Notes: generated from the sequence alone by a model not told the origin. Shown: positions 1 to 64,000, counted from the first letter of the stretch. The stretch: 64,000 nucleotides of DNA from Myxococcus stipitatus DSM 14675 (GCF_000331735.1 NC_020126.1:2542001-2606000); one strand, 5' to 3'. Translations and numbers: made by a program.

Positions 1-2819
1 GCGCGGTCCGAGAAGACGAGCCACGGCAGGCCCTTCCTCGCGTCCGCCGCGGCGGACAGCAGCGGCGCGGACTCCTTCCACACCGGCAGGTAGAACCAGG
101 AGGCGAGGTCGGAGCGCTTCTCCAGGGAGCCTCGCTGCGCGCGCTTGCCCTGGCTGGGGGCGCGCATGTCCACCCAGTAGCGCTGACGCTCGAACGGGTA
201 GGTGGGCAGGGGCTCGCGGCGGCGCGTCTCCGCGGCGAAGTAGTCGGGCGTGGTGACGCCGAGCAGCCAGAGGTTGCCCAGCGTGCGCAGCAGGAACTCC
301 TGGCCCGGCGTCGCGTCTCCCGGCGCGGGCATGGTGGTCTGCATGGACTGGCCCGGCTGCTTGCGCGGGTGCCAGCGCGCGAGCGACTGGAGCGCCTTGC
401 CGGGGCCGACCTCGAGCAGCACGGCCTCCGGCTCCTTGAGCAGCTCCTCCACGCCGTCGGCGAAGCGCACGGCGCGGCGCAGGTGCTGGGCCCAGTAGTC
501 GGGGTCCGCGGCCTGCGCGGGCGTGAGCCAGGTGCCGGTGAGGTTGGAGATGATCTTCACCGTGGGCGCGGAGCGGCGCACCTTCGCCACGGCGTCGCGG
601 AACGGCGCGAGGATGGGCTCCATCATCGCGGAGTGGAACGCGTGCGAGGTCCGCAGCCGGCGGCACAGCACGTCCTTGGCGGCGAGCTGCTTCTCCAGCG
701 CGGCGATGTCCGCCTCGGCGCCGGACACCACGCACGAGGCGGTGGAGTTGGCCGCGGCGAGCTCCAGGCCCTGACCCAGCAGCGGCAGGAGGTCGCGCTC
801 CGCGAGCTGCACGGAGAGCATGGCGCCCGTGGGAAGGCTCTGCATGAGCCGGCCGCGCAGGGCGATGAGGTCCAGCGCGTCATCCAGCGAGAACACGCCG
901 GCCAGGCACGCGGCCACGTACTCGCCCACGCTGTGGCCAATCAGGGACTCCGGCTGGAGGCCCCAGGACATGAGCAGCTTCGCCGTCGCGTACTCGACGG
1001 CGAAGAGCGCGGGCTGGGTGAGGGCCGTCTGCTCCAGCTTCTTCGCGGCCTGCGCGTCGTCGGGGCTCGCGTCGAGGAGCAGCGGACGGAGGTCCAGGTC
1101 ATGGCGCTTCTTGAGCGCGCCCAGGCACGTGTCCAGCTCCTGGCGGAACACGGCCTCGGCCTTGTAGAGGGCGGACGCCATGCCGGGGTGCTGCGAGCCC
1201 TGGCCCGGGAACATGAACACGATGGGCCGGTTCACCGGCTCCTGGACGCGGGTGATGACGCGGTCCGGGGACAGCGTGGCGAGCGCGCTGGCCGCGTCCC
1301 GCGTGTCGCGGCACACCAGGTAGCGGCGGTGGTCGAACACCTTGCGGCCGGAGTGGAGCGTGTAGGCCACGTCCGCCAGGTCGAGCGTGGGGTTCTTCTG
1401 GAGGTGCTCGGCCAGCTGCGAGGTCATCACCTCGAGCGCCGCGTCGGAGCGGGCCGACAGCACCAGGAGCTGCAGGTCTCTCGACTGCGTGGTGGCCTGG
1501 CGCTCCGGAGCCTCCTCGAGCACGACGTGGGCGTTGGTGCCGCCCAGGCCGAAGGAGCTCACGCCCGCGCGCCGGGGGGCGGGCGCGTTCCAGTCGCTCA
1601 GCCGGGCGTTGACGTAGAAGGGGCTGCTGGCGAAGTCGATTTCGGGGTTGGGCTTCTCGAAGTGGAGGCTGGGCGGCAGCTGCTTGTGCTCCAGCGAGAG
1701 CACCGTCTTGATGAGTCCGGCGACTCCGGCGGCCGTGTCCAGGTGGCCGAGGTTGCCCTTCACCGCGCCGACGGCGCAGAAGCCCTTCTTGTCGGTGTCC
1801 CGACGGAAGGCCTGGGTGAGCGCGCGGATCTCGATCGGGTCGCCCATGGGGGTGCCCGTGCCGTGCGCCTCGAGGTAGGAGATGGAGTCCGCGCTGACGC
1901 CGGCGACGGCCTGGGCCAGGGAGATGACCTCCGCCTGTCCGTCCACGCTGGGCGCGGTGTAGCCGACCTTGTCGGAGCCGTCGTTGTTGAGCGCGCCGCC
2001 GCGAATCACAGCGTGGATGCGGTCCCCATCCGCGATGGCATCCGCCAGGCGCTTGAGCACCACCACGCCCGCGCCGCTGCCACCCACGGTGCCCTGGGCC
2101 TTGGCGTCGAAGGGACGGCAGTGGCCATCCGGCGAGCCGATGCCGCGCTCGTTGTAGAGGAAGCCCGTCTTCTGCGGCACGGTGATGGTGACGCCGCCGG
2201 CCAGGGCCATGTCGCACTGGTGGCTGAGCAGGCTCTGGCAGGCGTGAATCACCGCCACGAGCGACGTGGAGCACGCCGTCTGGACCGTCACCGCCGGGCC
2301 CTTGAGGTTCAGCTTGTAGGCGACGCGCGTGGCCAGGTGGTCGTTCTTGTTGTGGATGACGGCCTGGAACGCGCTCACCGTCCCCGTCAGGTGGCCCGCG
2401 GAGGAGAGGTTGTTGAGCAGGTAGCCGTTGGCGCCCGCGCCCGCGTACACGCCGATGGGCCCCTCGTAGCGCGAGGGGTCGTAACCGGACCGCTCCAGCG
2501 CCTCCCATGCGGCTTCCATGAAGATGCGCTGCTGCGGGTCGGTGATCTCCGCCTCGCGCGGGGAGAAGTCGAAGAAGCGCGCGTCGAAGAGCTCGATGCC
2601 CTCCAGGACGCCGCGGGCCTTGACGTACTTCGGGTCTCGAAGCTCCGCGGGGTCGATGACGGCCCGGTCAAGCTCCTCGTCCGAGAAGAACTTGATGGAC
2701 TCGACGCCTCCGCGGAGGTTCTGCCAGAACTCCTCGAGGGTGGTGGCCCCCGGGAACCGGCACGCCATGCCAATGATTGCAATCCCCTCGAGCTGCGTGG
2801 ACTCCTGCTCAACGCTCAT
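1..2819 (-). CDS. Type I polyketide synthase, KS-AT and start of a further domain (partial, C-terminus outside window)
   Basis: This PKS extends the chain delivered by the preceding NRPS module with a malonyl unit. It begins directly with a ketosynthase (about residues 10-430). The KS has the active-site Cys at residue 183 in TACSTS, then HGTGT and GNLGH. An acyltransferase follows (about 530-850) with the GHSVG Ser near residue 630. Its substrate motif is HAFH (about 727), the malonyl-CoA signature, not YASH. After the post-AT YWVD linker a stretch ending in WLVFSD resembles the structural half of a ketoreductase, so KR and ACP probably lie beyond the window. The frame is still open at base 1, with 939 codons visible. 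The ATG overlaps the stop of the upstream NRPS gene (ATGA), implying translational coupling. There is no N-terminal docking segment, since the KS starts within the first ten residues. Confidence 0.95.
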   Translation of the reverse strand, partial: MSVEQESTQLEGIAIIGMACRFPGATTLEEFWQNLRGGVESIKFFSDEELDRAVIDPAELRDPKYVKARGVLEGIELFDARFFDFSPREAEITDPQQRIFMEAAWEALERSGYDPSRYEGPIGVYAGAGANGYLLNNLSSAGHLTGTVSAFQAVIHNKNDHLATRVAYKLNLKGPAVTVQTACSTSLVAVIHACQSLLSHQCDMALAGGVTITVPQKTGFLYNERGIGSPDGHCRPFDAKAQGTVGGSGAGVVVLKRLADAIADGDRIHAVIRGGALNNDGSDKVGYTAPSVDGQAEVISLAQAVAGVSADSISYLEAHGTGTPMGDPIEIRALTQAFRRDTDKKGFCAVGAVKGNLGHLDTAAGVAGLIKTVLSLEHKQLPPSLHFEKPNPEIDFASSPFYVNARLSDWNAPAPRRAGVSSFGLGGTNAHVVLEEAPERQATTQSRDLQLLVLSARSDAALEVMTSQLAEHLQKNPTLDLADVAYTLHSGRKVFDHRRYLVCRDTRDAASALATLSPDRVITRVQEPVNRPIVFMFPGQGSQHPGMASALYKAEAVFRQELDTCLGALKKRHDLDLRPLLLDASPDDAQAAKKLEQTALTQPALFAVEYATAKLLMSWGLQPESLIGHSVGEYVAACLAGVFSLDDALDLIALRGRLMQSLPTGAMLSVQLAERDLLPLLGQGLELAAANSTASCVVSGAEADIAALEKQLAAKDVLCRRLRTSHAFHSAMMEPILAPFRDAVAKVRRSAPTVKIISNLTGTWLTPAQAADPDYWAQHLRRAVRFADGVEELLKEPEAVLLEVGPGKALQSLARWHPRKQPGQSMQTTMPAPGDATPGQEFLLRTLGNLWLLGVTTPDYFAAETRRREPLPTYPFERQRYWVDMRAPSQGKRAQRGSLEKRSDLASWFYLPVWKESAPLLSAAADARKGLPWLVFSDR

Positions 2820-5800
2820 CGCTTCACCCGTCCTGCCTTGATGGCCTGTGCCTGTTGCTGCATCGCCTGGCGCTGCTTGCGCGCGCGCTCGTCCTGGACT
2901 TCCCGCGAACGTGCGCCCGCTTCCGGCTGCTGTGTCTGCTGGAGGTACTTCGAGAGCGACGCGACGGTGGGGTGCTGGAAGAGCTCCACCATGGAGAGCC
3001 TCCGTCCGAACGCCGCCGAGAGCTTCTCGTGGACCTGGACCATGAGGAGCGAGTGCCCCCCGAGGTCGAAGAAGTTGCTGTGCAGTCCGACGCGGTCGAC
3101 CTTGAGGGCCTCGCGCCAGATGTCCGCGATGGTCGACTCCACGGCCGTGCCGGGAGCGATGTACGGCGCCGCGTCCGCGAGGACGGCCTTGGGGTCCGGC
3201 AGCGCCGCGCGGTCCAGCTTGCCGTTGCGCGTGAGCGGCATCCGGTCCAGCGGCACGAGCGCCGAGGGGACCATGTACTCGGGCAGCATCTCGCGCAGGA
3301 AGCCCCGCAGCTGGGTGGCCAGCTCGCGCCCCGCGCCCTCCGAGCCCGCGGGCAGTCCGCGCCGAGGCACGAAGTAACCGGCCAGGTGCGCGTCGCCCGC
3401 CGCCGTCTCGCGCACCACCACCACCGTCTCGCCGACCTCGGGGTGGACGCGCATGAGCGACTCGATTTCGCCCAGCTCGATGCGGAAGCCGCGCAGCTTC
3501 ACCTGGTGGTCGGCGCGGCCCAGGAAGTCGACGCGGCCGTCCTCGCGGAAGCGGCCCAGGTCGCCCGTGCGGTAGAGCCGCGCACCGGGAGCCACGCCGA
3601 AGGGGTCCGGCACGAAGCGCTCCGCCGTCAGCTCCGGTGCGCTCGCGTAGCCCCGGCCCACACCCGCGCCGCCGATGAAGAGCTCTCCCACCGCGCCCAC
3701 CGGCACGGGCCGCTGGTTCCGGTCGAGCAGGTGCACGCGCATGTTGCCCAGCGGCCCGCCGATGGTCGGCTCCAGCGACTCGTGGGCCGCGCAGGCCGTC
3801 GCATCCACCGTGCACTCGGTGGGGCCGTAGACGTTGACGAAGCGCGTGCGCTCGCGCCGCGCCAGCTCCGTCCAGGTGCGCGGGTCGATGGCCTCGCCGC
3901 CCACCAGCACCAGCGAGGGCGAGCTCTCCGGGTCGCTGCCCAGGCCCTTCGCCACCAGGGGCACGAGCAGGGAGGGCGTGCAGTCCAGCACGTCCAGGCG
4001 GTGCGTGCGGACGTACTCACACAGCCGTCCGGCGTCGGGGCGCACCTCCTCCGGGATGATGTGGAGCGTGTGGCCGTGCAGCAGCTGAATCCACTGCTTC
4101 ACCGAGGCGTCGAAGACGAGCGGCGCGTTGACGCTCACGCGCAGGCCGGGGCCTCGATTGCCGTAGACCGCCTCCTGGAGCGCCGCGGCCAGGTTCACCA
4201 CGGAGCGGTGCTGAATCATCACGCCCTTGGGGCGCCCCGTGGAGCCGGAGGTGAAGAGGACGTAGGCCAGGTGGTCCGGACCCACGAGCGGCTCGGGCGC
4301 CGTGTCCTGTTCGCGCGCGATGTCCCCGGCGTCGGCATCCAGCCGGATGAGCCGGGTGAGTCCCTCCGGCAGGAGCGCGCCGAGCGGGGTGCTCGTCACC
4401 AGGAAGGGCGCGTCGGACTGCGTGAGGATGGAGGCGAGGCGCTCGCGCGGGTACATCGCGTCCATGGGCACGTAGGCGGCGCCGGCCTTGAGGATGCCGA
4501 AGAGGCCCACCATCGCGTCCACGGAGCGCTCCAGCAGCAGCCCCACGCGCGTCTCCGGACCCACGCCGATGCGGCGCAGGTGCCGGGCGAGCTGGTTGGC
4601 CCGCGCGCTCAGCTCCGCGAAGGTGAGCCGCTGGTCCTCGAAGACCACCGCCACCGCGCCGGGCGTCCGCTGGGTCTGCTCGTCCAGCAGCTCGTGGATG
4701 CAGCGGGCGGGGGGACGTGCGCGCTCCGTGTGGTTGAAGCCCGCGAGCTGCCGCAGCTCGCGCTCGCCCATGAGGGGCAGCGTGTCCAGCGTCTCGTCGG
4801 AGGCGGAGGCCGCGGAGCCCAGGAGGGTCTCCAGCCGCTCCAGGAGCCGGGTGGCCTCCGAGTCCGTGTACGCGCTCGCATCGTGTTGGAGCTGGAGCTC
4901 CAGGCTCGCCCCGCGCTGGAGGGCGGCGAGCTTCAGCTCGAAGCGCTCCGTGCGGGACTCCAGCCGGTGGACCCGGACGGTGAGGCCGCCCTCGGAAATC
5001 TCAGCGGGCCAGGCGAGGTGCTCGAAGGCGAAGGGGAAGTGACGGGGCTTGCCGTCCTGCCCCTGCATCGACCGCGAGGCGTCGAAGTACTCCTGCCACT
5101 CGACGCCCTCCTGCATCGCGCGGGCGACGCTGCGCGCGAAGTCGACGAAGCGCGAGCGCTCCGGGTATTCGGCCGCGAGGGGAACGAAGCGCTCGAAGTG
5201 GCCCGCCGCATCCGCGAGCCCCTCGTACGTCCGGCCCTCGTAGCGCACCGCCACGGTCCACTCGGAGCGGCCGGAGAGGCGGCCCAGCAGCGTCTGCCAG
5301 GCGGCGAGGAGGAAGGCCGGCACCGGCACGTCGAGGCGGCCCGCGGCGGCCTCCACGGCGCTCCGCGTGGACGCGGAGAGGGTGACGTGTACGTGCCGGG
5401 GCTGGAAGGGCTGCGCGCCCGGCGCGGACCGGCGCGTGGGCAGCGCGGCCGCGAGCGGGGCGGAGAGGTCCCGGTCCTGCCAGTGGCGTCGTCCCGCGGC
5501 GGTGTCCTCGGACTCGAGGACCTCGTTGAAGACCTCGGAGACGTCCGCGTACTGCACGTCGGCCGAGGACACCGGGCCGCCGTTGGCGCGAGCGGCGTGG
5601 ACCTGGGCCAGCTCCCGGGCCACGAGTCCCAGCGTGCTCGCGTCCGCGTTGAGCGCGGGGAGGTCCATCACGAGCAGGTGCTGGTGGGGCGTGACGGTGG
5701 CGAGGTGGAGCGCCGAGGCCCGCTCGAACGCGGTGAGGTCCGCCTCCGTGGCGGAGAAGAGCGCGTCGAGCTTCGCGGCGCGCTCCGCCTCGGAGAGCCC

Positions 5801-6070
5801 GCTCCAGTCGTGTCGCGTGAGCAGGGACGCGGGGACATTCCCCGGTGCCTGGATGGCGGTGCTCGTGCCGGTGAGCGGGTGGTACGTGGTCCGCAGGATT
5901 TCGTGGCGGCCCAGGAGCTCGCGCACGGTGTGCTCGAGGCTCGCCGCGTCGACGGTGCCCTCGAGCTCGAGGACGCAGCGGGCCCGATAGGCCCAGGCGG
6001 GTCCCTCTCTCAGGAGAGACCACAGCCGTAGTTGTTGCGGCGAGAGCCGGAAGCCGGAAGGCGAGGTCAC
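2816..6070 (-). CDS. NRPS: non-canonical C-like (interface-type) domain - A (Glu code) - PCP
   Basis: This NRPS module activates and tethers one amino acid, about 1084 aa in all. The N-terminal domain (about 8-450) has the condensation fold (SPQQLRLW, RHEILRT) but lacks HHxxxDG. Residues 137-145 read LPALNADAS at that site, so it should not form peptide bonds. The A domain (about 490-960) has SGSTGRPKG, YRTGD and NGKLDR. Its specificity residues read DAKDLGVVDK, a published glutamate code. The PCP has Ser1007 in LGGHSL. A Gln/Arg-rich helical tail may dock onto the PKS. I chose the GTG at 6070 because AAGGAG lies 6 nt upstream. The earlier in-frame start at 6163 would overlap the dioxygenase gene. 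The active C domain needed for this module is at the end of the FAAL-ACP-C protein. Together with the adjacent TauD enzyme, this suggests the dead C domain is an interface domain recruiting a hydroxylase (inference). Confidence 0.93.
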   Translation of the reverse strand: MTSPSGFRLSPQQLRLWSLLREGPAWAYRARCVLELEGTVDAASLEHTVRELLGRHEILRTTYHPLTGTSTAIQAPGNVPASLLTRHDWSGLSEAERAAKLDALFSATEADLTAFERASALHLATVTPHQHLLVMDLPALNADASTLGLVARELAQVHAARANGGPVSSADVQYADVSEVFNEVLESEDTAAGRRHWQDRDLSAPLAAALPTRRSAPGAQPFQPRHVHVTLSASTRSAVEAAAGRLDVPVPAFLLAAWQTLLGRLSGRSEWTVAVRYEGRTYEGLADAAGHFERFVPLAAEYPERSRFVDFARSVARAMQEGVEWQEYFDASRSMQGQDGKPRHFPFAFEHLAWPAEISEGGLTVRVHRLESRTERFELKLAALQRGASLELQLQHDASAYTDSEATRLLERLETLLGSAASASDETLDTLPLMGERELRQLAGFNHTERARPPARCIHELLDEQTQRTPGAVAVVFEDQRLTFAELSARANQLARHLRRIGVGPETRVGLLLERSVDAMVGLFGILKAGAAYVPMDAMYPRERLASILTQSDAPFLVTSTPLGALLPEGLTRLIRLDADAGDIAREQDTAPEPLVGPDHLAYVLFTSGSTGRPKGVMIQHRSVVNLAAALQEAVYGNRGPGLRVSVNAPLVFDASVKQWIQLLHGHTLHIIPEEVRPDAGRLCEYVRTHRLDVLDCTPSLLVPLVAKGLGSDPESSPSLVLVGGEAIDPRTWTELARRERTRFVNVYGPTECTVDATACAAHESLEPTIGGPLGNMRVHLLDRNQRPVPVGAVGELFIGGAGVGRGYASAPELTAERFVPDPFGVAPGARLYRTGDLGRFREDGRVDFLGRADHQVKLRGFRIELGEIESLMRVHPEVGETVVVVRETAAGDAHLAGYFVPRRGLPAGSEGAGRELATQLRGFLREMLPEYMVPSALVPLDRMPLTRNGKLDRAALPDPKAVLADAAPYIAPGTAVESTIADIWREALKVDRVGLHSNFFDLGGHSLLMVQVHEKLSAAFGRRLSMVELFQHPTVASLSKYLQQTQQPEAGARSREVQDERARKQRQAMQQQAQAIKAGRVKR

Positions 6071-6076
6071 GGACAA

Positions 6077-6082
6077 CTCCTT
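6077..6082 (-). promoter_or_regulatory. Ribosome binding site fixing the GTG start of the Glu-module NRPS
   Basis: AAGGAG on the minus strand lies 6 nt before the GTG at 6070. It decides between this start and an upstream one inside the dioxygenase gene. Confidence 0.7.
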
Positions 6083-6117
6083 GGGGGTGTGGAAGGAGGA
6101 AGCGCGGTGTCGCGTGG

Positions 6118-7185
6118 CTAGGAGGCGTCCGGGCCAGGCGTCACACCGGGCATGGCGTCCCACTCGAGGAGCGCGGCCATCCCCGCGAGAATCAGCCGGG
6201 GACCCACGAATGAGGAGCGCGCATGCGCGGCCAGCGTGTTCTCGACGAGGAGCGCGTCGCCTCGCTCCCAGGGGAAGCTCACCTGCTCCGCCTCGTACGC
6301 GGCGCGCAGCGTCTCCACCACCTCCGGCTCGATGGGCGAGCCGTCGCCGTAGTACGTGTTGTTCGGCAGGTTCTCCTCGCCGAACTCCGCGAGCAGCGCC
6401 GCGCCGACCTCACGCGGCAGCGTCGAGACATGGAAGAACGTGGCGTGGTTGAACCACGTGGCCTCGCCCGTCACGGGGTGCCGCGCGGCCGCGCGACGCA
6501 CCTGGCGCGTGCGCAGCCGGTTGCCCTCGCGCCACTCGAACTCGATGCCGTGGCTCCGGCAGTACGCCTCGACGGTGGCGGGGTCGTCCGTCTGGAAGGC
6601 CGTCTGCCACGTGAGGCCGAAGTTGCTCCCGAAGTTGCGGACGTACGTGTAGCCCTTCTCCAGGAACCGGGCCCGAATCGCCGCGGGGATGCGCGCGAAG
6701 ACGCGGCGCGTGTCGGCCAGCGGCGTCTCGCCTCCGGACTGCGACGGCGTCACGCAGCAGAAGTAGAGGTGCCGGGGGAAGGCCAGGTTGTAGGACTGCT
6801 CGCTGTGCGGGAAGATCCGCTCGCTCGGCGGATGGTCCGTGGACGTGTAGATGTTCCCGCTGACCTGGGAGCGCGGCGAGGAGCGCTCCTCGTAGGGCAG
6901 CGCCGACTCGGAGATGCCCTGGATGAGGCGGTTCATCGCCTCCGGGGAGTGGATGCCGAACCCCCGGAACAGGATGGCGCCATGTCGATGCAGCTGTGCC
7001 TCGATGACGGGACGGTGGGCGCGCGCCCACTCGGCCAGGTCGATGCCCGGCAGCGTGGGCCGGGCGAGGCGGGGCAGGCTGACGCCAGGAGACAGCTCCT
7101 CGAAGCTCACCCACGGCTCGGAAGACGTGTCGACTTGCCGCCTCTTGCCGAGGGGCAGCTCCTTCTTCTTGGACGTGCTGGTCAT
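6118..7185 (-). CDS. TauD/SyrP-type Fe(II)/2-oxoglutarate dioxygenase, probable amino-acid beta-hydroxylase
   Basis: This 355-aa protein of the TauD/TfdA family should use Fe(II), O2 and 2-oxoglutarate to hydroxylate a substrate. The iron-binding facial triad is visible as His127-x-Glu129 (FPHSEQ) and distal His321 (LAAHAR). The 2-oxoglutarate-binding Arg follows in the GPR motif. The H-x-E form, where TauD itself has H-x-D, is typical of SyrP-like enzymes that hydroxylate carrier-bound amino acids in NRPS pathways. The gene lies between FAAL-ACP-C and the Glu-activating module. Its ATG is one base after the upstream stop (TGACATG), so it is co-translated with them. The likely substrate is PCP-bound Glu, giving hydroxyglutamate, but this is inferred from context only. 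A free amino acid or the acyl chain are alternatives. Confidence 0.88.
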   Translation of the reverse strand: MTSTSKKKELPLGKRRQVDTSSEPWVSFEELSPGVSLPRLARPTLPGIDLAEWARAHRPVIEAQLHRHGAILFRGFGIHSPEAMNRLIQGISESALPYEERSSPRSQVSGNIYTSTDHPPSERIFPHSEQSYNLAFPRHLYFCCVTPSQSGGETPLADTRRVFARIPAAIRARFLEKGYTYVRNFGSNFGLTWQTAFQTDDPATVEAYCRSHGIEFEWREGNRLRTRQVRRAAARHPVTGEATWFNHATFFHVSTLPREVGAALLAEFGEENLPNNTYYGDGSPIEPEVVETLRAAYEAEQVSFPWERGDALLVENTLAAHARSSFVGPRLILAGMAALLEWDAMPGVTPGPDAS

Positions 7186-7186
7186 G

Positions 7187-10100
7187 TCAGTTCTCGGACT
7201 TTCGGCGGGTGTTGCGGAACTTCTCCGAGCGGACCGCCTTCAGCGCTTCCGCCTGGGCCGCCTGCCGCCGCCGCTCCTGCTCGGAGATGACGCCGCGAAG
7301 CTCCGCGAGGGTGACGTGGGGCTGCTCGGCCACCGCTGACAGCACGGCCCCGTAGGCGTCCGCCAGGCGCGACATGGTGACGGCGTCGAACAGGGCGGTG
7401 CTGTAGCGCAGCACGCCGCCGAGCCCTCCCGCGCTCTCGGAGAGGAGGACGGACAGGTCGAAGGGCGAGCCCCCGTCGTCGACCTCCAGGATGCGCAGGG
7501 AGAGCCCGGGGAGCACGAGCTTGGGCAGCGGCGCGTTCTCCAGGACGAACATCACCTGGAACAGCGGGTTGTAGCGGGGGTCTCTCGGAGGCCGCAGCGT
7601 CTCCACCAGCTTGTCGAAGGGCAGGTGCGGATGCGCGTAGGCGCCCAGCGCCAGCTCCCGCACGCGCCCCAGGAGCTGCTGGAACGTGGGGTTGCCGGAG
7701 AGGTCCGCGCGCAGCACGAGCTGGTTCACGAAGAGCCCGATGAGCCCCTGCGCCTTCGCGTGCTCGCGGTTGGCCACGTCCGTGCCGACGACGACGTCCT
7801 CGCGGCCCGTGCGCTCGTGGAGCGTCACGAGGAAGCCCGCGAGCAGCGTCATGTAGAGCGTGGCGCCCTCCGCCTGCCCCAGTGCCTTGAGCGACGAGGT
7901 GAGCGTGGGCGAGAACTCCAGGTGATGCCGCGCGCCCAGGAAGCTCTGGCTCGCGGGCCGAGGCCGGTCCGTGGGCAGCTCCAGCAGCGCGGGCGCGCCG
8001 GTGAGCTGGGACTTCCACCACGCGGCCTCGGACTCCAGGCCACCGGACTCCAGCCAGCGGCGCTGCCACACGGCGTAGTCCGCGTACTGGAGCGGCATGG
8101 CGGGAAGGGGGGACGGCTTGCCCTCGACGAAGGCGGCGTAGAGCGCGCCCAGCTCGCGGACGAGCACCCCCATGGACCACCCGTCCGAGACGATGTGGTG
8201 GATGTTGAGCAGCAGGTGGTGCCGCTCCGCGCTCATCCGCAGCAGCCGCACGCGCACGAGCGGCCCGGTGGTCAGGTCGAACATGCGCCGGGCCTCCTCG
8301 GCGGTGAGGCGGGCGACCGCCGCCGCGTGCTCCGCCTCGGGCATCCCCGACAGGTCGATGACCGCGTCCGCCGAGGCGAAGGGGTCGGCCGTGGCCGGGG
8401 AGTCCGTGGGCGCAATCACCTGCACCCGCCGGCCGTCGACCCAGGGATAGCGGGCCCGGAGCGCCTCGTGGCGCGCCAGGATGGTGGAGAGGCTGCGTCC
8501 GAGCGCCCCGAGGTCCAGGCGCCCTTCCAGCAGCACCGACACGGGGATGTTGTAGGCGGAGTTCCCCGAGGAGAGCTGGTCCAGGAAGAGCAGCCGCTCC
8601 TGCGCGAAGGAGAGCGGGACGTGGGCGCCGCGCGCCACGGGCTCCAGGGGCGGCAGCGTGGAGGTGGGCGCGTCGAGCTCCTCCAGCACCTTCTGGGTGA
8701 GCTGCCGCAGGCCCGCGCCATCGAGCAGGACGGCGACGGGCAGGCTCACGCCCAGCCCGTCCTCCAGCGCGCTCTTGAGCTCGATGGAGTGCATCGAGTC
8801 CAGGCCGAACGCGGCGAGAGGCCGGTCCGCGTCCAGCGAGGAGGGCGCGACATCGAGCGCGCGGGAGACCAGGTGGCGCAGGTGCTCGGCGAGCAGCCGG
8901 GGACGCTCCTCGCGCGGGGCGGCGAGCAGCACCTCGCGACTCAGGACGGGAAGCTCGGCGGCGGGCTCCGAGGCCGCGACGTGCTCCGAGGCGTCGCTCC
9001 GGGTGATGACCTCCAGCTCCCCCCCCAGGTACATGGCGCGGCACGCGCGGCGCTGAATCTTCCCGCTGGACGTCTTGGGGATGCTGCCGGGCGCGATGAG
9101 GGCGACGCCGTGCAGGTGCACCTCGTGCTTCTGCGCGAGCACCTGCCGCAGCGCATCGACCAGGGCGTCGGGCTCCGGCAGCTTGCCGGGGTCCACCTCG
9201 TGGACGAGCACCAGGCGCTCCTCGCCGCCCGTGTCCACGGAGAACGCCGCGCAGCAGCCGGGGCGAAGGGCGGGGTGGAGTCCCTCGAGGCTCCGCTCGA
9301 GGTCCTGCGGATACAGGTTGCGGCCTCGGAGGATGATGAGGTCCTTGATGCGGCCGGTGACGAACAGCTCACCGTCTCGCAGGAACCCCAGGTCTCCGGT
9401 GCGCAGCCAGGCGCCCGCGCCGGTGTCGCCCCGGCGGGCCCGGAAGGTGTGCTCGCTCAGCTCCGGCTGTCGCCAGTAGCCCTGCGCGACGCTCTGGCCG
9501 CTGACCCAGATTTCCCCCACGCGGCCCGGCGGCACGGGCACGCCGGAGTCGGGGTCGGCGATGAGCAACTCCTGGTCCAGCACGCTCACGCCGCAGCCCA
9601 CGTGCGGCTGCGCCTCGTCGCTCGGCGGCGCTTCGGCGGAGACCTCCACGGCGTCGCCCTTGAGCAGCGCGGCCTGCTCGAACGTCCGCACCACGGGCAG
9701 CGCGGACTTGCGGCCGCCGGAGGAGATCAACGTCCCTTCGGCCAGGCCGTAGCAGGGGTAGAACGCCTCCTTGCGGAAGCCGCTCGGCGCGAACAGCTCC
9801 GCGAAGCGGGTGAGGGTGTCGGCGCGCACGGGCTCCGCGCCGTTGAAGGCCACGTCCCAGCAGCTCAGGTCCAGGGCCGCGCGCTGCTCGGGCGTCGTCT
9901 TGCGCAGGCAGAGGTCGAAGGCGAAATTGGGCCCGCCGCTCGTGGTGCCTCGGTGCCGGGAGATGGCCTGCAGCCAGCGCAGCGGCTTGCGCAGGAAGTC
10001 CAACGGCGACATGAGCACGACGGGGAAGCCGCCCGCGAGCGGCTGGAGCACCCCGCCGATGAGGCCCATGTCGTGGTAGGGCGGCAGCCAGATGACGCCC

Positions 10101-10738
10101 TTGCTGTCCGCCGAGTGCTCGAAGCAGCGGTGGATGGCCGCCGAGTTGTGGAGCAGGTTGCGGTGCGACAGCATCACCCCGCGCGGCGTCCCCGTGGAGC
10201 CGGACGTGTACTGGATGAAGGCCGGTGACTCCGGCGACAGCGAGGGCGCCTTCCACGCCGAGGCCGCGCGGTCATCCAGTGTGTCCGTGGCCACCCACGC
10301 GAGCGCGGCCAGCCGGGGTGACTGCTCACCCAGCGCGCCGGACATGCCTTGGATGAACTCCGTCGTCAGCGCGAAGCGTGCGTCCGCATCCGCGATGAGC
10401 GCCTCCAGCCGGGGCAGGGTCCGCGACAGCCGCATCGGGTCCGGTGGATAGGCGGGCACGGCGATGGCGCCCGCATAGAGACACCCGACGAAGGCGGAGA
10501 CGTAGTCGAGCCCCGGCGGATAGAGCAGCAGGACGCGCTCGCCCTGCGCGCCCTGGCTCTGGAGGAAGCCCGCGATGGTGCGCGCCCGCTGGTCCAGCTC
10601 CGCGTAGGTGAAGTGGAGCTCTTCCTCCTCCCCATCCACGAGGAAGGTATAGGCGCGCAGGTCCGGGTGCTCCGCGGCGCGGCGGAGCGCCAGCTCGGTC
10701 ATGCTCGAAGATGAGAACAGCGGATTGGAGTCGCTCAT
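7187..10738 (-). CDS. Lipo-initiation protein: fatty acyl-AMP ligase (FAAL) - ACP - condensation domain
   Basis: This protein starts a lipopeptide chain. An N-terminal FAAL (about 1-585) carries YTSGSTGTPRG, PPYHDMGLIGG and the YGLAEGT block typical of fatty acyl-AMP ligases, not of amino-acid A domains. It should activate a fatty acid with ATP. The ACP follows with Ser648 in GLDSM. A canonical condensation domain (about 705-1140) has an intact HHIVSDG with catalytic His848. The protein ends in a charged helical tail that may act as a docking element. There is no A domain after the C, so the C must work with the next NRPS protein in trans. The start is the ATG at 10738 with only a weak upstream GCGAG. 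Another ATG lies 12 codons in. The gene heads the leftmost operon and has a long AT-rich region upstream. It is a second FAAL system, distinct from the one at 20876. Confidence 0.95.
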   Translation of the reverse strand: MSDSNPLFSSSSMTELALRRAAEHPDLRAYTFLVDGEEEELHFTYAELDQRARTIAGFLQSQGAQGERVLLLYPPGLDYVSAFVGCLYAGAIAVPAYPPDPMRLSRTLPRLEALIADADARFALTTEFIQGMSGALGEQSPRLAALAWVATDTLDDRAASAWKAPSLSPESPAFIQYTSGSTGTPRGVMLSHRNLLHNSAAIHRCFEHSADSKGVIWLPPYHDMGLIGGVLQPLAGGFPVVLMSPLDFLRKPLRWLQAISRHRGTTSGGPNFAFDLCLRKTTPEQRAALDLSCWDVAFNGAEPVRADTLTRFAELFAPSGFRKEAFYPCYGLAEGTLISSGGRKSALPVVRTFEQAALLKGDAVEVSAEAPPSDEAQPHVGCGVSVLDQELLIADPDSGVPVPPGRVGEIWVSGQSVAQGYWRQPELSEHTFRARRGDTGAGAWLRTGDLGFLRDGELFVTGRIKDLIILRGRNLYPQDLERSLEGLHPALRPGCCAAFSVDTGGEERLVLVHEVDPGKLPEPDALVDALRQVLAQKHEVHLHGVALIAPGSIPKTSSGKIQRRACRAMYLGGELEVITRSDASEHVAASEPAAELPVLSREVLLAAPREERPRLLAEHLRHLVSRALDVAPSSLDADRPLAAFGLDSMHSIELKSALEDGLGVSLPVAVLLDGAGLRQLTQKVLEELDAPTSTLPPLEPVARGAHVPLSFAQERLLFLDQLSSGNSAYNIPVSVLLEGRLDLGALGRSLSTILARHEALRARYPWVDGRRVQVIAPTDSPATADPFASADAVIDLSGMPEAEHAAAVARLTAEEARRMFDLTTGPLVRVRLLRMSAERHHLLLNIHHIVSDGWSMGVLVRELGALYAAFVEGKPSPLPAMPLQYADYAVWQRRWLESGGLESEAAWWKSQLTGAPALLELPTDRPRPASQSFLGARHHLEFSPTLTSSLKALGQAEGATLYMTLLAGFLVTLHERTGREDVVVGTDVANREHAKAQGLIGLFVNQLVLRADLSGNPTFQQLLGRVRELALGAYAHPHLPFDKLVETLRPPRDPRYNPLFQVMFVLENAPLPKLVLPGLSLRILEVDDGGSPFDLSVLLSESAGGLGGVLRYSTALFDAVTMSRLADAYGAVLSAVAEQPHVTLAELRGVISEQERRRQAAQAEALKAVRSEKFRNTRRKSEN

Positions 10739-11348
10739 GCTCGCTTGTGTCTCTGTGGAGGAGCCACGCGGCCCAGAGGGGTTGCGCCCGGGATGAGCCC
10801 CGGTGCGCAGCTCCTGCCCTGTGCGGCGGAGGTCAGTGAGGTAGCGGGGCCTTCCAGAAGGCGCGCCCAGGGGGAGTCACGCGGCAGGCACCTGGCTTCA
10901 CCGCGACGGCGGTGGAGCGCGTTGTCGGTCGAGAAGATGGGCGTGACATGCGTGTCTCTCTGCGCCTCGGAGGAAACTCCGAGCCCCCGTGCCCCGCGCC
11001 TCCGGGGCCGCGCGGGTGCTCCTGTGTTGTGAGGTGTTCCTGCGCCCCGGTCTTGAAGTCGCCGGGCTCTCTTCACTCTCCAGGAAGAGCCACCTAAGCG
11101 AGCTTCACTCGTTACGAAATATAATCCTTTTTTGGTTAATTCACCACTAATGCCCGTTTTACGGGACGAACTGAGTGGGCGTCTATTGCATCCCCAGTGA
11201 AGTCCTCGTGTCAGAGCGGTTACGACCTGAAAAACGCGAATAAATTGGATATCCTAGATATTTGAAAATCTGGTTTATTGGGGTCGCAAAATATCTGGGC
11301 CCTAAGGGCTCACGTGGAAGTGACCCACCTGTTTGCTGGAGCAAGGAA
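10739..11348. promoter_or_regulatory. Divergent intergenic region, 610 bp; probable promoters in the AT-rich part 11100-11300
   Basis: No convincing gene lies here. Bases 10739-11095 are GC-rich with only shadow reading frames. From about 11105 to 11300 the composition turns abruptly AT-rich (runs such as AAATATAATCC and GCGAATAAATTGGATATCC), as expected for promoters serving the FAAL operon on the left and the secreted-protein gene on the right. A short perfect inverted repeat, CCCGT-TTT-ACGGG, occupies 11153-11165 and could be an operator. I could not fix a clear -35/-10 pair. Confidence 0.45.
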
Positions 11349-12173
11349 ATGAGAAGAGCCCTTCCCATTGGTTTCGCACTCGTGTGTCTGGCCAGCGTGG
11401 CCCATGCGCAGCAGCTCTCGGAGGCGGCGGAGAGTGAGGCCATCACTCGGACGGCGCTGAACTACGCGGAGGGTTGGTACGAGGGGGATGGCGCGAAGAT
11501 GGCGAGCTCGCTCCACCCGGAATTGGCCAAGCGCATCGTGCAGAAGGACGCGGAGGGCCGGGCGGAGCTGGGGCAGATGAGCGCGCTGGCGCTGCGTGAC
11601 GCCACGGCGGCGGGCTCCGGGACGGGCACGCCTCCGGAGCGGCGGTTCAAGGACGTGCGGATTCTCGAGGCGTCCGCGAACACGGCTCACGTCCGGGTCG
11701 AGATGAGCGACTGGATTGATTACATGCAGATGGCCCGGTGGAACGGGCAGTGGAAGATTCTCAATGTGCTCTGGGAGCTGAAGCCCAAGCAGGCGCCGGC
11801 GGTGGTGGACGAAGCGGCCCTCAAGCGGACCGTCCTGGACTACGTCGACGGCCTGTTCTCCGGGGACACGTGGCACATGGAGCGCGCGCTGCACCCGGAC
11901 CTGGTCCGCCGCACCGTGACGGTGCTGGCCAGCGGTCGCAGCAAGCTGCGCTCGCAATCCGCGATGACGCTGTGGCTGCTCTCACGGGAGGGCGGCTGTG
12001 GCGAGGCGGGGCACGGGCGTCGGCCGCGCCGCGAGGTCGTCCTCCTGGACGCGTTCGAGAACATCGCGTTCCTGAAGGTCCAGACGGCGGACACCGTGGA
12101 GTACCTCCACGTGGCCCGCTGGAGTGGCCAGTGGAAGGTCGTGAGTGTGCTGTGGGAGCCCCGGGCGGAGTAG
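11349..12173 (+). CDS. Secreted protein with two tandem lumazine-binding-like (NTF2-fold) repeats
   Basis: The 274-aa product starts with a signal peptide ending near AHA-QQ (residues 1-19). It then contains two homologous units of about 120 residues. Each opens with a Y-x-x-G/D-x-x-x-G-D stretch followed by LHP-E/D-L and closes with an ARW-x-GQWK-x-x-x-VLWE block. This is the layout of putative lumazine-binding (Lumazine_bd_2/SnoaL-like) domains, usually single in bacterial proteins. No catalytic residues can be assigned. The second unit has a Gly/Arg-rich loop insertion containing a Cys. I chose the ATG at 11349 because GGAG lies 8 nt upstream and it places the signal peptide at the N-terminus. 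It converges with the next gene, the stop codons being one base apart. Function unknown. Confidence 0.8.
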   Translation: MRRALPIGFALVCLASVAHAQQLSEAAESEAITRTALNYAEGWYEGDGAKMASSLHPELAKRIVQKDAEGRAELGQMSALALRDATAAGSGTGTPPERRFKDVRILEASANTAHVRVEMSDWIDYMQMARWNGQWKILNVLWELKPKQAPAVVDEAALKRTVLDYVDGLFSGDTWHMERALHPDLVRRTVTVLASGRSKLRSQSAMTLWLLSREGGCGEAGHGRRPRREVVLLDAFENIAFLKVQTADTVEYLHVARWSGQWKVVSVLWEPRAE

Positions 12174-12174
12174 C

Positions 12175-13290
12175 TCAGCGGTGATTCGGCGAGGGCGCGC
12201 GGGACGGCTGGGCAGCCAGCGTCTCCTGGACCCAGGTGCGCCAGCGCGCGAGGTCCTCGCCGAAGTCCTTCCCCGACAAGGTCCGCAGGACATCGAGCGC
12301 GGGCTTTCGCTCGATGACCTGCTTCGCGGTGGCCATCTCCAGGAGCACCTGTCCGGCCTCCTGGAGGATGTCGCCCCGCCGAGAGGTGTCCTTGGCGACG
12401 AGGACCGCGAGCAGGCCCGCGGCCTTGTTCCGGTCGCTGATGAGCGGGCCCTGGAGGCCGCGCAGCACCTTCTCGAGCGGGACGAGCGGGGTGTCCGCCT
12501 TCTCCTGCAGCTTCCAGAGGACACGCATCGCGGCGTTGCGAGGTGCCTCGTTCGGGTCGTTCATCAGGGGCACGAGCGCGCGGGCGACCTCGTCCCGTGA
12601 AGGGCCGTAGGCGAGCAGGTACGCGGCCTTCTCTCGCTTCGTCGCGTCCGCGTCGGTGTGGGCCATCCGGACGAGCGTCTCGAAGTGTCCGGGCACGCCG
12701 GACAGCAGGGGCGCCTCGAGCGGCATCAGCTCCGGATGTCCTGGGCCATAGAAGCAGTGGAAGGCACGGCAGGGCTCCGTGTCCTCCGTCGAGATGACCC
12801 CCGAGTTCACGAGCCGCCACATCCGCGTGAGGTAGGTGCTCCACGCGGTGAGCAGGCCCTCGGGCTCGGGGACGGAGCCAGTGGGCGCGGGGGCGTACTC
12901 GAGGCGCCACTCGTCGCCCAGGTCGACCACGTCCACCGTGACTCTCATCGTCATGCCCTGGGCGTAGGCGGTGACGGAGTTGCGAATCAGCGCGAAGCCG
13001 TGGCGCGCCTGGAGCTGCTCCTTGCCCTTCGCCAGCGCCTGGATGAAGGCGTCGCCATCCTTCTCCATGTCCAGCAGGGTCCCCGAGGGAGGCAGCGCCG
13101 CGAGATAGGGGGCGAGCAGCTCCTCGCGGGTGTACTTGCGCGTGCCGAAGAGCTCGATGCCCTCGAACCGGTAGACCATCGCGGGCTTGGAGGGCTTCTC
13201 GGAGGGAGGCGACTCCGGGCGTGTCTCGGCCCGCTGATTCGCACAACCCCCGAGGAGCACCAGGGACACCAGATAGCTCAGCCGTCTCAT
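12175..13290 (-). CDS. HEAT-repeat-like lipoprotein of unknown function
   Basis: This 371-aa protein has a lipoprotein signal peptide with lipobox LLGGC, so it is probably anchored in a membrane. The middle region (about 35-200) is unrecognised. The C-terminal half has amphipathic alpha-helical units that look like HEAT repeats (for example EKAAYLLAYG and RNAAMRVLWKLQ), suggesting a protein-binding solenoid. Two in-frame ATGs lie six bases apart. I prefer the second (13290) because GGAG sits 6 nt before it and abuts the first. The gene starts 33 bp after the phospholipase D-like gene and may be co-transcribed with it. Confidence 0.75.
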   Translation of the reverse strand: MRRLSYLVSLVLLGGCANQRAETRPESPPSEKPSKPAMVYRFEGIELFGTRKYTREELLAPYLAALPPSGTLLDMEKDGDAFIQALAKGKEQLQARHGFALIRNSVTAYAQGMTMRVTVDVVDLGDEWRLEYAPAPTGSVPEPEGLLTAWSTYLTRMWRLVNSGVISTEDTEPCRAFHCFYGPGHPELMPLEAPLLSGVPGHFETLVRMAHTDADATKREKAAYLLAYGPSRDEVARALVPLMNDPNEAPRNAAMRVLWKLQEKADTPLVPLEKVLRGLQGPLISDRNKAAGLLAVLVAKDTSRRGDILQEAGQVLLEMATAKQVIERKPALDVLRTLSGKDFGEDLARWRTWVQETLAAQPSRAPSPNHR

Positions 13291-13323
13291 CTTCATCTCC
13301 AGGGGCAGGGGCTCCCGAGTGCG

Positions 13324-15474
13324 TCAGGCGGGACGCGTCTTCGCCTCCAGGTCGTCGAACTGGCGCAGCAGGTCCTTCACGGAGTCTTCGCCCAACACCA
13401 CGCCACTCTCGTGCGAGAGGCCGTGGTGGGCCATCGAGAGCTGGTTGGGCCAGAGGTAGGCCGTTCCCACATAGGCCTGCGAGTCATCCGCGATGAGGGC
13501 GTTGAAGTGCGGGTAGGGCTTCCAGTCGTCGACCTTCTCCAGCTTCAGGTGGGGGAGGTCCTTCATCGCCGCTTTCAACATGCTCTCGGACTGCGGGTCG
13601 ATCTCCCGGTACTGGATGAGGACCTGGACGCCCGCCTTCGCCTGGTCGATGAACTTCTGGGCGGTGTCGACGTCCTTCAGCTCGCTGCCCAGGAAGCGCA
13701 GGCTGCGGGTGGCTCCGGTGATGAGGCCGTCCATGGCTCGCGCCACCATGGGGATTTTCGTCATCGGGTCGTTGGCCACCACGCCATGCTTCGCGAGGCC
13801 CGCGACGAGTGACTCCAGCTTCTCCTTGTCCGCGGAGGTGAACTCCCCGGTCTTGAAGGTGAGGCTCAGGTAGTCGCGGTAGAGGCCGGCGGCCTCGGGA
13901 GGGAGCTCGGTGGTGATGTCCGACTTGGTCGTCGTCTTGGGGACCACCGCGGCCGTCGTGAGCACCACGCGCTCGCCCACACAGGCGCCCTTGGAGTGGT
14001 TGATGCGAGGCTTCGCCGTGCTGCGCGGAAAGACGATGTCGATGCCCGCGTCCTGGAGACGGGTCGTCAGGTCCTTGTTCATCTCGCGGTTGTTCCACAT
14101 CCGCTCGTCGGCGATGACTTGCATGGGCGCGTCTGGATTGCGAGTCCGGTAGGCGACGAGCGAGTCCAGGACGGCCTGGGCGTGATTGTTGCCTTCCTCC
14201 GTCGCGCCTTTGCCCCCGATGCCGAGGTCGACGTTGAAGAGTGTCACGGGCCCCGTGGCCTTCGGGTCGTCCAGCAGCTTCTTGATGTGCTGGAGCGACG
14301 CGGTGCCTCGGTCCACCTGGGCGCGGACCGTCGTGGGCAGGGTGCCGATGAGCGGGTCGGAGATGGGGCGGGAGCCCTCCGTCGCGTGCGTGGCCGCGGT
14401 GGCCCGCGCCTTCGCCTCGGCGAAGTTGAACGCATCCAGCGCGACCACTCCTCCGAAGTCAGGAGCGGGGACCAGGACGTAGCGCCCCGCGACGGCGGAG
14501 GGCTGGATGGCGCTGGTGCCGGTGTGGCCGTCCTTGTCCATGCCGGACGCCTGGATGCCGCCGTTCGCGGTGGCTTCGAGCGTGTAGACCCCCTCCATCT
14601 CCCGTCCGCTCAGCCGGGCCTCGACCTTGCCGAGGGACTCCAGGGGGACGTACTTCGTCTGCGCGGGCTCCTGGGGGGTGAGGAGGAAGGAGTCGTAGCG
14701 CATGACGCCGAGCGAGTAGGTGTGCCGGTCGCTCGGAGTGCGGTCGCCCGTGTTGAAGGTGAACAGGACCTTGTCGGCGGCGCTCATGGGGACGAGGACC
14801 TCCTTGTCCTTGGAGAGGTTCACCGCGGGGGCCGCGCTGAGCGGGCGGTTGCGGATGGGATAGCCGCGCGCGGGCTGCTGCGTGCGCAGGGGCACGGGCT
14901 CCGCGCTGTCCGCGAGCTTGTGAAGGACCAGGACCTCCGTCGGCTTTCCGGTCTCGGAGTCCTTCGTCTGGCGGGTCCCGATGAGGCGGTACTTCTCGAG
15001 GACGCCTTTGTCGTCTGGGAACTCCACGACGCGGCCTTTCAAGACCTCGACCATGGGCATGTAGCGCGGTTGCACTCCGGCTTCCTGGAGCTGGGCGTGG
15101 GGCTCGCCGTCCTTCATGACGATGCCGGCGACGTCCCACTTCTTGCCTTCATGCTCGACGGGGGAGGGGGGCGTGGCGCGAGTGGTCCGAGAGGCCGCGA
15201 AGGTCCCCACGAGTGGGTCCTCGGGCCGCTCGCGGGTGGGCTTGGGGGCGCCGGGGTTCTTGGACAAGGGGCCGGGGCGAAGCTCGGTGCCGGGCGCCTT
15301 CGCGGGCTTCGTGCCCTCGAAGGTGGAGGCCACCTCCTTCTTCGCGGGCTTCGGCGTCTCCGCCTCAGGAGGCTTGGCCGCTTCCGTGGGGGCGGGGGGC
15401 GCTTCGGCCTTGCGGAGGTCCGGCAGGCCGACCTTGCCGGCTCCAGCACCACCCGTGGGATTGATAGAGCTCAT
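13324..15474 (-). CDS. Phospholipase D-like protein with a long disordered N-terminus
   Basis: This 716-aa protein has a Pro/Ala/Lys-rich, probably disordered N-terminus (about 1-110) and no evident signal peptide. A middle region of unknown type (about 110-340) follows, then a C-terminal PLD-like region. The first catalytic half is recognisable as NHSKGACVGERVV (H-x-K), following a strand VTLFNVDLG. The second half has YPHFNALIADDSQAYVGTAY, where the lysine of the second H-x-K is an Asn. PLD enzymes normally need both halves, so activity may be reduced, or a homodimer could use two copies of the first half. It could be a secreted effector or toxin, but nothing in the sequence proves it. The upstream spacing AGGGG-7-ATG supports the start. 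Confidence 0.7.
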   Translation of the reverse strand: MSSINPTGGAGAGKVGLPDLRKAEAPPAPTEAAKPPEAETPKPAKKEVASTFEGTKPAKAPGTELRPGPLSKNPGAPKPTRERPEDPLVGTFAASRTTRATPPSPVEHEGKKWDVAGIVMKDGEPHAQLQEAGVQPRYMPMVEVLKGRVVEFPDDKGVLEKYRLIGTRQTKDSETGKPTEVLVLHKLADSAEPVPLRTQQPARGYPIRNRPLSAAPAVNLSKDKEVLVPMSAADKVLFTFNTGDRTPSDRHTYSLGVMRYDSFLLTPQEPAQTKYVPLESLGKVEARLSGREMEGVYTLEATANGGIQASGMDKDGHTGTSAIQPSAVAGRYVLVPAPDFGGVVALDAFNFAEAKARATAATHATEGSRPISDPLIGTLPTTVRAQVDRGTASLQHIKKLLDDPKATGPVTLFNVDLGIGGKGATEEGNNHAQAVLDSLVAYRTRNPDAPMQVIADERMWNNREMNKDLTTRLQDAGIDIVFPRSTAKPRINHSKGACVGERVVLTTAAVVPKTTTKSDITTELPPEAAGLYRDYLSLTFKTGEFTSADKEKLESLVAGLAKHGVVANDPMTKIPMVARAMDGLITGATRSLRFLGSELKDVDTAQKFIDQAKAGVQVLIQYREIDPQSESMLKAAMKDLPHLKLEKVDDWKPYPHFNALIADDSQAYVGTAYLWPNQLSMAHHGLSHESGVVLGEDSVKDLLRQFDDLEAKTRPA

Positions 15475-15624
15475 GGCACACCCCTGTCAGTTGGGACCAC
15501 TGCGTACACGGGTACCTGGCGGGATGAAAGCCACTGGGGTTGGACCCGTCAATTCACCAGGGAGAGGACACGGCGGACCACCGCACTGGCGCAAAGTTTC
15601 ACGGGCGGGCCCATGTTTCTCCGC

Positions 15625-16371
15625 TCAGTCCACCTTGCGGCGGCAGCCAGACCTGTCGGTGATGGCCGTGGGGCACTTGACCCGACGGAAGCTCACGCTC
15701 GGGTTGTCCGCGTTCAGGAACCAGTCGAAGCGCCAGTTGCAGCCTGCTCGCAGCTGTGACGGCAACTGGGAGCACTCGGCCTTGCTCCTGACGCCGCCGT
15801 ACTGGTCACCCCAGCCGGTGCTGGGGGCGCCCCATTGGCTCTGGCAGCCGTTGAAGAGGCCCACGCCACCGCCAGGAATGAGCAGTTCGAAGACGTTCGC
15901 GCCGATATCCGGCCCCTGGCCAATCAATTGGACCACGTGCGTCTTGCCCTTCACGGCCGAGCTGGTGAACTGCAAGGCATAACAGGCGCAGCTCGTGTCG
16001 GACTCTGGCCTCCCGGGGAGGTTCGCCCTGGCGAAGCCATAGGACATGTTTGCATTCACGGCCCACGGCTGATTGTTGTTGCAGGCATAGCTGCTGCCGC
16101 CCGCGCAGCCGCTTTGCATGGTCGCACTGACGGCTGTGACGCCATCCTTGGCGCACGCCTTGACCGGAGTGCTGACGTCGGCCTTCCCCGGCCACGCGCC
16201 GCTGGGCTTGCAGCAGTCCCAGGCGCGCACCGTCTGCCCCGAGGCAGGCTCGGACAGATACTTCAAGGCCGTCTGCGCTGAAGCCTCCGTGGCGGGAAGG
16301 AGCAAGAGGCCGAACGCAGCCATCGCGGTCGCGAGTTGTCGACGCGTGACTTCAGTGTGAGTGATTGACAT
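15625..16371 (-). CDS. Glycoside hydrolase family 45-like endoglucanase, exported
   Basis: This 248-aa protein strongly resembles fungal-type GH45 endoglucanases, which cleave beta-1,4-glucan by inversion. The hallmark WDCCKPS is present with the catalytic-base Asp at residue 52. Further landmarks are IPGGGVGLFNGC, the Cys-rich framework, WRFDWFLNADNPS and the C-terminal GCRRK. Two normally conserved positions differ. The Tyr before WDCC is Ala (VRAWDCC). The catalytic-acid Asp of the family's HFDL motif is Glu162 (VFEL). The enzyme may therefore be altered or inactive. The N-terminus (VTRRQL plus a hydrophobic run ending ASA) fits a Sec signal or a weak Tat signal. The ATG at 16371 is the most natural start, although a longer frame exists upstream. 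It is monocistronic by spacing. The family is rare in bacteria, so horizontal origin is plausible. Confidence 0.88.
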   Translation of the reverse strand: MSITHTEVTRRQLATAMAAFGLLLLPATEASAQTALKYLSEPASGQTVRAWDCCKPSGAWPGKADVSTPVKACAKDGVTAVSATMQSGCAGGSSYACNNNQPWAVNANMSYGFARANLPGRPESDTSCACYALQFTSSAVKGKTHVVQLIGQGPDIGANVFELLIPGGGVGLFNGCQSQWGAPSTGWGDQYGGVRSKAECSQLPSQLRAGCNWRFDWFLNADNPSVSFRRVKCPTAITDRSGCRRKVD

Positions 16372-16471
16372 TCTTCCGACGAGAACATGGGGGTGTACGA
16401 GCGTCAAGGCGCGGGGGTGGGCGGCCCCGCACAGCTTCTCGACGCGTTGGCATGGCGGGGCGCGGCGACCC

Positions 16472-16903
16472 TTAGTGCCTGGCGGATGCCTTCGTCAGCC
16501 GACTTCGACCCTGGACGATGACGGCGAGCGCGGCGATGGGAAGCCCCAGGGTGGCCATGATGGCGAGTTCGGTGGGCCCTGCGAAGTGCCAGCGGGTCCC
16601 GAAGGTCCTGAGTTGACTGGCCATGAGGTACAGCGAGCCCGCGCCCACCATGGAGATGACGGCGGCCGCCACGGTGCCCATCCACCAGTACCACCGTCTC
16701 CAGGTGAGGACGAGCAGGGGTGCACAGGCCAAGGTGGTCAGCGCGAACCCGAGCGGTGGCACTGCCACCAACTCGAGCAGCGTCATGCTGTCGAACCTGG
16801 CGTGGCGCGTCGAGAACGAGACTTTCGCCAGGAGGAGGAGGAGCCCCCATCCCATGAACCCGCACAGCGCCTGCCTCATCAACAGCCGGGCAATGACAGT
16901 CAT
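16472..16903 (-). CDS. Small membrane protein, unknown function
   Basis: The 143-aa product has four hydrophobic stretches that look like transmembrane helices (roughly residues 8-28, 40-62, 70-92 and 112-134). I recognise no enzymatic motif. The start at 16903 has GAGGA 8 nt upstream. A longer in-frame extension to 17023 would add a non-hydrophobic leader and run into the divergent gene's promoter. It is divergent from the beta-propeller gene starting at 17083. Confidence 0.6.
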   Translation of the reverse strand: MTVIARLLMRQALCGFMGWGLLLLLAKVSFSTRHARFDSMTLLELVAVPPLGFALTTLACAPLLVLTWRRWYWWMGTVAAAVISMVGAGSLYLMASQLRTFGTRWHFAGPTELAIMATLGLPIAALAVIVQGRSRLTKASARH

Positions 16904-17082
16904 GGGTGTGTTCCTCGGTTCAGAAAGAGTGACGCGCCCTCGCTGCCCGGGCGGGGCTGCCGCACGATGCTTTGATGGAACCATGATGGAACCGTGAGGC
17001 ACAAGGCCGACCACCCCTGTCATGGATGACGCCGCTCGGGTTCAGGTCGTGCCCGTCTTCCCGGTGGCAGGTGAGATTCGTC

Positions 17083-18945
17083 ATGTGGACTGGAGCGCTC
17101 CTTGGCTTGTTGATGGCGTCCACCGTCTCCGCTGAGGAGATGCCGCTGCCCTCCGTGGACCTCGGGATTCGCGAAGTGGATGCGCGGGAGATATCCGTCA
17201 TCAGCCGTCGAACGGAGGAGGACTGGTGGGCCCTGGTGGTCCTGAGGGCCGACTTCGAGAAGAGACGGGATGGAGTCCCTCGGGACGAAGAGCGCACCTT
17301 CCCCTTTCGCATCTATCGGAGCGCCGATGCTGGCATTTCGTGGCGTGAAGATGCGGCGGTGACGGAGGCAGTTGTCGAGGCCGTCGAGCCTCACTCTCAC
17401 TCGGTGCGCTCCTGGCACGGTGGCACCGTTGATTTCCTTGTCTGGTACACGCCGGAGGTGGGCCTCATGGCGGGGGTCTTCGACGCGGGAGTGTTGCGAA
17501 CCATCGATGGGGGGCGCACCTGGAGCCGCATTGCGCTGGCACGAGGGGATGCGTTCCGGGTCTATGAACTGGAGCGGGCGGGTGGACGCACATGGATGTG
17601 TGGCTCCACGGATTCCATCTACCGCAGCGATGATACCGGCGCGACCTGGAGAGAGTTGCCGGGAACCCCCTTCAATAGCGACGACCGTTGCGTGGGTCTC
17701 TCCTTTCTGGATGCGAAGAGGGGATGGGCCGCGGGAATGAAAGGTTCTCTGTGGGCAACGGAGGATGGTGGGGCCACCTGGAGCCGCATGCCGACGGCCT
17801 GGCCTCCGACGCCGGATCCGTTCTGGCCCCAGCGGCCCACGGACTTGGAAGACGTGGCCCTGTTCACCCCGAAAGTGGCGTGGGTCCAGAGTTCGGCCGG
17901 TCGATTCCAGACGACCGATGGAGGGAAGACGTGGCACCCGCGCATGCCCGCTACCGAAGACAGTGAAGAGGTCCTCCGGGTCACACCACGAGCCAGTGGG
18001 CAATCCTGGGTCACGGTGGGCACCACGGAAGAGTCTCCCATGCCCTCGCTCAGCGATCAGGACGCGGTGATGGGTGCCGACACGGTCGTGACGATCCACG
18101 GAGACCTCCTTCACACGTTCGTCGCGGGCCGCCGTGTGAGGGTCACCCCTCTGACGACCCCGGGTTCTGGTGTCCTCACCCCGCTCGATGGGGTGCTCAC
18201 TCTTGAGCGGGAGAGGTGGGTCGGCTGGACGGGGGCGAAGGTCTTGCTCTCGCATGACCAAGGACTGAGCTGGTTCACGGTGGGGCTCGTTCCCGAGGCG
18301 CCTCTTCGCACCTTGGTGTTCGCGAAGGACGGCAGGCTCTTCGCACAGGCTCAGTCGGAGAATCTGTTTGTCTCATGGAACCTTGGCCGCACCTGGAACC
18401 GAAGCACCACCTGGCTGGATGCCCATGACTTCGCCGTGGCGACCGGTGTTCCTCCCGAGCGCCTCGAAACGCCGCTCCAGTGTCTGCTCATCGCACCTGA
18501 GGCCGAGGTGACGGTGCGGTTCGACATCTCCGATTGTTGGCCTCGCTCGAAGAACCATCTGGCGCTGAACCTCGCGAATGACCACGCGACCCTCTCGGGC
18601 CGGTACGAGGCTCATCAGAATCCCCTGGAGGTCCATTCCCGGAAGCTGACCCGTGAGGCGGCACGGCGAATCCTCCGTGGTCTCGTGAGCGCAGCGACGC
18701 AGCAGGAGACTCAGCTCCGCTGCGAATCCATCATGAAGTACACGACCCTCATCGAATGGTCCTGTTCGCCAGATGGAACGGACCGCCGCACCCTGGAGTT
18801 CATCGCCTCTGGCTGTGGCGTGCTGACCCCGGCCGACATCATGGGTGGAGGCACGATGAGTGGCGGAGCGGAGCCAACGGACTACGCGCGCGCCCTTGGT
18901 GTGTACGACCTGGCGGTCCGTGCATTGGAGGGCACGGTTCGATAA
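17083..18945 (+). CDS. Secreted Ycf48/BNR-type beta-propeller protein, copy 1 of a tandem pair
   Basis: The 620-aa protein has a signal peptide (cleavage near VSA-EE). Repeated propeller-blade motifs of the S/T-x-D-x-G-x-T/S-W kind follow: SADAGISW, TIDGGRTW, SDDTGATW, TEDGGATW, TTDGGKTW, SHDQGLSW. These are seen in Ycf48-like photosystem assembly factors and BNR/sialidase-type propellers. No sialidase catalytic residues are evident. A separate C-terminal domain of about 140 residues with Cys residues follows the propeller. It occurs also in the next gene but I cannot name it. The start at 17083 is supported by GGTGAG 7 nt upstream. It is closely related along its whole length to the gene at 19037, so the two arose by tandem duplication. 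Role unknown; an envelope or extracellular protein is likely. Confidence 0.8.
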   Translation: MWTGALLGLLMASTVSAEEMPLPSVDLGIREVDAREISVISRRTEEDWWALVVLRADFEKRRDGVPRDEERTFPFRIYRSADAGISWREDAAVTEAVVEAVEPHSHSVRSWHGGTVDFLVWYTPEVGLMAGVFDAGVLRTIDGGRTWSRIALARGDAFRVYELERAGGRTWMCGSTDSIYRSDDTGATWRELPGTPFNSDDRCVGLSFLDAKRGWAAGMKGSLWATEDGGATWSRMPTAWPPTPDPFWPQRPTDLEDVALFTPKVAWVQSSAGRFQTTDGGKTWHPRMPATEDSEEVLRVTPRASGQSWVTVGTTEESPMPSLSDQDAVMGADTVVTIHGDLLHTFVAGRRVRVTPLTTPGSGVLTPLDGVLTLERERWVGWTGAKVLLSHDQGLSWFTVGLVPEAPLRTLVFAKDGRLFAQAQSENLFVSWNLGRTWNRSTTWLDAHDFAVATGVPPERLETPLQCLLIAPEAEVTVRFDISDCWPRSKNHLALNLANDHATLSGRYEAHQNPLEVHSRKLTREAARRILRGLVSAATQQETQLRCESIMKYTTLIEWSCSPDGTDRRTLEFIASGCGVLTPADIMGGGTMSGGAEPTDYARALGVYDLAVRALEGTVR

Positions 18946-19036
18946 GTCATGACGGAACCATGGCTCTCCATGGCTGTGGCCCCGTGTTACTGGATGCCAT
19001 GGCTTCGACGGCCTCCTGGGGCAGGAGCGGTTCAGC

Positions 19037-20872
19037 GTGACGCGTGGTGCATCGGTGCTGCTGCTCGTCATGCTGTGGATGGCGCTTCCCTCGGGCGCCC
19101 TGGCTTCGCCGCGGCCGTCGGTGGACCTGGGTGTCCGCGAGCTGAAGGTCGAGAAGTTGATGGCCATCAGTCGGCGCACGGACACGGACTGGTGGGCCCT
19201 GGCGGAAGTGAAGGTCGCTCCCCAGATGTGGCTTCGCCAGGTCGTCTACCGGAGCGCGGATTCGGGTCGGTCGTGGCACGAGGACCGAGCGTCCTCGGAG
19301 TCGCTCTCTCGCTCCCTTGTCGTCCCGTCATTCCTGTTCGAGAAGCAGTACAGCCCCTCCGTCGACTTCTTCGTCTGGTACACGCCTGAGATTGGCCTCA
19401 TGGCGGGGTACCTTGGCGCGGCGGTGCTGCGGACCTCGGATGGCGGTCGCTCCTGGCACTCCGTCGCGTTTCCACGACAGGACCCGACCTGGATCTACGA
19501 CCTGGAGCGGGCGGGTCCACGCACGTGGATCTGCGGCTCGTCCGGAACCATCTACCGCAGTGATGATTCCGGTGCGTCCTGGCTGGAACTGAAGGGGACA
19601 CCCTTCACTTCCGAGGACCGCTGCATGAGCCTCTCCTTCCTGGACGCGGAGCGCGGTTGGGCCGCGGGGATGCGAGGCTCCTTGTGGGCGACGAAGGATG
19701 GTGGAACGACCTGGCGTCGCATCGAGACGCCCTGGCCCCCGGCACCAGCTCGAGGGCCCGCCACGATGCTTCGCGAGGTGACCCTGTTGACGCCCCAGGT
19801 GGCCTGGCTCCAGGGCTCCGCGGGCCGCTTCCAGACCACCGATGGAGGGACGACATGGAACCTCCGGCCTCCAGCCCCCGAAGAGCGTGACGCGTCCCCA
19901 CGGGTCACGACGCTCGCCGGAGGAAGGCGCATCATCACCTGGGAGTCCTCGAAGCACGGAGGCGCCGTGCATGCGCGGACACCGGCCTTCGGCGAGCCCA
20001 TGACGGTCATGGGGGCCGACACGCTCGTGAAGGTCCGAGGCCGCCTCCTGCACACCCTTCGAGGGGGGCGCCTCGTGAGGACTTCTCCGCTCACCACGCC
20101 GGGCTCGGGGGCCCTCACGAGGCTCGATGGCCTGGAGACCGCCAAGCCCACCACCTGGACCGGCTGGAAGGGGGCCCAGGTGATGTTGTCCCATGACCAG
20201 GGGCGGAGCTGGTTCTCGGTGGGGCGCGTCCCCGAGGCCCCTCTGCGCTCGCTGAGCATCACGGAGGACGACGTGCTCGTTGCTTGGGCGCAGTCGCAGC
20301 GCTCGTTCGCCTCCTCCGATTTCGGCCTGACCTGGGGGCAGAGCACGGCCGAGAGCCCTGCCTTGGCCACAGGCGTGCCGCTGACGGAGCAGGAGTACCA
20401 GCTCCACTGTCTGCTCAATGCGCCAGAGGCCGCGGTGAAGGTGCGCTTCGGCCTCGTCGGCTGCAATGCCGACGAGGAGAATCACCTCGCCCTGGAGGTC
20501 TCGAACGCGCGCGCGCTGCTCTCCGGAAAGTACCCGGCTCGGAAGAAGCCCCTCACGGTCCAGTCGCGCGTGCTGTCCCCTGACGAGGCCCGACGCTTCC
20601 TCCGCGCACTGGTCGCCGCCGCCACCCGGGAGGAGAAGCCACTCGGTTGCGAGTCCAACTCCCGGTACAGGGCCGTCCTCGAGTGGTCCTGCTCACCTGG
20701 GAGTTCCGTGCGCCACTCCCTCGAGTATGAGGCCGAGGCCTGTGGCCCTCGCACCCACGCGACCCTCGTGGGCGAGGCGATGGTGGCGGGTGATTCGGAA
20801 TCAGAGGGCTATGCGCGTGCCCTCGGTGTGCACGACCTGGCGGCTCGTGCATTGGAGGGCACGCTGCCGTGA
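19037..20872 (+). CDS. Secreted Ycf48/BNR-type beta-propeller protein, copy 2 of a tandem pair
   Basis: This 611-aa paralogue of the preceding gene shares its order of features. They are a signal peptide (ending ALA-SP), the PSVDLGVREL opening, blade motifs (SADSGRSW, TSDGGRSW, SDDSGASW, TKDGGTTW, TTDGGTTW, SHDQGRSW) and the Cys-containing C-terminal domain. The GTG start has GGAG about 10 nt upstream. The 91-bp gap after copy 1 is too short for much regulation, so the two are probably co-transcribed. The stop codon is only three bases from the converging FAAL gene, leaving no room for a terminator between them. I see no catalytic signature. Confidence 0.8.
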   Translation: MTRGASVLLLVMLWMALPSGALASPRPSVDLGVRELKVEKLMAISRRTDTDWWALAEVKVAPQMWLRQVVYRSADSGRSWHEDRASSESLSRSLVVPSFLFEKQYSPSVDFFVWYTPEIGLMAGYLGAAVLRTSDGGRSWHSVAFPRQDPTWIYDLERAGPRTWICGSSGTIYRSDDSGASWLELKGTPFTSEDRCMSLSFLDAERGWAAGMRGSLWATKDGGTTWRRIETPWPPAPARGPATMLREVTLLTPQVAWLQGSAGRFQTTDGGTTWNLRPPAPEERDASPRVTTLAGGRRIITWESSKHGGAVHARTPAFGEPMTVMGADTLVKVRGRLLHTLRGGRLVRTSPLTTPGSGALTRLDGLETAKPTTWTGWKGAQVMLSHDQGRSWFSVGRVPEAPLRSLSITEDDVLVAWAQSQRSFASSDFGLTWGQSTAESPALATGVPLTEQEYQLHCLLNAPEAAVKVRFGLVGCNADEENHLALEVSNARALLSGKYPARKKPLTVQSRVLSPDEARRFLRALVAAATREEKPLGCESNSRYRAVLEWSCSPGSSVRHSLEYEAEACGPRTHATLVGEAMVAGDSESEGYARALGVHDLAARALEGTLP

Positions 20873-20875
20873 GGG

Positions 20876-22630
20876 TCAGCCCGGCCAGCGCTGGAGCGCG
20901 TTCTCCAGGTACTTCGCCCGGCACGCGCGACGCTGCACCTTGCCGCTGGAGGTCTTGAGCACCTCGCCATGCTGGAGCAGGACCAGCTCGTGGACATCCA
21001 GCGAGTGCGCCGCGGCGAGCGCCTGCCGCACCTTCCGGGTCACCTCCTTCGTGTCCAGGACCTGCGCCCCCGCGCTGTCTCCCGGCGGCGTGTACTGACG
21101 GTCCACCTCGATGAGCACCACGAGCTTCTCCTCGTTCGACTGCTCCACCGAGAAGGCCACGCAGCAGCCGAGCCGGAAGCCCTCGTGCTGCACCTCCACC
21201 GTCTGCTCGATGTCCTGCGGATAGTGGTTGCGACCATCCACGATGATGAGGTCCTTCAGGCGCCCGGTGACGTACAGCTCGCCCTCCCGCTGGAACCCCA
21301 GGTCCCCCGTGCGCAGGTAACCCCCTTCCGCCTCATGCCCCTGGACGCGCGCCTGGAACGTCTCCGCGTTGTGCTCGCCTCGGCCCCAGTAGCCCTGGGT
21401 GACGTGCGGCCCGGACACCCAGATTTCACCCACCTCGCCATCCGCGCAGGACTGGGACGTCTCCGGGTTGGCGATGCGGACCTGTCCTCCCGCCCAGGCC
21501 CTGCCGCAGCTCACCAGCACTCGCGTGTTCTCCGCGCCTGGGGGCGCGACCACGACGCGATTGCGCTCCAGGGCGCCTGCTTCCACCGTGAGGGTGCGGT
21601 GCGACGCCATGCGCATCCCGCCGGAGGCATAGAGCGTCGCCTCGGCGAGTCCGTAGCAAGGATAGAGCGCCGCCTTCTGGAAGCCCTGCGGCGCGAAGGT
21701 CTCCGCGAAGCGCTCCAGCGTGTCCGCTCGCACGGGCTCCGCGCCGTTGAAGGCGACCTTCCAGGAGCTCAGGTCCAAGCCCTCTCGCTGCTCGGGCTTC
21801 ACCTTCCGCACGCACAGCGCATAGCCGAAGTTCGGGCCTCCGCTCACCACGCCCCGGTACTTGCTGACCGCACGCAGCCAGCGCACCGGCCGCTGCAAGA
21901 AGGCCCACGGCGACATCAACACGCCGTGCCCGCCCAGATACAGCGGATGCATCACCGTGCCGATGAGTCCCATGTCGTGGTACAGCGGCAGCCATCCGAC
22001 GATGGTCGAGGCCGGGTCGCTGCCGAAGCCCCGCCGAATCATCTCCTGATTGGCCAGCAGGTTCCGGTGAGACACCATGACGCCCTTCGGCGTCGACGTG
22101 GAGCCGGACGTGTACTGGAGAAAGGCCATGCTCTCGCCCGTGAGCCGAGGCTCCTTCCACCGCGCCTCCAGCCCCGAGGGCAACGCATCCACGGCGATCC
22201 AGTGCAGCTCCTTCAGCACGGGCGTCGTCTCCGAGAACGCCTTCACGCTCTCCAGGATGTCGCTCGTGGTGAGTGCGAAGCGGGGCTTCGCGTCCGCGAT
22301 GATGGAGAGCAGTCGCGCCAGCGTCTGCTCGTTCTGCGGCGGATAGACGGGCACCGCCGCCACGCCCGCCGTGAGGCAGCCATAGAAGGCCCCGATGTAG
22401 TCGAGCCCCGGCGCGAACAGCAGCAGCGCCCGGTCCTCGGCCGCGCCTTGCTCCTGGAGCGCGGCGGCGATGGCTCGGGTGTTCCGGTCGAGCTCCGCAT
22501 AGCTCCACCGCCGCTCCTGGTCCTCGCCGTTGACGAGGAAGGTGTAGGCGGGAGCGTCGGGCTGGGTCTCGGCGCGCCAGCGCAGCAGTGAGCTCAGCGT
22601 GGTGATGGACGGAGGAATGGCGGCGGTCAC
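20876..22630 (-). CDS. Stand-alone fatty acyl-AMP ligase (FAAL), loading enzyme of the beta-amino-lipopeptide pathway
   Basis: The 584-aa enzyme should adenylate a fatty acid and pass it to the N-terminal ACP of the PKS-NRPS encoded at the start of this operon. FAAL landmarks are YTSGSTSTPKG, PLYHDMGLIGT, GGPNFGYALC, YPCYGLAEATLY and LRTGDLGF, with the C-terminal KTSSGKVQRRACR. It ends without a carrier domain, so it acts in trans. The GTG start overlaps the stop of the MFS gene (GTGA), with AAGGAG 7 nt upstream. In Bacillus iturin-type synthetases the acyl ligase is fused to the first megasynthase. Here it is detached and last in the operon. It is also distinct from the FAAL fused to ACP-C at 7187-10738. 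Confidence 0.95.
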   Translation of the reverse strand: MTAAIPPSITTLSSLLRWRAETQPDAPAYTFLVNGEDQERRWSYAELDRNTRAIAAALQEQGAAEDRALLLFAPGLDYIGAFYGCLTAGVAAVPVYPPQNEQTLARLLSIIADAKPRFALTTSDILESVKAFSETTPVLKELHWIAVDALPSGLEARWKEPRLTGESMAFLQYTSGSTSTPKGVMVSHRNLLANQEMIRRGFGSDPASTIVGWLPLYHDMGLIGTVMHPLYLGGHGVLMSPWAFLQRPVRWLRAVSKYRGVVSGGPNFGYALCVRKVKPEQREGLDLSSWKVAFNGAEPVRADTLERFAETFAPQGFQKAALYPCYGLAEATLYASGGMRMASHRTLTVEAGALERNRVVVAPPGAENTRVLVSCGRAWAGGQVRIANPETSQSCADGEVGEIWVSGPHVTQGYWGRGEHNAETFQARVQGHEAEGGYLRTGDLGFQREGELYVTGRLKDLIIVDGRNHYPQDIEQTVEVQHEGFRLGCCVAFSVEQSNEEKLVVLIEVDRQYTPPGDSAGAQVLDTKEVTRKVRQALAAAHSLDVHELVLLQHGEVLKTSSGKVQRRACRAKYLENALQRWPG

Positions 22631-23978
22631 GGCAGGGCTCCTTCGGAGGAAGTGGGAATGGGCGGCTCGCTGGCACTGGGGCCAGGTGACGCCTCGGGCC
22701 TCGCATCGAGGGCCCGCAGAGGACGGTGGAGGGCGGCCAGGCCCGTCAGCAGGACGGTCAGCGTGCCCGCGAGGAGGAACATCAGCGCGATGCCGCGCCC
22801 GGCCCCCGTGCCGATGAGCGTCCCCAGCAGCGGGACGAGCGAACCGCCTGGACGGAGCGCGGGCTCGAACACGAGGTCCGCCAGCGGGCCCGAGAGGGAG
22901 TAGGCGAGCGGAAGCATCATCCCCGTGATGGCCGAACTGAACGCGAAGACCCGGCCCCGCAGCGCCAGGGGAACGATGCGCTGGAGGAGGGACTGGCTGG
23001 CGCCGTTGATGAGGGGGATGCCGAAGAAGAACGCGAAGGACACCGCCGCGAGGAGGGGGAGCGAGGTCCCGAATCCGACGACGACGAGGCTCAGTCCGCA
23101 GGTGAGCTGGAAGAGCAGCACGCCGTGCACCTGTCGGCGAGGTCCGCCCCATGCGCTCATCACCACGCTGCCCACGAGCAGCCCGACACCTCCCGCCGTG
23201 GTGAGCATGCCCAGGGCCTTCACGTCCGCGAGCGCCAGCACCAGGGGCGTCACCAGCACCTCGACGACGCCCGTGATGAAGTTGCTTCCCGCGAGGAAGA
23301 GGAACAGCGCCAACAGGCCCGGAGTGCCGCGCAGATAGGCCCCGCCCTCGCGCACCAGCGACAGGAGCGAGGGCGGGCCTTCCACGGACGTGGAGGCGGG
23401 TCGCTCCGGGATGCGCAGCAGGAAGAGCGGCAGGACACCGAGGAGGAAGGTCCCCGCGTCGAGCAACAGGATGCCCTCCAAGCCCACCACCGCGAGCAGG
23501 GCGGCGCTGGCCAGCGGTGCGCCCAACTGCGCGCAGGCGAGCCCCAGCTGGATGAGGCCGTTGGCGCGGCCCAGGTGCTGGGGCGGCACCACCGTGGACA
23601 CCAGGACCGCGAAGGCGGGCTGCTGGAAGGCGCTGGCCATGGAGACGATGGCGGTCGTGACGTAGGCGTGCCAGGGGCGGAGCTGTCCGGTGAGGAGCAG
23701 CAGCGCGAGCACCATCGTCATCAGTCCCGCCACCGTGTCGCTCAGCAGCAGCCCCCGGCGCAGCGGCCAGCGGTCCACCAGCGCGCCCGTCACGGGACCG
23801 AGCAGGACGCCCGGGAGCGCGGCACACAGCATGATGAGCGCGAAGCGCGTCACGCCGCCCGTCGTCTGGTACATCCACACGCCCAGCGCGAAGCTGGTCA
23901 GCGAGGAGCCGAACAACGAGAGCACCTGTCCCAGCCACACGGACAGGGCACGGCCCAGCGAGAAGTGCGCGGCCGCCG

Positions 23979-23982
<4 letters not shown>
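22627..23982 (-). CDS. Major facilitator superfamily exporter
   Basis: The 451-aa integral membrane protein has about 10-12 hydrophobic helices. The MFS loop signature between helices 2 and 3 (GPVTGALVDRWPLRRGLL) is present. The overall pattern matches the MFS_3/EntS-like drug and siderophore exporters. It lies between the terminal NRPS-TE gene and the FAAL gene. Four-base overlaps on both sides (ATGA with the NRPS, GTGA with the FAAL) make it part of the biosynthetic operon. It most likely exports the lipopeptide and may confer self-resistance. Confidence 0.9.
22638..22643 (-). promoter_or_regulatory. Ribosome binding site of the FAAL gene
   Basis: AAGGAG lies 7 nt before the GTG at 22630, inside the end of the MFS gene. 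It supports a GTG start that overlaps the MFS stop. Confidence 0.65.
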
Positions 23983-28140
<4,158 letters not shown>

Positions 28141-28148
<8 letters not shown>

Positions 28149-31100
28149 TGTGGGAGCCCTCCGCCAGCAGCGCTGCTTCCTCGTCCGAGAGCCCGTCCAC
28201 CTCGTCCAGGAGGCTCGCGAGTGCGGCCTCGTCCACGGCTTCGAGCCTCGCGAGGATGATGCGCTCGGCGAGCCCCGCGACGGTGGTGTGCTCGAAGAGG
28301 GCGCGCAGGGGCAAGTCCACCTCGAAGGCGGCGTTCGCGCGCGAGAGGATGCGCGTGGCCAGGAGCGAGTGACCTCCCACGGCGAAGAAGTCGTCCATCA
28401 CCCCGAGCGACTCCAGTCCGAGCACCTCGCGCCAGATGGCGAGCAGCGCCGCCTCCGTCTCGGTGCGGGGCGCGACCAGCGGGTCGTCCACCGCTCTCAG
28501 ACCCGCGTCCGGCACCGGCAGGGCCCGACGGTCCACCTTGCCGTTCGGCGTCAGGGGGAGCGCCTCCATCCGCAGGAAGAGCGCGGGGACCATGTAGTCG
28601 GGCAGCCGCGCGCGCACGAAGTCCCGCAGCGCCGAGACGTCCTGTCCCCCCGCGCCGACGACGTAGGCCACGAGCCGCGCGGGCGTGCCAGGGTCCTGCC
28701 GCAGCAGCACCACGGCGGACTCGATGGAGGGCGCCTTGCCGAGCACCGACTCGATCTCCGCCAGCTCCACGCGGAAGCCGCGCAGCTTCACCTGCGTGTC
28801 CGCGCGGCCGAGGAACTCCAGGTTCCCGTCCGGCAGCCAGCGCGCGCGGTCTCCCGAGCGATAGAGCCGCGAGCCGGGTGCCCCGAACGGGTCCGGCACG
28901 AAGCGCTCCGCGGTCAGCTCGGGACGCAGGCGATAGCCGCGCGCCACGCCCTCTCCGGCGATGAAGAGCTCACCCACGACGCCCACCGGCACTGGCTGGT
29001 GACGCGCGTCGAGCACATGGACGCGCACGTTGGCGAACGGCCGCCCGATGGGGACGAGCCGCGACTCCGCTCCCGTCAGACCGTCGCTCTCGAACCACGT
29101 GCTGTCGATGGTGGTCTCGCTGATGCCATAGGAGTTGATGAGCCGCGTCCCGTCTCCGATGACACCTCGGAGGCGGTGGTACTCGTCGACGTACCAGGCG
29201 TCGGAGCCGGCGACGAAGGCGCGCATGCGGTCCAGTCGCTGCCCGGTCTCCTCCAGGTGCTGGAGCAGGCCGCGCGCCACGGCGGGGACGAACTCGGCGC
29301 AGTGGATGTCCTCGTCGCGCAGCAGCGCGTACAGGCGCGCGGGCTCCAGGAGCCACTCCCGCGGGCAGAGCACCAGCCTGCCGCCCGAGAGGAGTGCTCG
29401 GACGAGGTCTCCCGCGAACACGTCGAAGGAGAAGCTCGCCATCTGCAGGTGGTTGCGGCAGCCCTCGTCGCGCAGGCCGTAGCCCTGCTCCCAGCCGAGG
29501 TAGGCATTCGCCCAGCTCCGGTGGGAGACCATCACGCCCTTCGGCGTGCCCGTCGAGCCCGAGGTGAAGACGACGTAGGCCAAGGTGCCAGAGCCCGCGA
29601 GCCGAGGCGGAGGCACCGTGGGGAGCCGCTCGCGCGCCGGGGCCTCGCCGTCCATCAGGTAGCGCGGGACGTCGGACGGACCGAGGGAGGCTTCCAGCGT
29701 GCGCTGGGTGATGAGCCATGACAGCCGGGCCTCGGAGACCATGAGCGCCACGCGCTCCGAGGGATAGGCCGGGTCGAGCGGGACGTAGGCGCCGCCCGCC
29801 TTGAGGATGCCCAGGAGCGCGACGTACAGCTCGGGCGTGCGCTCCAGGTAGACGCCGACCAGGACCTCGGGGCCGACGCCTCGGGCTCGGAGGTGGTGGG
29901 CCAGGCGGTTCGATTGTTCCTCGAGCTGTCCGTAGGTGAGGGACGCGCCTCCCGGGGCGGAGACGGCGACGGCGTCGGGCGTCTTCCGCGCCTGTGCTTC
30001 GAAGTGCTCATGCACGCAGGCGTCCGCGGCGAGGGGCGCGTGGGTGTCGTTCCAGTCGACGAGCAGCCGGTGGCGCGCGGCCTCGGTGAGGATGGACACG
30101 TCGCCCAGGGCCCGTGTCTCGGAGGCACAGAGGTTCACCAGCGCGGTGGCGAGCTGCTCCAGGAGCTGCTCCACGGCGCGCTCATCGAGGCGCGGGGACT
30201 CGAAGTCGATGAGCAGCAGCAGCTCCTTGTCGGCATGGGCCGTCAAGGTGAGCGGGTAGTGGGTCCGCTCCTGCGCGTTGACGTCGCGGACCTCCAGCGC
30301 GCTCGAGCCCTGCATCACCGACTGCTCCACGGGGTAGTTCTCGAAGACGAGGAGCGTTTCGAAGAGCGAGGTGCCGCGAGGGACCTGGCTCCAGCCCTGG
30401 ACCCGCACCAGCGGCGCGGACTCGTGGGGTGCCCGCTCGACCTGCGCGGCCTGAAGCTCCTTCAGCCAGTCCACGACGCGCTTGCTGGCGGGGAGCCGCA
30501 CGCGAGCGGGGACGGTGTTGATGAACAGGCCCACCATCTGCTCGACACCGCCGAGCTCGGGTGGACGGCCCGCGACGGTGACGCCGAAGAGGACATCCTC
30601 CGAGCTGGCGTGACGCCCCAACACCAGCGCCCACGCGGCCTGGACCAGGGTGCCGAGGGTGACCTGGTGGCGGCGTGAGAAGACGCGAAGGCGCTCGGTC
30701 GCGTCCTCGGGGACGAGGACCTTGCGTGCGCCCATCACAGGGGTCGCGCTTCGTGCCTGGCCCCCTTGCTCGCAGGGGACGGGGGTTGGCTCGGTGAAGC
30801 CGGCCAGCTCTTGCCGCCACCACGTCTCCGCCTTCGCGGTGCCACGCTCGCGCAGCCAGGCGATGTAGTCGCGGAAGAGGGGCGGTGCCTCCAGGGTGGG
30901 CGTCTCCCGACGCAGCTTCGCGTCGTATCGGGCCAGCACCTCGTTCAGGACTCGGCCCACGCTCCAGCCGTCGAGCAGCAGGTGGTGGAAGCTCCACACC
31001 ACGCGCCACGTGCGCTCTCCGAGACGCAGCACCGCCACGCGCATCAGCGGGGCGCGCTCGAGGTCGAAGCCGCGTGCTTCGTCCTCCTGCATCCATTGGG

Positions 31101-34100
31101 CTTGCCGAGCCTTCCGCGGGTCGGCGGAGAGGCCTCGCCAGTCGGCCTCTTCCCACGGCAGTCGGGCCTCCCCGTGGACGAGCTGGTGCGGCTCCTCCAT
31201 GCCCTCCCAGGCGAAGCTGGTGCGGAGGATGGGGTGGCGCTCCATCGTCTCGCGCCAGGCGAGGCGCAGGGCCTCGGCGTTCAGGTCCGTGTCCAGGGTC
31301 CACGCGGCCCGCTCGAAGTACACGCCCGCGCGAGGCTCCAGCCGCGCGTGGAACAGCATGCCCTGCTGCATGGGGGACAGCGGGTAGAGGTCCTCCAGGC
31401 CGGGGTGGTCGCGCAGCAGCGTGTCCAGCGTGGCCTGTGTCACGTCGGCCAGCGGGAAGTCGGAGGGCGACAGGCGCTTCGCGTCCTCGGTGTCCTGTCC
31501 CGCCATGAGCTCGCGCAGCGCGTGGAGATAGCCCTGGGCGAGGGCTTCCAGTGTCGAGCGGTGGTGCAGGGCCTCGCTGTAGGTGAGGGACACTTCCAGC
31601 CGGCCCTCCAGCACGTGCGCGTTCACCTCCAGCACCTGTCGGCGGAGGCCGAGATGGCTCTGCTGCGCGCCGATGGGCTCATCCGCCGGGACGAGCGGCG
31701 AGTCGGACGGGAGCGCGCTGTCGAGCTGCCCCAGGTAGTTGAAGGCGACCTGCGGCTCGGGGCTGGCTTCGAGCTTCGTGCGCAGGGAGTCCTGGCGCAG
31801 GTATCGAAGCAGTCCATGGCCGAGGCCCTTGCGAGGAATCCGTCGCAGCGCATCCCGCACCGCGCGCAGGCCATCGCCGGGTGTGCCGACTGGGGGCAGC
31901 TCCACGGTGACGGGGTAGATGCTGGTGAACCAGCCCACGGTGCGGCTGAGGTCCACGTCCTCGAAGAGCTCCTCGCGGCCGTGTCCTTCCCACTGCACGC
32001 GATGCAGCCGGTGCCCTGTCCACGCGGAGAGGGCACGCACGAGCGCGGTGAGCAGCACTTCATCGATGCGCGCGCGGTACGACTTCGGCAGCTCGTGAAG
32101 CAGCGCGCGGGTCTCCTCTGTCGCGAGCGCGACGCTGACCGTGCGAGCCGAGGCGAGTGTGTTGTCCCCGCCCGGGAGGTCGAGAGGCAGCGGAGGCACG
32201 TCCAGGCCTTGCCGCAACCACGTGGCGGCTTCTTCGGCCAGCTCCGGCCCCTGGGCGAGGGCCTCCAGCCGACGAGCCCACTCCTGGAACGAGGTGGTCT
32301 TCGCGGGCAGGGAGACGGCGTCGCCACGCAGGAGCTGCTGGTACGCGGTGCCGAGGTCCTGGAGCAGCACGCGCCAGGAGACGGCATCCACCACGAGGTG
32401 GTGGACGGCGAGCAGCAGGCGGGTGCCACGAGGTCCCAGGTCGAAGAGGACGGCGGCCATCAACGGCGCCCGGGTCAGGTCGAAGCCCGCTTGCACCTTC
32501 CGGGCTTCTGCTTCCAGGGCCTCTCGCTGCGCCGCTGCATCGAGGGCGGACAGGTCCACCCCGCGCAGCTCCACCGCGTGGGCTGGCGCGGTCGGGATGA
32601 CTGTTCCTGACGTCTGTTGCTCCGACGCATGCGCCGCATCACTGGGGGGCTGTGCGGTTGCGGCGGCCTGCGAGGCATGCGCCTTGTCGGGTGGTGGATG
32701 GGCGCCAGGGGCTGTGTACGAAGTCGCGGCGCACGTCCTCGTGGCGTCCGCCAGCGCGGCGTTCTCCTGTCGCCAACCGTTCGGAGTCTCCTCGAAGCGC
32801 AAGCGGAGGGCATCGTGGTGCGCCACCAGCGCGGTCAACGCGTCACGCAGCGCTTCCTGGCTCGGGCGCTCGCGCAGCCCCAGCAGGAGGGACTGGTTGT
32901 AGTGGTGGGGCTCCGGGCGCCGCGACTCGAAGAACCACTGTTGGATGGGCGTGAGGGGCACCGGGCCCGTCACCACGCCTTGTTCGCCTCGGGGCGCCTG
33001 GGCCTCGCTCACGTGCGGAGCCAGCGCGGCGATGGTCTGGTGCTGGAAGAACTGTCTCGGGGTGATGCGCAGCCCCGCCTCTTGCGCTCTCGCGATGACC
33101 TGGATGCTGACGATGGAGTCGCCACCCAGCTCGAAGAAGTTGTCGTGGATGCCCACGCGCTCGCGCGACAGCACGGCCGACCAGATGGCCGTCAGCGTCC
33201 GCTCCACGGCCGTGCGCGGCGCGACATAGGTATCCTGGGCCCGCTGTGGCTGTTGCTGCACCTCGGACGCGAGCGCTCGGCGGTCCACCTTTCCGCTGGA
33301 CGTGAGCGGCAGTGCCTTCAGCGAGATGAACGCAGACGGCACCATGTAGTCCGGAAGCCGCGCCTCCAGCGCACGCCGCAGCGCCGCCGTGTCCGGCGCC
33401 TCCTCGTCCACGGGGACAATCCAGGCCACGAGCTGCCTTCTGCCCGGTGCCTCCTCGCGCACCGCGACCGCCGCCTCACGCACCTCGGGGAGCTCCGCCA
33501 GCGCGGCCTCCACCTCTCCCAGCTCGATGCGGAAGCCGCGCAGCTTCACCTGGAAGTCGGTGCGGCCCAGGAACTCGAGATGTCCGTCCGCCAGCCAGCG
33601 CACCCGGTCTCCCGTGCGGTACAGCCGCGCGCCCTGCGTACCGCTGAGCGCATCCGGAACGAAGCGCTCCGCCGTCAGCTCCGGCCGACCGAGATACCCT
33701 CGCGCCACACCCACGCCGCCGATGAACAGCTCTCCCGGTACGCCCGTGGGCACGGGCCGCCCCTCGGCATCCAGCACGTACAGCCGCACGTTGGGCCACG
33801 CCCGGCCGATGTCCGGCCTCTCCGCATCCACCTGCTCCCGCGCGGAGGCGCACACCGTCACCTCCGTGGGGCCATACGCGTTGACGAAGTGGCGCCCCAC
33901 CACCCACTGCCGCGCGAGCTCCGGCGTGCACGCCTCACCCGCCGAGATGACGGACGCGAGCCCGGGCAAGCCCGCAGGGTCCAACCGCGCCAGCACCGAA
34001 GGCGTCAACGTGGCCACGGTGATTCCCTGCGACACCAGCAGCCCCTGCAGCGGCGCTCCCGGCATGAGCGCATCCCGCGGTGCCAGGCACAGCCGCGCAC

Positions 34101-37100
34101 CCGCCAGCAGCGCCGAGAACACCTCACACACCGAGGCATCGAAGCTGATGGCCGCGAACTGGAGCACGCGACTGTCCGGCTGGATGCGATGCGCGCGAAC
34201 GGCCGCCAGGGCCGTGTTGCACAGGCCCCGATGCGTCAGCAGCGTGCCCTTGGGCTTGCCCGTCGAGCCCGAGGTGAAGATGACGTAGGCGAGGTGGTCC
34301 GGCGACAGCGCGACAGAGGGCGGAACCACCGGTTGCCGCGCGATGTGCTTCGCGTCCGCTTCGGAGTCCAGGCACACGAGCAGCTCCGCCTGGATGGGCA
34401 GCTCGTCCGCGAGGTGCTCCTGGGTGATGACGACGGGAACCCCCGCGTCACGCATCATCAGCCCGAGCCGAGCCATGGGAAGCGTCGGGTCCAGCGGCAG
34501 CCACGCGCCTCCGGCCTTGAGGATGGCGAGGAGTCCCACCACCAGCTCCGGCGAGCGCTCCAGGCACAAGCCCACGCGGACCTCGGGCCCCACGCCCAGT
34601 CCTCGCAGATGCCCCGCGAGCTGGTTGGCGCGGGCGTCCAGCTCGCGATAGCGGAGCTCTCGGCCCTCGAAGCTGACGGCCACCGCGTCCGGCGTGCGCG
34701 CCACCTGGGCCTCGAAGAGGCGATGCGCGAGGGCCTCCTCGGGCAGCGACACCGCCGTGTCATTCCACTCCACCAGCAGGCGGTGACGCTCCGCCTCGGG
34801 CAGCAGCGCCAGCCGTGAGACGTGCTCCTCCGGCCGCGCCACGGCGCTCGCGAGCACCTGGCCCAGGTGCTCCCGCATCCGAGCGATGGTCTCCCGCGCG
34901 TAGAGGTCGGTGCTGTACTCGCACAGGCACTCGAGCCCGTGCTCCGTCTCCGTGACCACCCACGTCATGTCGAACCGGGCGGTGTTCGTGGTGCTCGCTT
35001 CCTCCTTCAGCACGAGCCCCGGCAGCTCCAGGTCGGAGCCCGGTGCGTTCTGGAGGATGAGCTTCACCTGGAAGACCGGCGAGTAACCCACGCTGCGCTC
35101 GGGGTTGACCGCCTTGACCAGCTCCTCGAAGGGGAGGTCCTGGTGCGCGTACGCCTCCAGCGCCGTGCGCCGCGTCTGCCGCAGCAGCGCGCGGAAGGTC
35201 GGGTCCCCCGAGAGGTCCCCGCGCATGACGAGCTGGTTGATGAAGAACCCGATCAGCCCCTCGGTGCCCAGGTGGTTGCGGTTGGCGATGTCCGTGCCGA
35301 CGACGAGGTCCGTCTCCCCCGTGTAGCGGTGGAGCAGGACCTGGAACGCGGCCATCACCGCCATGAAGGGCGTGGCGCCTTCACGTCGGCAGAGCGCGCG
35401 CAGGGCCTCGGCCTCCTCGCGAGCCAGCAGGGGGCCTTGATGCGTGGTGCCTCGGAAGCCCTGCACGGGGGGACGGGGATGGTCCGCGGGCAGCTCCAGG
35501 AAGGGCGGAGCCCCCGCGAGCCGCTCCTTCCAGTACGAGAGCTGCCGCTCCAGCGCGGCGCCGGACAGCCACTCCCGCTGCCAGCGCGCATAGTCGGCGT
35601 ACTGCACCGGGAGCGGCGACAAGGCCGAGGGCTGTCCCGCGCTGAACGACGCATAGAGCGCGGCCACCTCGCGCACCAGCACGGAGAGAGACCAGCCGTC
35701 GGCGATGATGTGGTGCAGCGTCAGCAGCAGCAGGTGCTCGTGCTCTCCCAGCCGCACCAGGGCGCAGCGGAAGCCAGGGCTCCGCTCCAGGGCGAAGGGC
35801 CGTCGGGCTTCCTCATCCACCCGCCGCCGCGCCTCTGCCTCACGCTGCTCGACCGGAAGCCCCGTCAGGTCGATGACCTCCAGCGGGACGTCCGCCACGG
35901 GCGCGACGACCTGCGCGGGCGTCTGTCCGTGCATCAGGAACGTCGTGCGCAGGCTCTCGTGCCGCGCTCGCAGTGCATCCAGGCACCGTCGAGCGACGTC
36001 CGCATCCAGTGCCCCCGACAGACGGAGGACCGCCGGCATGTTGTAGACGGGGCTCTCCGGCTCCATGCGGTAGAGGAACCAGAGCCGCTGCTGCGCGAAC
36101 GACAGCGGTTGAGGTCCCTCATGGGGAGCGGTTCGCAGCGGCGGAGGAGGCGGCTCCCCCATCGCCTTCGCGCGCAGCGCCTGGATGCGCTCGGAGAGGC
36201 CCGCCACGGTGGGGGCCTCGAAGAGCGTGGCGATGGGGAGCTCCAAGCCGAAGGCCTCGCGCACGCGCGACACCACCTGCGTGGCGAGCAGCGAGTGGCC
36301 GCCCAGGTCGAAGAAGGCGTCGTGGAGGCCGAAGCGCTCCGTGCGCAGCACCGAGGCCCAGATGCTGGCGACCAGCTCCTCGGTGCCGCTCCGAGGCGCG
36401 AGCGCGGCACCGCTCGCAGCGGACATCGGCGCGGCCAGGGCCTTGCGGTCCACCTTGCCATTGGGCGTCAGCGGCAGCGTTTCCATCGACGTGAAGGACG
36501 CGGGCACCATGTAGCCCGGCAGCCGCTGCTGGAGGAACGCGCGCACGTCCCCCGCGTCCGCCGCCATCCCCGCGTGAGGCACCACGTAGGCCGCGAGGCG
36601 CTGGTCTCCCGGGACGTCCTCGCGCACCAGGACCACCGCGTCACCGATGGACGGGTGCTGGCGCAGCGTGGCCTCGATTTCACCGAGCTCGATGCGATGA
36701 CCGCGCAGCTTCACCTGTCCGTCGCGGCGGCCGAGGAACTCCATCGCGCCGTCGGGCAGGAAGCGCGCCAGGTCTCCCGGGCGGTACATCCGCGCGCCCG
36801 TGCGTCCGCTGAAGGGGTCGGGCACGAAGCGCTCGGCGGTGAGGTCCGCGCGGCCCAGGTAGCCGCGCGCCACGCCCACGCCGCCGATGTACAGCTCACC
36901 CACGACACCGACGGGCACGGGCTGGAGCTGTGCATCCAGTACGTACATCTCCGTGTTCGCGATGGGGCGGCCGATGGGGACGACTCCATCCACCAGCCCT
37001 GTCGCGCTCACGTCGTGGATGGAGCAGCCGACCACTGTCTCCGTGGGGCCGTACTCGTTGACCAGCCGCACCCGAGGCGCCTGTCGCCGCCACAGCTCCA

Positions 37101-40100
37101 CCGTCGCCGCGGGGAGCGCCTCACCTCCGACGACGAAGGTCCCCTCCAGTGAGGCCAGCGCCTGCTCGGGCAGGAGGTTGGACAGCACCTGGAGGTGCGC
37201 GGGGGTGAGCTTGACGAGCCCATGACGATGCTCCCGCAGCGACACCGCCAGTGCCTCCAGCTCCTGGCCCGAGGGCAGCAGATGGACCGTGCCGCCCGCG
37301 CAGAGCGGGGTGAGGAGGCTGGTGAGGGTGGCGTCGAACGCGATGGAGGTGTGGACCGGCGCGCTCTGCCCCTGCGTCACCTGGTACTCGCGCCGCGCCC
37401 AGTCGAGGTAGTGGACGAGTCCCCGCTGCGTCACCAGCGTGCCCTTGGGCAGGCCCGTGGAGCCGGAGGTGTAGATGACATATGCGAGCGCGTCGCCGTT
37501 CGGAGTCGGAGGCAGCGCACCCGTCGCGAGACCCGGGTGTGCATCCCGAGGTCCATCCAGGAGGACGGTGCGGAGGCCCACGGAGGAGAGTTCCGGCGCG
37601 AAGTGGCTCGTCGTGAGCAGCACCTCCGCGCGGGAGTCCGACAGCATGAAGGCCCGTCGCTCGGACGGATAGGCCGGGTCCAACGGGAGCCAGCCCGCGC
37701 CCGCCTTCGTGGCGGCCAGCAGTCCGATGAGCAGCTCGAGCGAGCGGTCCAGGTGGAGCGCCACCAGCCGCTCCGGCCCCACGCCCATCGAGCGCAGCTG
37801 CCAGGCGACTTGATTGGCGCGGGCATCCAGCTCCCCGTAGGTGAGCGTCCGAGTGCCCTCGACCGCGGCGACCGCGTCGGGATGAGCCAACGCGCGAGCC
37901 TCGAAGAGGGCCCGGAAGGTCGCATCGGTGGAGAAGGGCGCGGCGGTGGCGTTCCAATCCACGAGCAACCGCCGCTGTTCCTCCGGAGGCAGTGCGCTCG
38001 TGGTGTGGTGGGGCTGGTCCGCGTGGAAGGCGAGCGCGCTCAGGACGCGTTGGAAGGCGGCGCCCACCTGCTCCACCTGCACGTGCTCCAGCTCGACGGC
38101 GTTGTAGTCGAGCTCGAGCGTGAGCTCCTGGGTGTGGGGCTCGGTCTGGAAGTGGACCGCGAGGGTGGCGTTGGTGCCCTCGGCGCGAATCATGCCCAGC
38201 GTCTCGACCTGTGAGAGCGTTCCTGCCAGCTCGTGCAGGACGTGGAAGTGCATGTAGTTGAACATGACTTCGTAGAGGGGCTCGCGGCCCCACTGCCGCT
38301 GGATGTCCGCCATGGGGAAGCGGCGGAACGGATACAGCGCGCGCTCGGCGTCGAACGCGGCGCGGACCAGGGACGTCCAGCTCCCAGGGGCGAGCCGCAG
38401 TCGGAAGGGAAGGGTGTTGAGGAAGATGGCGCGCAGCCGGGAGCCATCGCCTTCCTCGGGGCGGCTGTTGACGCCCATGCCGGTGATGACGTCGTCCTGG
38501 CCGCTCATCAGGCCCATCACCTTGAGGTGGGCGGCGACGAGGATGCTCTTGAAGGGGACGCCCTCGGCGCGGGTGAGCGCGAGCAGCCCGTCGTGGACCT
38601 CACGCGACAGCGGCACCTTGACGGTGGCGATGCGCGGCGTCTCGGAGGCGGGAGCGCGCCGCCAGCGAGGCAGCCGCATGACGGAGCCTCCCGCGAGCTG
38701 GTCCCTCCAGAACCGCTGGTGCGGCTCCGACTCGATGACCCGGCGCTCCATGGCCACGAAGTCGCGATACGTCATCGTGGCGGGCAGCTCGGGAGGAGGC
38801 GTCTGCCCGTTCACCAGCGCGTGGTGGTGGTTGAAGATCTCCACGAGGGTGGAGTGGAGGCTCCAGCCGTCGATGATGGCGTGGCACTCGGTGAGCGTGA
38901 ACTGGAAGGACTGCTCGCCGCGCAGGTGGATGAAGAAGCGCAGCAGGGGCGGCACGGCCAGGTCGAAGGGGGTGTGCCGCTCGTCCACCAGGAGCTGCCG
39001 GATGGCGGCCTCCTGCTCCGCGTCGGACAGGTGCCGGAGGTCGACGACCTTCATCGAGAGCGTCGCCTCGCGATGCACGAGCTGGAGCGGCTCGCTGTAC
39101 GTCGTCATGTCGAACGACGTGCGCAGCACGGGGTGTCGCGCGACGACGACGCGCATCGCCTCCTCGAACATCACGGTGTCCACCGGCGTCTGCAGCCGCA
39201 GATGGAACGTGTCCGTGTTGTGGTAGACGTTCGAGTCCGGCGCGAGCTGCATGTGGTACAGCATCCCGGCCTGGATTCGCGCGAGCGGATAGGCGTCTTC
39301 GATGCCCGGTGGCAGCTTCGCCCGGTCCTCTTCGGTGAGGAGGCTGAAGGGCTCGGTGCGAGGGAACTCCTCGCGCACGGGCTGCTCGCGCGTGGCGCCG
39401 GCCGCGTCCATCAGCGCGGCCACCGTCTGATGCTGGAAGAGTTGCTGGAGGGTGAAGTCCAGGCCCTTGCGCCGCGCGAGCGTCAGCACGCGGATGCTGA
39501 GGATGGAGTCACCGCCCAGCGCGAAGAAGTTGTCCTGGATGCCGACGCGGGGAACACCGAGCACCTCCGACCAGATGGCGCACAGGGTGGCCTCCGCGTC
39601 GTTGCGAGGCGCGACGTAGCGCGCGGGCTCGGCGCGCTCACGCGACGGCGCGGGCAGGGCCTTGCGGTCCACCTTCCCGTTGGCGGTGAGCGGGAAGCGC
39701 TCCATCAGGACGAAGGCGCTCGGCACCATGTAGTCCGGGAGGCGGGCGAGCAGGAACTGACGCAGGTCCGCGACGCTCGGAGGCGCATGGTCTCCCGTGG
39801 CGAGATAGGCCACGAGCGAGCGTGCGCCGGGCGTCTCCTCGCGCACCAGGACGAGCGCCTCGCGCACGGCGGGGTGCAGGCTGAGGACGACCTGGATCTC
39901 TCCCAGCTCGATGCGGAAGCCGCGAATCTTCACCTGGTCGTCGATGCGGCCCAGGTACTCCAGCTGTCCATCCGGCGTGAAGCGCGCCAGGTCTCCGGTG
40001 CGGTACAGCCGGGCTCCGGGGACGTGGCTGAACGGATGGGGCACGAAGCGCTGGGCGGTGAGGCCCGACTGCCCCAGGTAGCCGCGCGCGAGCCCCGCGC

Positions 40101-42558
40101 CGCCGACATGAATCTCGCCCGTGACGCCGATGGGCACGGGCTCCATGCGCGAGTCCAGCACGTAGAGCTGGAGGTCGGGGATGGCCAGGCCGATGGGACT
40201 CTGCTGCGTGTGCGCGGCCTCCGCGGCCGTCATCGGCCGGTAGGTGACATGCACGGTCGTCTCGGTGATGCCGTACATGTTGACGAGCTGGGGCCGAGCA
40301 TCCCCGTGTCGCTGGAACCAGGGCACCAACGTCGCCGGCTCCAGCGCCTCGCCGCCGAAGATGACGGAGCGCAGGGCGAGCGGCAGGGACTTCGACTCCA
40401 GCCGCTCCTCCGCCTGGATGAGCTGGCGGAACGCGGCGGGCGTCTGGTTCAGCACCGTGACGCGCTCATCGTGCAGCAACTGGAGGAAGGCATCGGGCGA
40501 GCGCGACGTGAGGTAGGGGACCACCACCAGCCGGCCGCCGTACAGCAGCGCGCCCCACAGCTCCCAGACGGAGAAGTCGAACGCGTACGAGTGGAAGAGG
40601 GTCCAGACGTCGCTCGCGTCGAAGTGGAACCACGCCTCCGTCGCGTCGAAGAGGCGCAGCACGTTGCCGTGCGGGAGCAGCGAGCCCTTGGGGCGCCCCG
40701 TGGAGCCGGACGTGTAGATGACGTACGCGAGGCCCGCCTCGGAGATGGGTACGTCGGGCGAAGTGGTGGGCTGACGCGCGAGGTCCTCGGCGGCGTCCTC
40801 CAGGACCAGCAGCGACACGCCGTCCGTCGGCAAGCGCTCCGCGAGGTGTCGCTGGGTGATGGCGACGGGCATCTGGCTGTCCGTCACCATGTAGGCCAGC
40901 CGGTCCGCGGGGTACGTCGGGTCGAGCGGCACGTACGCCGCGCCCGCCTTGAGGATGCCGAGGATGCCCACCACCGTGGCGGCGGAGCGCTCCACGCACA
41001 GACCCACCAGCGTCTCTCGCTCGACGCCGCGGGCGCGCAGCGCGTGGGCGAGCTGGTTCGCGCGGCGGTCCAGCTCCGCGTAGGTGATGCGCTCTTTCTC
41101 GCTGACGACCGCGATGGCGTCGGGCCGCTGCCGGACCTGGGCCTCGAAGCGCTGAGGCAGGCTGCCCTCGGTGGGGAAGGGCTTCAGCGCGGGCCAGGTC
41201 TCCAGGAGTTGATGCCGCTCGGGCGCCGTCAGCAGGGGCCAGGCGTCCAGCCGGAGGTCCGGGGCGCGCGTGACGCCGTCGAGCAAGGAGAGCAGATGGC
41301 CGCGCAGCCGCTCCATCGTCGCCCGGTCGAAGAGGTCGGTGTTGTACTCGAGCACTCCGCGCAGCCCGTCCTGGCCCTCTTGCAGGTCCAGCGTGACGTC
41401 GAACTTGGAGGTGCCCGTCTCGAACTCGACGGTCTTCAGCGTGAGCCCCGGCAGCGTCAGCTCGCGCGGTGAGGCTGCCTGGAGGTTGAGCGCCGCCTGG
41501 AACAGCGGGGTGTAGCTGAGGTTCCGCTCGGGCTGGACCTGCTCCATCAGCTGCTCGAAGGGCAGGTCCTGATGTGCGTGGGCCTCCAGCAACACCTCGC
41601 GCACGCGGGCGAGCAGCTCGCGGAAGGTGGGGTTGCCGGACAGGTCCGTGCGCAGCACCAGCGTGTTGACGAAGAAGCCAATCAGCCCCTCCGTCTGGAT
41701 GTTCGCGCGGTTGTTCTGCGGCGCGCCCACGACGATGTCCGTCTGGTGGGTGTAGCGCGACAGCAGCCCCTGCCACGCGGCGAGCACGGCCATGAACAGC
41801 GTGGCGCGCTCGCGCTGTCCCAGCGTGCGCAGCGCCTCGACGAGGGGCCGGGGGAGGTGGATGGGCAGCGCGGCGCCCCTCTGCGACTGGAGCGCGGGCC
41901 GAGGCCGGTCGGTGGGAAGCTGGAGCACGCTGGCGCCCGCGAGCTTCTGCTTCCAGTAGGTGAGGTGCGCGTCCAGCGTCCCCGGTGTCTCCAGCCAGTC
42001 GCGCTGCCACTGGGTGTAGTCCGCGTACTGGAGAGGGAGCGGCTCCAGGTCCGGCTCGCGGCCCGCGCGGAACGCGTCGTAGAGCCGCGACATCTCGTGG
42101 ACGAGGATGCCCAGCGAGCCACCGTCCGAGATGATGTGGTGCAGCGTCATCACCAGGAGGTGCTCGGTGGGCGTGAGCCGGAAGAGGCGCAGGCGGAGCA
42201 GCGGGCCGCGCATCAGGTCGAACGGCCGACGGCACTCCTCGGTGGCCAGTCGCCTCGCGTGCTCCTCGCGCTCCGCCTCGGGGGCGTCGCACAGGTCCAC
42301 GCGCGTGATGGGCGCGCGGCCCTCCGGGGCGATGACCTGGACGGGGTTGCCGTCCTCCTGGGCGAACGTGGTGCGCAGCGACTCATGCCGCTCGACGAGT
42401 GCATCGAAGGAGCGCTGGAGCGCGTCGACGTCGAGGTGCCCGCCGAGCCTCACGGCTCCCGCGATGTTGTAGCTCGGGTTCTCCGGCTGGAGGAGATGGA
42501 GGAACCACAGCCGCTGCTGCGCGAACGAGACGGGGAAGACGAAGGATTCGGCGGTCAT
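28141..42558 (-). CDS. Four-module NRPS: C-A(Thr)-PCP / C-A(Asn)-PCP / C-A(aromatic)-PCP-E / C-A(basic)-PCP
   Basis: This 4805-aa synthetase adds residues 3-6. Module 1: C with His141; A code DFWNIGMVHK (Thr, exact match to a known code); PCP Ser1018. Module 2: C with CHAIIDG (His1226; first His replaced by Cys1225); A code DATKVGEVGK (Asn-like); PCP Ser2089. Module 3: C with His2283; A code DACTIAAVCK (Phe/Tyr-like); PCP Ser3148; then an epimerase with HHLVVDAVSW (His3387). The E domain contains an unusual Ala/Pro/Thr-rich insertion at about 3265-3327. Module 4: C of the kind that follows E domains (YPLSPMQQGMLFH, His3859); A code DVGEFASIDK (Orn-like, basic); PCP Ser4731. So one D-residue is expected, at the aromatic position. 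Codes were read by eye. The start lies 45 bp after the upstream stop and lacks a clear Shine-Dalgarno. The stop overlaps the next gene by 8 bp. Confidence 0.96.
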
Positions 42559-42603
42559 GAGGCGCGGGAGGGGAAAGTGGTGGGGCGGCCCCGAGGGGCG
42601 GCG

Positions 42604-45600
42604 CTAATCGGATTGAGTGGAGGAGTCGGGCAGGTTGAGGTCCGCGCGCGAGTCCGCTTGGACGCGGCGTGCCTGCCGGGGGCGAGCGACGAGCGGAGGC
42701 GGCGCGGGTCGCGACGGCGCCGGGCTCGCGGCCTCCAGGTGTCTCGCCATGGCACCCAGGGTGGGGTGCTCGAAGAGGACGCGCAGCGTGATCTCCACAC
42801 GCCAGGCCTCCTGGATGCGCGCGAGCGCCTGGACGGCCTTCATCGAGTGGCCCCCCAGGGAGAAGAAGTCGTCGTCCAGGCTGACGCGCTCCACGGCCAG
42901 CACCTCGCGCCAGATGTCCGCGAGGCGCTGCTCGTTGGGGGTGCGCGGCGCGACGAACGCGGCGGCCGTGCGTGCGCCGACGTCGGGAGGTGGCAGCGCC
43001 TTGCGGTCCAGCTTGTTGTTCGCGGTGCGGGGGAAGGACTCCAGCACCACGAAGGACGCGGGCAGCATGTACGCGGGGAGCTGCGCGCGCAGGTGCTCGC
43101 GCAGGGCCGCGTCGTCGAGCGTGACTCCAGGACGGGGCCGGACGTAGGCGACCAACATCGGGTCGCTCGCGGGGCCCCATGGACGCACCGCGGTCTCCGC
43201 CACGCCCGGATGCTGGGCGAGGCGTGCCTCGATGTCGCCCAGCTCGATGCGGTGGCCTCGCACCTTCACCTGTCCATCCCCGCGCCCCAGGAACTCCAGC
43301 GAGCCGTCTGGCCTCCGGCGTGCCAGGTCTCCGGTGCGATAGAGGCGCGCGCCGGGGTGATGGGAGTGCGGGTCCGGAACGAACTGCTCGGCGGTGAGGT
43401 CCGGGCGATTCAGGTAGCCGCGAGCCACGCCCCCTCCGCCCAGGAACAACGTACCCACCACGCCGGGCGGGACGGGCTGCAGCCACGCATCCAGCACGTG
43501 GGCCTGGGTGTTGGCGATGGGCTGGCCGAGCGTGATGGTGTCTCCGCTCTCGAGTCGGGACACGGTGGACCACACGGTGGTCTCCGTGGGGCCGTACATG
43601 TTCCACAGCTCCGAGCAGCGGGCGCGCAACGGGGCCAGCAGCTCGGGGGGCAGTGCCTCTCCGCCGCACAGCAGCTTCAGCGTCGGGGGGCTGGACCACC
43701 CCAGCGACAGCAGCATCCGCCAGGTGGACGGCGTGGCCTGCATCATCGTGGCGCCGCTCGACGTCATGAGCGGCAGCAGGCGCGTGCCGTCCATCGCCTC
43801 CTCCTGGCTGGCGATGAACACGCACCCGCCCACGCTCAGCGGGAGGAACAGCTCCAGCACGGAGATGTCGAAGGCGACCGTCGTCACCGCGAGCAGCGTG
43901 TCCCGCTCGGTCATCCCGGGCTCGCGTCCCATCGACGCGAGGAAGTTCACCGCGGCCTCATGCGGAACAGCCACGCCCTTGGGCCGTCCCGTCGAGCCGG
44001 AGGTGTAGAGCACGTAGGCCAGGTCGGCGCCGCGCGCGGGGGCTTCCACCGGGTTGGATGAGGCCCCGGTGGTCTCGGAGAGACGCACCGCGCGCCCTCT
44101 CCAGTCCGGGATGAGCGAGGCCAGCGCCGGCTCGGTGATGAGCGCCGCGACGCCGCTGTCCTCCAGGATGTGCATCAACCGAGGCGCCGGATACATCGGG
44201 TCGAGCGGGACGTAGGCCGCCCCCGACTTGAGGATGCCGAGCAGTCCGGCCATCAGGTCGAGCCCCCGCTCCAGGAAGAGTCCCACGCGCTGGCCGGGCC
44301 CGATTCCCAGGTGCCGCAGGTGGTTCGCCACGCGGTTGGCGCGCGTGTCCAGCGCCGCGTAGGTCAGCGACTCGGAACCGAAGCGAACGGCGACGGCCTC
44401 CGGGCGGCGCGCGGCCTGTGCCTCGACGAGGCCGTGCACCGTGCAGGGGCTCGGGAGCGCGCGGCGGGTGTCGTTCCACGCCTGCAACAAGGTCTCGCGC
44501 TCCGGCTCACGCAGCAGCGGGAGGTGCGAGACGGCGCGCTCGGGAGCTTCCGCCGCGTGCTCCAGCAGGCACTGGAAGTGGTCCACCAGGCGCGCGGCGG
44601 TCGCGTCGTCGAAGAGGTCGGTGTTGTAGTTGAGCTCGGCCGCGAGCCCCTCGTGCGTCTCCGTCAGGGACAGCGACAGGTCGAACTGCGACGTCCCGCT
44701 CTCCACGACCAGCAGCTCCAGGGAGAGCCCGGGGAGGGTCAGGGCGGCCGGGGGCGTGTTCTGGAGGGTGAGGAGCACCTGGAACAGCGGCGGGTGGCTC
44801 AGGTCGCGCGCGGGCTGGAGCGCCTCGACGAGCTGTTCGAGCGGGACCTCCTGATGCGAGTACGCGGTGAGCGTGTCGCGGCGCACCTCGCGGAGCAGGG
44901 CCGAGAAGGTCGGGTCACCCTCCAGGGACACGCGCAGCGGGAGCGTGTTGGCGAAGAGGCCGATGAGGGCTTCCGTCGAAGCGGGGCGGTTGGCGATGGG
45001 CGTGCCGACCACGACGTCGCGCTGGCCGCTGTAGCGGGAGAGCAGCACGCCGAACGCGGTCAGCAGCGTCATGAACAGCGTGGCCTCCGCGTCGCGGGCG
45101 CGCTGCTTGAGCTGGCCGGTGAGGGCCGCTGGAACGGTGAAGCGCCGCGTGGCGCCGAGGAAGCGCTGGGCCGCGGGGCGGGGACGGTCGGTGGGCAGCT
45201 CCAGCAGGGCCGGAGCGCCGGAGAGCCGCTCGCGCCACCACTCGACGTGGGCCTTCATGGCGCCCTCGTCCGCGCGTCGCCGCTGCCAGTGGGCATAGTC
45301 GGCGTACTGGAGGGACAGGGGGGGCAGCGCGACGTCCGCGCCGGAGGTGAGCGCCTGGTAGTGCGCGGCCAGCTCCCGCATCAGCACGCCGAGGGACCAT
45401 CCGTCGCTCGCGATGTGATGCAGCGTGAGCAGCAGCACATGCTCGCGTGCGTCCAGACGGAGCAGGCGCGCTCGCAGCGGCAGGTCGCGGGACAGGTCGA
45501 ACGGCGCGCGGGCTTCCTCGGCGGCGCGGCGATGGACCTCCGGGAGTCGCGCTTCGCTGGGGAGCGGCTCCAGGTCGACCTGCTCCATCGACACGGCGGC

Positions 45601-46052
45601 ATCCGGCAGGACGTGCTGGACGGGGCGTCCTCCGTCCATGGCGTAGCGCGTGCGCAGCACGTCATGGCGCCGGACGATGGCGGTCAGCGCGCGCGCCAGC
45701 GCTTGCGCATCCAGCACCCCCGTGAGGCGCAGCGCCGCGGGCATCGTGTAGGCGCCCGACGGTCCTTCGAGCTGCTCCAGGAACCACAGCCGCTGCTGGC
45801 TCGAGGAGAGCGGAGGCGCCTCGTCGCGCGGGCGGGGAGGGATGGTCTCCGCGGCACCGCGCGTGGCCTGCGCGGCGTCTTGCAGGAACGCGAGGACCTC
45901 CGCCTTGCGCTCCTTCAGCTCGGCTTGGAGCTCCGGAGTGAGTGCCCCGGGGGGCGCGCTGAAGCGCAGGCGCTCTCCCTCCAGCCACAGCCGGATGTCG
46001 AGGCCGCGCAGGTGCTGCATCAGCGCGTCGATGGAGCGTTGCGTGGAGGCGC

Positions 46053-46056
<4 letters not shown>
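42604..46056 (-). CDS. NRPS module with TubC-type docking domain: C - A (Gly) - PCP
   Basis: The 1150-aa protein adds residue 2. Residues about 8-62 match the TubC-type N-terminal docking domain (a short helix-strand unit containing PPGALTPELQAEL), which binds the C-terminus of the preceding synthetase. The C domain (about 80-520) has HHIASDG with catalytic His214. The A domain (about 545-1010) has the specificity residues DILQLGMVWK, a glycine code. The PCP (Ser1071 in LGGHSM) is followed by a Pro/Ala-rich tail. The GTG start overlaps the upstream stop (GTGA) and has AGGAGG 7 nt upstream. Confidence 0.95.
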
Positions 46057-54437
<8,381 letters not shown>

Positions 54438-54531
54438 AACTGGATTAGGTTGATTAGAGTTACAACGATGATTTAATACAACAGTCAGTAAATAGAGGTC
54501 TAGGTAGCGACCGCGTGGCAGGTGCGATTCG
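54438..54531. promoter_or_regulatory. Divergent promoter region of the lipopeptide operon and the deiminase-like gene
   Basis: This 94-bp gap separates the 33.5-kb biosynthetic operon from the oppositely oriented deiminase-like gene. Its operon-proximal half (54438-54500) is markedly AT-rich against a GC-rich background and contains two copies of GATTAG nine bases apart. It is the only place where the operon's promoter can lie. I could not identify convincing -35/-10 or sigma-54 elements. A LuxR-type regulator is encoded about 1 kb away. Confidence 0.5.
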
Positions 54532-55476
54532 ATGGCGTTTGACCAAGTCGAGTGCTGGTCGGAGGACGGCCGGCTGGACAGCGTGGTGGTGTTCCAGCCC
54601 GCAGCGTTGGACGTCGCATCGGCGGAAGAGGCCGTTGCCGTCGGTTTTTCTCGAATCGTGACAAGAGTTGAAGCGCAGGACGCTTCAAACCGGCTGCGAG
54701 AGGTCCTCGGCTCCTTTGGTTGTCGTGCCATTGACTTGGTGGATTTCGTGTCACCCGCGGACCGGGTCGTCAGCAACACCACGGTGAACAGGGTTTTTGT
54801 CCGTGACACGGCCGTGGCGTTGGGTGCGCGGTTGGTGCGCGGTGCCGCGGGATTCCCCACACGGGTGGCCGAGTTCGACGTCACGCATGGCGCGCTGTCG
54901 CGGTTGATGGGGTGCCCCGACGGGGACGTGGCGTGGGCGTCGGTGGTCCGCGTGGAGTTCGGGGACGTGTTCCTGCTGGGGCAGCGGCGGCTGCTGGTCA
55001 ACGTGGGCTTGCGCAGTGATGCGCGGTACGTGCGCGACTTCGTGGAGGTCGCGTGGGAGGCGGGCTTCGAGGAGGTCGCGGTCGTCCGCATCCCCGGCGA
55101 CCTGGGCATCATCCACCTGGACCTCGCCTTCAACGTGCTGGGGGAGGAGGCGGTGCTGGCGCGGGCCTTCCTGCGACACTGCCCGCTCCAGGTCTGCGTG
55201 CGGGAGCGTCCCGCGAAGTGGGAGTCCTTCGAGGACTACTTCGCGCAGCGGGGCCGGCGGGTGCTGACCTTCGAGCCGGGGAACACGCACCCCTTCCTGT
55301 CCAACTTCATCCACCTGGAGCCGCGGCTGCTCCTCGCCTCGGAAGGCGTGGCGCCGCACCTGCGTGCCCTGGTGCGAGGCTTGAGGATGGAAGTGGTGGG
55401 CGTGGACATCGACGCGCTCGAGGGAGGCAACGGGAGCGTGCGCTGTCTGACGATGCCGCTGCGGCGCGTGTCCTGA
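54532..55476 (+). CDS. Arginine deiminase/DDAH-like guanidine-modifying enzyme
   Basis: This 314-aa protein belongs to the arginine deiminase superfamily, whose members attack a guanidinium carbon with a Cys. The conserved blocks appear in order. They are NRVFVRDTAV (compare FTRDP in deiminases), VEFGDVF (the E-x-x-D substrate clamp), IHLDLAF with His195 and Asp197, and GNGSVRCLTMPL with nucleophile Cys305. It is shorter than true ArcA (about 400 aa), closer to dimethylarginine hydrolase/COG1834 proteins. Likely products would be citrulline (from Arg) or a related ureido compound. It is divergent from the NRPS operon and convergent with the regulator (stops 4 bp apart). It may supply or modify a basic residue of the peptide, whose last two modules have basic specificity codes. 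That link is inference. Confidence 0.8.
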   Translation: MAFDQVECWSEDGRLDSVVVFQPAALDVASAEEAVAVGFSRIVTRVEAQDASNRLREVLGSFGCRAIDLVDFVSPADRVVSNTTVNRVFVRDTAVALGARLVRGAAGFPTRVAEFDVTHGALSRLMGCPDGDVAWASVVRVEFGDVFLLGQRRLLVNVGLRSDARYVRDFVEVAWEAGFEEVAVVRIPGDLGIIHLDLAFNVLGEEAVLARAFLRHCPLQVCVRERPAKWESFEDYFAQRGRRVLTFEPGNTHPFLSNFIHLEPRLLLASEGVAPHLRALVRGLRMEVVGVDIDALEGGNGSVRCLTMPLRRVS

Positions 55477-55480
55477 GCCC

Positions 55481-56569
55481 TCAGCCCGGGGGCGGCAGGG
55501 CGGCGTTGACGAGCGGGCCGATGATGCGCGCGGTGAACTCGCGGCGGCTGCGGACCCCGGACTTGGTGAAGATGGACTTCAGGTGGTCCTGCACCGTCGC
55601 CGGGGTGATGTAGAGCCGCTGGGCGATGGTGGCGGTGTCGTGTCCCCGGAGGACGAGCAGCGCCACGTCCTGCTCGCGCGGGCTGAACCCCATGCTCATC
55701 AAGGCCATGGGCAGGATTTCCGACGGCGTGGCGGTGGCCGCGACGATGGCGACCTGCCCCGAGGGGGTGCCCTCCAGCAGTGTGGCGTGCAGCGTCAGCC
55801 ACCTGCCTTGGCGGGTGCGCACGCGGGAGCGGGATGGCAGGCCCGGGTTGCCCGCGGCGGCGAGGCCGCGCGCATGCTCCGCCACGGCGATGAGTCCGGA
55901 GGGGACACCGCTCGAGGCCGCGCCCGTTTCGGCCAGATCATCCAGGATGGCCTCGCCGCGCGGGTCCACCGACACCAGCCTTCCGTTGGCGCCCAGCACG
56001 GCGACACCCGGGGGCAAGGGGTCCTGGCCCGCGGACAGGTCGCTGGGATAGGCGCGGCACAGCAGCTGGCTGATGTGCGGGGCAAGCCGCGTGGCCAGTC
56101 CCACCTCGCGAGCCGTGAAGGCGCCTCGGTCCGTGGCGCGCATGAACACCGCCGAGCCCCAGCAGCCGGAGGTCAGGTCGAAGTTGATGCGAAGCTCATC
56201 GCCAAAACCCTCGGGCTCCAACAGCTCGCGGAAGCGGGCGCTGTCCTGGGGCCGTCCCCCCGCCGCCTGGATGAGGGTGCCCGTCCTGTGGCCGGACGCG
56301 CGCAGCCGCGTGAAGGTCAGGGGCTCGGGCGCCCACATCTCGAGATAGGCGGCGCGCTCGAAGCCGCGCGGGTTGAGGTTCTCCACGATGGTGGAGGTCA
56401 CGAACCCGGTCGCGGGGTCCGTGCCATGCCAGCAACTGCCGGCGTAGCCCAGCGGCTCGCGCAGCAAGGCATTGAGCTCCGTGAGCAATCGTCCCAGGGG
56501 AAGCGCGACCTTGGAGAGGTCGCGAATGCTCCCCAGCAGTTCGAGTTCGAGTCGAGAGCGTGTGACCAT
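55481..56569 (-). CDS. LuxR-family transcriptional regulator
   Basis: This 362-aa protein has a C-terminal LuxR/NarL-type helix-turn-helix (about 295-350: FSPREQDVALLVLRG, then TIAQRLYITPATVQDHLKSIF). The N-terminal half looks like a GAF/PAS-type sensor region but I can assign no ligand. There is no phospho-acceptor receiver domain and no obvious acyl-homoserine-lactone pocket signature. I chose the ATG at 56569; a GTG 8 codons upstream is possible. It is the nearest regulator to the lipopeptide operon and is a candidate controller of the divergent promoter at 54438-54531. Confidence 0.82.
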   Translation of the reverse strand: MVTRSRLELELLGSIRDLSKVALPLGRLLTELNALLREPLGYAGSCWHGTDPATGFVTSTIVENLNPRGFERAAYLEMWAPEPLTFTRLRASGHRTGTLIQAAGGRPQDSARFRELLEPEGFGDELRINFDLTSGCWGSAVFMRATDRGAFTAREVGLATRLAPHISQLLCRAYPSDLSAGQDPLPPGVAVLGANGRLVSVDPRGEAILDDLAETGAASSGVPSGLIAVAEHARGLAAAGNPGLPSRSRVRTRQGRWLTLHATLLEGTPSGQVAIVAATATPSEILPMALMSMGFSPREQDVALLVLRGHDTATIAQRLYITPATVQDHLKSIFTKSGVRSRREFTARIIGPLVNAALPPPG

Positions 56570-56804
56570 CGCCGATAATCCGAATACCCCCACAGTGCGG
56601 AGTCGGCAATGATTTCTGGTTTCGCGGAGACCAATCCTTGCGGCGTGGATGACATATCGTGTCGCCTCTCCGCGACGCTGGTTTCGGAGGCGAGGTCATG
56701 TCTGTCGGTGCGTCGTGGGGGTGTTTGTGAGCCATTGAACATCCGTGGCGCGCGGCCCTGTCGAATCAGGGCGCCGGGGATGTTTGTGATTGCGCGGTGC
56801 CCAC

Positions 56805-58055
56805 CTATCTGGGGGCGCCTTGTTCAATCCACGTGGAGATGAGGTCGATGTCCTCATCCGGGATGGGGGGCAGGCCCAGGGGCATGCCCAGCACGGCGGG
56901 GTGGTGGTGGCCCTCCAACTCGGCGCGGCGTGCAATCAGGCTCGCCACCAGCCGGGGTGTGCCGTCCTCCAGGCGGTCCGGGAGGCCGCGGAACTGGCCC
57001 TCTCGCTGGATGCCTCGGAGGATGCCTTCGCGCGTGGCCAGGTCGAGTGACACGCCCGCGTAGCCGAAGCCACCGCTGTTGCCAGGGCCCTGGTCTCCCG
57101 CGCGCCGGCTGTCGGAGTGGCAGTGGTAGCAGAGGTGGCGCGTGAGCTTCTTGGCGACCTCCGGGTAGTGCACCTCCCGTTCGAGCAGACGCGGCTTGTA
57201 GGGCGCACGAGGCGCTGTCGCCTTCTGCGGGATGGGCTCACGCAGGAAGGCCGCCAGGTCATCGACTTCCTTCGGGGTGAAGGCGAAGGCGGGCATCTGC
57301 GTGTCGGGGAGGATGGCGCGAGGGTCTCTCAGCCACTGGCGCAGCTGGGCGAGCGACATGCGGGCGCGCACGTGCTTCAGGTCCGGGGCCCGACGCCGCG
57401 CGGGGGCCGTGCGGAACTCCGGCGAGCCATAGGCGGGAGCCTCGGGTGGGGCGTCCGCGCGGAAGTGGCAGGTCGCGCAGGCGTACTTCTCATAGAGCTG
57501 TCGGCCCGCCGCGGCGTCACCGCTGGGGGGCTCGTGGGCGTCCTCTTCCGTCACGTGGAAGAAGTCGGCGAGCAGCTCCGCGTCCCGAGGCCCCAGCTTC
57601 ATCCGGGGCATGGTGGCCCCGTAGAGGGGCCGCACCGCGTGAGGGGCCTGGAGCCAGGAGACGAGCCAGCTGCGCTTGACGCGCTGGCCCAGCGAGGCGA
57701 GGTCGGGCGTGCGCATCAGGTGGGTGAGGTGTTCCTTCCAGCGCTGGACCTCCGCGTCCTTGTACCAGAGGTCCAGCCGCCCGGCGGTGATGGCCTGGTG
57801 GCACGTCACGCAGTTCGCGCTCAGCGTGGCGGAGGCCGGCTCGATGCCAGGCACCACGTGGCAGCGATTGCATTGGAAGTGCTCCACGGCATCGCGGGGT
57901 GTCTCGAGCGCGTGCTTCGTGGGGGCAAGGGGCTTCGTCGGGAGGCGCAGCGCCAGGATGTCCGCGTCGCGGACGAGGACGAAGGCACCCGCGCCGGTGG
58001 CGACGAGAATCGCGGCGCCGACCAGGAAGGTGAAGACAGGGGAGCGAAGGTCCAC
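56805..58055 (-). CDS. Membrane-anchored multihaem cytochrome c family protein
   Basis: The 416-aa protein has an N-terminal transmembrane anchor (about 6-28). Four CxxCH haem-binding motifs follow (CNRCH, CVTCH, CATCH, CYHCH). The first two form a tight pair, and the last two sit in larger cytochrome c-like domains. It probably carries electrons on the periplasmic side. The start is uncertain. GTG at 58055 places the anchor at the N-terminus and avoids overlap with the upstream gene, whereas a longer frame to 58244 would overlap it. Partner oxidoreductase not visible in the window. Confidence 0.82.
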   Translation of the reverse strand: MDLRSPVFTFLVGAAILVATGAGAFVLVRDADILALRLPTKPLAPTKHALETPRDAVEHFQCNRCHVVPGIEPASATLSANCVTCHQAITAGRLDLWYKDAEVQRWKEHLTHLMRTPDLASLGQRVKRSWLVSWLQAPHAVRPLYGATMPRMKLGPRDAELLADFFHVTEEDAHEPPSGDAAAGRQLYEKYACATCHFRADAPPEAPAYGSPEFRTAPARRRAPDLKHVRARMSLAQLRQWLRDPRAILPDTQMPAFAFTPKEVDDLAAFLREPIPQKATAPRAPYKPRLLEREVHYPEVAKKLTRHLCYHCHSDSRRAGDQGPGNSGGFGYAGVSLDLATREGILRGIQREGQFRGLPDRLEDGTPRLVASLIARRAELEGHHHPAVLGMPLGLPPIPDEDIDLISTWIEQGAPR

Positions 58056-58077
58056 GGATGCGCGTGCCGGGAGGAGC

Positions 58078-58653
58078 TCAGTAGGCGCTGTCCCCGGCGA
58101 AGAAGTCGGGTGTCCGGCAGATTTGCGGGAGGACGAACAAGTCGCGGGCAACGCCCAGGCCCGTTGCCAGGAACATCGATGACGCGACCACGCTGATGAT
58201 GGCGGTGCGAGTCCTGCCTCGGAACCGTCGCAGGCCCGGGCCATGGAAGTACGCGGACTGCAAGCCGAAGAGCACCGCGGGACTGGCCACCATCACGGCC
58301 AGGATGACGGGATTGATGGCGCACCGTGCGAGGTCCTCCGCGCTGACATTGAGGAGCGGGCCTCCCGCCATGACGGCGGAGAGCACGAGGACGAACGCGA
58401 TGGTGACGAGCAGGAAGAAGGCCCGGCGCGCCCAGGACGTCCGGTGCACCAGCTTCGCGGGCGGGCCGTGGTTGTTGAAGAGGACGACCTGGTTCAGGAA
58501 CACCGCGCCCACGGTCCAGAGGCCCACGTCCGCCCAGATGGAGTCGTCGATTCCTCGAACCGACGAGTCCATCGAGTTGATGCACGCGAGGACCTGGAGC
58601 GGCCAGAGGACCGAGACGGAGACCGCGAAGGACGCGAGGGCTCGTGCGGACAT
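58078..58653 (-). CDS. Integral membrane protein, unknown function
   Basis: The 191-aa product has four hydrophobic helices (near residues 5-25, 45-60, 80-105 and 115-140, with a further segment near 160). No known motif is visible. It lies 22 bp upstream of the cytochrome gene in the same direction, so they may form a transcriptional unit. The start at 58653 is the first Met preceding the first hydrophobic stretch. Confidence 0.6.
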   Translation of the reverse strand: MSARALASFAVSVSVLWPLQVLACINSMDSSVRGIDDSIWADVGLWTVGAVFLNQVVLFNNHGPPAKLVHRTSWARRAFFLLVTIAFVLVLSAVMAGGPLLNVSAEDLARCAINPVILAVMVASPAVLFGLQSAYFHGPGLRRFRGRTRTAIISVVASSMFLATGLGVARDLFVLPQICRTPDFFAGDSAY

Positions 58654-58706
58654 CCAGCAAGGGTAACAGGGATACACATCGAGCGCGAATCGAGCCGAGG
58701 TGCCGC

Positions 58707-59189
58707 TCACCTGTCCCCCGCACGCCGCCAGCCCACGCGCAGCGAGGCCAGCAGGGCGGGCAGGGTGAACAGGTCCGTGGGGTCGAGCGTGTGCGCGGTG
58801 GGCCGGACGGCGGGGAGTGTGTCCCCCGCCATCACGGCCCGCAGTGCATGGAAGGGCCACTGCGTTCCTCCCAGCGCCCATTGCCAGATGTTCCCCGCGA
58901 AGGGGAAGAGCTTGGTCGCGGCGAAGCAGACACCCGTGAGGAGGACACAGGCGAGCAGCACTCCGCGGGAGGGATGGAAGCGTCGTCTGGCCAGGCCCTC
59001 GGCGTGTTCCCAGAAGGCTTGCAGCACCAGGGGGAAGAAGGCGAGCCCCGCGACATCTGACAGCTTCCCCGTCCACCACGACGGCCAGCACGGCTTGAAG
59101 ACGTGGTCGTTGAGGAGCAGCAGCACCACCGCGCAGGACACCAGCGGATGAAGCAAGGCGCTGCCGGCAAAGGGCTTCGGCTCGTCCAT
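58707..59189 (-). CDS. Integral membrane protein, unknown function
   Basis: The 160-aa protein has about four hydrophobic helices. A conserved-looking NDHVFKP...WTGKLSDVAGLAFFP segment joins the first two. I recall similar uncharacterised membrane proteins with the GKLSD block, but can give no function. The start at ATG 59189 follows a possible GTG two codons upstream. It follows the lipoprotein gene by only a few bases. Confidence 0.6.
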   Translation of the reverse strand: MDEPKPFAGSALLHPLVSCAVVLLLLNDHVFKPCWPSWWTGKLSDVAGLAFFPLVLQAFWEHAEGLARRRFHPSRGVLLACVLLTGVCFAATKLFPFAGNIWQWALGGTQWPFHALRAVMAGDTLPAVRPTAHTLDPTDLFTLPALLASLRVGWRRAGDR

Positions 59190-59198
59190 GTCCACGCG

Positions 59199-59771
59199 TC
59201 AGGGATAGGACAGGGAGACCAGGAGGTGCTCCCCGCCATGGGCCATGCCGGAGGCGCCCAGCCGCCAGGTCACGTCGATGGGGCCCTCGGAAGGAGGACC
59301 CTGTCGCTCGAACTCGATGAGGTAGGTGGCCTCGAAACGCGGTGGGGAGTCTCTCGGGGTTACGTCCATGTAGTAGGTGCCTCCCCCCCTGTGCAGGGTG
59401 TCGGCGCCTCGAGGGTCCTCGAAGACGTACGTCTGCTCGTGCACGAGCCTCCCATCCGCCTCGTCGAGGATGCGGACGCGGAACCAGGGAAGGACGGGTG
59501 CGCCTTGTCCCGTGGGCGGCTTCCACCGGATGGCGCTCAGCTCGATGGACAGCGATGCGTCGTACACCCTCACCGAGTCGGAGCGCTTCTTCGGGCCGAC
59601 GTACAGCTTCACGCGGTGCCGATAGACGGGCTCGGACGGAGACAGGGGGGTCTGGGCGGTGTCTGTCTTCGTATCCCCGCTGACGGACGACCCCAACAGG
59701 AGGCATCCCGTCGTCAGGAGCGCGAGCGCGAGTCCTAGGAGCCGGAGGATGAGAACGGGGCGGACGCTCAT
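59199..59771 (-). CDS. Predicted lipoprotein, unknown function
   Basis: The 190-aa protein has a lipoprotein signal with lipobox LTTGC. The mature part looks all-beta (VKLYVG, WFRVRILDE, YLIEFERQG) and shares its general style (PWF-x-V and a terminal strand block) with the protein encoded just upstream. The ATG overlaps the upstream stop (ATGA), so the two are translationally coupled. Confidence 0.65.
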   Translation of the reverse strand: MSVRPVLILRLLGLALALLTTGCLLLGSSVSGDTKTDTAQTPLSPSEPVYRHRVKLYVGPKKRSDSVRVYDASLSIELSAIRWKPPTGQGAPVLPWFRVRILDEADGRLVHEQTYVFEDPRGADTLHRGGGTYYMDVTPRDSPPRFEATYLIEFERQGPPSEGPIDVTWRLGASGMAHGGEHLLVSLSYP

Positions 59772-60364
59772 GGCTCGAGGACCTCCACCGTGAAGCCCTT
59801 GGGCCGGTCGCTCGTGCCCTCCACGGACACGCGGCCCGTCGCGGACCACTCCACGTCGACGGTCCCCTCCGCGCCGATGTTGTCCTGAAGCGCGAAGAGG
59901 ACCGTGACGGGCCACTCGCAGGCCTCGGTCAGTCGGCACCCCTCGCGGAGCCCGATACCCGCTTCCATCTCCTGGGTGACCTCCGGGCCGTCGAGGATGG
60001 TGGAGTCACCGGTCCTCCGGCCCCACCGGTCCTCGAACTGCACCTGGAACCAAGGCTGGTGGGGCGCATGGGCGTCCGTGGACCGCCAACGCACGGTGGC
60101 CTTCACAATGATTTGCCCCTCCGCCTGGAGTTCCTCCGGCTGTCCGGCCCGGGCGCGAACGAGGAGGGTGCGAATGACCACGGGCTCCGCGCTCGTCACG
60201 CGCAAGGGAGCACCCGGAAGCTCCTTGGAGGGGATGTAACCGGTGGAGGGCGTTATCTCCGAGGTGGCCAGGACACTTCCACTCGCCACGAGCAGCGCGA
60301 GCCGCGCGGTCCAGGAGTGCCGGGAGGACGTGCGGGGGGGATGCTTCCGAGGGGCAGGGTTCAT
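59768..60364 (-). CDS. Predicted exported protein, unknown function
   Basis: The 198-aa product has a basic N-terminus and a hydrophobic stretch (LALLVASGSVLA) that looks like a signal peptide. A beta-rich domain with PWFQVQFEDRWGRR follows, resembling the PWFRVRILDE region of its downstream neighbour. The two may be diverged paralogues acting together. The start at 60364 was chosen for the signal peptide. An in-frame extension to 60442 is possible. Confidence 0.6.
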   Translation of the reverse strand: MNPAPRKHPPRTSSRHSWTARLALLVASGSVLATSEITPSTGYIPSKELPGAPLRVTSAEPVVIRTLLVRARAGQPEELQAEGQIIVKATVRWRSTDAHAPHQPWFQVQFEDRWGRRTGDSTILDGPEVTQEMEAGIGLREGCRLTEACEWPVTVLFALQDNIGAEGTVDVEWSATGRVSVEGTSDRPKGFTVEVLEP

Positions 60365-60547
60365 GCGGAGCGGGCGGCTGCGTGGGGGACAGTGCTCTCC
60401 CAGGCGCCAGGCCCGCTCGGGAACGGCGGGGTACAACAGCAATCCAGATGCCAGTCGCGCACCAAGGAGAACGCCCTCGCGGACTTCACCTCAGCGTCCC
60501 GGAATGCGACACGGATGTCAGGACTGCACTCTCTCCGAGGCCGCGCT

Positions 60548-60582
60548 GACGGTCCCCGTGCTCCGTCGGCACGAGGACCGTC
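60548..60582 (-). terminator. Hairpin terminator candidate downstream of the UvrA-like gene
   Basis: A 14-bp stem with one mismatch and a 7-base loop (GACGGTCCCCGTGC...GCACGAGGACCGTC) begins 12 bp after the UvrA-like stop codon. There is no clear U-tract. The fold is strong and lies in an otherwise empty 230-bp gap, so it may end transcription of that operon. Confidence 0.5.
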
Positions 60583-60594
60583 TTCCTCCAGGAC

Positions 60595-63048
60595 TCAGCC
60601 CGCGCGGCTCTTGGCCTTGGTGCTCCGTCCCGAGGCCGCGGGGGCGGCGCTGCCGCCGTCCACGGCGGGGCCTCCGACGTAGGCCGCCAGGTGCTTGCCC
60701 GTCAGCGTCTTGCGCGACGCGACCAGGTCGGCCGGGGTGCCCTCGAACACGATGCGGCCGCCGTCATGGCCCGCGCCCGGTCCCAGGTCGATGATCCAAT
60801 CGGCATGCGCCATGACCGCCTGGTGGTGCTCGATGACGATGACGGACTTGCCGGACTCGACCAGCCGGTCCAGCAGCGCGAGCATCTGCGCGACATCCGC
60901 CAGGTGCAGGCCGGTGGTCGGCTCGTCGAGCACGTAGATGCCGCCCTCCTCGCCCATGTGCGTCGCCAGCTTCAGCCGCTGCCGCTCGCCGCCCGACAGC
61001 GTCGTCAAGGGCTGCCCGAGGCGCAGGTAGCCGAGCCCCACGTCCGACATGCGCTTGAGGATGGCGTGCGCGGCGGGCGTGCTCCCCTTGCCGGAGCCGA
61101 AGAAGGCGACGGCCTCGTCGACGGGCAGGTCGAGCACCTCGGCGATGTTGAGGCCCCCGAACTTGTACTTCAGCACCGCGGCCTGGAAGCGCTTCCCCTC
61201 GCAGTCCTCACACGTCGTGGAGACACCGGCCATCATCCCCAGGTCGGTGTAGATGACGCCGGCGCCGTTGCACGTCGGGCACGCGCCCTCCGAGTTGGCG
61301 CTGAACAGCGCGGGCTTCACGTTGTTGGCCTTCGCGAAGGCCTTGCGGATGGGCTCCAGCAGGTCCGTGTACGTCGCCGGGTTGCTGCGCCGAGAGCCCT
61401 TGATGGCGGACTGGTCCACCGCCACCACGCCCTCACGGCCCGACACCGAGCCGTGGATGAGCGAGCTCTTCCCGGAGCCGGCCACGCCCGTCACCACCAC
61501 CAGCACGCCGAGCGGGATGTCGACGTCCACCTTCTTCAGGTTGTGGCTGCTGGCGCCGCGCACCTTCAGCATGCCCGACGGCTTGCGCACCGACGGCTTC
61601 ACCTTCGCCCGGTCATCCAGGTGGCGGCCCGTCAGCGTGCCGCTGGCGCGGAGCCCCGCGATGGTGCCCTCGAACACCACCTGCCCACCGTTCGTGCCGG
61701 CGCCAGGGCCGATGTCCACGACGTGGTCGGCGATTTGAATCGCCTCCGGCTTGTGCTCCACGACGAGCACCGTGTTGCCCTTGTCGCGCAGGTTCAGGAG
61801 CAGGGTGTTCATCCGCTGGATGTCGTGCGGATGCAGGCCGACGGTCGGCTCGTCGAACACGTACGTCACGTCGGTGAGCGCGGAGCCCAGGTGCCGGACC
61901 ATCTGCGTGCGCTGGGACTCGCCACCCGACAGCGTGCCCGTGGGCCGGTCCAGACTGAGGTAGCCCAGGCCAATCTCCACGAACGAGTCCAGCGCGTGTT
62001 GCAGGTTCGCCACCAGCGGCGCGACGGAGGGCTCCTTCAGGCCGCGGAGCCAGTCGGCCAGCTCGTTGATCTGCATCGCGCAGGCGTCGGCGATGTTGAT
62101 GCCCTTGATCTTGGAGGACCGGGCCGCCTCGTTGAGCCGCGTGCCCTTGCAGTCCGGGCAGGTGGTGAACGTCACCGCGCGCTCCACGAAGGCGCGGATG
62201 TGCGGCTGGAGCGACTCCTTGTCCTTGGTCAGGAACGACTTCTGGATGCGAGGAATCAGCCCCTCGTAGGTGAGGTTCATGTTGTCGAACTTCACCTTCA
62301 CCGGCTCGCGATACAGGAAGTCGTGGCGCTCCTTCTTCGTGTAGTCGCGGATGGGCTTGTCCCCGTCGAGGAACCCCGAGGCCGCGAAGATGCGCACGTA
62401 CCAGCCATCCTGGGTGTAGCCGGGGATGGTGAGCGCGCCCTCGTTGAGCGACTTCGACTCGTCGAAGAGCTGGGTCAGGTCGATGTCATTGACGGTGCCC
62501 ATGCCCTCGCACTTGGGGCACATGCCGCCGGTGAGGTTGAAGACCTTCTTCTCGGTCTTCCCGCCCCCTTCACCCTTCTCGATGGTCATCGACCCGACGG
62601 CGCGCACCGAGGGGACGTTGAAGGAGTACGCGTTGGAGGAGCCGATGTGCGGCTTGGCGAGGCGGCTGAAGAGCACCCGCAGCATCGCGTTGGCGTCCGT
62701 CGCCGTCCCCACGGTGGAGCGGGAGTTGGCCCCCATGCGCTCCTGGTCGACGATGATGGCCGTGGTCAACCCGTCGAGGACGTCGACCTCCGGGCGTCCC
62801 AGCGACGGCATGAAGCCCTGGACGAACGCGCTGTAGGTCTCGTTGATGAGGCGCTGCGACTCCGCCGCGATGGTGCCGAACACCAGCGACGACTTGCCCG
62901 AGCCGGACACGCCGGTGAACACGGTGAGGCGCCGCTTGGGCAGCTCGACGCTCACGTCCTTCAGGTTGTTCTCACGCGCGCCCCGGACGCGAATCATGTC
63001 GTGGCGGTCGGCGGCGTGCTGGCTGGGATTGGAATTGGACTTGGTCAT
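60595..63048 (-). CDS. UvrA-like ABC ATPase (UvrA2/DrrC type)
   Basis: The 817-aa protein has two ABC ATPase halves. Walker A motifs are GVSGSGKSS (about 47) and GVAGSGKSS (about 520). Signatures are LSGGESQR and LSGGERQR. Zn-type CxxC pairs are present (CPKCEG, CPDCKG, CPTCNG, CEDCEG). It is shorter than canonical UvrA (about 940 aa) and resembles the UvrA-like paralogues associated with drug or DNA-damage tolerance. No UvrB/UvrC is nearby. It follows a VOC-fold gene by 42 bp and an AraC regulator gene, so it probably belongs to a small stress or resistance operon. Canonical nucleotide excision repair is less likely given its divergence. Confidence 0.9.
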   Translation of the reverse strand: MTKSNSNPSQHAADRHDMIRVRGARENNLKDVSVELPKRRLTVFTGVSGSGKSSLVFGTIAAESQRLINETYSAFVQGFMPSLGRPEVDVLDGLTTAIIVDQERMGANSRSTVGTATDANAMLRVLFSRLAKPHIGSSNAYSFNVPSVRAVGSMTIEKGEGGGKTEKKVFNLTGGMCPKCEGMGTVNDIDLTQLFDESKSLNEGALTIPGYTQDGWYVRIFAASGFLDGDKPIRDYTKKERHDFLYREPVKVKFDNMNLTYEGLIPRIQKSFLTKDKESLQPHIRAFVERAVTFTTCPDCKGTRLNEAARSSKIKGINIADACAMQINELADWLRGLKEPSVAPLVANLQHALDSFVEIGLGYLSLDRPTGTLSGGESQRTQMVRHLGSALTDVTYVFDEPTVGLHPHDIQRMNTLLLNLRDKGNTVLVVEHKPEAIQIADHVVDIGPGAGTNGGQVVFEGTIAGLRASGTLTGRHLDDRAKVKPSVRKPSGMLKVRGASSHNLKKVDVDIPLGVLVVVTGVAGSGKSSLIHGSVSGREGVVAVDQSAIKGSRRSNPATYTDLLEPIRKAFAKANNVKPALFSANSEGACPTCNGAGVIYTDLGMMAGVSTTCEDCEGKRFQAAVLKYKFGGLNIAEVLDLPVDEAVAFFGSGKGSTPAAHAILKRMSDVGLGYLRLGQPLTTLSGGERQRLKLATHMGEEGGIYVLDEPTTGLHLADVAQMLALLDRLVESGKSVIVIEHHQAVMAHADWIIDLGPGAGHDGGRIVFEGTPADLVASRKTLTGKHLAAYVGGPAVDGGSAAPAASGRSTKAKSRAG

Positions 63049-63090
63049 GGGGGGATGGGGGAACAGGGGTCCAATACGGCGCGGGAACGC

Positions 63091-63495
63091 TCAGGCCTGG
63101 CTGATGCGAATCATGTTGCCGGCGGGGTCCCGCACGGCACAGTCGCGCACGCCCCACGGCTGGTCCGTGGGCGGCTGCACCACGTCCACCTGGGCGGCGG
63201 TCAGCTTGGCGAACGTCTCCTCCAGGTTGTTGCTGGCGAAGATGGCCCCGCCCAGCGAGCCCTTCGCCAGCAGGCGGGCCACGGCGTCACCATCCTCCTT
63301 GCTGCGACCGGCGTGGGGCTGGCTCAGCACGATCTGGACGCCCGGCTGGTCCGGAGACGAGAAGGTGAGCCACCGGAGCGGGCCCTGGACGACATCGCCC
63401 GTGAGGGTCAGCCCCAGCGCATCCCGGTAGAACGCGAGCGCGCGCGTGGGGTCGTCAACAATCAGATGAACGGTCGAGAGCTTGAGGGTGGTCAT
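63091..63495 (-). CDS. VOC (glyoxalase/bleomycin-resistance fold) family protein
   Basis: The 134-aa protein shows the VOC fold pattern: STVHLIVDDPTRALAFYRDALGL at the start, a WLTF strand and a closing RDPAGNMI. Enzymes and binding proteins of this fold act in metal-dependent chemistry or drug sequestration. The substrate cannot be read from sequence. I chose ATG 63495, though a GTG three codons upstream exists. It sits between the AraC regulator and the UvrA-like gene. Confidence 0.85.
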   Translation of the reverse strand: MTTLKLSTVHLIVDDPTRALAFYRDALGLTLTGDVVQGPLRWLTFSSPDQPGVQIVLSQPHAGRSKEDGDAVARLLAKGSLGGAIFASNNLEETFAKLTAAQVDVVQPPTDQPWGVRDCAVRDPAGNMIRISQA

Positions 63496-63513
63496 AGGAG
63501 GCACTGTGTTTCA

Positions 63514-63954
63514 TTACTCCGGGGATTGCTTCTCGGATCCTGCTCGACGGGGGCGCGTCCGCTCTTTCTGCACGCAGGCGGGCAGCACGCCGTCCTCGGT
63601 GTGCTGCTGGGCGCGGTAGTCCGACGGCGACGTGCCCACCAGCTTGGTGAAGCTGGCGCTGAAGGAGCCGAGCGAGGTGCAGCCGACCGCCATGCACACG
63701 TCGGTGACGCTCAGGTCTCCCCGCCGCAGCAGCGCCATGGCCCGCTCGATGCGGCGTGTCATCAGGTAGGAGTACGGGCTCTCCCCGTACTCCTGCTTGA
63801 AGCGGCGTGAGAAGTGGGCAGGGGACATGTAGGCCGCCTTCGCGATGGCCTCCACGTCGAGGGGGCTTTCGAACTCGCGGTCCATGAGGTCACGGGCCCG
63901 CCGCAGACGGACGAGCTCCGCGAGTTCGTCCGCCAGCGTCTCCTTGGAAGCCAT
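63514..63954 (-). CDS. AraC-family transcriptional regulator
   Basis: The 146-aa protein consists essentially of the AraC/XylS DNA-binding domain (about 15-115). It has two helix-turn-helix units, AIAKAAYMSPAHFSRRFKQEYG and VTDVCMAVGCTSLGSFSASFTK, ending in the G-x-x-P-x-x-Y/YR consensus (GTSPSDYR). It lacks the usual ligand-binding half. The C-terminal tail is basic and short. It heads the three-gene unit with the VOC and UvrA-like genes and probably controls it. Confidence 0.88.
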   Translation of the reverse strand: MASKETLADELAELVRLRRARDLMDREFESPLDVEAIAKAAYMSPAHFSRRFKQEYGESPYSYLMTRRIERAMALLRRGDLSVTDVCMAVGCTSLGSFSASFTKLVGTSPSDYRAQQHTEDGVLPACVQKERTRPRRAGSEKQSPE

Positions 63955-64000
63955 GGAGGCAGGGTATGCCGGGCCCCAGGGAACCCCAAGGGTAAACCAC

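Follow-up and report, generated by a model that had tools for sequence, protein, structure and literature searches.

A TauD hydroxylase and a non-catalytic condensation-fold domain at a glutamate-type NRPS module of Myxococcus stipitatus: a probable variant of interface-domain beta-hydroxylation

We analysed a window of 64,000 nucleotides from Myxococcus stipitatus DSM 14675 (NC_020126.1:2542001-2606000), whose genome of 10.35 Mb forms one contig. Four adjoining genes at its start, all on the minus strand, encode in the order of transcription a FAAL-ACP-C starter protein (7187..10738), a TauD/SyrP-like Fe(II)/2-oxoglutarate dioxygenase (6118..7185), an NRPS (2816..6070) and a PKS module protein (MSVEQESTQ..., 1..2821, start approximate) that runs past the window edge and beyond which the cluster continues with more NRPS modules. 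Pfam found Condensation (E 4.5e-38), AMP-binding and PP-binding domains in the NRPS, corresponding to a condensation-fold domain (4745..6046), an adenylation (A) domain (3218..4687) and a peptidyl carrier domain (PCP, 2942..3133), and a TauD domain (E 8.3e-45) in the gene upstream of it. The NRPS starts at the GTG at 6070 rather than at 6163; the sequence AAGGAG lies 6 bases ahead of this GTG (6077-6082), as it does in the genome of the sister species. Just past window position 1, the same cluster has two other dead C-family domains: an E-like domain with HELAADTAS after the PKS ACP, and, in the last gene, a domain with YSPLVLDRAS joined to a luciferase-like monooxygenase. Elsewhere in the window, a second NRPS/PKS assembly line (20876-55133) has its own FAAL gene and two DVGExGSIDK modules, and two tandem paralogues for YCF48/BNR-repeat secreted proteins (17026-20872) lie between the clusters.

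The original prediction had held that the NRPS opens with a condensation-fold domain reading LPALNADAS in place of HHxxxDG. This was confirmed in the sequence: at the HHxxxDGWS site (5636..5662), both histidines are lost and the structural aspartate, D143, is kept. Pfam assigned the domain to PF00668, and its AlphaFold model (pLDDT 91.3) matched C domains at Z 37, with a value of 37.4 for the RzmA starter C domain; such a modelled fold is by itself no demonstration of function. A PDB sequence search with the dead domain returned ordinary C domains only. The preceding FAAL-ACP-C protein has its own C domain (approximately 7286-8623) with an intact HHIVSDG, and the dead domain is therefore not needed for condensation; it is the C domain of the starter protein that would acylate Glu.

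The intact H-x-E...H ascribed to the TauD gene directly upstream and the A-domain code DAKDLGVVDK also stood up to scrutiny. The dioxygenase carries the triad expected of a SyrP-like hydroxylase (H127, E129 and H321), which is invariant, as is the 2OG arginine R330, and the code was recovered by aligning the A-domain motifs. The AlphaFold model of the TauD protein (pLDDT 89.6) was closest to the structure of At3g21360, which also represented the distant TauD relatives that were all that a PDB sequence search returned (E 1.8e-36), and NCBIfam gave the protein no subfamily name. A paralogous TauD (45 percent) is encoded at 5606447-5607391 of the M. stipitatus chromosome; it adjoins a different NRPS cluster, lies on the opposite strand and has no interface domain with it.

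Among 61 genomes, 12, with M. stipitatus counted, gave a TauD match at E 1e-40 or better. Seven further genomes of the genus have the TauD gene flanked on one side by a FAAL-ACP-C gene whose HHxxxDG is intact and on the other by a dead C-A-T gene, with a PKS gene next, and the A codes read DAKDLGxVxK. Because the same operon, these codes and the lost HHxxxDG recur in all seven, the arrangement is not a chance one. The TauD of Archangium violaceum is 71 percent identical and is likewise followed by a dead C-A-T protein (DTKDLGMVNK), at the edge of a contig. Compared with the closest relative, the sister species, the dead domain had a dN of 0.10 and a dS of 0.30, a ratio of approximately 0.34, and the ratios for TauD and A-PCP were 0.16 and 0.10. 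The dead domain is the fastest evolving of the three, and these values place all of them under purifying selection.

When genome contigs were scanned with an alignment of 14 TauDs (A1), 79 named loci emerged, in Pseudomonas, cyanobacteria, Acidobacteriota, Actinomycetota and others; plasmid records added more. After most of these TauDs, usually within 50-200 bases, comes a C-like domain that lacks HHxxxDG, and after it an A domain. We built a FastTree phylogeny of the C-superfamily domains from these loci, labelled by context and dereplicated to 287. Of the dereplicated dead C domains, the 71 located after a TauD all fell, together with 7 others, into one clade on a long stem (support 1.0). 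None of the remaining 209 C-superfamily domains, and so no catalytic C, E or Cy domain, lay inside it. The seven further members lie mostly at locus edges, and 15 more domains, previously split by the profile, also join this interface clade, which holds the His-type modules of Pseudomonas as well. Across 84 clade members, the second histidine of the motif was never kept and the aspartate always was, the same degenerate state as in LPALNADA of the window domain. The HELAADTAS and YSPLVLDRAS domains both fell outside the clade. In three TauD-C-A cases that retain HH, the TauDs fell in another clade and the C domains among the catalytic ones.

The chemistry of one system within the clade is known. 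Both beta-OH-Asp residues of cyanochelin B (Leptolyngbya NIES-3755, AP017310.1) were demonstrated by NMR and Marfey analysis and were assigned to a hydroxylase fused in CcsFGH before CcsI, and to CcsK before CcsL (PMC12628792). We found that CcsI and CcsL both open with an interface-clade domain (LPALCADTKS and LPSLCADATT, respectively), and the clade therefore includes domains of modules with proven products. When the window domain and those of CcsI and CcsL were placed against all catalytic and E domains in a reduced set, the three grouped with support 1.0, and they still did so after the HELAADTAS and YSPLVLDRAS domains had been added. The full clade was likewise unchanged without alignment columns 118-152, which hold the active site. 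As checks for a long-branch artefact, the motif columns were dropped and other dead C domains were added; the clade held in both. CcsFGH-CcsI and CcsK-CcsL share with the window the module order, the LPxLxADxxT signature and 29-31 percent identity to its dead domain, and cyanochelin B, too, is a FAAL lipopeptide with PKS parts; it differs in being an Asp-loading, cyanobacterial siderophore system. The phylogeny against known C subtypes for which the original prediction had called in advance came out in its favour: the window domain lacks HHxxxDG and does not group with the catalytic subtypes, but only with dead C domains following a TauD, among them those of the proven beta-OH-Asp modules (PMC12628792). 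Its membership of the interface domains, as had been suggested, is strongly supported.

The order of parts within these modules and their joint evolution bear on what such a domain does. Of 77 interface-linked TauDs, 68 have a catalytic C domain directly upstream, and in some the two are fused. The parts of a module therefore come in the order C, TauD, interface, A, PCP, which the window also shows, its dead domain lying between the catalytic C and the A domain of one module and adjoining the TauD hydroxylase. Distances between TauDs correlated with those of the interface domain (0.66) and the A domain (0.67; Mantel p 0.002 for the partial correlation), compared with 0.24 for the catalytic C domain, a value that fell to 0.02 with the interface domain controlled for. 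The A-code class changed 15 times on the TauD tree, compared with a mean of 42 and a minimum of 35 in 500 shuffles. Because the distance correlations, the A-code changes and the module order fit it, we favour an adaptor role for the interface domain, which would pair a TauD with one carrier-bound amino acid. A basic RRxV motif at the N terminus of the TauD was present in 65 of 88 free-standing interface-linked TauDs vs 5 of 28 unlinked ones. In the window enzyme the motif reads RRQV, and its region (approximately 7125-7167) lies inside the tail predicted to be disordered (residues 1-20, KKELPLGKRRQV), which is possibly a docking peptide.

The window TauD falls in a clade (support 0.958) from Myxococcota and Acidobacteriota whose readable partners all have Glu- or Gln-like codes. 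DAKDLGVVDK is presumably a Glu code of the surfactin type. A module further along the cluster has the Gln-type DAQDLGVVDK, which departs from it only in having Gln, not Lys, at the third position, and the sister species has DAKDLGMVNK, which makes Glu less sure for the family. A literature search found no paper giving DAKDLGVVDK or a myxobacterial hydroxyglutamate. From the code and the neighbouring hydroxylase, the product would be hydroxyglutamate.

Other interface modules have other codes, whose amino-acid class names are ones we assume, except for the Asp of cyanochelin B, for which the product is known. The His code DSALIAEVWK occurs at interface modules of Pseudomonas, Variovorax, Methylocystis and cyanobacteria; the remaining codes are Asn-like (DLTKIGE), Asp-like (DGxKLGHVGK, DLTKIGHVGK), Glu/Gln-like (DAKD, DAWQ) or of an SSRD type, the last seen at five loci and without the usual first-position Asp. 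On the conjugative plasmid pKPN-8c6e of Klebsiella pneumoniae, an NRPS-PKS cluster has an interface-clade domain with the TauD downstream rather than upstream. Three Myxococcus loci combine two tandem TauDs with a domain of the interface clade and an A domain of the Glu type into which a methyltransferase is inserted, and modules of the same build occur at five Micromonospora loci and one Acidobacteriota locus (L098), three phyla with Myxococcus. The insert is of the FkbM type by Pfam in one Myxococcus locus (L032) and one Micromonospora locus (L105), and that of the Acidobacteriota locus is similar. Judged from these parts, the product of a two-TauD module would be a multiply oxidised, possibly O-methylated Glu.

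To our knowledge, the documented interface-domain cases concern aspartate and histidine. Interface domains with IbetaH_Asp and IbetaH_His hydroxylases of siderophore NRPSs were reportedly described by Reitz et al. in 2019. Compared by gene order, phylogeny and A code, the window resembles these systems in that a dead C fold and an A domain come directly after a TauD gene or domain, with a catalytic C domain upstream, and its dead domain shares one clade with Pseudomonas His-type and Variovorax Asp-type modules. It differs in its Glu-type code, its FAAL-NRPS-PKS line and its myxobacterial host, and no TonB receptor gene, which we sought as a sign of a siderophore, was found near the cluster. 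Its TauD stands apart from the IbetaH_Asp and IbetaH_His types, defined by an Asp or His A partner, in that its partner has DAKDLGVVDK and it lies in a separate Glu/Gln clade. Glycopeptide NRPSs have in their X domain (PDB 4TX2/4TX3, from the teicoplanin NRPS) another non-catalytic C fold that recruits an oxygenase, a likeness for which only the folds were compared (Z 32.8). X domains recruit P450s and sit near the thioesterase end of the NRPS. The literature describes interface domains together with the hydroxylase classes TBH_Asp, IBH_Asp, IBH_His and CyanoBH (PMC12230676, PMC12971057), of which CyanoBH_Asp1/2 correspond to the cyanochelin B modules (PMC12971057), and antiSMASH 8 contains hydroxylase and interface profiles (PMC12230676).

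Taken with the clade membership, the order of domains and the linked evolution described above, these comparisons support the view that the cluster represents a Glu variant of beta-hydroxylation by the known interface-domain system. We put at about three in four the probability that the interface domain is an adaptor linking the A-PCP that loads Glu to the free-standing TauD (6118-7185), with PCP-bound Glu hydroxylated, most likely at the beta position. The A domain would charge the PCP with L-Glu; while docked at the interface domain, the TauD would then hydroxylate the bound Glu, most likely at the beta carbon, before condensation. The catalytic C domain that ends the FAAL-ACP-C protein would join the fatty acyl chain to the hydroxylated Glu, and the chain would pass on to the downstream PKS.

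It is rather unlikely that the interface domain works as proposed while the gamma carbon of Glu is hydroxylated, or Glu is hydroxylated twice, the hydroxyl then adjoining the carboxylate of the side chain, as it does in the beta-OH-Asp of siderophores. The Glu side chain is one carbon longer than that of Asp, beta-OH-Asp and gamma-OH-Glu share an alpha-hydroxy-acid geometry, and related Glu modules have two TauDs; beta and gamma are not told apart by sequence. However, where the product of such a TauD enzyme is known, the enzyme is a beta-hydroxylase, and the cluster lacks the nearby TonB receptor. According to the passages of PMC7524897 and PMC7100376 that cite Strieker et al. 2009, the kutzneride hydroxylases make beta-OH-Glu on an NRPS, and as described there KtzO and KtzP resemble the window system as Fe(II)/2OG enzymes giving beta-hydroxyglutamate. 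We know of no interface domain reported for either.

Somewhat less probable still is that the TauD acts on the FAAL-loaded acyl-ACP or on free Glu and that the dead domain is what is left of a C domain that was duplicated and degenerated. In the window group the TauD gene does directly follow the FAAL-ACP-C gene; most interface-linked TauDs, however, follow the PCP-C of other modules, and Glu/Gln-type TauDs at loci L088 and L098 follow internal modules. Because the TauD tree tracks the A code, not the starter, and these Glu/Gln-type relatives serve lipid-free internal modules, action on the lipid or on a free amino acid is unlikely, and a remnant is at odds with a clade that is single, old and conserved and has the Asp in every member, as opposed to separate decays. 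That the dead domain is an unusual active condensation domain using another catalytic residue, as the intact C fold of the model might suggest, is very improbable given the catalytic C domain just upstream in the same module, as in 68 of 77 related loci, and the second histidine lost in 84 of 84.

The adaptor reading of the window domain has a wider counterpart, which we consider evenly balanced between true and false: one broad family of interface adaptors, with TauD-interface-A cassettes in at least five phyla and codes for Glu, Gln, Asn, Asp, His and others, in which a Glu/Gln lineage with two-hydroxylase, FkbM-type methyltransferase modules builds multiply oxidised, O-methylated glutamate. 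The window system offers a clean way to ask which of the two, interface domain or TauD, sets the choice of substrate. If the reading is true, it would supply a rule for predicting from a genome which residues are hydroxylated, and a TauD-interface-A cassette that could be moved in engineering; with a Glu lineage in a lipopeptide-polyketide line, interface domains would be a general adaptor for the hydroxylation of carrier-bound amino acids.
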